Of a stretch of 60,537 nt of DNA, positions 1 through 60,537 are shown piece by piece. Under the pieces are notes generated by a model. The model was given only the letters and a program-made list of their open reading frames with translations. It was not told where the DNA came from and searched no databases. Source of the DNA: an uncultured Pelagibacteraceae bacterium (GTDB lineage: Bacteria; Pseudomonadota; Alphaproteobacteria; Pelagibacterales; Pelagibacteraceae). A program made the position numbers and the translations under genes. The DNA lies in contig CACFLX010000008.1 in NCBI GenBank assembly GCA_902567235.1, forward strand, positions 1-60,537. The letters run 5' to 3'. Within the stretch, counting starts at the first letter, position 1. Every line of letters begins with the position of its first letter.

Positions 1-357
1 TCCTTGAACAATTGCATCAACAGGGCAAGACTCTTCACATAATCCACAGTAAATACATTTCAACATGTCAATATCATATCTTGTTGTTTTTCTACTGCCA
101 TCTTCTCTTTCTGTAGATTCAATTGTAATTGCTTGGGCAGGGCAAACTGCCTCGCACAGTTTGCATGCTATACATCTTTCTTCACCATTAGAATATCTTC
201 TTAATGCATGTTCTCCACGAAATCTTGGGCTTATTTTTCCTTTTTCAAATGGGTAGTTTAAAGTTTTTTTTGCCTTAAAAGATTCTTTAATTGCAATAAA
301 TAACCCACTAATGAAATCAACTAATAAAATTGTTTTAATAAATCTAGTTATTTTCAT
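1..357 (-). CDS. nuoI: NADH-quinone oxidoreductase subunit I (3' end beyond window)
   Basis: This subunit carries the two [4Fe-4S] clusters (N6a/N6b) that pass electrons from NuoG towards NuoB in complex I. Translation from the ATG at 357 gives 119 residues without a stop. Two ferredoxin-like motifs are visible: [11 protein letters not shown] (Cys62, 65, 68, 72) and [11 protein letters not shown] (Cys101, 104, 107, 111). The family is about 160 residues, so roughly 40 C-terminal residues lie outside the window. The start sits 2 bases after the nuoH stop, as expected for the last visible gene of the nuo operon. Confidence 0.96.
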
Positions 358-359
358 AA

Positions 360-1361
360 TTAATTTGTTGGTAATAGGTTAAAGTAAAACAAATAACTTG
401 CAGTTAAAACTACCCATATTAATGAAAAAGGTAGAAAAATTTTCCAACCAAGTTTCATTAGTTGATCATATCTATATCTTGGCACGATTGCCTTAACTAA
501 AGAAAAAAGAATAAATAATAATAATATTTTAATTATTAACCATAAGGGTGCAGGTACCAGTGTAAAAGGATAGATGTCTATTGGAGATAACCATCCACCA
601 AGAAATAAAATAGATCCCATAGAGCACATCAATAAAATGTTTGCATACTCTCCTAACCAAAACATTGCGTACATCATTCCTGAATATTCAGTTTGGTAAC
701 CTGCTACTAATTCAGCTTCAGCTTCGGGTAAATCAAATGGAGGTCTATTGGTTTCAGCAAGAGCAGAGATAAAAAAAATTACAAACATTGGGAATAGAGG
801 AACTATGAACCATAAATTTTCTTGAGCTATAACAATATCAGTTAAATTTAATGAACCAACGCACAGTAAAACATTTATTATTATTACTCCTATAGAAACT
901 TCATAAGATACCATTTGTGCTGCAGATCTTATTGCGCCTAAAAAAGGATATTTTGAATTTGACGCCCATCCACCCATTATAATTCCGTAAACTCCTAGGG
1001 ACGAAACTGCAAAAAGATATAGTATACCGACATTAATATCAGCTAACACAAAATCTTCGCTAAAAGGTATAACAGCCCAAGAAATTAAAGCTAATGTCAT
1101 AGTTACGATTGGTGCAAGAATAAATATAACTTTATTAGCACTTGCAGGAATGATTATTTCTTTAAAAATATATTTTAAAGCATCTGCTAATGATTGAAAT
1201 AAGCCAAAAGGACCAACTACATTTGGTCCTCTTCTTTTTTGAACAAAAGCCCATACTCTTCTATCAAGCCAAACTATCATTGCAACTGCTGTCAGAATTG
1301 GAATGAGTAAAAGGAGAACATTATAAACTTCTGTTATTAAAATATTTAAATTTTCAATCAT
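360..1361 (-). CDS. nuoH: NADH-quinone oxidoreductase subunit H
   Basis: NuoH is the membrane subunit next to the quinone site that couples the peripheral arm to the proton-pumping arm. The 333-residue product has about eight membrane helices. It has the conserved early segment [20 protein letters not shown] (about residues 31-50) and the acidic loop [20 protein letters not shown] (about 204-223), both hallmarks of this subunit. Its length is normal. It overlaps the nuoG stop by one base, so it is co-translated in the nuo operon. Confidence 0.97.
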
Positions 1362-3391
1362 TATCCATCTGTTCCAGTATTTTTTAGTTTTATTTTTTCA
1401 TTGTGACAATTAATCATAGTCTTTGAAGCTCTTGCTATTACATTTGAAAAATAATAATTTGAACTATCAACGATAATCTTTTCATTGTAAAAAGTTGTAA
1501 CTATTATTTCATTTTGTTTACTATCCTTATTTAAATTTATAAAATTAAACATACTATCTACTAACTCGTCTTTATTCTTAAATAATTTTTTTCTTTTTAA
1601 CAATTCAGATAAATCATTAATAATTTCCCAATCTTCTTTCGCATCACCAGGTGGATAAGAAGCTTTGTAAGCTTTTTGAATATTTCCTTCTAAATTTGTA
1701 AAATATCCATCTTGTTCAACATAGGTTGCACCAGGTAAAATGATATCAGCACATTCTGCTCCATAATCTCCATGACTTCCTATATATATAACAAATTCAT
1801 TTTTTTTTTTAAATTTAAGATTATCTTGACCAACTAAAAATAGAATTTCAAATTCATTATTTAAGGTTTTTGATAAAGTAATATTTTCTAAATCTCCCGT
1901 GCTAATGATATTTAAATCATTAGAACCTACTGTAGATGCATCATTGGATAAGATATTTAAAGAGTTCCATTCATCTGTAATTTTGTTGATGGAAAATAAA
2001 TATTTTTTTATTTCTTCAAATATGTATTTTCCTGACTTTAAATTTAATGCTGATTTACCAATAATTATTAATGGTTTTTTTGAACTTTGAATTTTTGAAC
2101 ACAATTCATGATTTCCCTCGATTATATCCATGATAGTTTTAGTTTCATTTGGAAGAACTTTATATGGGTAAGTCAAATTACCAACATCTCCAATTGAATA
2201 AACATCAAATTTATTTTTTAGATAGCTTTTTCTTATTCTTGAATTTAAAATTGTAGCTTCATATCTTGGGTTTGTTCCTATAAGAACAACTAAATCAGAT
2301 TCTTCGATTCCATTAATTGTTGAATTAAAAATATAATTTTTTTTATCATTTGTATTTATATAAGAATTATCAATTCTTGAATCTAAATATTTTGACTTAA
2401 TAGTCCTGTTAAAAAATTCCTTAATAACATATGAGGTTTCCATATTTGTAAGGTCACCTGTAAATCCTGCGATTTTATCTGGTGCTGTATCATTTATTTT
2501 TTTAATAATTATTTTATTTGCTTCCTCCCAAGATATTTTTTCAAAGCTATTTTTGTTTTTTAGATAAGGTGTATCTAATCTTTGATTTTTAATTCCATCA
2601 CATGCATATCTGGTTTTATCAGATATCCATTCTTCGTTAATATCTTCGTTTATTCTTGGTAAAACTCTTTTTACTTCCCAGCCATATGTGTCAACTCTAA
2701 TATTAGATCCAACAGCATCCATTACATCGATAGTTTCAGTTTTTTTAAGTTCCCATGGTCTTGCTTCAAATACATAAGGTTTCGATGTTAAGGCACCGAC
2801 TGGGCATAGATCAATAACATTAGCTGAAAGCTCTGATTCCATTGATTTTTCTAAATATGTAGCAATCTGCATATCCTCGCCTCTACCAATAGCACCCAGC
2901 TCGGGAACACCAGCAATTTCTGTAGCAAATCTAATACATCTTGTGCAATGAATACATCTGGTCATTTGAGTTTTAATTAAAGGACCCATATACTTATCTG
3001 GAACTTCTCTCTTATTTTCTTTATATCTAGATTTATCTATTCCATAAAACATTGATTGATCTTGCAAATCACATTCACCACCTTGATCACATACAGGGCA
3101 ATCTAAAGGATGATTGGCCAATAAAAACTCCATAACTCCTTTTCTTGCTTTCTCCACTTTTTCTGTATTTGTTTTGATATTCATTCCTTCTGATACTGGC
3201 ATAGCACATGATGCAACAGGTTTAGGTGATTTTTCAATTTCAACTAGGCACATTCTGCAATTACCAGCTATAGAAAGTTTTTCATGATAACAAAATCTAG
3301 GAATTTCTGCTCCTGCTTTTTCACATGCCTGAAGAACAGTTAATCCTTCTTCAACTTCTATATCTAAATCATTTACTTTTAGATTAATCAT
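1361..3391 (-). CDS. nuoG: NADH-quinone oxidoreductase subunit G
   Basis: NuoG is the large Fe-S subunit of the complex I electron-input module. The 676-residue product starts with a [2Fe-2S] ferredoxin domain (Cys34, 45, 48, 62). A His-Cys3 site follows (His94, Cys98, 101, 107), then a [4Fe-4S] site with CIHCTRC near residue 147 and a later Cys in [11 protein letters not shown]. The C-terminal molybdopterin-oxidoreductase-like domain is degenerate and Lys/Asn-rich, which is common for this non-catalytic part. It shares one base with both nuoF and nuoH. Confidence 0.96.
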
Positions 3392-4713
3392 TATTTTTCC
3401 AATAAGTGTTGATCCACTAAGTAAGGAATTTTTTTACCTTTGTTTATTAATGGATTGAAATTATTTCTTTTAGCCACTTCTTTTTTAAAATGTCTGAGTA
3501 AACCTTGTACAGGCCATGCGGATCCTTCACCAAAAGCACAAATAGTATGTCCCTCTATTTGTTTAGTAACATCCATAAGCATATCAACTTCATCTCTTGA
3601 AGCTTCGCCTTTGGCCATTCTCTCCAACATTCTCCACATCCATCCAGATCCCTCTCTGCATGGTGTGCATTGACCACAGCTTTCATGTTTGTAAAACCTT
3701 GCAATTCTAGCCATACATTTAATTATATCTTGATCTTTATTTATAACGACAATTCCTGCGGTACCTAATCCACTTTTTTCTTCAACCAATGAATCAAAAT
3801 CCATCTTGATTGTTTCACAAATATTTTTTGGTAGTAGCGGCATTGAAGAACCTCCTGGAATCACTGCCTGTAGATTATCCCATCCACCAACTACACCTCC
3901 TGCATGTTTCTCAATTAAATCTTTTAATGAAATTCCCATTTCTTCTTCAACGTTACATGGGTTATTTACATTGCCTGAAATACAATAAATTTTTGTTCCT
4001 GTGTTTTTTGGTCTTCCTAAAGATGCAAACCACTTAGCACCTCTTCTTAATATTGTTGGAACTACCGCTATTGTTTCAACATTGTTTATGATTGTTGGAC
4101 AGCCGTAAAGTCCAATTAAAGCAGGAAAAGGAGGTTTCAATCTAGGTTGACCCTTTTTACCTTCTAGGCTTTCTAATAAAGCAGTTTCTTCTCCACAAAT
4201 ATAAGCTCCTGCACCGTAATGAATATATATGTCAAAATCCCACCCACTACCACAGGCGTTTAAACCAATTAGTTTTTTTTCATAAGCTTCATTTATTGCT
4301 TCTTGAAGTTTATTACCTTCGTTAAAATACTCTCCTCTTATATAAATATAGCATTTATTTGCATTAACGGCGTAAGCAGTTAACAGACAACCTTCTATTA
4401 GTTTATGAGGCTCAAATCTTAAAATATCTCTATCTTTACATGTTCCAGGTTCTGATTCATCAGCATTAATAACAAGATAGTGTGGTCTTGAGCCTATTTC
4501 TTTTGGCGCAAATGACCATTTAAGACCTGTTGGAAAGCCTGCGCCACCTCTCCCTCTTAGTTCAGAACTTTTTATCTCGTTAATTATCCAGTCTTTACCT
4601 TTTTTAATAATTTCATTAGTATTTTGCCAATCTCCTCTCTTTTGAGCAGATAAAATATCAGGACCCAAATCGTTATATAAGTTTTTAAAAATTCTATCTT
4701 CGTCTTTAAGCAT
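3391..4713 (-). CDS. nuoF: NADH-quinone oxidoreductase subunit F
   Basis: NuoF oxidises NADH through FMN and the N3 [4Fe-4S] cluster. The 440-residue product has the FMN/NADH glycine-rich segment [13 protein letters not shown] (about residues 54-66), a second glycine-rich segment [14 protein letters not shown], and the cluster motif [11 protein letters not shown] (about 345) with a distal Cys in [10 protein letters not shown]. Length matches the family. The gene overlaps nuoE by 8 bases and nuoG by one. Confidence 0.97.
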
Positions 4714-5314
4714 TGTTTATATTTAATAAAGTTTTTCTATTATTTTCTGGTTCAGAATTTTTTCTACCTTTGTAAGAACCAGCTTTTGGTTTTTCTCCAT
4801 TTTGTATTTGATCTATTATTTTTTCTGTTTGTTCTTTACTTAAGTCTTCATAATAGTCATCGTTAATTTGCATCATAGGGGCATTTATACATGCACCCAA
4901 ACACTCTACTTCCATCCAAGAACAGATTTTATCCTTGGAAAGTTCATTTTCTTTATTTGATATTTTTTCTTTACAGGCTTTTACAATATCGTAAGCACCT
5001 CTAATCATACATGGTGTAGTAGTACAAATTTGAAAAAAATATTTTCCTACAGGAGATAAATTGTACATTGAATAAAATGTAGCAACCTCATAAACTTTGA
5101 TATATGGCATACTTAAAAACTTTGCTACATATTTCATTGCAGCGAGAGGTATCCAATTATTGTTTTGTTTTTGAGCCAAATAAAGTAAAGCCATTACCGC
5201 ACTTTGCTGCTTGCTAGCTGGATAATTTTTAATTATTTTTTGTGCTTTATCTAAATTTTTACTATCAAATTTAAAATCTAACGGCTGATCTTTTGAAATT
5301 TTTTTTATACTCAT
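4706..5314 (-). CDS. nuoE: NADH-quinone oxidoreductase subunit E
   Basis: NuoE is the thioredoxin-like [2Fe-2S] subunit (cluster N1a) of the NADH dehydrogenase module. The 202-residue product shows the paired cluster motifs [10 protein letters not shown] and CLGACINAP in the expected order, about 40 residues apart. After about residue 170 there is a polar, Lys/Asn-rich tail with no clear domain. The gene overlaps nuoF by 8 bases and nuoD by 4, so translation is probably coupled. Confidence 0.96.
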
Positions 5315-6486
5315 CTGTCTATTTCTCCAAAAACTACATCCATTGAACCTAAAACAGCCGGAACATCAGCTAACATATGACCCTTGATCAAATAATCCAT
5401 CGATTGTAAATGAGAAAAACCTGGGGCTCTTATTTTACATTTATAAGGTTTACTTGAGCCATCAGAAATTAAATAAACTCCAAATTCTCCTTTAGGAGCT
5501 TCGACAGCCACATATATCTCATCCTTCTTGACTCTGTATCCTTCTGTAAATAATTTAAAATGATGAATTAACGCTTCCATAGACTCTTTAAGTTCCTTTT
5601 TAGGAGGAGGACTTATTTTTCCATCTAAAGACTTTACAGGACCAGTTGGCATTTTTGCCAAACATTGATTTATAATTTTCACACTTTCTTTCATTTCTTC
5701 AATACGACATAAATATCTATCGTAACAATCACCATTTTTGCCTATTGGAATTTTAAATTCCAGTTGATCATAACATTCATATGGTTGAGATTTTCTTAAA
5801 TCCCATGGGATTCCTGATCCTCTTAGCATAACTCCTGAAAATGAATGATCTAAAGCATCCTGTTTAGAAACGATACCGATATCAACATTTCTTTGTTTAA
5901 AAATTCTATTATCAGTTAAAAGTGTTTCTAAATCATTAATAACTTTTGGAAAATTTTGACAAAACTTTGCGATATCTTCACTTAGTCCTCTTGGTAAATC
6001 TTGATGTACACCACCAGTTCTAAAATAATTAGCATGCAATCTTGAACCTGAAACTCTTTCATAAAAAGTCATCAAAGTTTCTCTTTCTTCAAAACCCCAA
6101 AGTGAAGGTGTCAAAGCCCCTACGTCTAATGCTTGGGTAGTTATATTTAAAATATGACTTAAAATTCTTCCAATTTCACAAAACATTACTCTTATAAATT
6201 GAGCTCTAATTGGAACATCAATGTGTAAAATTTTTTCTACAGCTAGTGCAAATGCATGTTCTTGATTCATGGGAGCAACATAGTCAAGTCTATCAAAATA
6301 AGGTAATGCTTGGAGGTAAGTTTTATTTTCGATTAATTTTTCTGTCCCTCTGTGTAACAATCCAATATGAGGATCTGCATGCTCTACTATTTCACCATCT
6401 AATTCTAAAATAAGCCTTAGCACTCCATGTGCTGCTGGATGCTGTGGTCCAAAGTTTAAATTTAAAGTTTTTTTTTCTTTAGGCAT
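5311..6486 (-). CDS. nuoD: NADH-quinone oxidoreductase subunit D
   Basis: NuoD is the 49-kDa subunit that forms the quinone-binding pocket with NuoB. The 391-residue product opens with [15 protein letters not shown], the family signature that places the quinone-contacting His in a loop. It also has [12 protein letters not shown] and ends in DVVFGEIDR, both typical. It is encoded separately from NuoC, as in most alphaproteobacteria. It shares one base with nuoC and 4 with nuoE. Confidence 0.97.
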
Positions 6487-7076
6487 TATTTCTTAGTTTG
6501 TTTTTTTATATACTCAGTTCCTTCCCATGGACTTTCATAATCAAAATTTCTATAATTTTGCTCTAATTTTACTGGTTCATAGATAACTTTTTTGTTATCC
6601 TCGCTATATCTAACTTCATTATGGCCAGTCAATGGAAAATCTTTTCTTAATGGATGACCTACAAAACCATAATCAGTCAAAATTCTTCTTAGGTCTGGGT
6701 GGTTTTTAAATTTAATACCATACATATCAAATACTTCTCTTTCCATCCAATTTGCTGAGGGAAAAACTGATGTTAGTGATGACACAATTTCATTTTCATT
6801 AATAAAAAAATCTATAAGAATTCTAGAATTAAATTCGTGACTTAAAAATAAATAAACAAGTTTAAAGCGTCTTTCATTTTCAGGATAATCCACTGCTGTT
6901 ATGTCAATTAACTGTTTAAATTTTGTTTTATTATTATTTTTCAAAAATAAAACTACTTCTAATAAATTCTCGTTTTCAATATTTATACAGATATGGCTGT
7001 GATTAATTTTTGTTGTTTTAACTTTTGTTGCCAGTTCAGAGTTAATTTTTTTTTCTAAATCAGATAAATTTTTCAT
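6486..7076 (-). CDS. nuoC: NADH-quinone oxidoreductase subunit C
   Basis: NuoC is the 30-kDa peripheral-arm subunit. The 196-residue product contains the signature [20 protein letters not shown] followed by [20 protein letters not shown], the conserved block that contacts NuoD. The N-terminal half is more divergent. It lies between nuoB (4-base gap) and nuoD (one-base overlap), the usual position. Confidence 0.96.
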
Positions 7077-7080
7077 AACT

Positions 7081-7602
7081 TTATCTTTCCAAAGAACCTT
7101 TATTTCTTATTTTTTTTTGGAGTTGCATTATTCCATAAAGAAGTGCTTCAGCTGAAGGTGGGCAACCTGGAACATAAATATCAACTGGTACAATTCTATC
7201 ACATCCCCTAACTACTGAGTAAGAATAATGGTAATAACCACCACCATTAGCACAGCTTCCCATAGAAATTACATATCTAGGTTCAGGCATCTGATCATAA
7301 ACTTTTCTTAGAGCTGGGGCCATTTTATTTGTTAAAGTTCCAGCTACAATCATTACATCAGATTGTCTCGGTGAACCTCGTGGAGCTGCACCAAATCTTT
7401 CTAAGTCATATCTTGGCATCGATGTATGCATCATTTCAACAGCGCAACAAGCAAGTCCAAAAGTCATCCAATGTAATGAGCCTGCACGTGCCCAATTAAC
7501 TAAATTATCAAAAGATGTTGTTATAAATCCATTTTCACTAAAATCTTTTGCAAGCTTTTTAAACTCTTCAGGTATTTGATTGTCTTTTTCTGAAATTACC
7601 AT
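7081..7602 (-). CDS. nuoB: NADH-quinone oxidoreductase subunit B
   Basis: NuoB carries cluster N2, the last Fe-S centre before ubiquinone. The 173-residue product has the vicinal cysteine motif [10 protein letters not shown] (about residues 51-60) and two further ligands in [20 protein letters not shown] and [12 protein letters not shown]. All four expected cluster cysteines are present and length is normal. It lies 3 bases after nuoA and 4 before nuoC. Confidence 0.97.
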
Positions 7603-7605
7603 TTT

Positions 7606-7977
7606 TTATTCCCAATCTAGAGCTCCTTTTTTCCATTCATAAACAAAACCTACTGTTAAAATAAATAAAAATATCATCATTGACACAAAACCTAAGAAAC
7701 CAATTTTTCCAAGGGAAATAGCCCAAGGAAATAAGAATGCTATTTCAAGGTCAAAAATAATAAATAATATTGCAACCAAATAAAACCTTACATCAAATTC
7801 CATTCTTGAATCATTAAATGGCTCAAATCCACATTCATAAGCAGAAAGTTTTTCAGGATCAGGTTTTTTTGGGGATAAAGCGTAATTAATCATAATAAAT
7901 ATAAAACTTAAACCCAAAGCAATAATTAAAAAAACAACTATTGAAAAATATTCTTTTAAAAAATCCGCAAGCATCAC
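7606..7977 (-). CDS. nuoA: NADH-quinone oxidoreductase subunit A
   Basis: NuoA is a small three-helix membrane subunit near the quinone site. The 123-residue product has a first helix at about 10-30, then the loop [12 protein letters not shown] with the conserved Cys, then two further helices including [12 protein letters not shown]. It is the first gene of the nuo operon. The 93 bases between it and tRNA-Asp presumably hold the operon promoter, but I cannot assign a clear -35/-10 pair. Confidence 0.96.
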
Positions 7978-8070
7978 ATTCTATATATAATCTTTTGAAC
8001 TAAATGAAAGTGGAGTTAAAGTCACATTTTGTTGGTTATTTTAAACAAATAATAATATTTATCAAAATGA

Positions 8071-8147
8071 TGGCGGGAGTGAAGGGACTCGAACCCTCGA
8101 CCTATCGCGTGACAGGCGATCGCTCTAACCAACTGAGCTACACCCCC
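8071..8147 (-). tRNA. tRNA-Asp (GTC)
   Basis: The reverse strand folds as a 77-base cloverleaf with 5' acceptor strand GGGGGTG pairing CACTCCC (one G-U), D-arm TAGCTCAGTTGGTTAGAGC, anticodon loop CTGTCAC (anticodon GTC) and T-arm GGGTTCGAGTCCC. CCA is encoded. It lies 7 bases downstream of tRNA-Val on the same strand, so the two are probably processed from one transcript. Confidence 0.97.
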
Positions 8148-8154
8148 GAGTTTT

Positions 8155-8230
8155 TGGTGGGCAGTAAAGGACTCGAACCTTTGACCCCCTCGGTGTAAAC
8201 GAGATGCTCTACCAACTGAGCTAACCGCCC
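8155..8230 (-). tRNA. tRNA-Val (TAC)
   Basis: The reverse strand folds as a 76-base cloverleaf with 5' acceptor strand GGGCGGT pairing ACTGCCC, D-arm TAGCTCAGTTGGTAGAGC, anticodon loop TTTACAC (anticodon TAC) and T-arm AGGTTCGAGTCCT. CCA is encoded. It precedes tRNA-Asp on the minus strand and follows lon. Confidence 0.97.
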
Positions 8231-8278
8231 AAAAACAGGCTACTAATACAACAAGGCAGGGTTAATGTAAATTGTTAA

Positions 8279-10666
8279 TTACTGAATGCTAGCTTGTGAT
8301 TTTTGTTCTTTATTAGTTTTTGAAATGTTTTCGACTTCAGTCCATTCAACTTTTTTCAATTCCTTTTTAAGAGCAATTTTCAATACTTCATCAACATTTT
8401 CAACTGCTGTAATTTTAATATCTTCACGAACTTTTTTTGGAATATCTACTAGATCTTTTTCATTTTCTTTAGGAATTATAACTTGTTTTATTCCTGCTCT
8501 ATGTGCAGCTAATAATTTTTCTTTTAAACCTCCTATTGGTAGGACTTGACCTGTAATTGTTACCTCACCTGTCATAGCAACATGTTTATGTACAGGATTA
8601 TTTGTAATTGAAGAAACAATAGATGTAACCATAGCAATTCCTGCAGAAGGTCCATCTTTTGGAGTTGCTCCCTCTGGTACGTGTATATGAAAATCTTTTT
8701 TTTCAAAAATTGGCGGTATAATTCCATATTCTAAGCTTTTTGATCTAACAAAAGATTTTGCAGCTTTTACTGACTCTTGCATTACATCACCTAATTTTCC
8801 AGTAATTTGCATTCTTCCTTTACCTGGCATATGAACGGTTTCAATTTTAAGAATTTCTCCTCCAAACTCTGTCCAGGCTAAACCTGTAACTACTCCAATT
8901 TTATCTTCAGATTCAACTTCTCCATATTTAAATTTTTTAACTCCTAAAAAATCATGAATATTTGCATCATTTACTGTCACTTTTTTTTCTTCTCCACTAA
9001 CTACTTTTTTAACTACTTTTCTTGCAACTTTTGATATTTCTCTTTCTAAGTTTCTTACACCAGACTCTCTTGTGTAGCTTCTTATTATTTCCTTAATTGT
9101 TCCATCTAATAAATTTAATTCTTCTTTGTTAACTCCATTTTCTTTTATTTGTTTTGGAAGCAAGTATTTATTTGCAATGTTTATTTTCTCATCCTCGGTG
9201 TATCCGGGTATTCTTATAACTTCCATTCTGTCTAGTAACGGAGGTAATATGTTTAATGTATTAGCAGTAGTAACAAACATAACGTCGGAAAGATCATAAT
9301 CAACTTCAAGGTAATGATCGTTAAATGTTGTATTTTGTTCGGGATCTAAAGCTTCGAGTAATGCTGATGATGGGTCACCTCTGTAATCGTTGCCAACTTT
9401 ATCAATTTCATCAAGTAGGATAAGTGGGTTTTTTGTTCCAGCTTTTTTCATCATTTGAATAATTTTGCCAGGCAAAGAACCTATGTAAGTTCTTCTGTGC
9501 CCCCTTATTTCAGCTTCATCTCTAACACCACCTAAAGACATTCTTACAAACTGTCTGTTAGTAGCTTTTGCAATTGATTTACCAAGAGATGTTTTACCAA
9601 CTCCTGGCGGGCCAATTAAACATAAAATTGGGCCTTTTATTTTATCCATTCTTTTTTGTACAGCTAAGAATTCAATAATTCTTTCTTTAACTTTTTCTAA
9701 ACCATAATGATCTTCATCAAGTTGATTAAGTGCTTTATTTAAATCTATATCAATTTTATCTTTTTTGTACCAAGGTATATCAATCATCCAATCTAGATAA
9801 TTTCTAACCACTGTAGCTTCGGCAGACATTGGACTCATGTTTTTTAACTTCTTTAGTTCAGACATGCATTTTTTTTGTACTTCCTTTGGCATTTTCGCTT
9901 TTTGTATAGCTTTATTTAAATTTGATGTTTCATCTTTACCTTCTTCAATTTCACCCAGTTCTTTTTGGATGGCTTTTAATTGTTCATTTAAGTAGTACTC
10001 TCTTTGGGTTTTTTCCATTTGAGTTTTAACTCTGCCTCTAATTTTTTTCTCTACACCAATTATACTTGTTTCATTCTCCATTATTTTTATAACGCTGTTT
10101 AATCTTTTTTTAACATCGGTTGTTTCAAAAATTTGTTGTCTTTCAGAAATTGTTACGTTTAAATGAGAGGCTATGTTATCAGCAATTTTAGCTGGATCTT
10201 TTAATTCTTTGATTTTAGTTATTGTTTCTGAAGATATTTTTTTATTTATTGAAGAAAGTTTTTCTAATCTTCTGACAGCAGTGATAGCTAATGGCATTAA
10301 ATCTTCGTTTTTAAGAAACACGTCGTTACAATGTTCATAAGCACATGTTATAAATTTTTCATCATCCTGGAAATCAATTATCTTAACTCTTTTTAAACCT
10401 TCTACTAAAACTTTAACAGTACCATCAGGTAATTTTAAAAGCTGTAAAATAGAACTTTCACACCCATACATAAATATATCAGTTTTTTTTGGATCATCTA
10501 CTTCAGAATTTTTTTGAGTTACTAAAATAATTTTTTTATTATCTTTCATAACTTCATTTAATGCTGTTATAGATTTATCTCTTCCGACAAATAAAGGTAT
10601 TACGATACCTGGGAAGACTACAATATCTCGTAGCGGTAAAAGTGGTGATTTATGTTTAACTTCCAT
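8279..10666 (-). CDS. lon: ATP-dependent protease Lon
   Basis: Lon is the cytoplasmic AAA+ serine protease for misfolded and regulatory proteins. The 795-residue product has the LON substrate-binding N-domain starting at SPLLPLRDIVVFPG, Walker A GPPGVGKTS (about 354-362), Walker B LILLDEID, and a C-terminal protease domain with the catalytic Ser in PKDGPSAGIAM and Lys in GLKEKLLAAHRAG. Length is normal. It is the last gene of the tig-clpP-clpX-lon block, 61 bases after clpX. That gap is long enough for its own promoter. Confidence 0.98.
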   Translation of the reverse strand: MEVKHKSPLLPLRDIVVFPGIVIPLFVGRDKSITALNEVMKDNKKIILVTQKNSEVDDPKKTDIFMYGCESSILQLLKLPDGTVKVLVEGLKRVKIIDFQDDEKFITCAYEHCNDVFLKNEDLMPLAITAVRRLEKLSSINKKISSETITKIKELKDPAKIADNIASHLNVTISERQQIFETTDVKKRLNSVIKIMENETSIIGVEKKIRGRVKTQMEKTQREYYLNEQLKAIQKELGEIEEGKDETSNLNKAIQKAKMPKEVQKKCMSELKKLKNMSPMSAEATVVRNYLDWMIDIPWYKKDKIDIDLNKALNQLDEDHYGLEKVKERIIEFLAVQKRMDKIKGPILCLIGPPGVGKTSLGKSIAKATNRQFVRMSLGGVRDEAEIRGHRRTYIGSLPGKIIQMMKKAGTKNPLILLDEIDKVGNDYRGDPSSALLEALDPEQNTTFNDHYLEVDYDLSDVMFVTTANTLNILPPLLDRMEVIRIPGYTEDEKINIANKYLLPKQIKENGVNKEELNLLDGTIKEIIRSYTRESGVRNLEREISKVARKVVKKVVSGEEKKVTVNDANIHDFLGVKKFKYGEVESEDKIGVVTGLAWTEFGGEILKIETVHMPGKGRMQITGKLGDVMQESVKAAKSFVRSKSLEYGIIPPIFEKKDFHIHVPEGATPKDGPSAGIAMVTSIVSSITNNPVHKHVAMTGEVTITGQVLPIGGLKEKLLAAHRAGIKQVIIPKENEKDLVDIPKKVREDIKITAVENVDEVLKIALKKELKKVEWTEVENISKTNKEQKSQASIQ

Positions 10667-10727
10667 AGACTAAATATGGATATTATATTAATTTTTGCAA
10701 TAGAAAATTATCACTTATTAGCCTTAT

Positions 10728-11993
10728 TTAGGCCGCAGATGTTTTTTCTGACTTAGATTTAACTTCTTTCGTGTGAATTATTAATGGATCGTTTTGACCT
10801 TTGGCCGCACCCGCATCAATAATAACTTCATCTATATTTTCTTGTCCTGGTAAGTCAAACATGGTTTTTAAAAGTATATTTTCTAAAATCGACCTTAATC
10901 CCCTTGCTCCAGTTTTTTTATTTATTGCTTTTTGAGCAATTTCCTTAATTGCTTTGTCTTTAAATGTTAATTTAACACCTTCTAATTTAAATAATTCTTT
11001 GTATTGTTTAATCAGAGAGTTTTTTGGTTCAACTAATATCTTTATTAATGAACTTTCATCTAAGTCCTCTAACGTTGCATTAATTGGAAGTCTACCAATG
11101 AATTCTGGAATAAGTCCGTATTTTAACAAATCTTCAGGTTCAAGACCTTTCATCCATTCACCTATCTTTTTGTCTGCAACACTTTTAACTTCTGCTCCAA
11201 AACCAATTGATGAACCTTTGTCTCTTTGAGAAATAATTTTATCCAATCCAGCAAAGGCACCACCACAAATAAATAGTATGTTAGTAGTATCTACTTGTAA
11301 AAATTCTTGTTGTGGATGTTTTCTTCCACCTTGAGGGGGTACACTTGCTACTGTACCTTCCATTATTTTTAATAATGCTTGTTGTACACCTTCTCCAGAA
11401 ACATCTCTTGTAATTGATGGATTTTCAGATTTTCTACTTATCTTATCAACTTCATCAATGTACACGATTCCTCTTTGAGCTTTTTCTACGTTATAATCTG
11501 CTGCTTGTAGTAATTTTAAAATAATATTTTCAACATCTTCACCAACATAACCTGCTTCTGTTAAAGTTGTTGCATCAGCCATTGTGAATGGAACATCTAA
11601 AATCCTAGCTAATGTTTGAGCTAATAAAGTTTTACCACATCCTGTGGGTCCTAATAATAGAATATTTGATTTTGCTAGTTCTACTGTTTTGCTAGTTTTA
11701 TTTTCATAATTTAGTCTTTTATAATGGTTATGAACCGCAACAGACAAAACTTTTTTAGCATAATTTTGTCCAATAACATAATCATCAAGAACTTTGCAAA
11801 TTTCTTTTGGTGAAGGTAATCCATCTTGATGTTTAACAAAAGTATCTTTATTTTCTTCCTTAATAATATCCATGCACAGTTCCACACATTCATCACAAAT
11901 AAAAACTGTAGGACCAGCAATGAGTTTTCTTACTTCGTGTTGGCTTTTGCCACAAAAAGAACAATAGAGAATATTTTTATTATTTGTGCTCAT
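10728..11993 (-). CDS. clpX: ATP-dependent Clp protease ATP-binding subunit ClpX
   Basis: ClpX unfolds substrates and feeds them to ClpP. The 421-residue product has an N-terminal zinc-binding domain (Cys pairs in CSFCGK and [10 protein letters not shown]), Walker A GPTGCGKT, Walker [11 protein letters not shown], and the sensor-2 arginine region [11 protein letters not shown]. Length is normal. It lies downstream of clpP with an 88-base gap and upstream of lon. That order is standard in alphaproteobacteria. Confidence 0.98.
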
Positions 11994-12081
11994 AATTTTT
12001 ATTTCGAATCAATTTAATCACTCTATTACATTTGACTCATTTCAATCAAGTGTAGGTTGAGGAACATCTATATATAGTAAG

Positions 12082-12690
12082 CTACTGTCTGTTTACCACC
12101 ACTTTATCTATTAGACCAAAATCCTTTGCATTCTCTGGGGTCATAAAATTGTCTCTTTCAAGTGCTGATTTTATTTCATCAACAGATTTATTTGTATGGT
12201 GTGAATAAATTTCATTTAACCTTTTTTTTAATGACAATACTTCATTAGCATGAATTTCAATATCAGTAGCTTGTCCTTGAAAACCTGCTGAAGGTTGATG
12301 TACCATTATTCTTGAGTTAGGAAGAGAAAATCTTTTTCCTTTTGTACCAGCAGCCAGCAAAAAAGATCCCATGCTAGCAGCTTGTCCTATACATAACGTT
12401 GATACATCGGGTTTTATGTATTGCATAGTATCATAAATACCTAAACCTGCGGTTACCAAACCTCCGGGGCTATTTATATAAAGTGAAATTTCTTTTTTGG
12501 GATCTTCAGATTCTAAAAATAAAAGTTGAGCAGTAACAAGTGATGCAACAGTGTCGTTTATTGGCCCAACTACAAAAACAATTCTTTCCTTTAATAATCT
12601 TGAATAGATATCATAAGCTCTTTCACCTCTATTTGATTGTTCAACAACCATTGGTATTAATGTATTTAAATGTTCAGGTATTTTATTCAT
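12082..12690 (-). CDS. clpP: ATP-dependent Clp protease proteolytic subunit ClpP
   Basis: ClpP forms the tetradecameric serine protease chamber that works with ClpX. The 202-residue product carries the catalytic Ser in [14 protein letters not shown] (about residue 105) and the catalytic His in [14 protein letters not shown] (about 130), followed by the usual Asp region. Length matches the family. It starts 32 bases downstream of the tig stop, so co-transcription is likely. Confidence 0.98.
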
Positions 12691-12722
12691 AATTTGATTC
12701 GTTATACTTATACAACTTGTGA

Positions 12723-14150
12723 TTACTTTTTGCTAACTTTTTTTACTTTTGATGTTTTGTTTACTGAAGCTGCAGTTTTTTTAGGGCTTGCTACTTTTTT
12801 TGCTGCAGTGTTTTTTTTATCAGATGAATGATGATGATCATGATTTTCCTTCATATGTTTCTCATTTTCTTCTTTTAAAAGTTTTTCAGCTTCTTCTTTG
12901 GAAATTTCTTTTACATTCGATTTAGCTTTTGATTTAATTTCTTTTAAAATTTTTTCCTCATAAAGCTGTCCTCTAAGATTTCCTAAAACAGCAGGATTGC
13001 TTTGATAATATTCTTGTAACATTTTTTCCTGACCAGGCATCATTCTTAATTGTTTTTGTATTTCAGTTTGCATTTCTTGTTCGGTAACATTAATTTTATT
13101 TTGTTCACCAAATTCATTTAGTATCAAACCCGTTTTAATTCTTTTTATAGCTTTTTTTTCAATTTCATTTTTACTTTTTTTTAAATCTTCTTCATTCATA
13201 CCTTGTGATAAAATCTTAATTTCTTGTTCCTTTAAATTTTCAGGAATTTCATCTAAATTAATTTTTTCAATTTCATTTAATATTTTTCTACTACTTAATG
13301 AGTCTAAGGAATTTTTGTATTCTTCATTAATTTGCTTGGTAATTAAATTTTTTAAGTCACTTAAATCTTTAGCTCCAAGGTTTTTTGCAAAATCATCATC
13401 TATTTTTATTTCTTTAGGTTTTTTAACTTGTAAAATTTTACAATTAAAAATTGCTTTTTTTCCAACTAATTCTTTTTCAGGAAAATTTTCTGGTAGATTT
13501 ACTTCAACATTAATTTCTTCACCTTTTTTTACTTTTAATAACTGCTTATCAAAGCCTTTAATAAATAAATCTTTACCAATTTCTAACTGGGTATTTTTAC
13601 CTTCGTTACCTTTAAATTCATTACCATCAACTTTAGCTTTATAATCAAAAATGACGAGATCACCTTCGTTAGCTACTTTTGCCGGATCTACATCTTCAAA
13701 ATTCTTTTGTGATTTTGCAATTTCTTTAATTCTTTTTTCTGTTTCTCTCTCATCAATTTTTACTTTATATTCATCAAATTTGATATTTTCCAAACTTTTA
13801 ATGTCAATTTTTGGTAGTTCAGTTACTGAAATTATATATTCCAAGTCTTTGTCCTCTCCGTAAGATTTTAAATCTATTTTTGGCTGACCTGCTGGTTTTA
13901 TTTTATTTTCCTGAAGTGCTTTGGTGCTAGTATCCTTTAATACTTTATCTAAAACTTCTCCAAATATTGCTTGTCCAAACTGTCTTTTTAGAATTTCCTT
14001 AGGAACTTTACCTGGTCTAAACCCTTTAAGTGTGACTGAATTTTTAACTTCTTCATATTTTTCGTCCATATATGAGGAAATAGTTTTTTTATCTATAAAA
14101 ACTTTTAAATCTTTATTTAAACCTTTTTTATTTTCTACTGTAACTTTCAT
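12723..14150 (-). CDS. tig: Trigger factor (ribosome-bound chaperone, PPIase)
   Basis: Trigger factor binds nascent chains at the ribosome exit. The 475-residue product has the ribosome-binding loop in [20 protein letters not shown] (about 38-57; GFRPGK is the signature). A FKBP-like domain ([15 protein letters not shown]) and a long helical C-terminal domain follow. The last about 40 residues are a His- and Lys-rich tail ([13 protein letters not shown] then repeated KKxA), longer than in many homologues and probably disordered. The upstream neighbour is tRNA-Leu, 9 bases away. Confidence 0.97.
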
Positions 14151-14159
14151 AAATTATTA

Positions 14160-14244
14160 TGGTAGGCGAGAAAGGACTCGAACCTTCACAGCTTGCACTA
14201 TTGGTTCCTAAGACCAACGCGTCTACCAATTCCGCCACTCGCCC
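14160..14244 (-). tRNA. tRNA-Leu (TAG)
   Basis: The reverse strand gives an 85-base class II tRNA with 5' acceptor strand GGGCGAG, D-arm GTGGCGGAATTGGTAGACGC, anticodon loop CTTAGGA (anticodon TAG), a long variable arm typical of leucine tRNAs (AGTGCAAGCTGTG region), T-arm AGGTTCGAGTCCT and encoded CCA. It lies just upstream of tig and diverges from the gene at 14326. Confidence 0.97.
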
Positions 14245-14325
14245 AATTTAAAAGGTTTTATATATTATAGATCTCATTTGTCCAATTAGAATAATAGTGT
14301 AAAACATGATAATTATTAAAAAAAA

Positions 14326-14574
14326 ATGATTGTTTCACCTTGTATAAGTATTTGTAAGACGGACCCTGTTACTGGTTATTGTTATGGTTGTGGAAGAAGT
14401 AATGATGACAAAAAAATGTGGAAAGATGAAAAAACTAGCGATGAATGGAAAAAAAACAATCTTTTAGAAATTGAAAGTAGATTAAAAGGTTGGCAACTAG
14501 AAAGCTTTAAAGAATCTTATAATCATAAGGTTAAAAGTGGTATTTCGTTGTTCAAAAAACAGAATTTGAAATAA
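14326..14574 (+). CDS. DUF1289 family small Cys-rich protein
   Basis: The 82-residue protein has the DUF1289 pattern near its N-terminus: Cys6, Cys10, Cys19 and Cys22 (SPCISICKTDPVTGYCYGCG), then a charged region with a conserved Trp (EWKKN). The four cysteines suggest a zinc or Fe-S site, but the family's function is not established. It is followed after 3 bases by the uracil-DNA glycosylase gene, so the two are probably co-transcribed. The 81-base gap to divergent tRNA-Leu holds the promoters. Confidence 0.85.
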   Translation: MIVSPCISICKTDPVTGYCYGCGRSNDDKKMWKDEKTSDEWKKNNLLEIESRLKGWQLESFKESYNHKVKSGISLFKKQNLK

Positions 14575-14577
14575 AAA

Positions 14578-15261
14578 ATGAATTTAAGCAGTCAATTCAC
14601 AAATCTAAATAAAAAAATAATTGCATGCAAAAAGTGCAAAAGATTAAAAAATTTTAGAGAAAAAATCGCTAAAGAAAAAAGGAAACAATATATAAATGAA
14701 AAATATTGGGGAAAGCCTATAACTGGATTTGGTGATCTAAGTGGCAAAATAGCATTGATTGGTCTTGCGCCAGCCGCACATGGAGGAAACAGAACTGGCA
14801 GAGTATTTACAGGTGATAGATCAGCAGAATTTTTATACAAATGTTTATATAAAGCCAAAATGTCTAATCAATCTACCTCTGAAAATAAAAATGATGGTTT
14901 AAAACTTTATAATTCATACATTACAACAGCATTAAAATGTGTACCACCTGGTGATAAGCCTACTTACTTAGAACTCAAAACATGTTTTAATTATTTCAAG
15001 GAAGAAATAGATTTGCTTAAAGAAGTCAAAGTTATTATTGCTTTAGGAAAAATAGCTTTTGATGCTTGTGTTCAATTTTATAAAGAAAATTATTCTTTGA
15101 GAAATAAAGATTATGTATTTGGTCATGGAAAAAAATATCGATTACCAGATAAAAAAATTTTAGTAGGATGTTATCATCCAAGTCCTAGAAATGTTAATAC
15201 TGGAAGAATAGATGAAAAAAAGATGACTTATCTATTTAAAAAAGTTTTAAAATTAACTTAA
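14578..15261 (+). CDS. Uracil-DNA glycosylase, family 5 (UdgB)-like
   Basis: The protein excises uracil and other deaminated bases from DNA. The 227 residues show motif A as GLAPAAHGGNRTGRVFTGD (about 62-80), the form seen in family 5 enzymes rather than the family 4 GEAPG form. Motif C is CYHPSPRN. An N-terminal Cys pair in ACKKCKRL suggests, with later cysteines, the [4Fe-4S] cluster of families 4 and 5. It overlaps nothing and follows the DUF1289 gene by 3 bases. Confidence 0.88.
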   Translation: MNLSSQFTNLNKKIIACKKCKRLKNFREKIAKEKRKQYINEKYWGKPITGFGDLSGKIALIGLAPAAHGGNRTGRVFTGDRSAEFLYKCLYKAKMSNQSTSENKNDGLKLYNSYITTALKCVPPGDKPTYLELKTCFNYFKEEIDLLKEVKVIIALGKIAFDACVQFYKENYSLRNKDYVFGHGKKYRLPDKKILVGCYHPSPRNVNTGRIDEKKMTYLFKKVLKLT

Positions 15262-15280
15262 TAAATAATAAAGTTCATTC

Positions 15281-15421
15281 ATGAAAGTTTATATTATTTG
15301 GCTTGCTGGAGTGATTCTTTGGAATTATGGTTACCCAGAAGCTGAGCCTCTTTGGGATGTTATAGCTGCAATTATTCTCTCTTTTATAAGTATCGGCTTA
15401 AAAAGATATTTGAAATTTTAG
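15281..15421 (+). CDS. Small membrane protein (46 aa), unknown function
   Basis: An open frame of 47 codons starts at ATG 15281, 19 bases after the glycosylase gene, and ends exactly where the convergent DUF3047 gene ends. The product MKVYIIWLAGVILWNYGYPE... has a first hydrophobic stretch (about 4-15), an acidic turn, and a second hydrophobic helix (about 24-40) before the basic end KRYLKF. Two helices with a basic C-terminus look like a real small membrane protein. The start has no strong Shine-Dalgarno sequence. I recognise no family. Confidence 0.6.
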   Translation: MKVYIIWLAGVILWNYGYPEAEPLWDVIAAIILSFISIGLKRYLKF

Positions 15422-16075
15422 CTAGTTAGAAGAAAAATAAATATTTTGATAATAAGATATAGAATTTAATTTTGAATTATCTGTATCAGCCATTATGGCA
15501 ACTCCATTAATTTCTTCTAAATCTAAATTATGAAACTTTTTAAAATGTTCTTTTACATTTACCTTTACAGTAACCCATTCGTTTAAATGTTCTTTTGTTG
15601 TAGACAAAACATAATCTATCGATTTTTTAGTAAATGGACTATGGTGGTATGTATTTACTTCATTGTTACTTGAAAATACATAATTCATAGCTCTATTTGA
15701 AAGTGGTGTAGCACCCGTTTTTTTCACTACAAATACTCTAGCTGCGTAATCATGGCCTTTTTTGCTTTCTTCGTCTATTCCATTTAAATCTTTTTCAACT
15801 TTCCAAGTAATATTAAGGAAAGGTGTTTTATTTAAATTAATTTTAATTTCCTTACCTAGGCCTGAGGCTGAATTATTTGCATTGGCGCGTATATATTTAC
15901 CATTTTCATTATTTCCTAATGTATATTCTGTTTTTGCATCGGCACCTCTAACTTTTTTTACTTTTAATTTTGATAGCTCTTTTTCTGTAAATTCAAAAAC
16001 GTTAATTTTTTCAGCTAAAGTTATATTGGATATTAATAAAAAAATTATTAAAAAATAATTAAAAATTCTCAACAT
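15422..16075 (-). CDS. DUF3047 family exported protein
   Basis: The 217-residue product has an N-terminal signal sequence (LRIFNYFLIIFLLISNITLA) and then a domain matching DUF3047, recognised by WKVEKDLNGIDEESKKGHDY, the segment AARVFVV and the NYVF...HHSPF pattern. The fold is probably a periplasmic beta-sandwich, possibly carbohydrate-related, but no function is established. It follows the SDR gene by 13 bases on the same strand, so it could be the last gene of the TRAP-NCS1-SDR unit. Confidence 0.75.
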   Translation of the reverse strand: MLRIFNYFLIIFLLISNITLAEKINVFEFTEKELSKLKVKKVRGADAKTEYTLGNNENGKYIRANANNSASGLGKEIKINLNKTPFLNITWKVEKDLNGIDEESKKGHDYAARVFVVKKTGATPLSNRAMNYVFSSNNEVNTYHHSPFTKKSIDYVLSTTKEHLNEWVTVKVNVKEHFKKFHNLDLEEINGVAIMADTDNSKLNSISYYQNIYFSSN

Positions 16076-16088
16076 ATAATTTATTAAT

Positions 16089-16835
16089 TTAGTAAGTAGA
16101 TCTTCCTCCGCTTATGTCGAATACAGCAGCGGTTGAAAATGAATTTTCTTCAGAGGACAACCAGCAAACCATCGATGAAAGTTCATTTATTTCTAAAAAA
16201 CGTCCTCTTGGAACTTTTGAAAGCATCCACTGAACGTGCTCTTTCGACATTTGATCTAAGATTTTGGTTTTTGCCCCTGCTGGTGTGATAGCGTTTACAG
16301 CTATGTTATATTTTGCTAATTCTTTTCCTAATGATTTGGTAAGACCTATAACTCCAGCTTTAGCAGAACTATATGCGCTTGCATTTGCATTTCCATCTTT
16401 ACCTGCGACAGAAGCTATATTTACAATTCGTCCATAATTATTTTTTATCATGTGTGGTACTATTAACTTACAACAATAAAATGTACCGTGTAGATTAATA
16501 TCTATAATTGAATTCCAATCCTTTATTTTATAATTCCAAAGTTCAGCTGTTGGTCCGGTAATACCTGCATTATTTATTAATATATCAATTTTGTTTTTTA
16601 ATGTTATATCGTTAACAGCTTTTTGAATTTGGTCAAAATTAGCTACATCGACAACATTATAATTTAAATTTGAATTATTAATCTCTTTATTAGTTTTTAT
16701 TAATTCTTTTTCATCAATGTCCCATATAAAAACTTTACACCCAGAAGATAAAAATTTCTTTGCTATATCAAGGCCAAAACCCTGGGCTCCACCAGTAATG
16801 ACAGCTGTTTTATTTTTAAGATCAAATTGATGCAT
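16089..16835 (-). CDS. Short-chain dehydrogenase/reductase (SDR)
   Basis: This is a classical NAD(P)-dependent SDR of 248 residues. It has the cofactor motif TGGAQGFG (about 15-22), NNAGITGP (about 88-95) and the active-site Ser with YSSAK (Tyr and Lys, about 154-158). An acidic residue after beta-2 (WDIDEKE) suggests NAD preference. The substrate cannot be read from sequence. It lies 7 bases after the NCS1 permease gene, so it may oxidise a compound imported by that permease or by the upstream TRAP system. Confidence 0.85.
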   Translation of the reverse strand: MHQFDLKNKTAVITGGAQGFGLDIAKKFLSSGCKVFIWDIDEKELIKTNKEINNSNLNYNVVDVANFDQIQKAVNDITLKNKIDILINNAGITGPTAELWNYKIKDWNSIIDINLHGTFYCCKLIVPHMIKNNYGRIVNIASVAGKDGNANASAYSSAKAGVIGLTKSLGKELAKYNIAVNAITPAGAKTKILDQMSKEHVQWMLSKVPRGRFLEINELSSMVCWLSSEENSFSTAAVFDISGGRSTY

Positions 16836-16842
16836 ATAAATA

Positions 16843-18300
16843 TTATTTTTTAGCTAAAAGATAATAAGTTATTGAAGAGAAAAAAGCACCTATAAGCCAA
16901 GAAAAAGATTGTAAAAATCTAAGATCTACATTCCATATTGTTGCTGAAGAAAAAATAAAACCAATTAATAAAGAATATATTGCTTTAATCTGCCATCCCC
17001 CAGAATAATAATAAGCTCCATTTTCTTTGGAAGAAAAAATGTCTTTATTAATGATTATTTTATTTTTTATAACATAGTAATCCATGAGCATTACTCCCGC
17101 TATTGGTCCAAAAAATGAACCTAATGTATCTACAAATGATAAAATTCCTATTTTACTAAGAACAGGGTCCCAAAAAACTGCAAATATAAATCCTAAAATA
17201 ATAATTAATATTCCTGAGCTTCTTAAACTGGATTTGTTAGGGAAAAAATTAATAATTGAATTTTGAGAAGGAATATAATTTGCAATTAAATTAGTTGAGG
17301 CTGAAGCAACCAATATAAACAATAATGCTATTAATGTTAAAAGAGTATTATCAAGCTTTCCAACAATATCTGTGGGGTTTGTTAACAATCTATCAATAGA
17401 AATTAAATTTTTTTCAAAGACGACACTGGATCCTAATACCAAAGAGATTGCTAAAAATGAAAAAAATAATAAATTTAGAAGTAAGCTCAAATTACCTTTG
17501 TTTACCTCACTTTCACTTTTTACATATCTTGAAAAATCTCCAAAATTTACAATAATTATTGAAAAGTATGTAAAAAAAGTTCCAGCAACAGAGAGTAAGG
17601 CTATTAAATTTTCTTTGTTATAAACAATATTATTTTCAAATAAATCGCTAGATGCAACTATTATTTCATTATAATTATCTCTGGTTAGTATTATAAAAAA
17701 AACAACTAACCCTAAGTAAACAAATAATGTTGAAAAATTAATTACATTTTTAATAAATCTTTGACCATTACTAAATAGTAAATACTGTATCCAAAGAGCA
17801 AATATTAGTGAGAAATAATCAATAATATTTAAACCCATATAAAAAAGTAAAAAAATATCTTTATCTAAAATTGCACTGTCTAATGAAAACAAACCAATTC
17901 TTATTAAATAACTTATAGATTTTGAAATAAAATATGTTTGAACTCCGAACATAAAAATTCCAACAAGGCCTCTCAGAATAGCTATATACCTTGCTCCGTA
18001 TACTCCCATTGATAATCTCAAAAATACTGGAAATGGAATTCCATGTTTCTGAGAAGGTTTTCCAATTAAATTTGAAAATAGATATACAGGTATTGACCCA
18101 ACGATACATCCGGTCAATACAACAAAAAAATTCAATTGGTAAACTAAAAATAATGATGCGACTAATGAAAAACCAATTATACTTTGAATGCTAGATCCCC
18201 AAAAACAAAAAAGATCTTTCCAATTCCAAACTTTATTATTGGGATTAACTGATACAATTTCCCAATTCATTAGATTTGATGTTTCTTTTTGTTGAATCAC
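16843..18300 (-). CDS. NCS1-family permease (nucleobase/allantoin/hydantoin-type)
   Basis: The 485-residue product is a 12-helix inner-membrane permease. The N-terminal segment VWNWKDLFCFWGSSIQSIIG followed by GFSLVASLF and the later NLIANYIPSQN are characteristic of the nucleobase:cation symporter-1 family. The family imports nucleobases, allantoin, hydantoins or vitamins with Na+ or H+. I cannot choose among these. It lies 24 bases after dctM and 7 before the SDR gene, so it probably belongs to the same transcription unit. Confidence 0.82.
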   Translation of the reverse strand: MIQQKETSNLMNWEIVSVNPNNKVWNWKDLFCFWGSSIQSIIGFSLVASLFLVYQLNFFVVLTGCIVGSIPVYLFSNLIGKPSQKHGIPFPVFLRLSMGVYGARYIAILRGLVGIFMFGVQTYFISKSISYLIRIGLFSLDSAILDKDIFLLFYMGLNIIDYFSLIFALWIQYLLFSNGQRFIKNVINFSTLFVYLGLVVFFIILTRDNYNEIIVASSDLFENNIVYNKENLIALLSVAGTFFTYFSIIIVNFGDFSRYVKSESEVNKGNLSLLLNLLFFSFLAISLVLGSSVVFEKNLISIDRLLTNPTDIVGKLDNTLLTLIALLFILVASASTNLIANYIPSQNSIINFFPNKSSLRSSGILIIILGFIFAVFWDPVLSKIGILSFVDTLGSFFGPIAGVMLMDYYVIKNKIIINKDIFSSKENGAYYYSGGWQIKAIYSLLIGFIFSSATIWNVDLRFLQSFSWLIGAFFSSITYYLLAKK

Positions 18301-18324
18301 TACTTTATATTAAACAAATATAAA

Positions 18325-19659
18325 TTACTGTCCATACAAGACAGTTGGCAACCATAGTACAATTTTTGGAAATATTATGATAATTATCAATCCTATTACC
18401 TGTAGTACCATAAATTGCATCATTCCAAGATAAATATCTTTTAAATCCCATTCAGGAACTACACCTTTTAAGAAATATGCAGAGAGGGCTACAGGTGGTG
18501 AAAGCCAGGCGGTTTGTAAATTTACAGCCACTAAGATTGCAAACCAGGTTAAATTGAAACCTAATGCTTCAATTAATGGTAAAATTATTGGTACTATAAT
18601 CATTACAATTGGCACCCACTCTAAAGGCCAACCTAAAAGAAAAATTACACCCATAACTATTGCTAAAATTAAATACCTATTCATTTCTAATGATAATAAG
18701 AATTCAGTCAGGAGCATTGGTGTTCCTAGACGAGCAAATACTGCACCAAAAAAATTAGATGCAGCTACCAAGACCATAATTAAAGCAGAAATTTCTAATG
18801 TTTTTACTAATGCATCTTGTAATTTTGATAGTGTTAATTTTTTATAAACAAGGGATAATAATAGTGCACCCATTGCACCGCAACCAGCTGCCTCTGTTGG
18901 CGTTGCAAACCCTAAAAGAATACTTCCAAGTGCAGAAAAAACTAATGCAGCAGGTGGAACTAAGCCAAGGAAAAACTCAATCCAAACATCTTTCATACTT
19001 GTAGCTCTCATGTCTTCTGGTAGTGGTGGACCTAGTTTAGGATCCATCATGCATCTTATTGTCGTATAAGCTGCGTATAAGCTTGCAAGAAGTATTCCAG
19101 GTAAAATTGCTGCTGCAAATAAATCTATTACTGGAATTTCCATTATTGGACCCATAACAACAAGCATAATGCTTGGGGGAATTAAAATTCCTAAAGTTCC
19201 TCCTGCAGTAATTGTTCCAGCAGCTAGTCTCACATTATAACCTGATCTATTCATTGATTTAGCAGCCATTATTCCTAAAATTGTAACAGATGCACCAACA
19301 ATTCCAGTTGCGGCTGCAAATATTACAGAAACAAATAGAACAGCATAATATAGAGAGCCTCTAACTTTTGCTAACATCAATTGGAACGCTGAAAATAATC
19401 TTTCCATAAGTCCTGCTTGTTCCATCATGATACCCATAAACACAAAGAGGGGGACGGCGGCCAATGTTTGCTCCGTCATGACCATTGAAAATTGCAGTGT
19501 CATTAAATAAAAAACTAATTTTCCAAAACCTAAGTAACCAAAAACAAAACCTAAAAATATTAAAGTAAAAGAAATTGGAAAACCAACGAATATAGAGAAA
19601 AGCATTACTCCGATTAAAATAAAACCTAATATGGCTGGATCAATAAATTCGGCAATCAT
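18325..19659 (-). CDS. TRAP transporter large permease subunit (DctM family)
   Basis: This 444-residue membrane protein is the Na+-coupled translocation subunit of a TRAP transporter. Typical segments are VPLFVFMGIMMEQAG, GTLGILIPPSIMLVV (the conserved cytoplasmic-loop motif) and FATPTEAAGCGAMGALLLS. It overlaps the small subunit by 4 bases. The system is high-affinity and depends on the binding protein encoded upstream. Confidence 0.95.
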   Translation of the reverse strand: MIAEFIDPAILGFILIGVMLFSIFVGFPISFTLIFLGFVFGYLGFGKLVFYLMTLQFSMVMTEQTLAAVPLFVFMGIMMEQAGLMERLFSAFQLMLAKVRGSLYYAVLFVSVIFAAATGIVGASVTILGIMAAKSMNRSGYNVRLAAGTITAGGTLGILIPPSIMLVVMGPIMEIPVIDLFAAAILPGILLASLYAAYTTIRCMMDPKLGPPLPEDMRATSMKDVWIEFFLGLVPPAALVFSALGSILLGFATPTEAAGCGAMGALLLSLVYKKLTLSKLQDALVKTLEISALIMVLVAASNFFGAVFARLGTPMLLTEFLLSLEMNRYLILAIVMGVIFLLGWPLEWVPIVMIIVPIILPLIEALGFNLTWFAILVAVNLQTAWLSPPVALSAYFLKGVVPEWDLKDIYLGMMQFMVLQVIGLIIIIIFPKIVLWLPTVLYGQ

Positions 19660-20267
19660 TCTTTACCTGGCCATTTTCCTTTAGTCATTGCGTAATAACT
19701 TTTAAATAACTCTGAAACTCCTTGCACCAACAAGAAAACAATACCAAACCACAAACATGATTTTATTGGCCACATATATGGCATCCATGTTGTGTCCATT
19801 CCTCTTTCACCACGCATTATTGATTCTTGTAAAAAACCTGTTGTCATATAAAGAAATACGATTAAGCCTGGAAAATAAAATACTATATATAAAATAAAAT
19901 CTATTAAGCCTTGGTTCTTTACTTTAAAATTTCTGTATAAAAAGTCTGCTCTAATATGAACACCTTTTGATAATGCATAACCTGCACCTAGCATAAATAA
20001 AGCTCCATAAAGAAATCTACTAATATCGTATGCCCAAATTGTAGGAGCTAAAAATAATTTTCTTGCAATAACTTCATATGTCATTGCTAAAATAAGTGGT
20101 ATTAAAATCCAACAAACTATATTACCTGTAATCTTGCTAAATTTATCTATTGATGTAATAGATTTTGCCATCCAAGTAGGCATATCATCTGGCATTTTGC
20201 CTGAGCCACCTCTCCTCTCAGCAATCATTTCATCTGAAATATCTAATCTACTTGGTTCTTCTGCCAT
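19656..20267 (-). CDS. TRAP transporter small permease subunit (DctQ family)
   Basis: The 203-residue product has four predicted membrane helices. An about 35-residue N-terminal cytoplasmic extension rich in charged residues precedes the first helix. Segments such as YDISRFLYGALFMLGAGYAL and VHIRADFLYRNF match the DctQ family. Its gene follows a strong hairpin after the binding-protein gene and overlaps dctM by 4 bases. Confidence 0.93.
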   Translation of the reverse strand: MAEEPSRLDISDEMIAERRGGSGKMPDDMPTWMAKSITSIDKFSKITGNIVCWILIPLILAMTYEVIARKLFLAPTIWAYDISRFLYGALFMLGAGYALSKGVHIRADFLYRNFKVKNQGLIDFILYIVFYFPGLIVFLYMTTGFLQESIMRGERGMDTTWMPYMWPIKSCLWFGIVFLLVQGVSELFKSYYAMTKGKWPGKE

Positions 20268-20280
20268 AATTTCCTAAAAA

Positions 20281-20313
20281 AAAAGCGGACTTAATTAAGT
20301 TAAGTCCGCTTTT
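20281..20313 (-). terminator. Intrinsic-terminator-like hairpin inside the TRAP operon
   Basis: A perfect 14-bp inverted repeat, AAAAGCGGACTTAA / TTAAGTCCGCTTTT, surrounds a 5-base loop. In the minus-strand transcript it is followed by a run of U (nine in all, counting the four in the stem) and then the dctQ ribosome-binding region. It lies 22 bases after the binding-protein stop codon. The likely role is partial termination and 3'-end stabilisation, giving more binding protein than permease. Confidence 0.85.
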
Positions 20314-20335
20314 ATATATTTTTTTTATCTTATTA

Positions 20336-21430
20336 CTACTTCAATGTCGCCGCGTGAGCCATTCCTAGCTTAGCATTTGACATTTGAGCACCACTCCAGA
20401 ATGGAACAGCGATATCTGCAAAGTTCTTCATAGAAGTATAAACTTCATTAAAAAATGCATTTTCTTTTGCATTTTTATTCAAAGTAGCTTTAGCTGCAGC
20501 CATATATTCTGTGAAATAATCAGAAGGAGTATCTTCTAATATAACACCGTGCTTAGTAGTTAGTTCTCTTAAAGCTTTACCATTTTCGTAGATTCTGTAA
20601 CTTAATGATTTAGCTAGAGATGCGTTTGCAGCTACTTCTAATGATTTTTTCTCATGATCGCTTAAACTATTGTAAGTTTTACCTGTCATGTAAAAGTCAG
20701 CGTTAACAACTACTTGGTGAAGACCTTGTAAGTAGTAGTGCTTAAGAACTTTTTGAAATCCAAATACCATATCTGGCTTTGGACAACACCATTCAGCTGC
20801 ATCGATAGTTCCAGCTTGTAGCGCAGGAAGAATGTCTCCACCTCCCATAGCAACTGATGCTATACCGATATCTTTATAAGTTTGTCCTGGAATTCCTGGA
20901 GGAGTTCTGAACTTGTAAGTTCTGAAGTCATCCATATTTTTGATTTGCTTAGGAAACCAACCTAAAGCCTCAGGTCCAACAGGCTGAAGCATAAATCCTT
21001 TTATGTCTCTTCCCATTTCTTTCCATAGTTGATCATATAGTTCTTTACCACCTCCATATTGGAACCATGATAAGAAAGCTAAGTTATCAATACCTACTCC
21101 ACCACCAGCTACTGGCGAACCAAATAACATGGCAGCTGGGTGATCACCTGACCAATAGTGTGTCCAAGCGAAGCCGCAGTCAATCAAACCTTTGTCTACA
21201 GCATCTAGAGTTTCTTTAACTCCAACTACTGTTCCAGCAGGCATGATTTCAAATTTTAGTGACCCACCTGTTAAAGCGGTTACTGTATCTGTGAAGTCTT
21301 TTAACATTACAACTTCATCAGCTTTAGCACTGATAACAGTTTGGCACTTTAATGTTTTTGCTGCATTAGCACTAGTTGCAAAACCAAGAACTAAAGAAAC
21401 AGCAAATATCATTGAAATGATTTTTTTCAT
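20336..21430 (-). CDS. TRAP transporter substrate-binding protein, TakP-like (DctP family)
   Basis: This periplasmic receptor feeds the adjacent TRAP permease. I start it at ATG 21430 because the sequence then begins with a clean signal peptide (MKKIISMIFAVSLVLGFATSANA) preceded by AAGAGGGA. An upstream in-frame ATG at 21568 would add 46 implausible residues. The mature protein has KFRTPPGIPGQ with the carboxylate-binding Arg, and DAAEWCCPKPD, where Glu-Trp matches the alpha-keto-acid binder TakP. A 2-oxo- or hydroxycarboxylate ligand is therefore likely but not proven. Confidence 0.9.
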   Translation of the reverse strand: MKKIISMIFAVSLVLGFATSANAAKTLKCQTVISAKADEVVMLKDFTDTVTALTGGSLKFEIMPAGTVVGVKETLDAVDKGLIDCGFAWTHYWSGDHPAAMLFGSPVAGGGVGIDNLAFLSWFQYGGGKELYDQLWKEMGRDIKGFMLQPVGPEALGWFPKQIKNMDDFRTYKFRTPPGIPGQTYKDIGIASVAMGGGDILPALQAGTIDAAEWCCPKPDMVFGFQKVLKHYYLQGLHQVVVNADFYMTGKTYNSLSDHEKKSLEVAANASLAKSLSYRIYENGKALRELTTKHGVILEDTPSDYFTEYMAAAKATLNKNAKENAFFNEVYTSMKNFADIAVPFWSGAQMSNAKLGMAHAATLK

Positions 21431-21577
21431 TATAATTTCCCTCTTATTGTTTTTTTTAAAAATCAAGTGTCTCAAAAATAAAAATTTAAAACAAGTAGAA
21501 ATATATAAAATCTTGTTGTTAATAATGCTGGTAATACTGGAATTTTTGATTTTAAGCTTTATAAGCATTCTAAACTA

Positions 21578-23182
21578 ATGGATAATTTTGATTTTATAAT
21601 TATTGGAGCTGGATCTGCTGGTTGTGTGTTGGCTAACAGACTGTCTGCTAACCCTAATCATAAAATTTTACTCCTTGAGGCAGGAGGAAAAGATACTAAT
21701 CCTTGGATTCATATACCCGGTGGTTATTTTAAAACTATGCACAATCCTGAAACTGATTGGTGTTTTAATACAGAGAAAGAACCAAATTGTGATAATAGAG
21801 AAATGGTCTATCCAAGGGGAAAAACTTTGGGCGGAAGTTCATCAATAAACGGAATGCTTTATATAAGAGGTCAATCAAATGATTATAATTATTGGAGGCA
21901 ACTAGGTAATGTAGGTTGGTCTTGGGAAGATGTGTTACCTTACTTTAAAAAATCAGAAGATTTTCAATTTGGGGAAAATGAATTTCATGGTTCTGGTGGT
22001 CCAATTAAAGTTGAAAAAATCAGAGCCACTTTCAAAGTATTAGATTTATTCTTAGAAGCTGCTGATGAGTTTGGTTACAAAAAAACTGAAGATTTTAATA
22101 CTGGTGACAACGAAGGAATGGGTTACTTTCCATTCACAGTTAAAAATGGCTTCAGATGTAGTACTGCAGTTGGTTATTTAAACCCTGTTAAAAAAAGAAA
22201 AAATTTAAAAATCATTACAAACGCTCATATAAAAAATATTAATTTTGAAAATAAAAAAGCAATAGGCGTAAACTATTGGATTAATAATGAATTATTTTCC
22301 GTCAAAGTTAACAAAGAAATAATTTTAAGTGCTGGAACAATAGGATCGCCACATATTTTGCAAGCATCGGGAATTGGTCCAGGCAAACTTCTAAAAGAAA
22401 ATAATATTGAAATAATCAAAGATCATTCTGACGTTGGTGCAAATCTTACAGATCATTTGATGCTTAGACCAGTCTATAAAATAAAAAACCTAGAAACATT
22501 AAATGATATTTATTACAGCATTCCAAAAAAAATATTAACGGGGTTAAAATTCTTTTTATTTAGAAAAGGACCTTTGACCGTAGGTGCAAGTTATGCATGC
22601 GGTTTTATTAAAAGTGATCCACATCTTGAAACTCCTAATTTGCAATTTCATATATCCCCAGCAAGTACTGATGTTCTGGGTAAAGCTTCTCTTCATAAAT
22701 TTCCAGCTTTTACCCCGACTATAACTAATGTAAGACCAACCAGTAGAGGTTCCATTGAATTAAAATCTCCAGATACAAGAGTGTCTCCAAAAATTAAAAT
22801 GAATTATTTATCTACAGAAGAGGATAGAGAAATAGCTGGGAAATCTTTAAAAATTGTACGTAAAATAGTAATGAACTCAAAAGCTTACAGGAAATATGAA
22901 CCAGAAGAATTAAGACCTGGTGTTAATATCACTGACAATGACAAACTTGCAACAGAAGCTGGTAAATTTGCCAATACAATATTTCACCCTGTTAGTACTT
23001 GCAGAATGGGAAAAGACGAAAAAGCAGTAGTGAGTGATAGACTTATTGCTCATGGTTTATCTAACTTAAGAATTGTGGATGCGTCTGTTATGCCTCATAT
23101 AACATCAGGAAATACTAATGCACCAACTATTATGATTGCCGAAAAAGCAGCTGACATGATAATAGAGGATAGTAAATTATGA
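21578..23182 (+). CDS. GMC-family FAD oxidoreductase (choline/alcohol dehydrogenase-like)
   Basis: The 534-residue protein oxidises an alcohol with FAD. The N-terminal dinucleotide motif IIIGAGSAGCVLANRLS (about 6-22), the GMC signature GKTLGGSSSINGMLYIRGQ (about 80-98), and the active-site His (FHPVSTCRMG) and Asn (SGNTNAPTIMIAEKAADM) are all present. Choline dehydrogenase is the nearest named relative. The substrate is uncertain, since this family is broad in marine bacteria. It is divergent from the TRAP binding-protein gene across 147 bases and overlaps the next gene by 4. Confidence 0.9.
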   Translation: MDNFDFIIIGAGSAGCVLANRLSANPNHKILLLEAGGKDTNPWIHIPGGYFKTMHNPETDWCFNTEKEPNCDNREMVYPRGKTLGGSSSINGMLYIRGQSNDYNYWRQLGNVGWSWEDVLPYFKKSEDFQFGENEFHGSGGPIKVEKIRATFKVLDLFLEAADEFGYKKTEDFNTGDNEGMGYFPFTVKNGFRCSTAVGYLNPVKKRKNLKIITNAHIKNINFENKKAIGVNYWINNELFSVKVNKEIILSAGTIGSPHILQASGIGPGKLLKENNIEIIKDHSDVGANLTDHLMLRPVYKIKNLETLNDIYYSIPKKILTGLKFFLFRKGPLTVGASYACGFIKSDPHLETPNLQFHISPASTDVLGKASLHKFPAFTPTITNVRPTSRGSIELKSPDTRVSPKIKMNYLSTEEDREIAGKSLKIVRKIVMNSKAYRKYEPEELRPGVNITDNDKLATEAGKFANTIFHPVSTCRMGKDEKAVVSDRLIAHGLSNLRIVDASVMPHITSGNTNAPTIMIAEKAADMIIEDSKL

Positions 23183-23754
23183 GTGAACAAATAATTATTT
23201 TTTCTCAAATTGTATTTATAGATTTAGTATTAGCTGGTGATAATGCAATTATAATTGGAATGGTTGCTTCTCAATTTCCGCCTGAACAAAGAAAAAAAAT
23301 TATTTTTTGGGGAATTGGTGCAGCTGTAATTTTAAGAATTATATTAACTCTCCTTACTGCTTATTTATTACAAATAACAGGATTAAGATTAATTGGTGGT
23401 CTAGCACTATTATATATCTGCTATAAACTTTATACTGATGTAATTAAAAAATCTTCAACAGATAATGAAAAAATAAATGTAGATAATTCTAGTTTTTGGA
23501 AAGCGATATGGACAGTTTTAATTGCAGATTTTACAATGAGTCTTGATAACGTATTGGGAGTTGCTGGCGCTGCAAAAGATCATTATGGGCTTCTTGTTTT
23601 TGGTCTAGTTTTATCTATAGCTTTGATGGCAACTGCTGCAACTTTAATATCTGGATGGATTAAAAAATATACTTGGATAGGTTGGGTTGGATTATTCGCA
23701 ATACTAGCAGTGGCAATTGATTTGATTTATACTGATTTAAAACTATTCTTATAA
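23179..23754 (+). CDS. TerC/YjbE family integral membrane protein
   Basis: The 191-residue protein has about six membrane helices. Two repeated acidic helix motifs, DLVLAGDNAIIIG (about 15-27) and ADFTMSLDNVLGVA (about 115-128), define the TerC family. Members have been linked to metal ion (for example manganese) export and to tellurite resistance. The exact ion here cannot be read from sequence. The ATG overlaps the stop of the GMC gene (ATGA), so translation is probably coupled. Confidence 0.88.
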   Translation: MSEQIIIFSQIVFIDLVLAGDNAIIIGMVASQFPPEQRKKIIFWGIGAAVILRIILTLLTAYLLQITGLRLIGGLALLYICYKLYTDVIKKSSTDNEKINVDNSSFWKAIWTVLIADFTMSLDNVLGVAGAAKDHYGLLVFGLVLSIALMATAATLISGWIKKYTWIGWVGLFAILAVAIDLIYTDLKLFL

Positions 23755-23756
23755 AA

Positions 23757-24524
23757 ATGTATTTAAAAAAATATAATTTAAAAAATAAATATGCACTAGT
23801 AACGGGAGCCGGAAAAGGTTTGGGTAGAGCTTGTGCAATTGCTCTAGCAGAGGCAGGATGTAATTTGATTATTGTTAGTAGAACAAAAAAAGATTTAGAT
23901 TCAGTTGCAAAAATTATAAAAAAATTAAAAGTAAAATGTAAATCTTATACATGTGATGTAACAAATTATAATGAAATCAAAGCTATAATAAATAAACAAC
24001 CAAGAATTGATGTTCTGGTTAATAATGCTGGAAACAATATCCCTGAACACTTTACAAAAGTTAAAACAAAAAATATGGAATATCTTGTTAACGTTAATAC
24101 TATAGCTACATTTAATATTGCCCAATTATGTGCAATCAAAATGATGAAATTAAAAAACCGTAAAAAAATTGGTGGCTCAATTATTAACATGTCATCTCAA
24201 ATGGGACATGTTGGAGGACCAATAAGAAGTGTTTATAATATGAATAAATGGGGCTTAGAAGGTTTAACGAAAGGTATGGCTATAGACCTAGCAAAGCACA
24301 ATATAAGAGTAAATGCAGTGGCACCAACATTTGTTGTAACACCAATGACAAAAAAATTTCTGAAAAACAAAAAATTTAAAAAAGAGACTTTAAATAATAT
24401 TCCTTTAGGCAGATTTGCTGAAATGTCAGAAATAGCTTCCACTGTTGTTTTTTTAGCATCTGACGCTGCTTCAATGATTCATGGAACTTCTATATTAGTA
24501 GACGGCGGATGGACTGCAAAATAA
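23757..24524 (+). CDS. Short-chain dehydrogenase/reductase (SDR)
   Basis: This classical SDR has 255 residues, the cofactor motif TGAGKGLG (about 16-23), Arg after beta-2 (VSRTKKD, suggesting NADPH), NNAGNN, and the catalytic Ser (NMSSQMG), Tyr and Lys (YNMNK). It is most like gluconate 5-dehydrogenase or 3-oxoacyl-ACP reductase paralogues. It starts 2 bases after the TerC-like gene and overlaps the M23 gene by 16. It may act with the GMC oxidase on one substrate, but that is inference. Confidence 0.85.
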   Translation: MYLKKYNLKNKYALVTGAGKGLGRACAIALAEAGCNLIIVSRTKKDLDSVAKIIKKLKVKCKSYTCDVTNYNEIKAIINKQPRIDVLVNNAGNNIPEHFTKVKTKNMEYLVNVNTIATFNIAQLCAIKMMKLKNRKKIGGSIINMSSQMGHVGGPIRSVYNMNKWGLEGLTKGMAIDLAKHNIRVNAVAPTFVVTPMTKKFLKNKKFKKETLNNIPLGRFAEMSEIASTVVFLASDAASMIHGTSILVDGGWTAK

Positions 24525-25315
24525 TTAAATTCTTTTTATTAATTTTTTTTATTACGTTTAAATCTTATGCTGTTGAATTTAATGGTAAATTTATCCAAGG
24601 ACATTACATAATAGGTAAAACTGATCCAAATTCTACTGTCACTATAGATAAAATAAAAGTCAAAGTTTCAAAAGATGGATATTTTGCATTTGGATTGGAT
24701 AGAGAAAGAAAGTACGACGTTGTAATAAAAATTAAAAAAGATGGAAATACAAATAAAATTATTAAAAAAGTTCAAAAAAGAAAATATAACATCCAAAGAA
24801 TTGATGGACTTGAAGAAAAAAAAGTAACTCCTCCTGAAGAAGTCTATGAAAGAATTAAAAATGAAAATAAACTTATCACTAAAGCAAGAGAGATAAATTC
24901 TGATTTAGATTACTTTAAGGATAAATTCATTTTACCGCTGGAAAATGCAATAATCACTGGTGTCTATGGAAGTCAAAGAATATTAAATGGCAAACCACGT
25001 TGGCCGCACTATGGAATTGATTTTGCTGGCGACCTTGGAACACCAATAAAAGCCATGGCTGATGGTATTGTTACATTAGCAGAAAACGATTTGTATTTTA
25101 CAGGTGCAACTTTAATTTTTGATCATGGACATGGTATCTCAACTTTATATATGCACTTAGATGAAATCTTTGTCGAAAAAGGTGATATTGTAAATCAAGG
25201 AGATATCATTGGAACAGTTGGTTCAAGTGGTAGATCTACAGGCCCACATTTAGACGTAAGATTAAATTGGTTTGGAACAAGACTAGATCCAGCAACTGTT
25301 TTGGATATAAATTAA
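24509..25315 (+). CDS. M23 family metallopeptidase (LytM-like), exported
   Basis: The 268-residue product has a signal sequence (FFLLIFFITFKSYA). A beta-rich N-terminal region and an about 40-residue charged helix follow, then a LytM domain from about residue 140 to the end. Zinc-site residues His and Asp are visible in HYGIDFAG, and the catalytic His in TLYMHLD. The usual final HxH motif reads GPHLDVRL, so the second His is Asp. I recall this variant in other proteobacterial members but cannot verify it. The likely role is peptidoglycan cleavage or activation of other hydrolases. Its stop overlaps the next start (TAATG). Confidence 0.85.
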   Translation: MDCKIIKFFLLIFFITFKSYAVEFNGKFIQGHYIIGKTDPNSTVTIDKIKVKVSKDGYFAFGLDRERKYDVVIKIKKDGNTNKIIKKVQKRKYNIQRIDGLEEKKVTPPEEVYERIKNENKLITKAREINSDLDYFKDKFILPLENAIITGVYGSQRILNGKPRWPHYGIDFAGDLGTPIKAMADGIVTLAENDLYFTGATLIFDHGHGISTLYMHLDEIFVEKGDIVNQGDIIGTVGSSGRSTGPHLDVRLNWFGTRLDPATVLDIN

Positions 25316-26466
25316 TGGGTCTTCATTTTTCAAAAGAAGAATTTGTATCAAGAAAATCAAAAGTTTTAAAATCAATGAAAGAAAAAAATATAGATGCTCT
25401 ACTTATGTTTAGGCAAGAGTCTATGTATTGGCTAACTGGTTATGACACATTTGGTTATGTTTTTTTTCAAACTTTAATCCTAGATCAAAAAGGAAATGTT
25501 GTATTATTAACTAGAGCACCTGATTTAAGACAAGCACAAAATACATCTAATATAAAAGATATAAGAATATGGGTTGATAAAGATGGATCAAATCCAACCA
25601 ATGATCTTAAAATTATTTTAGACGAATTAAATCTAAAAGGAAAAAAACTAGGAATTGAATATGAAGCTTATGGGCTTACAGGGCGAAATGCACTAAGATT
25701 AAATAAATCTTTAGAAAATTACTGTTCAATAGAAGATCAATCAGAATTAATTTCTAAATTAAGAGTAGTAAAATCAAAAGAAGAAATTGTTTATGTAAGA
25801 AAAGCTGCTGAGCTTGCAGACAAAGCTTTGGACGAGGCTTGGAAACATGCGAAAGCTGGAGTTAGTGAGTCTAAAATATTAGCTGAAATGAATAGAACTA
25901 TATTTGAAGGAGGTGGAGACTATCCCGCAAATGAATTTATAATTGGTTCAGGAGATAATGCTTTACTTTGTAGATATCAATCAGAGAAAAAAACATTACA
26001 AAACACAGATCAATTAAGTATTGAATGGGCTGGTACTTATAGACATTATCATTCAGCAATGTTCAGAACTATGCCTATTGGTATAGCTGACTCTAAACAT
26101 CATAAAATGCATGAAGCATGCCTTGAAGCATTAAAAAATTGTGAAAATAAATTAAAACCAGGAAATAATGTGGGTGAAGTTTTTGATGTACACGCAAAAA
26201 CATTTGATGATCTTGGATATAATAAATCAAGAATGAATGCTTGTGGGTATTCTTTAGGAAACACTTTTTCTCCAAATTGGATGGATTGGCCCATGCTTTA
26301 TACTGGTAATCCTTATTTAATAGAGCCTGGTAATATATTTTTTATGCATATGATTTTAATGGACTCTGAAAATCAATTAGCAATGAATTTAGGTGAAACA
26401 TATCTTGTTACAGATAATGGAAATGAACGTTTAGGTAAGCAAAAATTAGATTTGGTTATTCTTTAA
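25315..26466 (+). CDS. M24-fold (creatinase/ectoine-hydrolase-like) hydrolase
   Basis: This 383-residue protein has the creatinase N-terminal domain (DALLMFRQESMYWLTGYD) and a C-terminal pita-bread domain. I start it at ATG 25315, which overlaps the M23 stop, because an upstream in-frame start would add 16 residues inside that gene. The five metal ligands of Xaa-Pro peptidases are mostly gone. IEW replaces the first Asp, SAM the second Asp, GYSLG the His motif and FMHM the first Glu; only the final Glu (GET) remains. That pattern fits creatinase or ectoine-hydrolase-like C-N hydrolases rather than a prolidase. The substrate is unknown. Confidence 0.8.
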   Translation: MGLHFSKEEFVSRKSKVLKSMKEKNIDALLMFRQESMYWLTGYDTFGYVFFQTLILDQKGNVVLLTRAPDLRQAQNTSNIKDIRIWVDKDGSNPTNDLKIILDELNLKGKKLGIEYEAYGLTGRNALRLNKSLENYCSIEDQSELISKLRVVKSKEEIVYVRKAAELADKALDEAWKHAKAGVSESKILAEMNRTIFEGGGDYPANEFIIGSGDNALLCRYQSEKKTLQNTDQLSIEWAGTYRHYHSAMFRTMPIGIADSKHHKMHEACLEALKNCENKLKPGNNVGEVFDVHAKTFDDLGYNKSRMNACGYSLGNTFSPNWMDWPMLYTGNPYLIEPGNIFFMHMILMDSENQLAMNLGETYLVTDNGNERLGKQKLDLVIL

Positions 26467-26666
26467 TTAAGGCTTTTTCTAATATCTTCTTCACATTGCT
26501 TCTTTACTAAATCTTTATCAAAATTAGTTGAGTTTTGTTTTTTAGCTAAAACACAGGCAGAGATAGCCTTATTAATATTAAAATCTCTATAATTATGTCT
26601 AGCAAAATATAATAAAATTGAAGCGATAATTATAAATATTATGTAATTTAGTATTTTTTTATTCAT
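26463..26666 (-). CDS. Small single-helix membrane protein (67 aa), unknown
   Basis: The product has an N-terminal membrane helix (ILNYIIFIIIASILLYFARH) and a soluble tail with two Cys residues (ISACVLAKKQN and KKQCEEDIRK) about 20 residues apart. This could form a disulfide if the tail is periplasmic. It overlaps the convergent M24 gene by 4 bases and diverges from the thiolase gene. I recognise no family. Its length, helix and clean end make it plausible as a real gene. Confidence 0.6.
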   Translation of the reverse strand: MNKKILNYIIFIIIASILLYFARHNYRDFNINKAISACVLAKKQNSTNFDKDLVKKQCEEDIRKSLN

Positions 26667-26716
26667 CTTAAAATTAATAACTATATTATATACTATTAAT
26701 TGTGTAATGAATAATT

Positions 26717-27892
26717 ATGAACAGTGATAAAGATATTGTAATAACGTCAGCTTTTAGAACTCCAATTGGTTCGTTTCAGGGAAGTTTAAAAGATCACAAA
26801 GCAACAGAACTTGGAACTGCTGTTGTTAAAAAATGCATGGAACATTCTAATCTAAATGGTTCAGAAGTAGATACAGTTATTTTAGGACAAGTATTACAAA
26901 CTGGATGCGGTCAAAATCCAGCTAGACAAGCAGCAATTAATTCAGGAATAGATAAAGATAAAACTGCAACAACAATTAATCAAGTATGTGGTTCTGGTTT
27001 GGCTGCAGTAACCTTAGGTTTTAACTCTTTAAAACTAAATGACACAAATATTGTTATTGCAGGAGGTCAAGAAAGTATGACTAATTCTCCACACTATTTA
27101 AATTACAGAATGGAAAAAAACTTAAGCGAGGAAAAATTAAAAGATTCAATGCTTATTGATGGATTAATAGATGCATACGATGATTATCACATGGGTGTAA
27201 CTGCTGAAAATGTTGCAGAAAAATATCAAATAACTAGAAATGATCAGGATAATTTTGCATTAAACTCACAAAAAAAAGCAATAAAAGCCATTAGTGAAAA
27301 TAGATTTAAAGAAGAAATAATTCCGATAAAATTAAAAGATAAAAAAATTTTTGATAAAGATGAATATCCAAGATCAGACACAAATTTAGAAAAATTATCA
27401 AATTTAAAAACAGTTTTTAAAGAAAATGGTACTGTAACCGCAGGAAATGCATCAGGATTAAATGATGGTGCTGCAGCAGTAACTTTAATGAATTATAAAA
27501 CTTCAAAAGATAAAGGTTTAAAGCCAATTGCTAAAATTGTTTCATGGGCACAAAGTGGGGTTGATCCTAAATTGATGGGAACTGGACCAATACCAGCTTC
27601 AAAATTAGCATTAAATAAAGCTGGTTGGAATATAAATGATTTAGATTTAGTTGAATCTAATGAAGCCTTCGCTGCACAGTCTATTGCAGTAATAAAAGAA
27701 CTTGGACTTAAAGAAGATATAGTAAATGTTAATGGTGGCGCAATTGCTCTTGGACATCCAATCGGAGCTTCTGGAGCAAGAATTTTAGTAACGCTAATAC
27801 ACGAAATGCAAAAAAGAAAATATAAAAGAGGTTTAGCAACACTTTGTATTGGCGGAGGTATGGGTATTTCAATGTGTGTTGAAAGTATTTAA
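26717..27892 (+). CDS. Acetyl-CoA acetyltransferase (thiolase)
   Basis: The 391-residue enzyme condenses or cleaves acetyl-CoA/acetoacetyl-CoA. The nucleophilic Cys is in NQVCGSGLAAV (about 89), the active-site His in GGAIALGHPIGASGAR (about 349), and the second Cys in LCIGGGMG (about 379). The degradative/biosynthetic 2-carbon thiolase (AtoB/PhaA) reading fits best by length and motifs. It stands alone, ending one base before the convergent oxidoreductase gene. Confidence 0.93.
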   Translation: MNSDKDIVITSAFRTPIGSFQGSLKDHKATELGTAVVKKCMEHSNLNGSEVDTVILGQVLQTGCGQNPARQAAINSGIDKDKTATTINQVCGSGLAAVTLGFNSLKLNDTNIVIAGGQESMTNSPHYLNYRMEKNLSEEKLKDSMLIDGLIDAYDDYHMGVTAENVAEKYQITRNDQDNFALNSQKKAIKAISENRFKEEIIPIKLKDKKIFDKDEYPRSDTNLEKLSNLKTVFKENGTVTAGNASGLNDGAAAVTLMNYKTSKDKGLKPIAKIVSWAQSGVDPKLMGTGPIPASKLALNKAGWNINDLDLVESNEAFAAQSIAVIKELGLKEDIVNVNGGAIALGHPIGASGARILVTLIHEMQKRKYKRGLATLCIGGGMGISMCVESI

Positions 27893-29197
27893 TTAAATTT
27901 CTGATCTTGCTCTTAATCTTTCAAAAAATAATCTTGTTTGAACACCTAAATTTAATATAGGACTTGGTGGTAACCAATTTGGCTTAACTCTTTTATTTAT
28001 TATTTCAATTTCATTAGATTGTTGATCAGAGGCCATAATAGCTATTTGTTCACCAAATAATGTCCCAACACCTATTCCGGAACCATTATAGCAACCAGCA
28101 ACATAAATATTTTTTTCAATCATTTCAAAGATTTGAGAACTATTTCTGCTTCTTGACACAATTCCAGACCAACTATCTTCTATTAAATTAGTTTTTAAAG
28201 TTGGGAATCTTTTAATTAAACCTTTTAAATGCAAAAGTTTCCTTTTCTCTAGCTCATATTTAGACATTGAATTAGGATTTTTCATTTCAGCAGTATTTCT
28301 TATTAATAATCTTCTATCCTTAGTAAAACGAATTGTAGCTCCCATGGGTCTTATTGGCAAAACACCCCATTCTTTTGGTTTACCAATAGACTTAAATTCT
28401 TCATCATCTAAAGGTCTTGTCATGCTAGCAGTGAGGGTTAATGGAAAATTAAAGTTTTTTTTTATATTTAGTGATTTCAAAAAACCATTAGTACAAAAAA
28501 TAATCTTATTTGTTTGAATTGAATTTTTTTCAAATTGACAATTAATAAAATTATTATTTTTATTCCATTTAATTAATGGACTATTTTCATATAATTCAAT
28601 ATTTTTTGGTAATACATCTATCATTGCACGCACTAATTTGGCTGGGTTAATCAATATTCCACCTTCTGTAAAAACTGCAATTTTATAAAAACTTGTACCT
28701 AATTTATTTTCTAGATCTTCTTGACTTAAGATTTTGTTATTAAAATTTAATGTTGATAAAAGTTCACTAAATTTTTTAGCTTTTGATAAATCATCGATGA
28801 GTGAGGATGCAAAATATTTACCACATTCATTCCAGTCACAGTCAACCTGATGTTGTTTTATAAAATTTTTAACAGCTGTAATTCCTAAATTATATATTTT
28901 AACTTTTGTTTTATAATTATTAATATCTTTATTTGATGTAAAACCATCATTTAAAGTTGTATCAACTAAATATCCAGAATTACGAGAGCTTGATCCTTCG
29001 CCTGCTAATTGAGCATCAACAATAATAATTTTTTTACTTGAATTTATTTCTGATAGTTTTCTTGCTGCCGATAAACCCGTGTAACCAGCTCCAATTATTA
29101 AATAATCACATTTTTGATTTTGATTTAATATTCTAAAGTTTTTTCGTGGTTGAAGATTAGTTAACCACCCGCACGAATTATCGTTAAGAATTTTCAT
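27893..29197 (-). CDS. DAO-family FAD oxidoreductase (possible taurine dehydrogenase large subunit)
   Basis: The 434-residue protein has an FAD motif LIIGAGYTGLSAARKL (about 33-48), GEGSSSRNSGYL shortly after, and the late FAD segment AGCYNGSGIGVGT. This is the amino-acid-oxidase/glycine-oxidase/PuuB architecture, so it deaminates an amine or amino acid. It lies 40 bases downstream of xsc on the same strand. Large subunits of taurine dehydrogenase (TauY) belong to this family and make the substrate of Xsc, so that role is a good guess. No small TauX gene is adjacent. Confidence 0.8.
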   Translation of the reverse strand: MKILNDNSCGWLTNLQPRKNFRILNQNQKCDYLIIGAGYTGLSAARKLSEINSSKKIIIVDAQLAGEGSSSRNSGYLVDTTLNDGFTSNKDINNYKTKVKIYNLGITAVKNFIKQHQVDCDWNECGKYFASSLIDDLSKAKKFSELLSTLNFNNKILSQEDLENKLGTSFYKIAVFTEGGILINPAKLVRAMIDVLPKNIELYENSPLIKWNKNNNFINCQFEKNSIQTNKIIFCTNGFLKSLNIKKNFNFPLTLTASMTRPLDDEEFKSIGKPKEWGVLPIRPMGATIRFTKDRRLLIRNTAEMKNPNSMSKYELEKRKLLHLKGLIKRFPTLKTNLIEDSWSGIVSRSRNSSQIFEMIEKNIYVAGCYNGSGIGVGTLFGEQIAIMASDQQSNEIEIINKRVKPNWLPPSPILNLGVQTRLFFERLRARSEI

Positions 29198-29237
29198 TGA
29201 ATTAAGATTATACTGAACCTAATTCAATATAGATAAT

Positions 29238-31022
29238 TTAATTTATTGCTGATTTTTGTGGCTTCATATCCTTTTTATTTATGCCAGCAACCTCAACTGG
29301 TTTTTTCATAGCATCTCTTCTAAAAGGCTCGCCTAGTTCTTGGTTAAGAATAACCTCAATAAATGTTGTTATTCCTTTTTTTTGATCTTCACATGACTGT
29401 TTAATAGCTTTTGTTGTTTCTTCCATTGTTTTAACAGTAACTCCTTTTAATCCACATGCGTTAGCAACTTTTGCATAACTTAATTCAGGATCTAGTTCTG
29501 TTCCAACAAAATTATCATCAAACCAAAGTATTGAATTTCTTTTTTCTGCGCCCCATTGATAGTTTCTAAAAATAACCATCGTTATCTTTGGCCACTCTTT
29601 TCTTGCACATGAGCTCATTTCATTCATGCTTATTCCAAAAGCTCCGTCACCTGCAAAACCAATTACTGGTATATCTGGGCATCCAATTTTTGCACCCAGT
29701 ATTGATGGAAACCCATAACCACATGGACCAAACAAACCTGGTGCTAAATATTTTCTTCCTTTTTCAAATGTAGGATAAGCATTACCTATTGCACAGTTAT
29801 TACCTATATCAGAAGAAATAATGACATCTTCTGGCATGCCGGATTGTATCGCTCTCCAAGCTTGTCTTGGTGACATTCTATCACTATCTCTTTCTCTTGC
29901 TTCTTTATTCCAAACTGTTCCTGGATCATCATCTTCATGATCTAAACTTGTTAGTGTTTGTAACCAGGCTGATTTAGTTTGATGTATTAAATTTTTTCTC
30001 TCTTCTCTTCCTTTGTCACCCGCATTTGAAGATAATTTTTCTAAAATTTGTTGAGAAACAAGCTTGGCATCTCCACAAATTCCAACTGTGACTTTTTTTG
30101 TTAATCCTATTCTATCTGAATTCATATCTACTTGAATAATTTTTGCGTCTTTAGGCCAGTAATCTAAACCATATCCAGGCAATGTAGAAAATGGATTTAG
30201 TCTTGTACCAAGTGCAAGTACTACATCTGCTTTTGAAATTAATTGCATTGCTGCTTTTGAACCATTGTATCCTAATGGACCAACTGCTAAAGGATGACTT
30301 CCAGGAAAACTATCGTTGTGTTGATATCCACTACAAACAGGAGAGTCTAATTTTTCTGCAAGTTTTTTGCAATCTTCTATAGCTCCTCCAATAACAACTC
30401 CGGCTCCAGACAAAATTACAGGAAATTTAGCTTCAGATAATAATTTCGCAGCTTTATTTATTGCATCTGATCCCCCACCTTGTCTTTCTAATCTAACTAT
30501 TGGAGGTAGTTCGATATCAATAACTTGAGTCCAATAATCTCTTGGAACATTAATTTGCGCTGGTGCAGATCCTCTAATTGCTTTTTCAATCACTCTATTT
30601 AATACTTCTGCCATTCTAGAAGGGTCTCTAACTTCTTCTTGATAGCAAACCATGTCTTTAAATAAATTCATCTGCTCAACTTCTTGAAATCCACCTTGTC
30701 CCATAGTCTTGTTTGCTGCTTGCGGTGTAACTAAAAGTAATGGTGTATGGTTCCAGTAAGCTGTTTTAATTGGAGTAACAAGTCCCGTTATACCTGGTCC
30801 ATTTTGAGCAATAACCATAGACATTTTACCAGTGGCTCTAGTGTAACCATCTGCTATCAAACCGCCATTGGTTTCATGTGCAACATCCCAAAAAGTAATA
30901 CCTGCTTTAGGAAACAAATCAGAAATAGGCATAAATGCTGAACCAATTATTCCAAAGGCATGTTCTATTCCATGCATTTGAAGAACTTTTACAAACGCCT
31001 CTTCTGTATTCATTTTGGTCAT
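29238..31022 (-). CDS. xsc: Sulfoacetaldehyde acetyltransferase
   Basis: Xsc uses thiamine diphosphate to convert sulfoacetaldehyde and phosphate to acetyl phosphate and sulfite. The product is 594 residues from ATG 31022. An upstream ATG at 31100 adds an unlikely 26 residues, and GAAAGAAT precedes 31022. Conserved features are the catalytic Glu in VAHETNGG, GQGGFQEVEQMNLFKDMV as in characterised Xsc, and the ThDP/Mg motif GDGAFGISMNEMS ending at RNYQWGAEK. It is divergent from suyAB and beside a sulfite exporter and APS reductase genes. Acetyl phosphate would then need phosphate acetyltransferase, not seen here. Confidence 0.93.
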   Translation of the reverse strand: MTKMNTEEAFVKVLQMHGIEHAFGIIGSAFMPISDLFPKAGITFWDVAHETNGGLIADGYTRATGKMSMVIAQNGPGITGLVTPIKTAYWNHTPLLLVTPQAANKTMGQGGFQEVEQMNLFKDMVCYQEEVRDPSRMAEVLNRVIEKAIRGSAPAQINVPRDYWTQVIDIELPPIVRLERQGGGSDAINKAAKLLSEAKFPVILSGAGVVIGGAIEDCKKLAEKLDSPVCSGYQHNDSFPGSHPLAVGPLGYNGSKAAMQLISKADVVLALGTRLNPFSTLPGYGLDYWPKDAKIIQVDMNSDRIGLTKKVTVGICGDAKLVSQQILEKLSSNAGDKGREERKNLIHQTKSAWLQTLTSLDHEDDDPGTVWNKEARERDSDRMSPRQAWRAIQSGMPEDVIISSDIGNNCAIGNAYPTFEKGRKYLAPGLFGPCGYGFPSILGAKIGCPDIPVIGFAGDGAFGISMNEMSSCARKEWPKITMVIFRNYQWGAEKRNSILWFDDNFVGTELDPELSYAKVANACGLKGVTVKTMEETTKAIKQSCEDQKKGITTFIEVILNQELGEPFRRDAMKKPVEVAGINKKDMKPQKSAIN

Positions 31023-31113
31023 ATAAATTCTTTCTATATATAAAATTTTTATTTGTTTAAGGTCATGATTAATATATAAGATCAAAGAAATTTCAAACAA
31101 AGAAATCGTCGCT

Positions 31114-31401
31114 ATGGCTGATACAGATATAATAATTCATGATGAAAAAGACAATGTAGGCGTTGTAGTTATTGAAAAAATAACCCCTAATCAAGAATGT
31201 AATTGCTGGATTATGGAAAATGATAAATCTGTTAAAATTCAATCTAAAAATGAAATCCCATTAGGACACAAAATTGCAATGATTGATTTTAAAGAAGGGG
31301 ATACAATTTTAAAATATGGTCACGATATTGGAAAAGTAGTTAAAGATATTAAAAAGGGCGAACATGTACATGTTCATAATGTAAAAACTAAGAAGTGGTA
31401 A
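31114..31401 (+). CDS. suyA: (2R)-sulfolactate sulfo-lyase subunit alpha
   Basis: The 95-residue SAF-domain protein ([11 protein letters not shown] near the start, [21 protein letters not shown] in the middle, GEHVHVHN near the end) is the small subunit of the altronate-dehydratase-type lyase. With SuyB it cleaves 3-sulfolactate to pyruvate and sulfite. The next gene encodes the large subunit after 4 bases. The split two-gene form and the sulfur neighbours favour SuyAB over altronate or galactarate dehydratase. Confidence 0.88.
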
Positions 31402-31405
31402 TAAT

Positions 31406-32572
31406 ATGGAAATTCCAAAAAGTTTTTTAGGTTATAAAAGAGAAAATGGGAGAGTTGGTACTAGAAACCACGTTGTAATTCTGCCAGTTGATGACATTTC
31501 AAATGCTTGCGCCGAAGCCGTTGCTAATAATATAAAAGGTACTTTTGCTATCCCTCATGCCTATGGAAGATTACAGTTTGGCGCAGATCTAGAATTATTT
31601 TTTGATACAATGATAGGAACTGGAAAAAATCCAAATGTAGCTGCTTGTGTTGTAATAGGTATTGAACCTAAATGGACTAAAAGAATCGTTGATGCGATAG
31701 CTACTACTGGAAAACCTGTTGAAGGTTTTAGTATTGAAGGAGCTGGAGATATTAAAACAATAATGACAGCTTCTAAAAAAGCTCAAGAATTTTCTCAGTG
31801 GGCATCTGAAAAACAAAGAGAAGAATGTCCTTTAAGTGATTTATGGATATCAGTTAAATGTGGGGAATCTGATACAACATCAGGAATGGCTGCTAACCCA
31901 GCAGTTGGAAATTTAATGGATAAATTAGAACCACTAGGAGTTCATCTTTGTTTTGGTGAAACTTCAGAATTAACTGGTGCTGAAAAAGTTTGTGCAACAA
32001 GAGGTTCAACACCTGAGGCTCAAAAAAAATTCATGAAAACTTGGAGTGATTATAATGATTTTATTCTTAAAGAGGCTACAAACGATCTTTCAGAAAGCCA
32101 ACCCACTGCAGGAAATATAGCTGGTGGCTTAACTACGATTGAAGAAAAGGCTTTTGGTAATTTTCAAAAAATTGGATCAAGAAAATTCATTGATGTATTA
32201 ACTCCAGCTGAAGAACCTAAAAAAGGCCCTGGTTTGTATTTTATGGACACATCTTCCGCTGCTGGTGAATGTTTGACTTTACAAGCTGCTGCTGGTTTTA
32301 ATATTCATTTATTTCCAACTGGCCAAGGAAATATTATTGGTAATGCAATAGAGCCTGTAGTTAAGTTAACTGGGAACCCAAGTACAGCTGTAAATATGAA
32401 AGAACATATTGATCTTGATGTATCAAAAATCTTAAAAAGAGAAATGAACATGGATCAGGCAGGTGATGAATTAATAAAAACAACTATCAGAGCAGCTAGT
32501 GGTCGATTAACTTGTGCAGAAGTTCTAGGTCATAAAGAATTTATTATGACAAAATTATTTAGAAGTGCTTAA
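31406..32572 (+). CDS. suyB: (2R)-sulfolactate sulfo-lyase subunit beta
   Basis: The 388-residue protein belongs to the UxaA/GarD C-terminal domain family (Fe-dependent lyases). It starts with [20 protein letters not shown], the family signature. Conserved Cys/His positions are in [32 protein letters not shown] and [18 protein letters not shown]. Together with SuyA it releases sulfite from sulfolactate. The divergent xsc gene and downstream convergent tauE support a sulfonate role. Substrate identity still rests on context and overall similarity. Confidence 0.87.
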
Positions 32573-32580
32573 AAAATTAA

Positions 32581-33666
32581 TTATTTACTTTTAGAGACTT
32601 TCATATTTTTTCTTAGGTTGGAAAAAAATCTTCTTAATATAGCTGCACCAACTCCTAAAATAAGAGCGAGTAAGATTGATATCATTCCATAGAGTACAGG
32701 AACATTTATAGATATATCTTTTATAAATTTAGCAAAAGGACTTAAAGATTGAGCGCCATTATTTTTTATTACTTCGACAGTCTTTTCTGCAAAAAATGCA
32801 TCATAAGCAATTGCTATACCAACTAGCAATAATAGAACTGCTAAAATAGTTTTAAATTGAGAGCTATCAACTCTCTCGCCAACTTTTTGTCCTATCTGGA
32901 CACCTAAAATAGAACCGCAAATTAGGATCATTACAAGCATAAGATCAATAGAACCATAATTAAAAGCATGAAGAACAGTAACTATTGCACTAACAAAAAT
33001 TGTTACAAATAAAGATGTTCCAGGAATTAATTTTGTTGGCATACCTATTATATAAATCATTGCGGGTACTAAAATAAATGCACCTCCCACGCCCATTATC
33101 GCGGCTATAAAACCTACAACAAGACCAATAATAATTGGTGTAAAAGCACTTTCGTATAATTTAGATTTTTTAAATCTCATTCTAAATGGTAATCCGTGTA
33201 TCCAATAATGAGAGTGAAGTTTTTTTCTAACAACAATTTTTCTTCTTGCTCTATCAATTTCTGTAACTCCTTGTACAAGCATTATTGTTCCAATAATTGC
33301 TAGGATGTACATATATGATAATGAAATGACTATATTAATTTTTCCAATATCTTGAAAATATGAAAACGTTATAATGCCTAAGATTGTTCCAGCTGCACCC
33401 CCTATAACAATCATAAATCCCATTTTATAATCTAAAGTACCTTTTAGATAATGAGTTGTAGAACCTGATATTGACGTACCTAAAATATTATTTGCTTCGT
33501 TTGGAACTGCGTAAGCTGGTGGAACACCTAAAAAAATTAGAAAAGGTGTCATTAAAAAACCACCTCCAACACCAAACAAACCCGAAAGAACTCCAACTAC
33601 TAAACTAAGAATAAATATTAAAGGAAGGTTTACATAAACTTCTGCAATCGGAAGAAAATACTCCAT
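32581..33666 (-). CDS. Sulfite exporter TauE/SafE-type (TSUP) permease
   Basis: The 361-residue protein has about nine membrane helices and the two TSUP repeats, VVGVLSGLFGVGGGFLMTPF (about 23-42) and VVGFIAAIMGVGGAFILVPA. The family exports sulfite, sulfoacetate and related anions. Between the sulfite-releasing enzymes Xsc/SuyAB and the sulfite-oxidising AprBA, sulfite export is the natural reading. It is convergent with suyB and on the same strand as aprMBA. Confidence 0.87.
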   Translation of the reverse strand: MEYFLPIAEVYVNLPLIFILSLVVGVLSGLFGVGGGFLMTPFLIFLGVPPAYAVPNEANNILGTSISGSTTHYLKGTLDYKMGFMIVIGGAAGTILGIITFSYFQDIGKINIVISLSYMYILAIIGTIMLVQGVTEIDRARRKIVVRKKLHSHYWIHGLPFRMRFKKSKLYESAFTPIIIGLVVGFIAAIMGVGGAFILVPAMIYIIGMPTKLIPGTSLFVTIFVSAIVTVLHAFNYGSIDLMLVMILICGSILGVQIGQKVGERVDSSQFKTILAVLLLLVGIAIAYDAFFAEKTVEVIKNNGAQSLSPFAKFIKDISINVPVLYGMISILLALILGVGAAILRRFFSNLRKNMKVSKSK

Positions 33667-33709
33667 ATTTACTAACTATTCTTCTAAAATATTAATGTCA
33701 ACTATTTGA

Positions 33710-33856
33710 TTAAATGTTAAAAAAAGTTCCAAAAAGAATTAATCCCCAGTAGGCTACTAGACCAAAATATAGTGCTGATTTTGCACTAATAAACGTTTGA
33801 ATATTTGGAAGTTGCTTAACAGATGATTTAATATTTTTAAATAAATTGTTAAGCAT
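33710..33856 (-). CDS. Small membrane protein (48 aa) upstream of tauE-like gene
   Basis: An open frame of 49 codons from ATG 33856 to TAA 33710 encodes a basic, amphipathic N-terminal half (MLNNLFKNIKSSVKQLPN...) followed by a hydrophobic helix (about 29-46, with YFGLVAYWGLILFG). It sits 43 bases upstream of the TauE-like start, same strand. The composition and single helix look protein-like, but there is no strong Shine-Dalgarno sequence and I recognise no family. It may be an accessory peptide of the exporter. Confidence 0.5.
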   Translation of the reverse strand: MLNNLFKNIKSSVKQLPNIQTFISAKSALYFGLVAYWGLILFGTFFNI

Positions 33857-33920
33857 AAATAGGAATTACACCTGGTTTTAAAATTTTGCAAGTAATTTTT
33901 AAAAAATATTTAAAAAATTT

Positions 33921-34271
33921 TTAAAATATCGTAGCTCCAAAAACTTTAATCTGATCTCCCTCTTCTCCTAAAACAAGACGTCCTAAAAACTCTCCGGGTA
34001 TCTTAGTGCTGGTTTGTTTATATAAAATAGTAACATGCTGCCCTCTCTTAAGACAGCCGAACGCTTTACAGCCCTCTGACAATGAAGATATAAGGTCATT
34101 ACTTGCCCATTGCTTACCAAGTTCAACTTCATTAGCTCCGTAGAGCATCTGAGATGAGAAATCTTTAGTAAATCCACCATAGTCCTTTATGTTTGATGAC
34201 TTTACAAGGTTAGCCCAAATGGGTTCAGCGATTTTAATTATTTCTTCCTCAGATTTGTCTAGAAGACTCAT
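33921..34271 (-). CDS. Conserved-looking soluble protein downstream of aprA, unknown
   Basis: The 116-residue product is soluble and has an N-terminal helical part (EEEIIKIAEPIWANLVKSSN) and a C-terminal part that looks beta-rich (HVTILYKQTSTKIPGEFLGR then DQIKVFGATIF). One pair of Cys residues is seen in CKAFGC. It follows aprA by 8 bases, so it is almost certainly co-transcribed with aprMBA. I recognise no family; its length and steroid-isomerase-like layout suggest a small cone-shaped fold, but that is a guess. Confidence 0.7.
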   Translation of the reverse strand: MSLLDKSEEEIIKIAEPIWANLVKSSNIKDYGGFTKDFSSQMLYGANEVELGKQWASNDLISSLSEGCKAFGCLKRGQHVTILYKQTSTKIPGEFLGRLVLGEEGDQIKVFGATIF

Positions 34272-34279
34272 TAATATAA

Positions 34280-36136
34280 TTATGAAGCTTCCTTCTTCTC
34301 TTTTTCATCAACTATATGATAAACAGGAGCCTTCTCCATGGTAAACTTACCAGTCTTAGGGTCTCTTCTTGATAAAGTTAAACAATGCCAGTTTTCGTCG
34401 TCTAACTTCATATAATCTCCTCTATAGTAATAGCCCGGCCAACGGGTTTCTTGTCTAAAAAGAGTATGTTCTGTTACACACTGAGATGTAAGAGTTCTAT
34501 GTTTTAGCTCCCATGCTCTCATAAGCTGATGATAATCCTCAGCACCCACTTTTTCTAGATCTTCTTGTAACCAATCTAGTAACTCTAGACCTCTTTTTAG
34601 AGTATTTTCATTAGTCATATAATTATAGGATATTCCTCCAACGTACTCATCCATGATCTTTTGTAGACGTTGAAGACCTTGAATTGGAGATATATAACTT
34701 GGAGAAACAGTTCCGCCCGTAATTTCATTTCTTCCAACTGTGTAATTTTCTAGAGGCTTAAATATAATTTCTTTAAAATTTTCACATTGCTTGTCGCTTA
34801 CGTTTATATCTTTGGCTTTTTCCTCCTCTATATATTTAACAGCTGCTTTTGCCGCCAACCTACCTTCAGTGAATGAACCTGATGAGAATTTGTGGGCGCT
34901 ACCTCCAACAGTATCTCCAGCTCCAAACAATCCTTCTACCGTTGTCATTCTATTATAGCCCCAAAAATATTCTGGAGGAGCAATATCTTCTGGTCCGCTA
35001 ACCCAGGCGCCAGAACAAGTTGCGTGTGAACCCATTACATAAGGTTCAGAAGTAGTTAATTCAGGATTTGTATATTTTGGATCAATATTTTGTGATGCCC
35101 AAACAACAGCCTGACCAACGGTCATTCCTAAGAAATTTTCCCATCCAACTGTTTCTAGATGAGGATCTTGGAAAGCTTCTTTTGTAACCATATGAATTGG
35201 ACCGCCGCCCGCCATGACTTCTTGAATAAAAGCATGATTACGTAAACAAGTTGGGGTTGGGTGATGATCTATATATTCACCTACTAATTCTTTTGTTTTA
35301 TCATACCATTTTTTTTCATAATTTTCTCCATTGGCATTCTGAGTATAAGTTTTTAAATGTAAAAAATAAGCTCCTACTGGACCATAACCATCTTTAAATC
35401 TGCATAATACAATTCTATTTTCCATTTGTGTCATTTTAGCTCCAGCTTCAATTGGAAGAGCATATGCTGATCCATTGCTCCAAGGTGCATACCAAGTTCT
35501 TCCCATTCCTTCTCCAACTGCTCTTGGTTTAAAAATATGAGATGCTCCACCTGCAGCAACTATTACAGTTTTTGCTCTGAAGACATAATAGTCTCCAGTT
35601 CTCATATTAAATCCTACAGCTCCACCTACTCTATTTTCTTTTGCTTCATCCATAAGTAGATGAGTAATCATAATCCTATTATAAATTTTATCTGCAGATT
35701 TTTTTGCAGCTTCAGCTACTATTGGTTTATAACTTTCACCATGAATCATTATTTGCCATTTACCTTCACGTTGGTAACGGCCAGTTTCTTTGTTCTTCAT
35801 CATTGGTAAGCCCCACTCATCAAACATGTGTACTGTTGAATCTACGTGACGAGCCATATCATAACCAAGATCTTCTCTAACTAGACCCATTAAATCATTT
35901 CGAGCGTAACGAACGTGATCTTCTGGTTGATTTTCACCCCATTGCATTCCCATATAACAGTTAATTGCATATAGACCTTGAGCTACCGCTCCACTTCTGT
36001 CGATATTTGCTTTTTCTACACAAATAATTTTTAAATCTCTTCCCCAGTGTCTAGCTTCAAAAGTAGCACCAGTTCCGGCCATACCACCACCTACTACAAG
36101 AATATCACAATCTTCAATTATAGTTTTTCTAGCCAT
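34280..36136 (-). CDS. aprA: Adenylylsulfate reductase subunit alpha
   Basis: AprA is the FAD subunit that interconverts sulfite plus AMP with adenosine 5'-phosphosulfate (APS). The 618-residue product has the FAD motif ILVVGGGMAGTGATFEARHW (about 11-30), a fumarate-reductase-like FAD domain (VIVAAGGASHIFKPR), and segments typical of AprA such as TTVEGLFGAGDTVGGSAHKF. No dissimilatory sulfite reductase is nearby, so the enzyme probably runs in the oxidative direction to remove sulfite. It shares one base with aprB. Confidence 0.95.
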   Translation of the reverse strand: MARKTIIEDCDILVVGGGMAGTGATFEARHWGRDLKIICVEKANIDRSGAVAQGLYAINCYMGMQWGENQPEDHVRYARNDLMGLVREDLGYDMARHVDSTVHMFDEWGLPMMKNKETGRYQREGKWQIMIHGESYKPIVAEAAKKSADKIYNRIMITHLLMDEAKENRVGGAVGFNMRTGDYYVFRAKTVIVAAGGASHIFKPRAVGEGMGRTWYAPWSNGSAYALPIEAGAKMTQMENRIVLCRFKDGYGPVGAYFLHLKTYTQNANGENYEKKWYDKTKELVGEYIDHHPTPTCLRNHAFIQEVMAGGGPIHMVTKEAFQDPHLETVGWENFLGMTVGQAVVWASQNIDPKYTNPELTTSEPYVMGSHATCSGAWVSGPEDIAPPEYFWGYNRMTTVEGLFGAGDTVGGSAHKFSSGSFTEGRLAAKAAVKYIEEEKAKDINVSDKQCENFKEIIFKPLENYTVGRNEITGGTVSPSYISPIQGLQRLQKIMDEYVGGISYNYMTNENTLKRGLELLDWLQEDLEKVGAEDYHQLMRAWELKHRTLTSQCVTEHTLFRQETRWPGYYYRGDYMKLDDENWHCLTLSRRDPKTGKFTMEKAPVYHIVDEKEKKEAS

Positions 36137-36606
36137 TAATAATAAACACCTTTTTTAAATGCACTTTTTTCTACTTTAGGTAATTCTTTCTTTGTATTTA
36201 AACCCTCAGGCTCTGAATAAAGAATTTGCGAATTTATTTCTCCTTGATTTGGTTTGTCACCATCAGCAAGTTTTGGAATAAATTTTCCCCATGGTTTTGT
36301 TGTTATTGGAGAAACAAAGTCTTTTACTGTTCCGTTTCTAAATTTAATTTTCCAAGAGATTGTTCCTTTTTCCTCTTCTCTTCTAACTCTTACACTGTGG
36401 CCCATGGGAGCAAAGTCAGCATAACCTCGAACATCTATTGCATGGTTAGGACATGCCTTAACACATGAATAACATTCCCAACAAAAATTTGGTTCTATAT
36501 TTTTTGCACGTCTTATCGTTTCATCTATATGCATAATATCTGAAGGGCAAATATCTACACAATGACCACACCCATCACAACGAGTCATATATACAAAAGT
36601 TGACAT
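36136..36606 (-). CDS. aprB: Adenylylsulfate reductase subunit beta
   Basis: AprB is the ferredoxin-like partner of AprA. The 156-residue product has two [4Fe-4S] motifs, CDGCGHCVDICPSD (about 10-23) and CWECYSCVKACPNH (about 42-55), followed by the beta-strand tail that wraps AprA. Order aprM-aprB-aprA and one-base overlap with aprA support assembly as one complex. Confidence 0.95.
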   Translation of the reverse strand: MSTFVYMTRCDGCGHCVDICPSDIMHIDETIRRAKNIEPNFCWECYSCVKACPNHAIDVRGYADFAPMGHSVRVRREEEKGTISWKIKFRNGTVKDFVSPITTKPWGKFIPKLADGDKPNQGEINSQILYSEPEGLNTKKELPKVEKSAFKKGVYY

Positions 36607-36634
36607 AATTTATTTTATTCCTTTCAAAATCATA

Positions 36635-37435
36635 TTAATAATGTTTTGGATTCTCTCTACTTATACCTAATCCAAATTGTTTTGGGGCATCTGCTTCGGG
36701 TGGCAAATTGTCTCTGGAACCGTCAGCTTCAGCTAAATTTTTTTGTATCGCAGCTCCTGGTTTATAAAACATATGTACAAATTTAGACCAATATACTCCT
36801 CCAAATAAAACAAGATTTGATACAATAAATAAAATTAAAAATACTTTATCATCCCATCTATCATTCAAATCCAATGATTGTAAATAAGACCAAATTAGAC
36901 CTGTTAAAGATGATGCAACAAGGGCAAGAACAAATAAATCTGCTTTTATAATTCTATACCAAGGTTGAGCTTCTGAATAAACATCTACTCTTAAAAAAAA
37001 CCAAAACCAACCTCCCCCAACAACTGTCATAATAGCTCCAACATGCCAAATGATAGGCCAGAAAGATGGTGTATCTGAAGATGGACTTGAGTAACAAAAA
37101 ATCATTATTGCTGATCCTACCCAGAATAAAATTGTTCCATACATTCCAAGTAAATGAGCGGCTCTTCTTTTGCCAGCTCCAAGTTCAGAAGTAGTAGCAA
37201 TATCGCTAACTATTGTTTTTGAAATTACAGAAATTCTTTCCCCTGTGCTTAAAGTTTTAGTAGCAGACAATTTTGCCTTTTTTGCATTTTCAAAAAAATA
37301 CTTAACATTTTTTTTATGAATAATATCTACAAGGGTACCAACAACAATTAGAATGACCATTAATACAACAAAAGACTGCATAAATATTGGGGATATAGTT
37401 TCAGCTAATATTGCAAATGGATTAACAGATAGCAT
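36635..37435 (-). CDS. aprM: AprM-type membrane protein linked to APS reductase
   Basis: The 266-residue protein has about five membrane helices. His residues (RRAAHLLGMYGT, WHVGAIM) are positioned like haem b ligands in quinone-reactive membrane subunits. It is the first gene of the aprMBA unit. In sulfur oxidisers that lack the QmoABC complex, AprM is thought to link AprBA electrons to the quinone pool. That role is inferred from position and topology. Confidence 0.85.
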   Translation of the reverse strand: MLSVNPFAILAETISPIFMQSFVVLMVILIVVGTLVDIIHKKNVKYFFENAKKAKLSATKTLSTGERISVISKTIVSDIATTSELGAGKRRAAHLLGMYGTILFWVGSAIMIFCYSSPSSDTPSFWPIIWHVGAIMTVVGGGWFWFFLRVDVYSEAQPWYRIIKADLFVLALVASSLTGLIWSYLQSLDLNDRWDDKVFLILFIVSNLVLFGGVYWSKFVHMFYKPGAAIQKNLAEADGSRDNLPPEADAPKQFGLGISRENPKHY

Positions 37436-37529
37436 ATGATTTTTCCCTTTCGAATAAAGTATTTAGTATAGTTAACAAAATAGATCAACCTTGGAATCTG
37501 GTCATTTAGTAACGTTAATATATGAAAAT

Positions 37530-37931
37530 TTATTTACTTTTTCTTATATAATGTTGTTTTGAAGGAATTACTCCCCTTACGCCGCCCTGAGGATTTTCTA
37601 CATCACCTTCTCTTCTTGGAATCAAATGAATATGACAGTGCATAATCGATTGACCAGCTTCTATTCCAGAATTGATGCCAATATTAAATCCTTTTATAGT
37701 TTTATCTTTATTTTCGACTTTGATCTTAACTTTTTTTATCAGTTGATCACATCCAATGACTTCTTCTTTACTTAATTCAAAGTACTCTTTTACGTGTCTC
37801 TTAGGAATAATTAAACTATGATGGTTTGAAACAGGATATGAGTCAAATGTTGCATAAGCAAATTGATTTTCTTCAATAATATCGTCTTTTTTAGTTGAGC
37901 AGAATAAACAAGGTTTATTAGGATCTTTCAT
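37530..37931 (-). CDS. HIT family nucleotide hydrolase/transferase
   Basis: The 133-residue protein has the histidine triad HCHIHLIP (about 96-103) and the N-terminal CxxC (CLFCSTKKDD) of zinc-containing HIT proteins. The FDSYPVSNHHSLIIPKRH region is also typical. HIT proteins split nucleotide phosphoanhydrides or phosphoramidates to give AMP. It lies 5 bases downstream of the pabC-like gene and 94 bases upstream of aprM on the same strand, so both contexts are possible. Confidence 0.92.
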   Translation of the reverse strand: MKDPNKPCLFCSTKKDDIIEENQFAYATFDSYPVSNHHSLIIPKRHVKEYFELSKEEVIGCDQLIKKVKIKVENKDKTIKGFNIGINSGIEAGQSIMHCHIHLIPRREGDVENPQGGVRGVIPSKQHYIRKSK

Positions 37932-37936
37932 AAATA

Positions 37937-38692
37937 TTAATTTTTCTTAATTTCAGATTTATACATTTTTAAAAGCTTATTAAATACTTTTAAACTTTTT
38001 CTTTTCCATAAATTATTATCAATCGATGAAATAGATACTATTCCTTTTCCAGATCCAACAACTAAGATTTCATCGAAATTCTTAATATCTTTTATCAGTA
38101 TATTTGTGAATTTTATCTTAACTTTTTTGCTAAAAAATTTGATTGTTGTGCCCTTGTAACAATCTTTATTTGGTGAAAATATTTTATTACTTTTAACAAA
38201 TAATAAATTAGATGTGCCAGTTTCTAATATTTTGTTTCCTTTATAAAGAGCTATATCAAATTTTGTAACATCTAGTTTACTTAGTATTTTTAAAATTTTT
38301 TTGTATTTTAAATTTTTATAAGCAGCATCTACACGTTTATAGTTTACTAGATTAAGTTTGAAATTAGATTTGGGTATTGGTCTTTTACGCAAAGAAATAG
38401 AAATAATTTTATTATTTGAAGCAACTCTTAATAAATGATCATAATTTTTATTTTTTTTTAAATTTAATTTAATTAATTTTAAAAAATTTTTTCTTAAATT
38501 TTTTTTTCTTATATTATATTTATTTAATGACTTGATTAAATTATCTATGTGAGCTTTATAGAATAGAATTTTTGCGGATCTACCTATGACACGCATCGTA
38601 GTAAAGATACCATATCCATTCCAAAGATCGTTAAATTTAATTTCTTTAAGATCTTTATGAAGATAAGATTTTTTTAATAATAAAGTTACCAT
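37937..38692 (-). CDS. Class IV aminotransferase (4-amino-4-deoxychorismate lyase-like)
   Basis: The 251-residue PLP protein has the fold-type IV pattern: an N-terminal NDLWNGYGIFTTMRV (usual D-G-x-G-x-F-E region), the probable PLP Lys in AAYKNLKYKK, and ETGTSNLLFV (cofactor-phosphate region). It is very Lys/Asn-rich. It overlaps the pabA-like gene by 38 bases. With component I and II genes just upstream, aminodeoxychorismate lyase (folate pABA step) is the best reading. A branched-chain or D-amino-acid aminotransferase remains possible. Confidence 0.72.
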   Translation of the reverse strand: MVTLLLKKSYLHKDLKEIKFNDLWNGYGIFTTMRVIGRSAKILFYKAHIDNLIKSLNKYNIRKKNLRKNFLKLIKLNLKKNKNYDHLLRVASNNKIISISLRKRPIPKSNFKLNLVNYKRVDAAYKNLKYKKILKILSKLDVTKFDIALYKGNKILETGTSNLLFVKSNKIFSPNKDCYKGTTIKFFSKKVKIKFTNILIKDIKNFDEILVVGSGKGIVSISSIDNNLWKRKSLKVFNKLLKMYKSEIKKN

Positions 38693-39212
38693 TTTCTGTT
38701 AAAAAAGATTCTGGATGAAACTGAAAACCATATACATTATTTTCTTTATTTTCGATAGCCATTGGAATATTTGATTTAGCACATCTCATCGTTATTTTTA
38801 TATTTTTTGACTTATACGGTTCATACAATTTTAAAGAGTGATACCGTCCAACTTTAAATATTTTGTTTTTTTTAAACAATTTGCTTTCGTTTGTTACTTT
38901 TACTCTTGACTGATAGCCATGAAAAATATTTTTTTGCTGTACTATTTTACCTTTTTCATTAAATAAAATTTGCTGATACCCAAGACAAATTCCTATAATT
39001 TTCTTTTTTCCTTTATACTTTTTATAAATCTTTGAAGTTAATGGATAATCTTTTGGTGATCCTGGTCCTGGTGATAAAACAATAGTGTTAGATTGATCTA
39101 ATTTTTTTTTATTAATATTAAAATAGTTAGAACAATATACTTTATCGAACTTTGAAAATTGATGTACAACATTCCAAGTGAATGAGTCTTGATGATCAAT
39201 TATATAAATCAT
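38655..39212 (-). CDS. Glutamine amidotransferase, PabA/TrpG-type
   Basis: The 185-residue class I amidotransferase provides ammonia to the adjacent chorismate enzyme. It has LSPGPGSPKDYP (about 47-58), the catalytic Cys in GICLGYQQILF (about 75) and the His-Glu pair in FQFHPESFLT (about 165). Length fits TrpG/PabA. It overlaps the component I gene by 4 bases and the class IV aminotransferase by 38. Confidence 0.88.
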   Translation of the reverse strand: MIYIIDHQDSFTWNVVHQFSKFDKVYCSNYFNINKKKLDQSNTIVLSPGPGSPKDYPLTSKIYKKYKGKKKIIGICLGYQQILFNEKGKIVQQKNIFHGYQSRVKVTNESKLFKKNKIFKVGRYHSLKLYEPYKSKNIKITMRCAKSNIPMAIENKENNVYGFQFHPESFLTENGNFIIKKILSS

Positions 39213-40423
39213 TTATAAAGCTCCAATAAAGATTTTGCTTTAATAAAATTTTCATTAAATTCTTTTTTAGAAGAACTGTCCAAAACAACCCCTGAGGCTG
39301 CTGAAATTTCTGAAATATTTTTATAATTTAAAATTGATCTAATAATTATATTAAATTTCATATCTTGATTAAATTTGATGTATCCAAAACTACCTGTGAA
39401 TATATTTCTGTCTTCGGTTTCTTGTTTGTTTAAAAGTTCTAGAGTTCTAATTTTTGGACATCCAATAACAGAACCTCCTGGCATCATGGATTTAATTATA
39501 TTTTTTGGAGTAGTGTTTTTTTTTAATATACCTTGTATTGAAGTAACGTAGTGAAAAAGGTGCTTATATTCCTCTACATATTTTTTCTTTAATATTTTTA
39601 CTGATCCAGGCTTGCATATTTTTGATAGGTCACTTCTTTCCATATCAACAATCATGTTGTGTTCTTTTGTCTCTTTTTGGTTATTTCTGAAAAAATTTAG
39701 TGCTTTAGTTTTGTTAACTTTTTTACTTTTTTTAAGAGTTCCGGCAATAGGCTTGGTAATAATCTTATTTCCTTTCTTATTGACGAGAGTTTCAGGTGAA
39801 CAACTTACTATGGAAAAGTTTTTATCTCTAATCATAAATGACTCGGGTGATGAATTTATTTTCATTAATTTCCAAAAAAAATTAACAGGGTTGATTGTTG
39901 ATTTATTTTTATATTTAGTGCAAATTTTAATTTGATATGTCTCTCCTTGTCTTATTTTTTTTGAAAATACATCAAATATTTTTTTATACTTTTTGTAATC
40001 AATATTTGTTTTAAAAGGACTCAAGATCTGAGTTTTATTAAAAAAACTATTAAATTTATGTTTTTTGATTGAAGATATTATTTTAATATCCTTTCTTATC
40101 TTTATTAATGTTTCTGGTTTGTAAAAAATACCCTTATAAAAATTAAGTTTTTGTTGATTTTTAATTTTAATTTTTAATAAATTACAAAGAATTTCGTATC
40201 CAAAAAATCCTATTAAAAGATCAGTCTCTTTCTTAAATTTTTTGCTCTTAAATAAATTAAAAAAATTATTTATATTATTTTTTGTTAATATGATTTTTTT
40301 TGAAAAATCTGTATATAAATTATAACCATCTTCTACTTTGTAAATAATCAAAGGCTTATCAGAATGGTATAGCCTTTCTAGATAAGGATTAAATTTCAGA
40401 TGTTGCGAGCTGTTTTCTTTCAA
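39209..40423 (-). CDS. Chorismate-utilising enzyme component I (PabB/TrpE-like)
   Basis: The 404-residue enzyme aminates chorismate with ammonia from its PabA-like partner. Family motifs are ITKPIAGTLKK, EHNMIVDMERSDL and MMPGGSVIGCPKIRTLELL. The operon with a class IV lyase favours aminodeoxychorismate synthase. However, the key loop reads PIAGT as in TrpE-type enzymes, not the PIKGT with the Lys seen in many PabB proteins. The N-terminal domain is short and divergent. The start overlaps the end of the MFS gene by 35 bases. Confidence 0.8.
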   Translation of the reverse strand: MKENSSQHLKFNPYLERLYHSDKPLIIYKVEDGYNLYTDFSKKIILTKNNINNFFNLFKSKKFKKETDLLIGFFGYEILCNLLKIKIKNQQKLNFYKGIFYKPETLIKIRKDIKIISSIKKHKFNSFFNKTQILSPFKTNIDYKKYKKIFDVFSKKIRQGETYQIKICTKYKNKSTINPVNFFWKLMKINSSPESFMIRDKNFSIVSCSPETLVNKKGNKIITKPIAGTLKKSKKVNKTKALNFFRNNQKETKEHNMIVDMERSDLSKICKPGSVKILKKKYVEEYKHLFHYVTSIQGILKKNTTPKNIIKSMMPGGSVIGCPKIRTLELLNKQETEDRNIFTGSFGYIKFNQDMKFNIIIRSILNYKNISEISAASGVVLDSSSKKEFNENFIKAKSLLELYK

Positions 40424-41621
40424 TTGCTATCTCTTTTATAGGTAAATGTATCAAGCCTGCAAATAAAGATAAAGCGATAGAAATGTACCATGCATAATCA
40501 AGTGAACCGTATAAATCATGGAATAAACCGCCAAGGTAGGCACCTAGAAATGATCCAACCTGGTGACTTAAAAAAACAAAACCATATAATAAAGAAACAT
40601 ATTTAGTTCCAAAAATATGGCTTACTATGCCGCTCGTAGGTGGAACAGTTGATAACCACAAATAACCAAATGTAGCACCAAAAATTAATGCATTAATCAC
40701 ACTTGGTGGCATAAGTATAAAGTATAATATTGAAACTCCTCTTAATAAATAAATTACACTCAATAATTTTTTCTTACTAAATCTTGTAGATAAATATCCA
40801 CTAGTCAAAGTTCCAAAAATATTAAATAAACCAATTAATGCTAAAATTGCAGTAGCTGTCCAATCTTCAAGTCCTTTATCTCTTATGTGCATTGGTATAT
40901 GTGTTGCAACAAGAGCTATATGCCAACCACATACAAAAAATCCTAAAGTTAAATAATTATAACTTTTGTTTGAAAATGCTTCCTTAATAGCTTGCATAGC
41001 TGTTTGATTATTTTCGTTTTCTTGTTTTAATTCTGTCATTGGAGTAGTTAAAAATAGAGAAACTACCAAACCTGCTAAAATCATAGCTCCAAAAATAAGT
41101 AACGTTGGATTCCAGCCAAATTCTAAAAGGAAAAATCTTGTGTAAATAGGAGATACAAAATATCCAAAAGAACCAGCAGCAGTAACGACACCTATTGCAA
41201 TAGTCCTTTTATTAAGTGGAAAATGTTTAGATACAATAGATATAGGGATGCTTATTGCAGTTGCCGCAAGACCAATTCCAATTAAAATTCCTAAATCGAA
41301 AGTAAACCAAAATCCTGTATTTGGTCCAAAATTTAAAAAATAAATTCCAGCCAAATAAAATAAAAAACCTATAAATACTGCTACTCTTCCACTGAATTTA
41401 TCTGTAATTAATCCAAAAAGAGGTCCAAATAGTCCCCAAAAAAATAATTGAATACCCATCGCAAAACCAAACTCAGTTTGTGTGCAGCCAAGATCAATTT
41501 CAAAATCAAAAAAGAAAAGACCAAAAGTCTGTCTAATACCTAGGGAAATAATAACAATTAAAGATGCAGCTATTAGTGTTATTAGTGCTGTCCTATTTGG
41601 AATAAATTTTTCTGAAGTCAT
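40389..41621 (-). CDS. MFS transporter
   Basis: The 410-residue protein has 12 predicted helices with the MFS loop 2-3 motif in GPLFGLITDKFSGRVAVFIG (about 60-79) and its repeat in GTLTSGYLSTRFSKKKLLS. The DLGCTQTEFGFAMG segment after helix 1 is like the oxalate/formate or monocarboxylate group of MFS permeases. Substrate is unknown. It overlaps the PLP-enzyme gene by 4 bases and the component I gene by 35. Confidence 0.87.
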   Translation of the reverse strand: MTSEKFIPNRTALITLIAASLIVIISLGIRQTFGLFFFDFEIDLGCTQTEFGFAMGIQLFFWGLFGPLFGLITDKFSGRVAVFIGFLFYLAGIYFLNFGPNTGFWFTFDLGILIGIGLAATAISIPISIVSKHFPLNKRTIAIGVVTAAGSFGYFVSPIYTRFFLLEFGWNPTLLIFGAMILAGLVVSLFLTTPMTELKQENENNQTAMQAIKEAFSNKSYNYLTLGFFVCGWHIALVATHIPMHIRDKGLEDWTATAILALIGLFNIFGTLTSGYLSTRFSKKKLLSVIYLLRGVSILYFILMPPSVINALIFGATFGYLWLSTVPPTSGIVSHIFGTKYVSLLYGFVFLSHQVGSFLGAYLGGLFHDLYGSLDYAWYISIALSLFAGLIHLPIKEIAIERKQLATSEI

Positions 41622-42793
41622 TTAATAAATCTCAAAGACTTTTTTAAATCATTAATTAAGTCTTTTGGATCTTCAAGACCAATGTGAAGTCTAACTAAAT
41701 GTTCATTTTTTTTTAATTTTAGATAATTTCTTTTTCCTAATTCTCTGAATTCTTGATGTAATGCTAAACTTTCAAATCCTCCCCAGCTATATCCATAACC
41801 AAATAAATTTAAAGAATTTACAAATTTATTAATAGAATTTTTCTTTTTTGCTTTAATTTTTAAACCCATTAATCCTGATGCTCCTGAATAATGTTTTTTC
41901 CACATTTTATAATTATATGAGCCTTTTTTGTATGGATATAAAAGTTTAACTTTTTTGTGCCTTGATAAAAAAGATGCAACTTTTTTTGCATTTTCTTCAT
42001 GTCTATCAAGACGAACATCTAGTGTTCTTAATCCTCTTATTATTAAATATGCATCATCCGGCCCTAACCTTAAACCGGTAATTTTATTTGCTTTTTCAAC
42101 ATATTTAAAAACTCTTTTGTTAACAGCTAAACTTCCACCCATAACATCTGAATGACCAGAATAATATTTTGTTGCTGATACAATTGACATATCAAATCCT
42201 AATTTAATAGGTTTTAAATAATATGGTGTGCCCCATGTATTATCAATTACTGAAAATAATTTATTTTTCTTTGCTATTGAAATTATTTTACTCAAATCCT
42301 GAAATTCAAAAGAATTACTTCCAGGGTTTTCTACATAAATTAATTTTGTTTTTTTTGTAATTTTTTTTTTTAAAGTACTTAAATCATTAGGATTATAAAA
42401 AACTGTTTTAATATTAAACGATTTAAGAAAATCATCAGTTAATAGTCGTGTTGGTGAATAAACTGGATCGGCAGCTAAAATTTCGTCCCCAGGTCGAACA
42501 ACACTAAAAATTGACAAAAAGACTGACCCAAAACCAGTTGGGGTCAAAAACACATGATAACATTCTTCCATTCTTTTCAACATTTGTTGTAAAATATATG
42601 TTGTGGAAGTACCCTGTCTTCCATATTCAAAATGGCCTCCGATTGGATTTTTTTTACCTTTGGACTGAGTTTTTCTTAATTCATTCATCGACCTAAAGAT
42701 AATTGTTGAAGCTCGGACTACTGGTGGGTTTACTGACTGATTATAGTAATCTTTTGCAGTATGCTTTAAAAAAGTTTTAAAAGATTTATCCAT
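41618..42793 (-). CDS. Cys/Met-metabolism PLP enzyme (cystathionine beta-lyase-like)
   Basis: The 391-residue protein is a fold-type I PLP enzyme with the PLP Lys in VSATKYYSGHSDVMGG. FLTPTGFGSVFLSI and VIDNTWGTPYYLKP mark the cofactor pocket. It resembles MetC-type lyases that make homocysteine, pyruvate and ammonia from cystathionine. I start it at ATG 42793 (MDKSFKTFLKHTAKDYYNQ) because the 17 residues from an upstream start are hydrophobic and out of character. It appears to head the run that includes the MFS and pab-like genes. Confidence 0.85.
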   Translation of the reverse strand: MDKSFKTFLKHTAKDYYNQSVNPPVVRASTIIFRSMNELRKTQSKGKKNPIGGHFEYGRQGTSTTYILQQMLKRMEECYHVFLTPTGFGSVFLSIFSVVRPGDEILAADPVYSPTRLLTDDFLKSFNIKTVFYNPNDLSTLKKKITKKTKLIYVENPGSNSFEFQDLSKIISIAKKNKLFSVIDNTWGTPYYLKPIKLGFDMSIVSATKYYSGHSDVMGGSLAVNKRVFKYVEKANKITGLRLGPDDAYLIIRGLRTLDVRLDRHEENAKKVASFLSRHKKVKLLYPYKKGSYNYKMWKKHYSGASGLMGLKIKAKKKNSINKFVNSLNLFGYGYSWGGFESLALHQEFRELGKRNYLKLKKNEHLVRLHIGLEDPKDLINDLKKSLRFIK

Positions 42794-42866
42794 AAAAAAT
42801 TTGATTAGATAAAAAGACAATGCTATATCCGCTACATAAGTCAATAAAATAATAACAGAGGAATAT

Positions 42867-42950
42867 ATGGGATACCCAAAAAAGCATAGAGGCCGTCGAA
42901 AAATGGGCTCAAAAAAAAGAAGAGCTAGAAAAAAAAATAAGAAAAAGTAA
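42867..42950 (+). CDS. 27-residue, extremely basic peptide (candidate ribosomal or RNA-binding peptide)
   Basis: ATG 42867 is preceded by CAGAGGA at good spacing, the best ribosome-binding site in this neighbourhood. The 27 codons end in TAA at 42950. The peptide (MGYPKKHRGRRKMGSKKRRA then RKKNKKK) is 17 Lys/Arg of 27, with no acidic residue. Such composition is typical of tiny ribosomal proteins such as THX or bS22/COX24-tail peptides. The next gene starts 10 bases later on the same strand. It could also be a leader peptide. Too short for any secure family call. Confidence 0.5.
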   Translation: MGYPKKHRGRRKMGSKKRRARKKNKKK

Positions 42951-42960
42951 TTTCATTAAA

Positions 42961-43647
42961 ATGAAAGAAATTAATCAAGTTAAATTCATATCTATATGGA
43001 TTTTCCTAGTACCATTTATTGCATTAAATCTCTGTTTGCTTTTGATTACTCAATTTCATAGTTTATTTCCAAATCAAGAGCATATTTTACATTCAACAAT
43101 TCCTTACATTGACGGTGGTGCTTCAATCAGCAGAACAGCAAGAGTATTTCCAACCTATTTAATATTTAAACCAGCCATGTTTTTTACATCTTATCTACTG
43201 ATTAAATATTGGATATATAACAAAAAAATAATTTTAAATTTTGATACAAATAATAAATTTGTAAATAAAATTTTATTTTTTGGTATAGGTTCAGCTATTC
43301 TTTTAACAATACATTCAATTTTTTTAGGTATTCATTTTGATAACAGTATATATAAATTATTCAGAAGAATTATAATTTTATTATTTATTATATTTGAAAT
43401 TGTTGCGCAGGGTTATTTAGTTTTTTCTTTATATAAAATTAAAGAAAAAATTTATGAGTTAATAAATATTAAATTTTTAAAATTAAAAAGATTTTTAGTT
43501 ACACTATTGATTATAGTTGCAATTGCTTCAATTCCTATAATAAGCATGCCTGGTTATAAATTCTTCAAACATGCGCTTGAATGGGATTTTTTTGTAGGTG
43601 TGATATCTTTCTATTTATTAACTTTTTTTATGTGGAAAAAAAAATAA
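42961..43647 (+). CDS. Multi-pass membrane protein, unknown function
   Basis: The 228-residue product has about six membrane helices. Between helix 1 and 2 is a periplasmic-type loop with HSTIPYIDGGASISRTAR, which resembles the conserved loop of Frag1/DRAM/Sfk1-like membrane proteins. That link is weak. It starts 10 bases after the tiny basic peptide and ends 3 bases before convergent mnmA. Confidence 0.7.
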   Translation: MKEINQVKFISIWIFLVPFIALNLCLLLITQFHSLFPNQEHILHSTIPYIDGGASISRTARVFPTYLIFKPAMFFTSYLLIKYWIYNKKIILNFDTNNKFVNKILFFGIGSAILLTIHSIFLGIHFDNSIYKLFRRIIILLFIIFEIVAQGYLVFSLYKIKEKIYELINIKFLKLKRFLVTLLIIVAIASIPIISMPGYKFFKHALEWDFFVGVISFYLLTFFMWKKK

Positions 43648-43650
43648 AAT

Positions 43651-44766
43651 TTATTTAGTTATCCATCCGCCACCTAAGACTTTATATCCATTATCATTTT
43701 TACAATAAAAAACACATGCTTGACCTGGAGAAATGCCATATTCATCTTCTAGCAATTTAATACTCGCTGAATCTTCATCTAAATCTACGTTTGCTTTTAA
43801 CAATTTTCCTGTTGATCTAACTTTAACTGATATTTCTTTTTTTAATTCGTCTGGTTCACATAAAATATTTAAATTTTTTAATTTTATTTTTCTTTGAGCT
43901 AAATTCTTTTTTTGGCCTACAATAATTTCATTTTTTTTAGCATTTATATCTATTACATAAAGCGGATCTCTGTCAGAAACTTTTATTCCACGTCTTTGGC
44001 CAATTGTAAAATTTATAATACCTTCGTGAACTCCTATTACTTTGCCATTTATATCTTTTATATTCCCTTTTTGATATGCGTCTGGCCTATATTTTTCTAT
44101 TACAGATGAATAGTCTCCATTTGGAACAAAGCATATATCTTGACTATCTGCTTTGTCTGCAACATTTAATCCAAATCTTTTAGCAATTTCTCTTGTTTCA
44201 TTTTTTAACATGCCACCAAGAGGAAATCTCAAATAATTTAGCTGCTCTCTTGAGGTATTAAATAAAAAATAACTTTGGTCTCTATTTTCATCAATGGCTT
44301 TATACATATTTGTTTGATTGTTATCTGTTATACTTTTCACATAATGACCTGTAATTAATGCATCAGCATTTAAATTTTTTGACTCTTGAAATAAGTCTTT
44401 AAATTTTACAGTTTGATTGCATTGAACACATGGAATTGGTGTTTCACCTTTTAAATAGCTTTCTACAAAATTATCTATAACTCCTGATTTAAATTTATTT
44501 TGATAATATAAAATCTTGTGTTCAATCCCTAATTTATCGGCAACTCTTTTTGCATCTACGATATCTTGCCCAGCACAGCACTGTTTAGATTTTGAAACTT
44601 CTTTAGTGTCATCATATAATTTTAAAGTAATTCCAATGACATTGTATCCCTGTTCTTTCATCATTCCAGCAACTGTAGACGAATCAACACCTCCGGACAT
44701 TGCTACAACTACTGTTGTATCTTTTGGATCTTTATTTAAACCAATCGAATTATTTTTTGTACTCAT
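43651..44766 (-). CDS. mnmA: tRNA-specific 2-thiouridylase MnmA
   Basis: MnmA puts the 2-thio group on U34 of Lys, Glu and Gln tRNAs. The 371-residue product has the PP-loop [15 protein letters not shown] (about 23-37), the first catalytic Cys in [11 protein letters not shown] (about 112) and the second in [13 protein letters not shown] (about 210). The C-terminal beta-barrel ends normally. It diverges from the DUF3553 gene across a 40-base gap. Confidence 0.97.
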
Positions 44767-44806
44767 TGATGTTATTTATACTAATTTCTATTATAAGATA
44801 CATACA

Positions 44807-44983
44807 ATGATTTTAGAATTTGAACCAGGGGACATAGTGATTAATCCTTCGAATAAAGATTGGGGTATTGGACAAATACAATCAATAATTAATAATAAAA
44901 TTACTGTTAATTTTCAAAATGTTGGAAAAAAAGTAATTAATTCTGAAAATATAGAGTTAGAAAAATTTAAAAATAATGATTGA
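44807..44983 (+). CDS. DUF3553 family small protein
   Basis: The 58-residue protein starts at ATG 44807 and has the DUF3553 pattern: FEPGDIVINPSNKDWGIGQI, then a short beta pattern NNKITVNFQNVGKKVI. This small all-beta domain resembles the CarD/UvrD-tail type (Tudor-like) that contacts nucleic acids or proteins. Its function is unestablished. Longer open frames extend upstream into mnmA antisense and are not real. It overlaps the cysQ-like gene by 8 bases. Confidence 0.82.
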   Translation: MILEFEPGDIVINPSNKDWGIGQIQSIINNKITVNFQNVGKKVINSENIELEKFKNND

Positions 44984-45752
44984 AGAGACTAAAAAAAAGA
45001 TTACTGAAAATTTAATACCTTCATTTGAGGAAGCAGGAAATATTTCTCTTAAATTAAGAAAACAAGGTTTGAAGAAAGAAATAAAAAAAGACAACACACC
45101 AGTAACTAACGGTGATATAGAAGTTAATAAATTAATAACTGATAAAATTGGAAATTTAACTCCTAATATTGAAATTGTTTCAGAAGAATCTCCGGCAAAT
45201 AAATCAAATGAAAATTTAAAAACTTTTTGGTTAATTGACCCTATCGATGGCACGCATGATTACATTAACGATAGAGATGAATTTACAATCAATGCAGCAT
45301 TAATAATAAATAATAAGCCTGAAATAGGAATTATTTATGCTCCTGCAAAAAAAAGACTTTTTTACACTTATCATGAAAAAAAATGTTTTGAATTGATAGA
45401 TAATAAAGAAAAAAAATTAAATTGTATTAAACTTACAAAACAAGGTGAAATCAAGGCAGTTGCATACTCGAATAAATTAAAACCTATAATTGAAGAATGG
45501 CATAAAAAATTTAATGTGACTGAACATATTAAAATGAAAAGTTCATTAAAATTTTGTGTAATTGCCACTGGAGAATACGATTTATATATAGCCGAACCTC
45601 GGGCTTGCGAATGGGATATTGCAGCAGGTCATGCAATACTTAAAAATGCTGGAGGTTTAATCACAGATTTTGAGAACAACGAAATTTTATATGGAAAAAA
45701 AGATTTCAAAAATCCAAGTTTAATTTTAAAAAGATCTTCATTACTTGAATGA
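44976..45752 (+). CDS. cysQ: 3'(2'),5'-bisphosphate nucleotidase (CysQ-like)
   Basis: The 258-residue enzyme belongs to the inositol-monophosphatase superfamily and has the metal motifs EE in VSEESPANK, DPIDGTHDYIN (about 88-98) and CEWDIAAGHAIL (about 210). In CysQ this converts 3'-phosphoadenosine 5'-phosphate (PAP) to AMP. PAP also comes from holo-ACP synthesis, so the enzyme is useful without sulfate assimilation. It is encoded between DUF3553 (8-base overlap) and a small membrane protein (4-base overlap). Confidence 0.87.
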   Translation: MIEETKKKITENLIPSFEEAGNISLKLRKQGLKKEIKKDNTPVTNGDIEVNKLITDKIGNLTPNIEIVSEESPANKSNENLKTFWLIDPIDGTHDYINDRDEFTINAALIINNKPEIGIIYAPAKKRLFYTYHEKKCFELIDNKEKKLNCIKLTKQGEIKAVAYSNKLKPIIEEWHKKFNVTEHIKMKSSLKFCVIATGEYDLYIAEPRACEWDIAAGHAILKNAGGLITDFENNEILYGKKDFKNPSLILKRSSLLE

Positions 45753-45892
45753 GCGAACAGTTAAGAATAATATTAATAATATGTGTATCTGTATCAATAT
45801 TTGGTCTATTGGTTTTTGTTTTTGTAAAAAATTATATTAAAAATAAAATTAATTATTATCTTAATGAGAAAAATAAAAAAAAATCAAAGTAA
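45749..45892 (+). CDS. Small single-helix membrane protein (47 aa), unknown
   Basis: The ATG overlaps the cysQ stop (ATGA), which suggests coupled translation. The product has one membrane helix (about 6-27; IILIICVSVSIFGLLVFVFV) and a basic, Lys/Asn-rich tail (NEKNKKKSK). It ends 9 bases inside the convergent recX gene. The topology is like small haem-exporter or accessory peptides, but there is no family match I can defend. Confidence 0.6.
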   Translation: MSEQLRIILIICVSVSIFGLLVFVFVKNYIKNKINYYLNEKNKKKSK

Positions 45893-46447
45893 ATTTATTA
45901 TTTTTAAAAATTCACTCTTTTCTAAATCCATAACTCTCTTTGATATTTCAAAATCAAATCCGGATCTTGCCAAAATTCCTATATCCTTTTTATAAAACAA
46001 AGGTCTATTATTTTCATCTCTTGCTGGTCCTATTCTTTTTTTTTTACACATTTTGATGGCTGAAAAAAAATCCTGATCTTCATTATTAGCTTTAATTTCA
46101 TCTAGTGTAGACTTAATGTACTTATCTTTAACACCTTTTGAAAATAAATAATTTCTTATTTTATTTATTGAACTGCCCCTTTGAATTAAACTTTTAGCTT
46201 TTGAAGTTGAATAAAATTTATCATTAATAAATTTTGTTTGTTCTAAATCTTCAATTACAACATTAATAAGATCAGAAATATTTGATTTATTTACACTTGT
46301 TATTTTTGCTTTAAGATACTTTTTTAATAAATATGTCTTTAATTGTTGCTTGGATGGGGCATATTTTTCGATATAAGCAAAAGAGAAATTGCGCATTTCT
46401 TCAACAGTTGCTTCTAAATTTTTTTTTTTATTTTTAATAGGAATCAT
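45884..46447 (-). CDS. recX: Regulatory protein RecX
   Basis: RecX binds RecA filaments and limits their activity. The 187-residue product has the repeated three-helix RecX pattern, for example FSAYIEKYAPSKQQLKTYLL-like (it reads FAYIEKYAPSKQQLKTYLLK) and GSSINKIRNYLFSKGVKD. The C-terminal half has DIGILARSGFDFEISKRVMD. Length is normal. No recA is in the window. Confidence 0.85.
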   Translation of the reverse strand: MIPIKNKKKNLEATVEEMRNFSFAYIEKYAPSKQQLKTYLLKKYLKAKITSVNKSNISDLINVVIEDLEQTKFINDKFYSTSKAKSLIQRGSSINKIRNYLFSKGVKDKYIKSTLDEIKANNEDQDFFSAIKMCKKKRIGPARDENNRPLFYKKDIGILARSGFDFEISKRVMDLEKSEFLKIINLL

Positions 46448-46475
46448 TGATTGTTGTAATATAATACATTTTCTT

Positions 46476-46949
46476 ATGACCGAACAAATTTCTACATTCT
46501 TTACAATTGATATGATTTTTTTATGGTTAAATATTGGTGTAATTCCATTCTGGTTTATTTTGATGTTTTTTCCAAATTCAAAAGTTTGCGGTGTTTTTGT
46601 TAGTTCGATTTTTCCAATGTTTACTATAAGTGTTATTTATCTATATTTAGTTTATTATTTTTTTATTTCTGGATACGATTTTACCCAAAATTTTAGTTTA
46701 TATTTAGGTTTGGATTCATTAATCGAACTATTCAGTGAAACAGCTTTTCTAATTATTTTTTGGACTCACTTTCTTGCAATTAACTTATTTTGTGGTTCTT
46801 GGATAGTTAGCGATAGTAGAAAATTTGCTATATCTAAAATTCTTATTTCTATTCCTCTTATTATAACTTATTTCACTGGTCCTATAGGTGTTTTTATTTA
46901 TTGGTTAATAAGAATTTTCTATGCAAAAAGAATATCTCTTTACGATTAA
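46476..46949 (+). CDS. ABA4-like (DUF4281) membrane protein
   Basis: The 157-residue protein has four membrane helices and the family pattern: LNIGVIPFWFILMFFPNS at the start and FWTHFLAINLFCGSWIVSDS, where the H-x4-N-LF...W-x-x-x-D/S motif is characteristic. Plant ABA4 acts in neoxanthin formation, but the bacterial role is unknown. I start it at ATG 46476 since the earlier in-frame ATG lies in the recX antisense. It is convergent with the rhodanese gene (4-base overlap). Confidence 0.8.
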   Translation: MTEQISTFFTIDMIFLWLNIGVIPFWFILMFFPNSKVCGVFVSSIFPMFTISVIYLYLVYYFFISGYDFTQNFSLYLGLDSLIELFSETAFLIIFWTHFLAINLFCGSWIVSDSRKFAISKILISIPLIITYFTGPIGVFIYWLIRIFYAKRISLYD

Positions 46950-47332
46950 GTTTTAATTTTAAAACCTTTTTGTACCATTAAACCAAAACCACCCTCTACA
47001 TGAGATACATTTTTAAAACCCATTTCTTTTAATGTCTTCGCTGCTAATGCAGATCTGCCTCCAGCTGCACAAAATAATACTGTTTCTTTATTTAAATCCA
47101 TTTGATTATTTTGAACATATGCACTTTCGGGATGAATAGAAAATTCTAATAAGCCCCTTGGGATATGAAAAGAATTTTCAATGGCTCCAAGTTTTTGCAA
47201 TTCAACTCCGTCTCTAATATCAATTAAATTACATTTATTTTCACTATTTAATTTCATTGCCTCATCAGGAGTAATGGTTTTTACTTCATTTAAAGCTTCT
47301 GAAACGAGAGTTTGTGGTGATTTAATGCTCAT
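46946..47332 (-). CDS. Rhodanese-like domain protein
   Basis: The 128-residue single rhodanese domain has the active-site loop FCAAGGRSALAAKTL with the catalytic Cys (about 88), and the CNLIDIRDGVELQKLGAIENS N-terminal signature (residues near 34-54). It may transfer sulfane sulfur to a small acceptor. The six-residue active-site loop CAAGGRS is of the usual sulfurtransferase size. It has no functional partner adjacent. Confidence 0.9.
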   Translation of the reverse strand: MSIKSPQTLVSEALNEVKTITPDEAMKLNSENKCNLIDIRDGVELQKLGAIENSFHIPRGLLEFSIHPESAYVQNNQMDLNKETVLFCAAGGRSALAAKTLKEMGFKNVSHVEGGFGLMVQKGFKIKT

Positions 47333-47364
47333 AATATTGTAAATAAAATATCATAACCAATATA

Positions 47365-48354
47365 ATGAAAAAAAGCATCATAAAAAAATTATTTATTAAG
47401 CTCTCTAAAATAATGGGCTATGAAATAATTGATCAAAATAATTTTACATCCCCAACTCTTGGTAGGGATTTAAATAATGATCTTTCAAAAATTAACGAAA
47501 AATCAATTGTTCTTCCTTTGGGAGAAGTTAAAATTTCTAGAAAAGTTAAGTCTATACTGATTCTGTTTAGAACAAACAGCAATATTGAAATATGGGATCA
47601 AAATAAAAAAAGATTATTTGAGCTTCCAAAAATTGAATATACTTTAAGATCATTAAATTCACTATTAAAATCAATTAGATTTAGTAAAGAAAAATATCCT
47701 AACGTTAAGATTCAATTGATAATAATTGACGACAATACAAACGAAACTAATTTAAATAAAATTAACAATCTAACTAATAATAGTAATTTTGAGGTAACTA
47801 TTAGTAAAGTCGATCACGATAAATATAGAGAATTAATTAAAGCTCAAAAAAATGATCAGACATACTCCAACCTTTCAAGCTTACTTTGTTGTTACGAAAT
47901 TGCTAAAAAAAATACTGATGATTTGGTTTTTTTTGTTGAAGATGATTATCTCCATTTTGAGCCAATGATGGAAGAGATGATAGCTTCTTATGAAAGAATA
48001 TCTTCTCAGTTAGGTAATGATATTTTTATGTGTCCAGCTGATTATCCTTATTTATATATGAATAATCAGAAAACTAATATTTTAATTGGAAATAAAAGAC
48101 ATTGGCGAACTGTTAATGAAACTTTATGTACATTTATGACCAGTAAAGAACTATTAGAAAAATATTGGGATAATTTTTATAAAACTTGTCTTGATAGACA
48201 TGCTCCGTTCGAAAAATATATAAATGATATATACAATAAGGAAATTTGTGTATCTCCATTAAAAAGCTTATCAGTACATTTTACCAATATTAATTCTAGT
48301 TACGGTTTATCACCATTTATTGATTACAAAAAATTATGGGATGAAAGTGATTAA
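47365..48354 (+). CDS. Glycosyltransferase-like protein (GT-A-type)
   Basis: The 329-residue protein has a Rossmann-like strand and early acidic site (KIQLIIIDDNTNETN, about 115-129) and a DxD-like motif (LVFFVEDDYLHF, about 190). These are the expected donor/metal-binding elements of a family-2-like glycosyltransferase. There are no membrane helices. The donor and acceptor are unknown, but surface polysaccharide modification is plausible. It stands alone after a divergent rhodanese gene. Confidence 0.7.
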   Translation: MKKSIIKKLFIKLSKIMGYEIIDQNNFTSPTLGRDLNNDLSKINEKSIVLPLGEVKISRKVKSILILFRTNSNIEIWDQNKKRLFELPKIEYTLRSLNSLLKSIRFSKEKYPNVKIQLIIIDDNTNETNLNKINNLTNNSNFEVTISKVDHDKYRELIKAQKNDQTYSNLSSLLCCYEIAKKNTDDLVFFVEDDYLHFEPMMEEMIASYERISSQLGNDIFMCPADYPYLYMNNQKTNILIGNKRHWRTVNETLCTFMTSKELLEKYWDNFYKTCLDRHAPFEKYINDIYNKEICVSPLKSLSVHFTNINSSYGLSPFIDYKKLWDESD

Positions 48355-48362
48355 ATTCTAAA

Positions 48363-48387
48363 CCCCTTTTTTATTTAAAAAAAGGGG
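48363..48387. terminator. Terminator-like hairpin after the glycosyltransferase gene
   Basis: CCCCTTTTTT and AAAAAAGGGG form a 10-bp stem around the loop ATTTA, starting 8 bases after the glycosyltransferase stop. There is no long U tract outside the stem in the plus direction. In the minus direction TTTAGAATTT follows. It could end transcripts from either side. Confidence 0.5.
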
Positions 48388-48414
48388 AAAAAGTAGAGAA
48401 GTTTAGAAATTTTA

Positions 48415-48456
48415 AGGGGCTCTCTATGAGTAGAAAACATGGAGTAGAGAACCCCT
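48415..48456 (-). terminator. Hairpin downstream of amt
   Basis: AGGGGCTCTCTA (48415-48426) pairs with TAGAGAACCCCT (48445-48456) over 12 bp. The one imperfect pair is C-A on the plus strand but becomes G-U in the minus-strand RNA, so selection seems to act on the minus transcript. It lies about 30 bases after the amt stop and is probably its 3' end or terminator, though the following U run is weak. Confidence 0.6.
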
Positions 48457-48458
48457 GT

Positions 48459-48482
48459 ATCAATTGATCAATTGATTAATTG
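48459..48482. repeat. Short tandem repeat (8-bp unit, three copies)
   Basis: ATCAATTG, ATCAATTG and ATTAATTG follow in tandem just before the amt stop codon. They create overlapping self-complementary TCAATTGA sites. No function is evident. Confidence 0.6.
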
Positions 48483-48487
48483 ATTCA

Positions 48488-49789
48488 TTAGTCTCTTATC
48501 GCATACGCGATTACACCTGTTTCAGTAACGTCGGTACCTTTAAGTTCACCTTCCTTACTTAATCTAATACCAATCGTAGCTTTCATTATTGACCATACAA
48601 TGTACGAGACGATAAATACAAACGCGTTTATTGAAATTACGCCAAGTAGCTGTGCACCAAATGAAACATCAGGATTTGTTATTGGAACAGCTAGTGTTCC
48701 CCAAATTCCAGCGAACAAGTGTGCTGGTACTGCACCTACAACATCATCGATTTTCATCGAGAATAAAAGCTTAGTACCAAAAACCACAATTACACCTCCA
48801 ACAGCACCGATTAATATTGCTGCAATCGGTGATGGCATTAAAGGTTCAGCTGTTATAGCTACTAATCCACCAATACATCCATTAAGCATTTGGATAACAT
48901 CAGTTTTACCAAATCCTAATCTAGTTGTAAAAGCAGCAGCCATTACTCCACCCGCTCCAGCTAAGAATGTATTCATAAATATCGTTGATACTGCAATTGC
49001 ATCAACAGCTGTTCCCATTGCAAGTTGCGAACCACCATTAAAACCAAACCAACCCAACCATAAAATAAATATACCTATAGTTACTAATGGAATTGATGAA
49101 GCTGCAAAAGGCTTTAATGGAGCTGGAGAACCTGATTTTGTAAATCTTCCTAATCTAGGTCCTAAAATAATTGCTCCTGCTAATGCTGCTGCACCACCAG
49201 TTGAGTGAACAAGTGTAGATCCAGCAAAATCTGAGAACCCTGCAGCAGCTAACCAGCCACCGCCCCACTGCCAACCCATTACAATTGGATATATAATTCC
49301 TGATAAAATTGCTGCAAACAGGAAGAACGGCCATAATTTAATTCTTTCTGCCAATGTTCCTGATACGATTGAAACTGTTGTTGCACAGAATACCATTTGG
49401 AAATACCAATCTGAACCGTCAGAATATCCAGTATCTATTTTACTTGCATCTGACCATGGAATAAAGTTTCCAATATAACCACCCTCTGGAATTCCATAAG
49501 CTAAGTTATATCCAAACATCCAGAACATAATTCCAGCTATTGAAAATAATCCTATATTTTTTGCACAAATTACAGATACACTTTTTGATGTTACGCTTCC
49601 TGCTTCAAGCATAGCAAAGCCTGCGGCCATAAACATAACTAAAAAACCACAGACTAAAAAAAGAAAGGTATTAAAAATAAAACCTACTTCTGCAGAAACT
49701 GTCGTCTCTGCGTAACCTACACTGGTCATATTTAATAAGAAAAGCAAACTTATTAAGGGACCAATTAATTTTTTATATAATTTTGACAT
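48488..49789 (-). CDS. amt: Ammonium transporter (Amt family)
   Basis: The 433-residue protein has a signal-peptide-like N-terminus and eleven helices. It has the Amt signatures DFAGSTLVHSTGGAAALAGA (about 190-209; first pore His) and the late twin-His partner region VPAHLFAGIWGTLAVP. It imports ammonium and is usually under nitrogen control. No glnK gene follows here, although the two are often paired. Confidence 0.95.
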   Translation of the reverse strand: MSKLYKKLIGPLISLLFLLNMTSVGYAETTVSAEVGFIFNTFLFLVCGFLVMFMAAGFAMLEAGSVTSKSVSVICAKNIGLFSIAGIMFWMFGYNLAYGIPEGGYIGNFIPWSDASKIDTGYSDGSDWYFQMVFCATTVSIVSGTLAERIKLWPFFLFAAILSGIIYPIVMGWQWGGGWLAAAGFSDFAGSTLVHSTGGAAALAGAIILGPRLGRFTKSGSPAPLKPFAASSIPLVTIGIFILWLGWFGFNGGSQLAMGTAVDAIAVSTIFMNTFLAGAGGVMAAAFTTRLGFGKTDVIQMLNGCIGGLVAITAEPLMPSPIAAILIGAVGGVIVVFGTKLLFSMKIDDVVGAVPAHLFAGIWGTLAVPITNPDVSFGAQLLGVISINAFVFIVSYIVWSIMKATIGIRLSKEGELKGTDVTETGVIAYAIRD

Positions 49790-49883
49790 TTGTCTCCTTC
49801 TGTTAAGGAAACCCTTATATTTTTAAAAAATTAAAAAAACTAACGTTGATATGGAAAAATAGGTATGCAGATCTTGCATATAG

Positions 49884-49919
49884 TAACAGCCTTATTACAT
49901 TTTTGTAACAAGGCTGTTA
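49884..49919 (-). terminator. Hairpin downstream of the HU gene
   Basis: TAACAGCCTTATTAC (49884-49898) pairs with GTAACAAGGCTGTTA (49905-49919). The one irregular position is A-C on the plus strand and G-U in the minus-strand RNA, giving a 15-bp stem 9 bases after the HU stop. It probably ends or stabilises the HU transcript. The 3' flank has only a short U content. Confidence 0.65.
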
Positions 49920-49928
49920 AAACTTTAA

Positions 49929-50204
49929 TTACTTATTGAATACTTCTTTAAGTGCTTTAGCAGGTAAAAATTTTACTTTTTGAGAAGCAGCGATTTGAAT
50001 TTGTTCTCCAGTTCTAGGATTACGTCCAATTCGAGCTTTTCTTTTAGCCACTTTATATGTACCAAAACCAGCAATTTTTACAGAATCGTCATTTTTCAAT
50101 GCATCTAGAATTGTGTTGGTAATTGTATCAAAAGTACGCTCAGCATCAGCTTTGCTTTGGTTTAAAGAACCAGCCAATTTAGCGACTAATTGTTTTTTGT
50201 TCAT
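49929..50204 (-). CDS. HU-family DNA-binding protein
   Basis: The 91-residue nucleoid protein has KKQLVAKLAGSLNQSKADAE as the N-terminal helices and the beta-arm signature GFGTYKVAKRKARIGRNPRT (about 46-65). It bends and compacts DNA. The arms are intact, so it is functional. It has its own promoter region (149 bases upstream) and a downstream hairpin. The short length rules out an IHF subunit with confidence only by overall similarity. Confidence 0.93.
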   Translation of the reverse strand: MNKKQLVAKLAGSLNQSKADAERTFDTITNTILDALKNDDSVKIAGFGTYKVAKRKARIGRNPRTGEQIQIAASQKVKFLPAKALKEVFNK

Positions 50205-50350
50205 TTTTTAGCTCCGGTTATTAGGTTATTATTATAATTAACATAATCCTTTATTTTTCAAGCTTTTTTTTAGTATATGTTTTTTTTATACCCACAATAT
50301 ATTGTGCTCTAAAAGTATTGATTTTATTGATTTTTTTTAGATAAAAAAAT

Positions 50351-50365
50351 GGCTTAAAATAAGCC
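50351..50365 (-). terminator. Terminator-like hairpin overlapping the rseP stop
   Basis: On the minus strand GGCTTA and TAAGCC pair across a 3-base loop and are followed by ATTTTTTTA. The 6-bp stem overlaps the rseP stop codon. This is a weak but typical U-tailed terminator for a low-GC genome. Confidence 0.55.
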
Positions 50366-51463
50366 TAAATCTTTAAGGTCGTTGAATGTTGCAAAAAACA
50401 TTAAAAACAACAATAAAAACATTCCGATTCGAAAAAAGCCTTCTTGAGTTTTTTGACTTAAAGGCCTTCCTAGAATTTTTTCAAATCCATAAAACATTAA
50501 ATGACCTCCATCTAAAAGGGGTATTGGAAATAAATTAATTAAACCTAGGCTTATAGAAATATAAGCCATAATACTTAAAAAAGGGATAAATCCGATTTCT
50601 GCTACCTGTCCAGTAATCTTCGCAATTCTAATCGGCCCTCCTAATTGTGAGCTATCTCCAGATCCAACAATTATAGAGCCCAAGTATTTTAATGAAGAAA
50701 TACATACAAAGTAAACCTCATTTATTGAATAATATAAGGCTTTTGCGGGACCCAATTTAACATGATTAATTTCATTATTAAATGGGCTTAGTTTAATTCC
50801 AACAATCCTTTTTTTAACATTATTTCCCATATTGTCTTCGGCATCAACAATATTAGGTTTTACTTTTAGTATTAATTCATTTTCAAATCTTTCAACTTTA
50901 AAATCTATAAATTCAGAAGTAGACATTGTAATTAATTTTGAAACATCCAAAATACTTTTAACTTTATTTCCATCAATTTCTAAAATTAAATCATTTTTTT
51001 TAAGTCCTGCAATTTGTGCAGGGCTTTCATCTTGAACTTCATTTATCATTGCTGGCGTGAAATCTTTACCAATAAACATATAAATTGATAAAAAAATTAT
51101 TATTGCCAATAAAAAATTAGCAAAAGGACCAGCTGCTACAATTATAGCTCTTTGATATAGGGGCTTTAATACAAATAATTTTTTTTGATCTTCGACTGAG
51201 TATTTATTTATAATTTTTTCCTGATCTGCTTGACTAAAAACATTTCTATCTCCAAAGAATTTTACATATCCACCTAGAGGTATCCAGCATATTTTCCATC
51301 TTGTTCCAGATTTATCATTCCAACCAAATATTTCCTTGCCAAATCCGATAGAAAAATCAGTAACGCCCACACCATATTTCTTTGCAAAATAGTAATGACC
51401 ATATTCATGAATAAATACGACTACTAGAATTAAAACTATAAATGGGATTATAAAATTAAGCAT
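50354..51463 (-). CDS. rseP: RIP metalloprotease RseP (site-2 protease)
   Basis: RseP cuts transmembrane segments of anti-sigma factors and signal peptides. The 369-residue protein has the zinc motif HEYGH (about 19-23) in the first helix, a PDZ domain (SPAQIAGLKKNDLILEIDGN, about 150-169), and the second zinc site LFPIPLLDGGHLMFYGFE (about 312-329). It lies 20 bases after the thiV-type symporter gene. It is not in the usual uppS-cdsA-dxr-bamA neighbourhood. Confidence 0.95.
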   Translation of the reverse strand: MLNFIIPFIVLILVVVFIHEYGHYYFAKKYGVGVTDFSIGFGKEIFGWNDKSGTRWKICWIPLGGYVKFFGDRNVFSQADQEKIINKYSVEDQKKLFVLKPLYQRAIIVAAGPFANFLLAIIIFLSIYMFIGKDFTPAMINEVQDESPAQIAGLKKNDLILEIDGNKVKSILDVSKLITMSTSEFIDFKVERFENELILKVKPNIVDAEDNMGNNVKKRIVGIKLSPFNNEINHVKLGPAKALYYSINEVYFVCISSLKYLGSIIVGSGDSSQLGGPIRIAKITGQVAEIGFIPFLSIMAYISISLGLINLFPIPLLDGGHLMFYGFEKILGRPLSQKTQEGFFRIGMFLLLFLMFFATFNDLKDLGLF

Positions 51464-51483
51464 TTTACCTAATATATTTAATA

Positions 51484-52914
51484 TTATTTAATTTTCCAAG
51501 TAAAAACTGGAACAAGTGTTGCTATTAAAAATGATAAAAACAACAATGATTGCGAGATAAAGTTAGGAAAAAAATCAATAGGAAATAAAATACCAACTAA
51601 AATAGATTTTGAAAAATCAGGACTTGGAAAAAACAATAAACCCATAGCTGTTCCAATTATAATTGAGATATATGCATTTTTCTCATTGATTGATTTAGTA
51701 AAAAAACTATAAAACACAGTTAATACAGCAGAACAACAAAAAAGATCTGCTAACAAAAAAAGATACAAAATACTCAAACCTTTAGATGCAACTACAAAAA
51801 CAATAATTGAAAGTAAAGTAATTAAATAATTAGAAAGTTTAAAATAATTTCCTTTAAAATTAATTATTTTATTCACATCAACAATGATTAAACTTGAAAT
51901 TGCGTTAATAAGAGTATCGATGCTACTTATAGTTAATGATATTCCTAGAACTATAACTATCACTGACAGCAAAGTCATTTGTTCCTTAAATAACAAAGAA
52001 AAAAAAGCAAGATCAGGAATAACATTTGAGTCAATTGAAGCAGCTACTAAACCACTAAAGCCCATAAAAAAAACTACGGGTATAATTAAAAAGAATGAAA
52101 TTAGTAAACTTTTCTTTAATATAATGTTATTTTTTGCTGCATAAACTCTTTGCCAATTTCCTTGATGAAAAAGATTTGTTGCTGCAACAGCTATAAAAAA
52201 AGTTAATCCCGCAGTAAAATTTGGGAAATAATTAACGCTAAGTAAATTTGGTTTATTTAACTTTATAAATTCAAAATTAAATTGAGTAGAATTAAAAGAT
52301 ACTAAAAAAATTACTGCAATCAACAGCAATATTATGAATACAATAAATTGAATACTATCAGTAAATATTGAGGCTCTTAATCCACCATATAAAGTATAAA
52401 CTAATGAGGAAGTTACAACTATTAATGCAGTAACCCATAAACTTACTCCAGATATATAATTAACCAATATTGATACAGCGGTAACTTCAGCAATTAAAAA
52501 AATTGCCATATAAAAAATAGTAAGAAATAAGACTAGTTTAAATAATTGTTTACCAAATTTTAACCTTATCACTTCGATTAAAGTTTTTGCTTTTGGAAAT
52601 AAGTTTCTAAATTTTGAACCTAATGTAATTAAAATAAGCAATGGAAAGGCTGTTCCAAGAGCATAACCAATTACTGCACCTATACCACCCCATGTAGCAG
52701 CAGAAGCGGGTCCAAATAAAATCCAGGCACCAAGTGCTGATGAAACAAAGCTAGCAGTTAAAGGAAATATTCCAATATTTCTGTTTGCAATTAAGTAATT
52801 ATTTAATCCTTTGTACTTCTTTGAATAATAAATTCCACTTACTAAAAATATAATACTTAATGCAAGGGTTAATAAAATTGCAGATGTTTGACTTAAAATA
52901 TTTATCGATATCAT
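51484..52914 (-). CDS. thiV: Sodium:solute symporter, probable thiamine-precursor (HMP) transporter
   Basis: The 476-residue protein has about 13 helices and SSS-family segments: KYKGLNNYLIANRNIG after helix 1, GAWILFGPASAATWGGIGAV, and the CAVA-like core VLGISLTISSIDTLINAISS. A TPP riboswitch directly precedes the start codon. In SAR11 a symporter in this setting was named thiV and proposed to import the pyrimidine precursor HMP, which these cells need. The symbol rests on that context. Transport substrate is not proven by the sequence. Confidence 0.82.
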   Translation of the reverse strand: MISINILSQTSAILLTLALSIIFLVSGIYYSKKYKGLNNYLIANRNIGIFPLTASFVSSALGAWILFGPASAATWGGIGAVIGYALGTAFPLLILITLGSKFRNLFPKAKTLIEVIRLKFGKQLFKLVLFLTIFYMAIFLIAEVTAVSILVNYISGVSLWVTALIVVTSSLVYTLYGGLRASIFTDSIQFIVFIILLLIAVIFLVSFNSTQFNFEFIKLNKPNLLSVNYFPNFTAGLTFFIAVAATNLFHQGNWQRVYAAKNNIILKKSLLISFFLIIPVVFFMGFSGLVAASIDSNVIPDLAFFSLLFKEQMTLLSVIVIVLGISLTISSIDTLINAISSLIIVDVNKIINFKGNYFKLSNYLITLLSIIVFVVASKGLSILYLFLLADLFCCSAVLTVFYSFFTKSINEKNAYISIIIGTAMGLLFFPSPDFSKSILVGILFPIDFFPNFISQSLLFLSFLIATLVPVFTWKIK

Positions 52915-52980
52915 TTTCCCTTTCTGAATTACCGGACAGGTTCATAGGGTTTGATCTCAGTCTTTCGACACCCCTTTTTT
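52915..52980 (-). promoter_or_regulatory. TPP riboswitch (thi element) controlling the thiV-type gene
   Basis: On the minus strand the conserved thi-element order is visible: GGGGTGTC, a GTC-GAAA-GAC hairpin, CTGAGA (52960-52955), ACCCTATGAACCTG, then CCGGTAATTCAG and AAAGGGA. The last AGGGA is also the ribosome-binding site, 4 bases before the ATG at 52914. Thiamine diphosphate binding would therefore block translation. The P3 and P5 arms are very short and a strong closing P1 stem is not obvious, so this is a compact form. Confidence 0.9.
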
Positions 52981-52998
52981 AATAAAAATTAATTATAT

Positions 52999-53307
52999 TT
53001 AAAAAAATAGAATTATCCAATAAGAAATTAATCCTGATAAAATAGTTGCAATAACATTTTTTGAGAAATAACCTACAACAATCGCAACTATAGCTCCAAA
53101 TATTTTGGGATCATTCATTTCTATAAACGTCCCATAATCATTAATAAAAATTGCTGGAAATATTATTGCGGGAAATACTGCGGATGGGACATAGGCTAAT
53201 ACGGCTTTAATTCTATCTCCTAGCATATCTCTGCTAACTAAAGCAATCATGGTCATTCTTGTGAAATAAGTCAATATCCCCGCAATTATAATTGATAACC
53301 AGGTCAC
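52999..53307 (-). CDS. azlD: AzlD-family branched-chain amino acid export subunit
   Basis: The 102-residue protein has three to four helices and the AzlD pattern LTYFTRMTMIALVSRD near the start, with VPSAVFPAIIFPAIF in the middle. It pairs with the AzlC-type permease encoded upstream with a 4-base overlap. Export of branched-chain or other amino acids is known for the family. Confidence 0.87.
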   Translation of the reverse strand: MTWLSIIIAGILTYFTRMTMIALVSRDMLGDRIKAVLAYVPSAVFPAIIFPAIFINDYGTFIEMNDPKIFGAIVAIVVGYFSKNVIATILSGLISYWIILFF

Positions 53308-53990
53308 TTTTTAAACCTCAATAATAATGCAGCAGCAAACAAAGCAACAATAGGTGAAATAATTATATAAGATTTAAATGGAGCATCAAAAAATAATAAA
53401 GAGCTTATACCACATACAAGCATAACAATTACATGATCAATTTTTTTTAAGTCTTGGACAATAATAGCTATAAAAGTAAGAGGTATTGCAAATTTTAAAC
53501 CTAATTCTTCGGGTACGAATGAACCTAATATAATTCCTGCTAATGTTGAAATTTGCCAACAAACCCAGAGTGTACTACCAGTGCCAATTAAATGATAATG
53601 CAAGTATTGTTCTGATTTATTTTTCTTAAAAAATTTATTAGATTCAGCAAAACCTTGATCTACAACTAAGTAAGAAATTAATAACTTTTTAATAAAAGAT
53701 AATTTTTCTAAATATTCTGATAAAACTGCTCCATATAACAAATGTCTAGAATTAATAACACCAACAGATGTGGCGGCAATCAAACTAGAAGCACCACCTG
53801 ATATTAATTGTAAAAAAACAATTTGTGAAGCTCCACCGAATATGATGATGGACATTCCGTAGACTAAATATGGATTAAACCCAAGTTCAATGCCAATTGC
53901 TCCACAAATAATTCCAAATGGAATAACAGAGAGCATATGTGGTGCAACATCCAACATTCCTCTAGTGAATAATTGTTTTTTTGAGAGCAT
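53304..53990 (-). CDS. azlC: AzlC-family branched-chain amino acid exporter subunit
   Basis: The 228-residue protein has about six helices. It begins FTRGMLDVAPHMLSVIPFGI and has MSIIIFGGASQIVFLQLISG and NSRHLLYGAVLSEYL, the AzlC signatures. It overlaps azlD by 4 bases and lies 14 bases downstream of the iron ABC ATPase gene, so it could share the iron-operon transcript. Confidence 0.88.
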   Translation of the reverse strand: MLSKKQLFTRGMLDVAPHMLSVIPFGIICGAIGIELGFNPYLVYGMSIIIFGGASQIVFLQLISGGASSLIAATSVGVINSRHLLYGAVLSEYLEKLSFIKKLLISYLVVDQGFAESNKFFKKNKSEQYLHYHLIGTGSTLWVCWQISTLAGIILGSFVPEELGLKFAIPLTFIAIIVQDLKKIDHVIVMLVCGISSLLFFDAPFKSYIIISPIVALFAAALLLRFKK

Positions 53991-54004
53991 TTATTTTTGT
54001 TTTA

Positions 54005-55066
54005 TTAAAAACAAACTATATGATCAATGTAAATTGGTCTTTTAATTCCAAATTTTTCATCAACTTGATGTTGATGAATATGATGAGAATGAACTAAAAC
54101 TGGAATTAAGTGATTTGTTGTTGTTTTAAGAGTATATATAAAATTTGTTCCCCTAAACTTTCTATCAACAACCTCCAACTTTAAATTACTTTTATCATCA
54201 TGTTCCAGGTCTTCTGGCTGTAATAATAATTTTACATCTGAGCCTTTTGGATAATGTTTAATGAAATTACCTTTTATAGTGCCTAGATCTTCATTTTCTA
54301 AACTATTTTCTCCAGTTACTTTTGCGGGAATTAATATTCCTCTATTCAAAAAATTTACGACTTCTACTGAATTTGGAAAATGATAAACATTATAAGGATC
54401 ATCATATTGTTTTAGTTGATCATTTAAAATTACCCCACATTTTGATCCTAAATAAAAAGCTTCGTAAGAGTCATGAGTAACTATAATGGTAGTTATTTTT
54501 AAATCGTGTAAGAGCTTTTTTAGTTGAACTTGTATTTCTTCTTTAAAACTTTGATCAACATTAGATAATGGCTCATCTAACAGCAATAGATCAGGTTGTG
54601 TAACTAATGATCTAGCGAGAGCTGCTCTTTGTGCCTCTCCTGAACTTATTTGGTGAGGAAATTTATTTAATATTTTTTCTATATTTAATAATTTAATTAT
54701 TTTTTTTGGGCTAATTTTCTTTTTTCCATTTAGCTTTTTTGCTTTAGCTCCTAGTTGTATATTTTTTTCAACAGTGTAATGAGGAAATAAGCTATTTTCT
54801 TGAAATGATAGAGATATATTTCGATTTTCTGGTTCAATATGATCTTTTGAAGAAGATAAAATTTTATCTTTGAGTTTAATAGATCCAGATTTAATTTTTT
54901 CTAATCCAGCGATTGTTCTAAGGATAGTAGTTTTACCAACACCAGATGGTCCTAATAGACAAATTATGTCTCCTTTGTTTTCAATATTAAAAGAAACATT
55001 TTTTACTTTAGTTTTTCCACCAGCTCTAAAACTAACATTTTTAATTTCTAAAAAATTTTTATTCAT
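54005..55066 (-). CDS. fbpC: Fe(III) ABC transporter ATP-binding protein
   Basis: The 353-residue ATPase energises iron uptake. Walker A GPSGVGKTT (about 39-47), Walker B LLLLDEPLSNVD (about 160-171) and the switch His in IIVTHDSYEA are intact. The signature reads ISSGEAQRAALARSL, a variant of LSGGQ. The C-terminal about 100 residues form a TOBE-like domain. It overlaps the permease gene by 8 bases. FbpC is assigned from the FbpA-like partner. Confidence 0.9.
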   Translation of the reverse strand: MNKNFLEIKNVSFRAGGKTKVKNVSFNIENKGDIICLLGPSGVGKTTILRTIAGLEKIKSGSIKLKDKILSSSKDHIEPENRNISLSFQENSLFPHYTVEKNIQLGAKAKKLNGKKKISPKKIIKLLNIEKILNKFPHQISSGEAQRAALARSLVTQPDLLLLDEPLSNVDQSFKEEIQVQLKKLLHDLKITTIIVTHDSYEAFYLGSKCGVILNDQLKQYDDPYNVYHFPNSVEVVNFLNRGILIPAKVTGENSLENEDLGTIKGNFIKHYPKGSDVKLLLQPEDLEHDDKSNLKLEVVDRKFRGTNFIYTLKTTTNHLIPVLVHSHHIHQHQVDEKFGIKRPIYIDHIVCF

Positions 55067-56678
55067 AACTATCTCTTAAAATATATTTAGAAGTAAGTAA
55101 AATAAAGAAACTTGCAATAATTATCAAACATAACGACGGAACGGCAGCAGCTTCCAATAAATCCTCTGAAGCAGAAATATATGCTGTAGTTGCGAATGTC
55201 TCAAAATTAAAAGGTCTCAAAATTAATGTAATTGGCAATTCCCTTATTATTTCTAATGAAATTAATATGATAACAAATAGAAGTGAATTTCTTAAATAAG
55301 GAATATGAATATTTAAAAAAGTTTTTGTTTTAGAATATCCAAGAAGATAGGCGCTTTCGTCAACAGCGATATTCATTTTTTCATATCCAGATTTTATTCC
55401 ATTAAAAGCCAATGAATAAAATCTTACAAAATAAACTATTACTAATCCTAAAATGGAACCAATAAATATTTTTTTTATTGATAAAAATCCTAATGCTTTA
55501 ATCAAATTTTCATCAAACCATGCAACAAAAGTTATAAATGCAATGGCGAGAATTACTCCTGGTATAGCATAACCAGAAATTGAAAAAGTAGATAATGTAT
55601 TTAAAATTTTTTTATTTGAAACTCTATTTCCATAATTAGATATTAAGGCGAAAAATAATAAAACTAAACTTGATAAGGAAACTAAATATAAAGTATTTAA
55701 TAAAAGATCAATTATTTGGAACCCAGCTAAATTTTCAGGGAATTTAATTGTCCAATATAACATTTGGCTCAATGGAAATAAAAAACTTAAAAAAAATAAA
55801 GTGAAACAAAAAATAAATGCAAAAAAGGATTTTGCTCCATTAAGTTTAATTTTTTCTTTTTTCTTAAATCCACCTTTTACTTCCATATGGTATCTAGCTT
55901 TTTTTCTGGATAAATTTTCTGTTAAAAATAATATAAAGATAAATAATAATAGAAAAAAAGATATTCTGTTTGCAAATGCCAAGTCGTCAAAAGTTATCCA
56001 GGCATTATAAATACCAGTCGTTAAAGTGTTTACAGAAAAAAAATCTACTGCTCCGAACTCAGCTAATGTTTCCATTGCTACCAATGATAAACCAGCAACA
56101 ATAGCGGGACGTGCAGCAGGTAATATTATTGAATGAAATGATTTAAATTTTGAAAAACCAAGATTTTTGCCTAATTCTATTAGATTTTGTGATTGGTATA
56201 AAAATGATGATCTAGCAAGTATATACACATATGCATAAAGCGAAAAAGAGATTGATAATATCAACCCGTACATGCCACTAAATTTTGGTATATATTTGTT
56301 ATATTCCCCATCACCAAACAAATATTTTAAAATTGTAAAAGCAGTTCCATAATTTTCAAAAAAAGCAAATAAAGAATAAGCATATATATAAGGAGGAACA
56401 GCAAAGGAAAGTATCAAAGCCCATTTAAAAAAATTAGCACCAGGAAACTGGTAAAAAGAAACTACATATGCTGATCCTACTCCTAAAATAAATGTTAAAA
56501 ATAGAACTCCAATCAAAAGAATTAAAGAGTTAAATATATATTCGAAAAAAAATGTTTCTTTGAGAATTTCAAAATAATTCGTTGTATCTTGGAAAAAACT
56601 TGTAAAAACAGTTAATATTGGGATTGCAACAATCAGTGAAATGCTCAAGGAGCTTAAATACCAAAAATTAAATTTCAT
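55059..56678 (-). CDS. fbpB: Fe(III) ABC transporter permease (two-domain)
   Basis: The 539-residue protein is a duplicated permease with about 12 helices. Each half carries an EAA-like loop: LIELGKNLGFSKFKSFHSII (about 180) and DESAYLLGYSKTKTFLNIHI (about 440). This fits FbpB/HitB-type iron permeases. I start it at ATG 56678, preceded by AAGGCGGAT. A GTG at 56735 would add 19 residues across a stem-loop. It overlaps the ATPase gene by 8 bases. Confidence 0.9.
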   Translation of the reverse strand: MKFNFWYLSSLSISLIVAIPILTVFTSFFQDTTNYFEILKETFFFEYIFNSLILLIGVLFLTFILGVGSAYVVSFYQFPGANFFKWALILSFAVPPYIYAYSLFAFFENYGTAFTILKYLFGDGEYNKYIPKFSGMYGLILSISFSLYAYVYILARSSFLYQSQNLIELGKNLGFSKFKSFHSIILPAARPAIVAGLSLVAMETLAEFGAVDFFSVNTLTTGIYNAWITFDDLAFANRISFFLLLFIFILFLTENLSRKKARYHMEVKGGFKKKEKIKLNGAKSFFAFIFCFTLFFLSFLFPLSQMLYWTIKFPENLAGFQIIDLLLNTLYLVSLSSLVLLFFALISNYGNRVSNKKILNTLSTFSISGYAIPGVILAIAFITFVAWFDENLIKALGFLSIKKIFIGSILGLVIVYFVRFYSLAFNGIKSGYEKMNIAVDESAYLLGYSKTKTFLNIHIPYLRNSLLFVIILISLEIIRELPITLILRPFNFETFATTAYISASEDLLEAAAVPSLCLIIIASFFILLTSKYILRDSYE

Positions 56679-56770
56679 ATTATAATCCGCCTTATAAAAG
56701 AAAAGTAATTTCCTAATAAAAATTTTAGTGTCCACGTGAAAGGAGGCTTTGCAATGAGACCCAAATACAT
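56675..56770 (-). other. Possible upstream ORF (31 codons) ending in the fbpB start
   Basis: ATG 56770 lies in the stem-loop and opens a frame whose TGA overlaps the fbpB ATG (ATGA). The product would be MYLGLIAKPPFTWTLKFLLG then NYFSFIRRIII. There is no convincing ribosome-binding site, so it may be coincidental. If translated, it would link fbpB translation to the structure. Confidence 0.25.
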
Positions 56771-56779
56771 GGACACTAA
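56725..56779 (-). promoter_or_regulatory. Stem-loop between fbpA and fbpB (attenuator or RNA regulatory candidate)
   Basis: TTAGTGTCCA (56725-56734) and TGGACACTAA (56770-56779) form a perfect 10-bp stem with a 35-base loop. The region is GC-richer than its flanks. In the minus-strand RNA, the stem is followed by AAAATTTTTATTAGG, terminator-like. The loop displays GCCTCCTTTC, which resembles the 3' end of 16S rRNA and could pair with the fbpB ribosome-binding site AAGGCGG at 56687-56693. The function is inferred. Confidence 0.6.
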
Positions 56780-56791
56780 TTCAAGAAATTA

Positions 56792-56959
56792 TTAAAAATT
56801 AAATAACTTTAAGATGTGCGGAACCTCCTGGTTATTAATTTCTGATAAGTTTCTTTTATTTATTCTTTTCTCAATTTTTTTACACTCCTCAGAACATGCA
56901 GGACATGCCTCGGCTGAGTTATTATAATCGAAATCAGAAATAAATTTTTTTTCTTCCAT
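56792..56959 (-). CDS. Small Cys-motif protein (55 aa) within the iron operon, unknown
   Basis: ATG 56959 immediately follows the fbpA stop codon at 56960-56962, and the frame runs to TAA 56792. The product has an acidic N-terminus, a CPACSEEC motif (Cys19, Cys22, Cys26), a basic middle (KKIEKRINKR) and a hydrophobic end (VPHILKLFNF). No helix spans the membrane. GGAAG sits a few bases upstream of the ATG. Three clustered Cys residues beside an iron transporter suggest metal binding. I recognise no family. Confidence 0.6.
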   Translation of the reverse strand: MEEKKFISDFDYNNSAEACPACSEECKKIEKRINKRNLSEINNQEVPHILKLFNF

Positions 56960-57988
56960 TTACTTCCATCCAGCAGCTGTCATTACTTCTAAAGCAGCAG
57001 CTTGATTTTTTCCATAACTAGAAACTTTTGTTTTTAGATCTTGTTTAAAATCTAATCCTAAATTGTTTACTACTAATGGACTTGGTGAAACACCAGCAAT
57101 CATTGGAAACTCAAAAGTATTATTAGTAAAGTGCTCTTGAGCTGCAGGTGATAATAAATAGTCAACAAGAGCAATAGCATTCGCTTTGTTTGGAGCACCT
57201 TTAACTAGAGCAGCACAACTAATATTCATATGTGTTCCTCTACCGTCTTGATTTGGAAAAAATGCTTTAACTTTTTTAGCAGCTTCTTGTTGTTCTGCAC
57301 CTTTGTTACCTGATAGCATAAGAGCTAAATAATAAGTGTTAGCTACAGCTATATCAGCTTCTCCAGCGGCTACAGCCATAATTTGAGCTCTGTCATTTCC
57401 TTCAGAAGGTCTTGCCATATTTGCAACAACTCCCTTTGCCCATTCAGCAGTAGCTTTTTTTCCATTATTTTCAATTAATGAAGCTACAAGAGATTTATTG
57501 TATATGTTGCTTGACTTTCTAATTACTAATCTACCTTTCCATTTTGGATCAGCTAGACCCTCATATGACATTCCTGATAATTCAGCACCACTAACTCTTT
57601 CTGGTGAGTAGTAAATTATTCTTGCTCTTTTAGCTACCCCAACCCAGTGTGATGTTCTAAAATTTTTTGGAACAGATGATTTAATTGTCGATGAAGTTAA
57701 TCCACTTTGCGTCATACCTTTTGCTTGAAATGCTCCACATCTTCCAGCGTCAGCAGTAATATAAAGGTCCGCTGCAGAATCAGAACCTTCTTCAATCATT
57801 CTTTTTTCTAAAGCTCCTGATTTGCCGTTAATTAAATTTACCTTAATTCCAGTAGCTGCTGTAAACTTATCGTAAAGTTCTGCATCAGCTTTATAATGTC
57901 TTGCATTGAAAATATTTACCTCATTTGCTATTGCAAAAGTGGATATAAAAAATGAAAGAATTAAACTTAAAATTGATATTTTTTTCAT
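56960..57988 (-). CDS. fbpA: Fe(III) ABC transporter substrate-binding protein (FbpA/FutA-like)
   Basis: The periplasmic ferric-iron receptor is 342 residues with a signal peptide (KKISILSLILSFFISTFAIA). The N-lobe start NIFNARHYKADAELYDKF (about 24-41) matches the FutA/FbpA type. Two adjacent ligand tyrosines are in VANTYYLALM (about 219). It is the first gene of the operon and has tandem Fur-like boxes upstream. A small Cys gene and a hairpin follow before the permease gene. Confidence 0.93.
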   Translation of the reverse strand: MKKISILSLILSFFISTFAIANEVNIFNARHYKADAELYDKFTAATGIKVNLINGKSGALEKRMIEEGSDSAADLYITADAGRCGAFQAKGMTQSGLTSSTIKSSVPKNFRTSHWVGVAKRARIIYYSPERVSGAELSGMSYEGLADPKWKGRLVIRKSSNIYNKSLVASLIENNGKKATAEWAKGVVANMARPSEGNDRAQIMAVAAGEADIAVANTYYLALMLSGNKGAEQQEAAKKVKAFFPNQDGRGTHMNISCAALVKGAPNKANAIALVDYLLSPAAQEHFTNNTFEFPMIAGVSPSPLVVNNLGLDFKQDLKTKVSSYGKNQAAALEVMTAAGWK

Positions 57989-58029
57989 ATCTACCCTTTT
58001 CTCCGCACTTTTATTTATATATTATTGAA

Positions 58030-58064
58030 AATGAGAACTATTATCAATGAGAATAGTTATCAAT
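58030..58064. promoter_or_regulatory. Tandem Fur-like boxes upstream of fbpA
   Basis: Two 15-bp elements spaced 16 bases apart, TGAGAACTATTATCA and TGAGAATAGTTATCA, each match the Fur 7-1-7 inverted repeat TGATAATnATTATCA at 12 of 14 positions. They lie about 45-75 bases upstream of the fbpA start. This is between divergent-context gene ends, so fbpA is the only sensible target. Iron-loaded Fur would repress the operon. In some alphaproteobacteria Fur homologues respond to manganese, so the exact regulator is open. Confidence 0.8.
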
Positions 58065-58087
58065 CGCACTGATTGTCGCAGGTTGTA

Positions 58088-58978
58088 TTAGAACTTCCAC
58101 TCGGAAATTTTACTATAAAGGAAGTTTTTAAATGCTTGAACTCTAGCTACATTTTTCATTGATTGGGGGTATACAAAATGTGCTTCTGTGATTGGACCTT
58201 CAATTTTAGGTAATACTTTAATTAGATTTCTTGATTGAAATACTAAATAATCAGGTAAGGCTGCTAATCCCACTCCACTTTCAACAGCCAAAAGAAGCCC
58301 CATAACACTATTCACTTTCATAATAGGCTTCCTTTTGCCATTATCTTTCATGCCTACTTTTAAGGCCCAATCTGGATTGTAAACTGGTGAAGGTGCTCCT
58401 TTACCGAAAGATATGAATTTATGTTTACTTAAATCATTTAATGTCTTTGGCATTCCATATTTTTCTAAATATTTGTTGGATCCATAAATATGATAGTTAA
58501 TATCAATTAACTTTCTTTGAATATAATTTAATTGCTTAGGCCTTCTCATAAAAATACCTATATCTGCCTGCCTAGTACTTAAATCTAGTTCTTTATCATC
58601 AAATATTAATTCAACCTCTATTTCAGGGTTTAATTGCATAAATTCTTGGATTCTTGGAGTAAGCCAGTGTGTTCCAAAGCTTCTAACAGTAGTTATTGTA
58701 ATTTTTCCAGAGGGTTTGATTTTTTGATCACCTAATGAGGTTTCTACCTCTTTAAGTTTACTAATAACTTCATGTGCTGTTTTATAAACATACTCACCAT
58801 TCTCAGTTAAAGTTAATCCTCTTGCATGTCTTTCGAATAACTTTACCTTAAGATCATCTTCTAAAGATTGTATTTGTCTGCTAATTGCAGATTGACTTAA
58901 ATTAAGGGTAACAGTTGCACTTGTAAAACTCCCAGCTTCTGCAACAGCATGAAATATTTTTAATTTATCCCAATCCAT
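58088..58978 (-). CDS. LysR-family transcriptional regulator
   Basis: The 296-residue regulator has an N-terminal winged helix-turn-helix (LKIFHAVAEAGSFTSATVTL then NLSQSAISRQIQSLEDDLKV, about 6-45) and a periplasmic-binding-like effector domain. It shares one base (TAATG) with the acuI-like gene upstream, so the two are co-expressed. The effector is unknown. It may control the reductase or the nearby iron genes. Confidence 0.92.
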   Translation of the reverse strand: MDWDKLKIFHAVAEAGSFTSATVTLNLSQSAISRQIQSLEDDLKVKLFERHARGLTLTENGEYVYKTAHEVISKLKEVETSLGDQKIKPSGKITITTVRSFGTHWLTPRIQEFMQLNPEIEVELIFDDKELDLSTRQADIGIFMRRPKQLNYIQRKLIDINYHIYGSNKYLEKYGMPKTLNDLSKHKFISFGKGAPSPVYNPDWALKVGMKDNGKRKPIMKVNSVMGLLLAVESGVGLAALPDYLVFQSRNLIKVLPKIEGPITEAHFVYPQSMKNVARVQAFKNFLYSKISEWKF

Positions 58979-59982
58979 TATTTATTTAAATCAACGATGT
59001 ATCTGCCAGATGTTTCGCCTTTAAGCATCTTTGGATAAATATCTAGAAGACCTTCTAAACTAATTTCTTTAATTGATTGACTTAGTAAATCAAAATTAAT
59101 TAATTTGGCTGACTCATTCCATAAAAATTCTCTTCTTTTTGTAGATGTATTCACTGAGTTTATTCCCCAAAGCTTAACTCCTCTTATAATAAAAGGCATT
59201 ACAGTAGTATTTAATTTTATATCTGCTGCATTTCCACATGCTGCAACAATTCCAGTTTCTTTTGTTTGAGCTAATACATTTGCTAGTACTTGTCCTCCTA
59301 CAGTATCAACAGCGCCGTCCCACAAGCCTTTATCTAAAGGTCTTGAATCCTTCATTAATTCACTAGTATTTACTATATTTTTTGCGCCTATAGATTTTAA
59401 ATATTCTTTATTACTTTCTTTTCCGGTAACGGCAGTTACATTACATCCTAGTTTGTTTAAAATCATAACCGCTATACTTCCAACACCACCTGATGCCCCG
59501 GTAACAATTACATTTTCAACTTTTTCTCCAAGCAAAAGTTCTTCTCTTGCAGTTTTTGTTGTGAAAGCGCATGATAAAGCTGTAAGTCCAGCAGTACCTA
59601 AAATCATTGTCTGTTTTGATGTTAGACTTTTAGGTTTTTTTACTAAAAAATCTCCATTAACTTTAGCATATTGAGAATAACCACCATAAAAAATTTCTCC
59701 GACTCTCCATCCAGTCAATATTATTTCATCGCCAGCTTTGAATTTATCATTTTGACTTTCTTCAACAGTGCCTGAAAAATCTATTCCCGGTATATGAGGA
59801 AACTCTTTTACTAATCTTGCTCCATTTTTTAATATTAAAGCATCTTTGAAATTTAAACCTGAATAGTCAACTTTAACTAAAACATCTCCATGTTTTAAAA
59901 AAGTTTTATCAATAGATTTTATTTCTCTATTAAAATTTTCTCCCTCTTGGTTGAGAACCAAGGCTTTGAAACTTTCTGACAT
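58978..59982 (-). CDS. acuI: YhdH/AcuI-type quinone oxidoreductase (probable acrylyl-CoA reductase)
   Basis: The 334-residue NADPH-dependent medium-chain reductase has GLNFKDALILKNG and FPHIPGIDFSGTV (about 43-75) as in AcuI, and the cofactor site VIVTGASGGVGSIAVMILNK (about 157-176). Zinc-ligand cysteines are absent, as expected. AcuI converts acrylyl-CoA, formed from DMSP-derived acrylate, to propionyl-CoA. SAR11 cells use DMSP, which supports the call. General quinone reductase activity is an alternative. Confidence 0.83.
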   Translation of the reverse strand: MSESFKALVLNQEGENFNREIKSIDKTFLKHGDVLVKVDYSGLNFKDALILKNGARLVKEFPHIPGIDFSGTVEESQNDKFKAGDEIILTGWRVGEIFYGGYSQYAKVNGDFLVKKPKSLTSKQTMILGTAGLTALSCAFTTKTAREELLLGEKVENVIVTGASGGVGSIAVMILNKLGCNVTAVTGKESNKEYLKSIGAKNIVNTSELMKDSRPLDKGLWDGAVDTVGGQVLANVLAQTKETGIVAACGNAADIKLNTTVMPFIIRGVKLWGINSVNTSTKRREFLWNESAKLINFDLLSQSIKEISLEGLLDIYPKMLKGETSGRYIVDLNK

Positions 59983-59997
59983 AAGTTAATATAAACT

Positions 59998-60537
59998 TTA
60001 TTTTGCTATAAATCTCAAGTATCTATTCTGATAGCTTAAATCGTCTTTGAATTTACCTAAATAATAATTTGTAACTGTTGTTGCTTGTTCTTTTTTAATT
60101 CCTCTCATAGTCATACACTGGTGAGTTGAATCTATACTTACAGCAACACCTTTGGCATCTAATGATTCCATTATTGTTTTTGCAATTTGCATTGTAAGTC
60201 TTTCTTGGGTTTGAAGTCTTTTAGAAAACACCTCAACTACTCTTGCTAATTTACTTAAACCAACAACTCTATCTTTTGGAATATAAGCCACATGAGCTAC
60301 ACCTATAATTGGTGCCATATGATGTTCACAATGACTTTGTACAGAAATATTTTTTTGCACTACCATATCATCATAACCATCAACATCTCCAAAAGTTTTT
60401 CTCAAAATTTCTTTAGGATCTTCTTTATATCCCTTAAAATATTCTCTAAAAGCTTTTGTAACTCTTTTAGGTGTTTCTAATAGTCCTTCTCTTGAAGGAT
60501 CCTCTCCTATCCATTTTAAAATTTTTACAAATGCTTC
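59998..60537 (-). CDS. folE: GTP cyclohydrolase I (5' end beyond window)
   Basis: FolE makes dihydroneopterin triphosphate, the first folate precursor. The visible 179 residues run in frame from the window edge. They have EDPSREGLLETPKRV at the N-side, the zinc/substrate site SHCEHHMAPIIGVAHVAYIP, the QERLTMQIA motif and the third zinc ligand Cys in STHQCMTMRG. The family is about 190-200 residues, so only a short N-terminal piece is missing. An internal ATG at 60405 is not the start. Confidence 0.96.
   Translation of the reverse strand, partial: EAFVKILKWIGEDPSREGLLETPKRVTKAFREYFKGYKEDPKEILRKTFGDVDGYDDMVVQKNISVQSHCEHHMAPIIGVAHVAYIPKDRVVGLSKLARVVEVFSKRLQTQERLTMQIAKTIMESLDAKGVAVSIDSTHQCMTMRGIKKEQATTVTNYYLGKFKDDLSYQNRYLRFIAK

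Follow-up and report, generated by a model that had tools for sequence, protein, structure and literature searches.

SAR11 bacteria, which have few transcription regulators, are among the most abundant cells of the ocean, and their fbp (sfu) operon raises the question of what a strong RNA hairpin, set between the gene of the iron-binding protein and that of the permease, does to the mRNA that carries it. A conserved RNA and a small ORF between sfuC and sfuB provide a concrete, testable site, and a conserved RNA at this junction affects how sfuC:sfuB transcript ratios are read in metatranscriptomes. The available part of PMC2864753 proposes SfuC (FbpA) as a marker of iron stress in SAR11, describes protein changes under iron stress as largely uncoupled from mRNA, proposes post-transcriptional control based on CspE/CspL, and places a putative structured region upstream of the operon rather than at the sfuC-sfuB junction. 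None of the titles and abstracts covered by our literature search shows an element between sfuC and sfuB, and the sole sfu entry in the accessible part of PMC2704228 is a spacer upstream of sfuC.

Gene order and position of the hairpin

The window, the whole stretch of 60,537 nucleotides that was analysed, comes from an uncultured Pelagibacteraceae genome of 1.13 Mb in 39 contigs (G000), and the fbp operon lies on its minus strand, as do all features below unless stated otherwise. In one scan the closest named fbpB relatives were Pelagibacteraceae, i.e. SAR11 (80 kept of 542 loci). On the mRNA, fbpA/sfuC (56960-57988), which encodes the periplasmic binding protein and matches Pfam SBP_bac families, is followed by a 55-codon ORF (56959-56792), the hairpin (56779-56725), the permease gene fbpB (55059-56678) and fbpC (55066-54005). 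The first 270 residues of FbpB match Pfam BPD_transp_1, and its start was set at the ATG 56676-56678, from which homologues align, in place of the GTG (56735) given by the mechanical ORF listing. The fbpB ribosome-binding site (RBS), AAGGCGG, was read in the sequence at 56687-56693 and is conserved in the main clade.

The small ORF (56792-56959), directly behind fbpA, encodes 55 amino acids with a CxxCxxxC motif; it has counterparts in relatives (144 of 150 loci, the window's own counted), and no family was found for it among Pfam and NCBIfam models. The sequence-only reading mentioned neither this ORF nor the placement of the fbpB RBS GGCGGA in a predicted hairpin loop. In the fbpA leader, sequence comparison identified TGCGGA (58002-58007), complementary to TCCGCA of a predicted hairpin, H1, at the end of the small ORF; upstream of it are GATAAT/TCTCATT repeats, a putative Fur-type box by their appearance. 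Within fbpB, a terminator-like hairpin with a T-run occurs at 56438-56453, and such sites are about as frequent in shuffles.

The intercistronic hairpin itself, H2 (56725-56779), was characterized by folding, shuffles, covariation and counts of G-U against A-C. The perfect 10-bp stem that had been claimed between fbpA and fbpB is present on the minus strand as TTAGTGTCCA/TGGACACTAA; it extends to 13 positions with one mismatch, the arms lying at 56725-56737 and 56767-56779 with a 29-nt loop between them. The window contains the arm pattern a single time, and none of 100 shuffles contains it. H2 was also considered as a dispersed repeat and rejected as such: the pattern occurs at two sites of the genome, one of them unpaired, leaving a single pairing hairpin, while the reversed control occurs three times per strand. 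The 141-nt region folds better than most shuffles on either strand (minus, mRNA strand: z = -2.75, with 3 of 200 shuffles as good; plus strand: z = -3.32, with 1 of 200).

Conservation and covariation of the hairpin

A search for the loop with up to three mismatches in 41 genomes matched the window's own genome only, and the fbpB and fbpA genes therefore served to gather relatives. The fbpB start region is present in 85 of the 121 genomes of the genus, and the set of 150 fbpB loci, in which some genomes appear twice, combines the loci of 70 of these 85 (30 listed and 40 fetched by place) with the 80 named loci. A small ORF lies less than 200 nt from fbpB in 122 of the 150 and further away in 22; the six loci in which none was recognised (L013, L099, L102, L107, L108 and L141) were dropped. 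When the best helix was chosen by one rule in the 124 distinct post-ORF regions, it began 8-26 nt past the small ORF's stop codon in 123 of them, and in L043 it began at 77 nt, where a second, stronger hairpin stands.

Clustering at 88% FbpB identity, with L147 left out (a single locus in which the hairpin has been deleted), gave 34 clades. The best stem exceeded all 60 dinucleotide shuffles in 24 of the 34 representatives and was matched by 1-3 shuffles in seven, while the stems of L025, L055 and L064 were equalled by 6-13 of the 60. In the alignment of the 34 representative hairpins (33 distinct), 95.3% of the cells are paired, a percentage biased upward because the arms were picked in each sequence as its best helix; the diversity of base pairs that occupy fixed columns of the alignment is the stronger point. 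Both sides have changed with pairing kept in 14 of the 15 stem pairs, and the covariation score is 0.481, against at most 0.133 when the partners are slid by 1-3 columns, which leaves 32-50% of the cells paired (maximum 50.2%). Moreover, RNAalifold recovers the same stem unaided, with 12 pairs. Stem covariation and conservation in related strains had been put forward as part of the check on the hairpin, and with these covarying pairs and its retention in relatives H2 withstands it. On a symmetric rule, 46 G-U stand against 15 A-C in the representatives and 143 against 38 in all rows; this is a ratio, A-C pairs not being absent, and the excess of G-U over A-C points to the mRNA (minus) strand as the most likely functional one. 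Taken together, comparative sequence evidence indicates that H2 is a real, selected and covarying intercistronic RNA hairpin.

The place of the hairpin also bears on the unit to which it belongs. In 22 of the 144 ORF-bearing loci fbpB begins at least 200 nt from the small ORF and the hairpin still stands directly behind the ORF, which marks the element as primarily a part of the fbpA unit's end. In 19 of these 22 loci the stretch between small ORF and fbpB encodes a redoxin-type motif, and an f2-family protein from the corresponding place matches Pfam Redoxin. Two of the other three, L043 and L135, have a second, same-looking hairpin in the gap behind the small ORF, and one of the successive hairpins combines a CUCCUU loop with a GAGTGTTCAC-type stem.

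Resemblance of the loop to the 16S rRNA tail

The H2 loop contains GCCTCCTTTC, and within it the 9-mer CCTCCTTTC (56738-56746) was compared with the 16S tail of the same genome, as taken from a 16S model, and subjected to a shuffle test. The match to the 16S 3' end that had been claimed holds for the organism's own rRNA: the tail reads GGATTACCTCCTTTCTAA, and the loop 9-mer is identical to the 3' end. Across the 34 representatives the mean loop score against the tail is 6.06, compared with 5.05 +- 0.17 in dinucleotide shuffles, none of 300 reaching it. The control tails lie slightly above their shuffles, so that a small composition effect exists: the reversed tail gave 4.99 against 4.84 (42 of 300 reaching it), its reverse complement 4.19 against 4.06 (42 of 300) and its complement 4.13 against 3.90 (5 of 300). 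Loops range from CUCCUUU through UUUACCC to none, with a score of at least 6 in 22 of the 34 representatives and below 6 in 12. An anti-Shine-Dalgarno-like character of the loop beyond that of shuffles is thus supported.

A proposed protective role at the end of the fbpA segment

For the function of H2, the reading that we favour, with confidence evenly divided for and against, is that this hairpin between the cistrons closes off the fbpA segment and shields it, and that in some clades its loop also masks fbpB initiation. H2 would act in cis on the fbp (sfu) mRNA, marking and protecting the 3' end that RNA processing, or a partial loss of read-through, leaves on the fbpA/small-ORF segment. This would yield more binding protein than permease and ATPase, on the pattern of the puf and malE operons, and the hairpin probably sets how much of each protein, iron-binding protein or permease, is made. 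Several clades may then have co-opted the loop to pair with the fbpB initiation region in an H-type pseudoknot, damping fbpB translation.

A close likeness is to intercistronic decay-barrier hairpins, such as those of puf in Rhodobacter capsulatus and malE-malF in Escherichia coli, where a stable hairpin likewise separates a gene whose product is required in surplus from the operon partners that follow it; malE, like fbp, belongs to an ABC transporter operon. Both malEFG and pufBALMX are listed as differential-decay operons in the available part of PMC5927463. What H2 shares with this class is structural, a stable hairpin conserved between two genes that belong to the same operon, the decay effect being a prediction. 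Unlike puf and malE, the SAR11 loop appears selected to resemble the 16S tail or, in certain clades, to match the fbpB start, and a small ORF precedes the hairpin. In the available part of PMC2864753, iron limitation raised the sfuC, sfuB and sfuA mRNAs of Ca. P. ubique 16, 10.4 and 5.0 fold; the order sfuC > sfuB > sfuA is compatible with a falling gradient and is no test of it.

Possible pairing of the loop with the fbpB start

A rather unlikely alternative gives masking as the main function, with the H2 loop pairing to the fbpB initiation region and restraining translation until a ribosome or a factor opens it. In the window, AAGGCGG of the fbpB RBS complements CCUCCUU with one mismatch, just as had been claimed. 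The masking built on this complement fared less well there: between -30 and +3 the window's loop pairs with its own fbpB at -6.8 kcal/mol and with the regions of other clades at a mean of -7.1, and the longest perfect complement in the window's species is 4 nt. With a longer region the best duplex reaches -11.0 kcal/mol and covers the RBS and start codon imperfectly, and 135 foreign loci average -9.7 kcal/mol, 42% of them doing at least as well as the window's own. Within the window's genus, for the region -30 to +3, own pairs gave -5.34 versus -5.12 for swapped ones (P = 0.27, 26 clusters). Masking of the fbpB RBS by the H2 loop in the window's species is therefore possible and not specific, and it is better founded in other clades.

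The evidence from these clades begins with a wide test on 138 loci, designed after the deep clades had been seen and using a region that extends up to the conserved N-I/F-W codon. Own pairs had a duplex energy of -6.49 versus -5.45 +- 0.28 for swapped pairs (P = 0.0006, 58 clusters), and so complementarity of loops to their own starts lies above that of swapped pairs. At coarser clustering, 0 of 5000 swaps did as well with 36 clusters and P was 0.003 with 17, the clusters not being independent, as at least four of the 17 representatives come from one genus; with six clusters P was 0.04 for duplex energy and 0.07 for the longest complement, and at three the effect vanishes. The tests on fbpB exclude loci in which fbpB lies at least 160 nt from the small ORF, and L147, with its deleted hairpin, is excluded from the genus-level and wide loop tests. 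The wide test further leaves out L200, L248, L257, L265 and L267, which have another gene upstream or no hairpin. From 40 extra loci it includes L176, L188, L192, L196 and L197 directly, and four further genomes of these 40 through L198, L201, L251 and L256; seven of 20 g9 loci were offered to it, plus four of six loci fetched separately. Ten of the loci L228-L247, and L200, were inspected by eye only. Against the end of the small ORF, loops did no better than swapped pairs (P = 0.89).

Genome G142 is, we assume, that of Ca. P. ubique HTCC1062. Its fbpA match ends at 1181971, and the available part of the table in PMC2704228 begins the sfuC upstream spacer at 1181972. No small ORF was recognised at this locus, and the loop AUUACCC complements the fbpB start AUGGGUAAU. 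The HTCC1062-like clade has 7-10 contiguous pairs between loop and AUGGGUAAU in seven of eight sequences, and 91.3% of this helix is paired over the eight, L256 having one mismatch and column 46-93 being unpaired in five. One pair has changed on both sides, from A-U in HTCC1062 to U-A in L199, a compensatory change in favour of masking. Perfect complements between loop and start also arise in separate clades, namely UUUAUUACCC/GGGUAAUAAA in L252 and L255, UUUACCCU/AGGGUAAA in the L029 clade, where changes in L133 and L144 preserve pairing via G-U, UAUUACCC/GGGUAAUA in L053 and L057, and CUCCUCC/GGAGGAG in L229. These sequence matches make masking by the loop plausible in sister clades. As a main function it meets, besides the short and unspecific complement of the window's species, the 22 loci with a distant fbpB and the 12 of 34 loops that score below 6 against the 16S tail.

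Leaders of the SAM-II and preQ1 type are pseudoknots that sequester the RBS. SAM-V, too, is a pseudoknot according to an abstract-level source. HTCC1062-like and some other clades likewise allow pairing between loop and initiation region; unlike in SAM-II, SAM-V and preQ1, no fixed sequence resembling a ligand pocket was seen, and loop and partner differ together between clades, while in the window's own clade the likeness to a pseudoknot is unconvincing. A control through an RNA ligand had also been suggested, and we found no evidence for it: at 54000-59000, on both strands and with E values up to 5, Rfam gave five matches, all far below their gathering scores, and hence no riboswitch assignment for this stretch.

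The small ORF and a predicted larger structure

H2 most likely sits inside a larger regulatory RNA. Two further hairpins are predicted by folding: H1 (56783-56855) is formed by the last part of the small ORF, stop codon included, and H3 (56680-56697), TTATAA[GGCGGA]TTATAA, holds the fbpB RBS in its loop. When the stretch from the small-ORF end to the fbpB start was folded in the main clade, H1, H2 and H3 appeared in nearly every sequence, H3 folding differently in L002 and L078 if the stretch ends at the start codon. In 27 of the 65 main-clade loci, thinned at 90% identity, two-sided changes occur in 7 of 25 pairs of H1, an AT-rich stretch, and in none of H3, whose near invariance leaves it without covariation evidence. 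RNAalifold offers an alternative, a helix enclosing H2 in which UCCGC of the ORF pairs with GCGGA of the RBS; this helix, too, hardly varies, so covariation is mute for or against it.

Codon counts drew attention to TTCCGCA (56817-56823) in the apical loop of H1, which appears to be held by the otherwise rare proline codon CCG. Of 94 distinct ORFs that have the E/D-x-P-H type motif, 92 use this codon for its proline, compared with 4.1% of proline codons in 44 ORFs of the window, and GAG encodes 67 of the 74 glutamates just before that proline, versus a background of 13.9%. By these counts, an RNA-level constraint near the end of the small ORF is clear. In G288 and G080 the cysteine ORF was not found, yet GGAGGTTCCGCATATCC and AAGGCGG are kept. 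L175 and L258 have no cysteine ORF that was found; a 21-codon ORF, seen by eye, crosses the kept GGAGGTTCCGCATATCC in another frame, while these loci retain the fbpB RBS.

From these elements an unlikely, more elaborate reading can be built, in which the fbpA-fbpB junction would be a multi-hairpin switch around a regulatory small ORF. UUCCGCA of H1 would pair with GCGGA of the fbpB RBS in the H3 loop and with UGCGGA of the fbpA leader, H2 would unite the partners and its loop could take over the masking, as in the HTCC1062-like clade, and translation of the small cysteine-rich ORF, perhaps dependent on iron, would open H1 and set fbpB translation. UCCGC in the ORF accompanies GCGGA, in the fbpA leader or the fbpB RBS, in 17 of 20 clades, and none of six clades without UCCGC has it (Fisher 3.6e-4, uncorrected for descent); among all loci, one of the 27 without UCCGC has both GCGGA partners. 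L009 and L050 carry UUCCGC without either partner, so that pairing of UCCGC with GCGGA is not the whole story. For the window's clade, the folding model suggests that the fbpB site is masked mainly by H3, perhaps aided by UUCCGC of the small ORF.

Less likely readings: termination, action in trans and the opposite strand

It is improbable that H2 is an intrinsic terminator or attenuator between fbpA and fbpB, as had also been suggested, although a GC-rich stem inside an AT-rich gap would suit one. The U-rich tract noted after the hairpin is present in the window, AATTTTTATTAG coming right after the stem, and is weak; a pattern scan for terminators found no site at H2. Over the 34 clades, U makes up on average 4.8 of the 10 nt after the last G-C pair, against 0.40 per base in the background, and 14 of the 34 have six U or more there. 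Certain clades (e.g. L047, L110 and L111) have a U-run directly after the stem, as an intrinsic terminator would, and several, such as L055, L058 and L066, are A-rich there instead. Because the U-tract is not conserved, a canonical terminator is unlikely, and termination falls away as a conserved function.

Hairpin loops with an anti-Shine-Dalgarno sequence are known from the Cuckoo/alpha-r14 sRNAs of Alphaproteobacteria. In the available part of PMC8625941, CcsR of Rhodobacter sits behind the small-protein gene ccaF1, and 3'-UTR-derived sRNAs of Alphaproteobacteria are described. Such a loop and a small-protein gene upstream are thus shared by Cuckoo/alpha-r14/CcsR and the SAR11 element, and the end of the small ORF with the hairpin might be processed into a 3'-UTR-type sRNA whose loop acts in trans as an anti-Shine-Dalgarno seed. 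The mimicry of the 16S tail beyond shuffles, which includes clades with a distant fbpB, and the complementarity of H1 UUCCGCA to UGCGGA of the fbpA leader would fit. We nevertheless regard such an sRNA as very unlikely: unlike Cuckoo/alpha-r14, SAR11 has a single hairpin with a variable loop, Hfq was found in none of five genomes by a search that was positive in 5 of 14 control genomes, and loops pair with the fbpA leader no better than swapped pairs do (P = 0.67). Rfam gave no Cuckoo/alpha-r14 match either, from a copy in which the family may be absent.

A tiny plus-strand gene within the inverted repeat (Shine-Dalgarno sequence AAAGGAGG, ATG and 13 codons), with its SD and start in the window and several near relatives and a plus strand that folds well too, was rejected and has next to no chance of being real, as the peptide is shared only by L002 (the window) and the near-identical L075 among 14 near relatives including the window, the others diverging, mostly within four or five codons, or lacking SD or start, and the excess of G-U over A-C favours the minus strand.

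Other hairpins occur at the same junction in some loci. Loci of the f2 family, which belongs to the same taxonomic order (L181-L187), carry another kind of strong hairpin after fbpA, its loop being ACCGTCTCTTCTTCTCATTAGTATCC or a close variant of it, and in L185, the only f2 locus read through for redoxin, the redoxin gene comes after this hairpin. L178 has a long hairpin, GGCTGTTTAGTTTA...TAGATTAAACAGCC, that ends at the fbpB start codon, and in L179 and L180 GTCTTTAGTATCC repeats form part of another hairpin.
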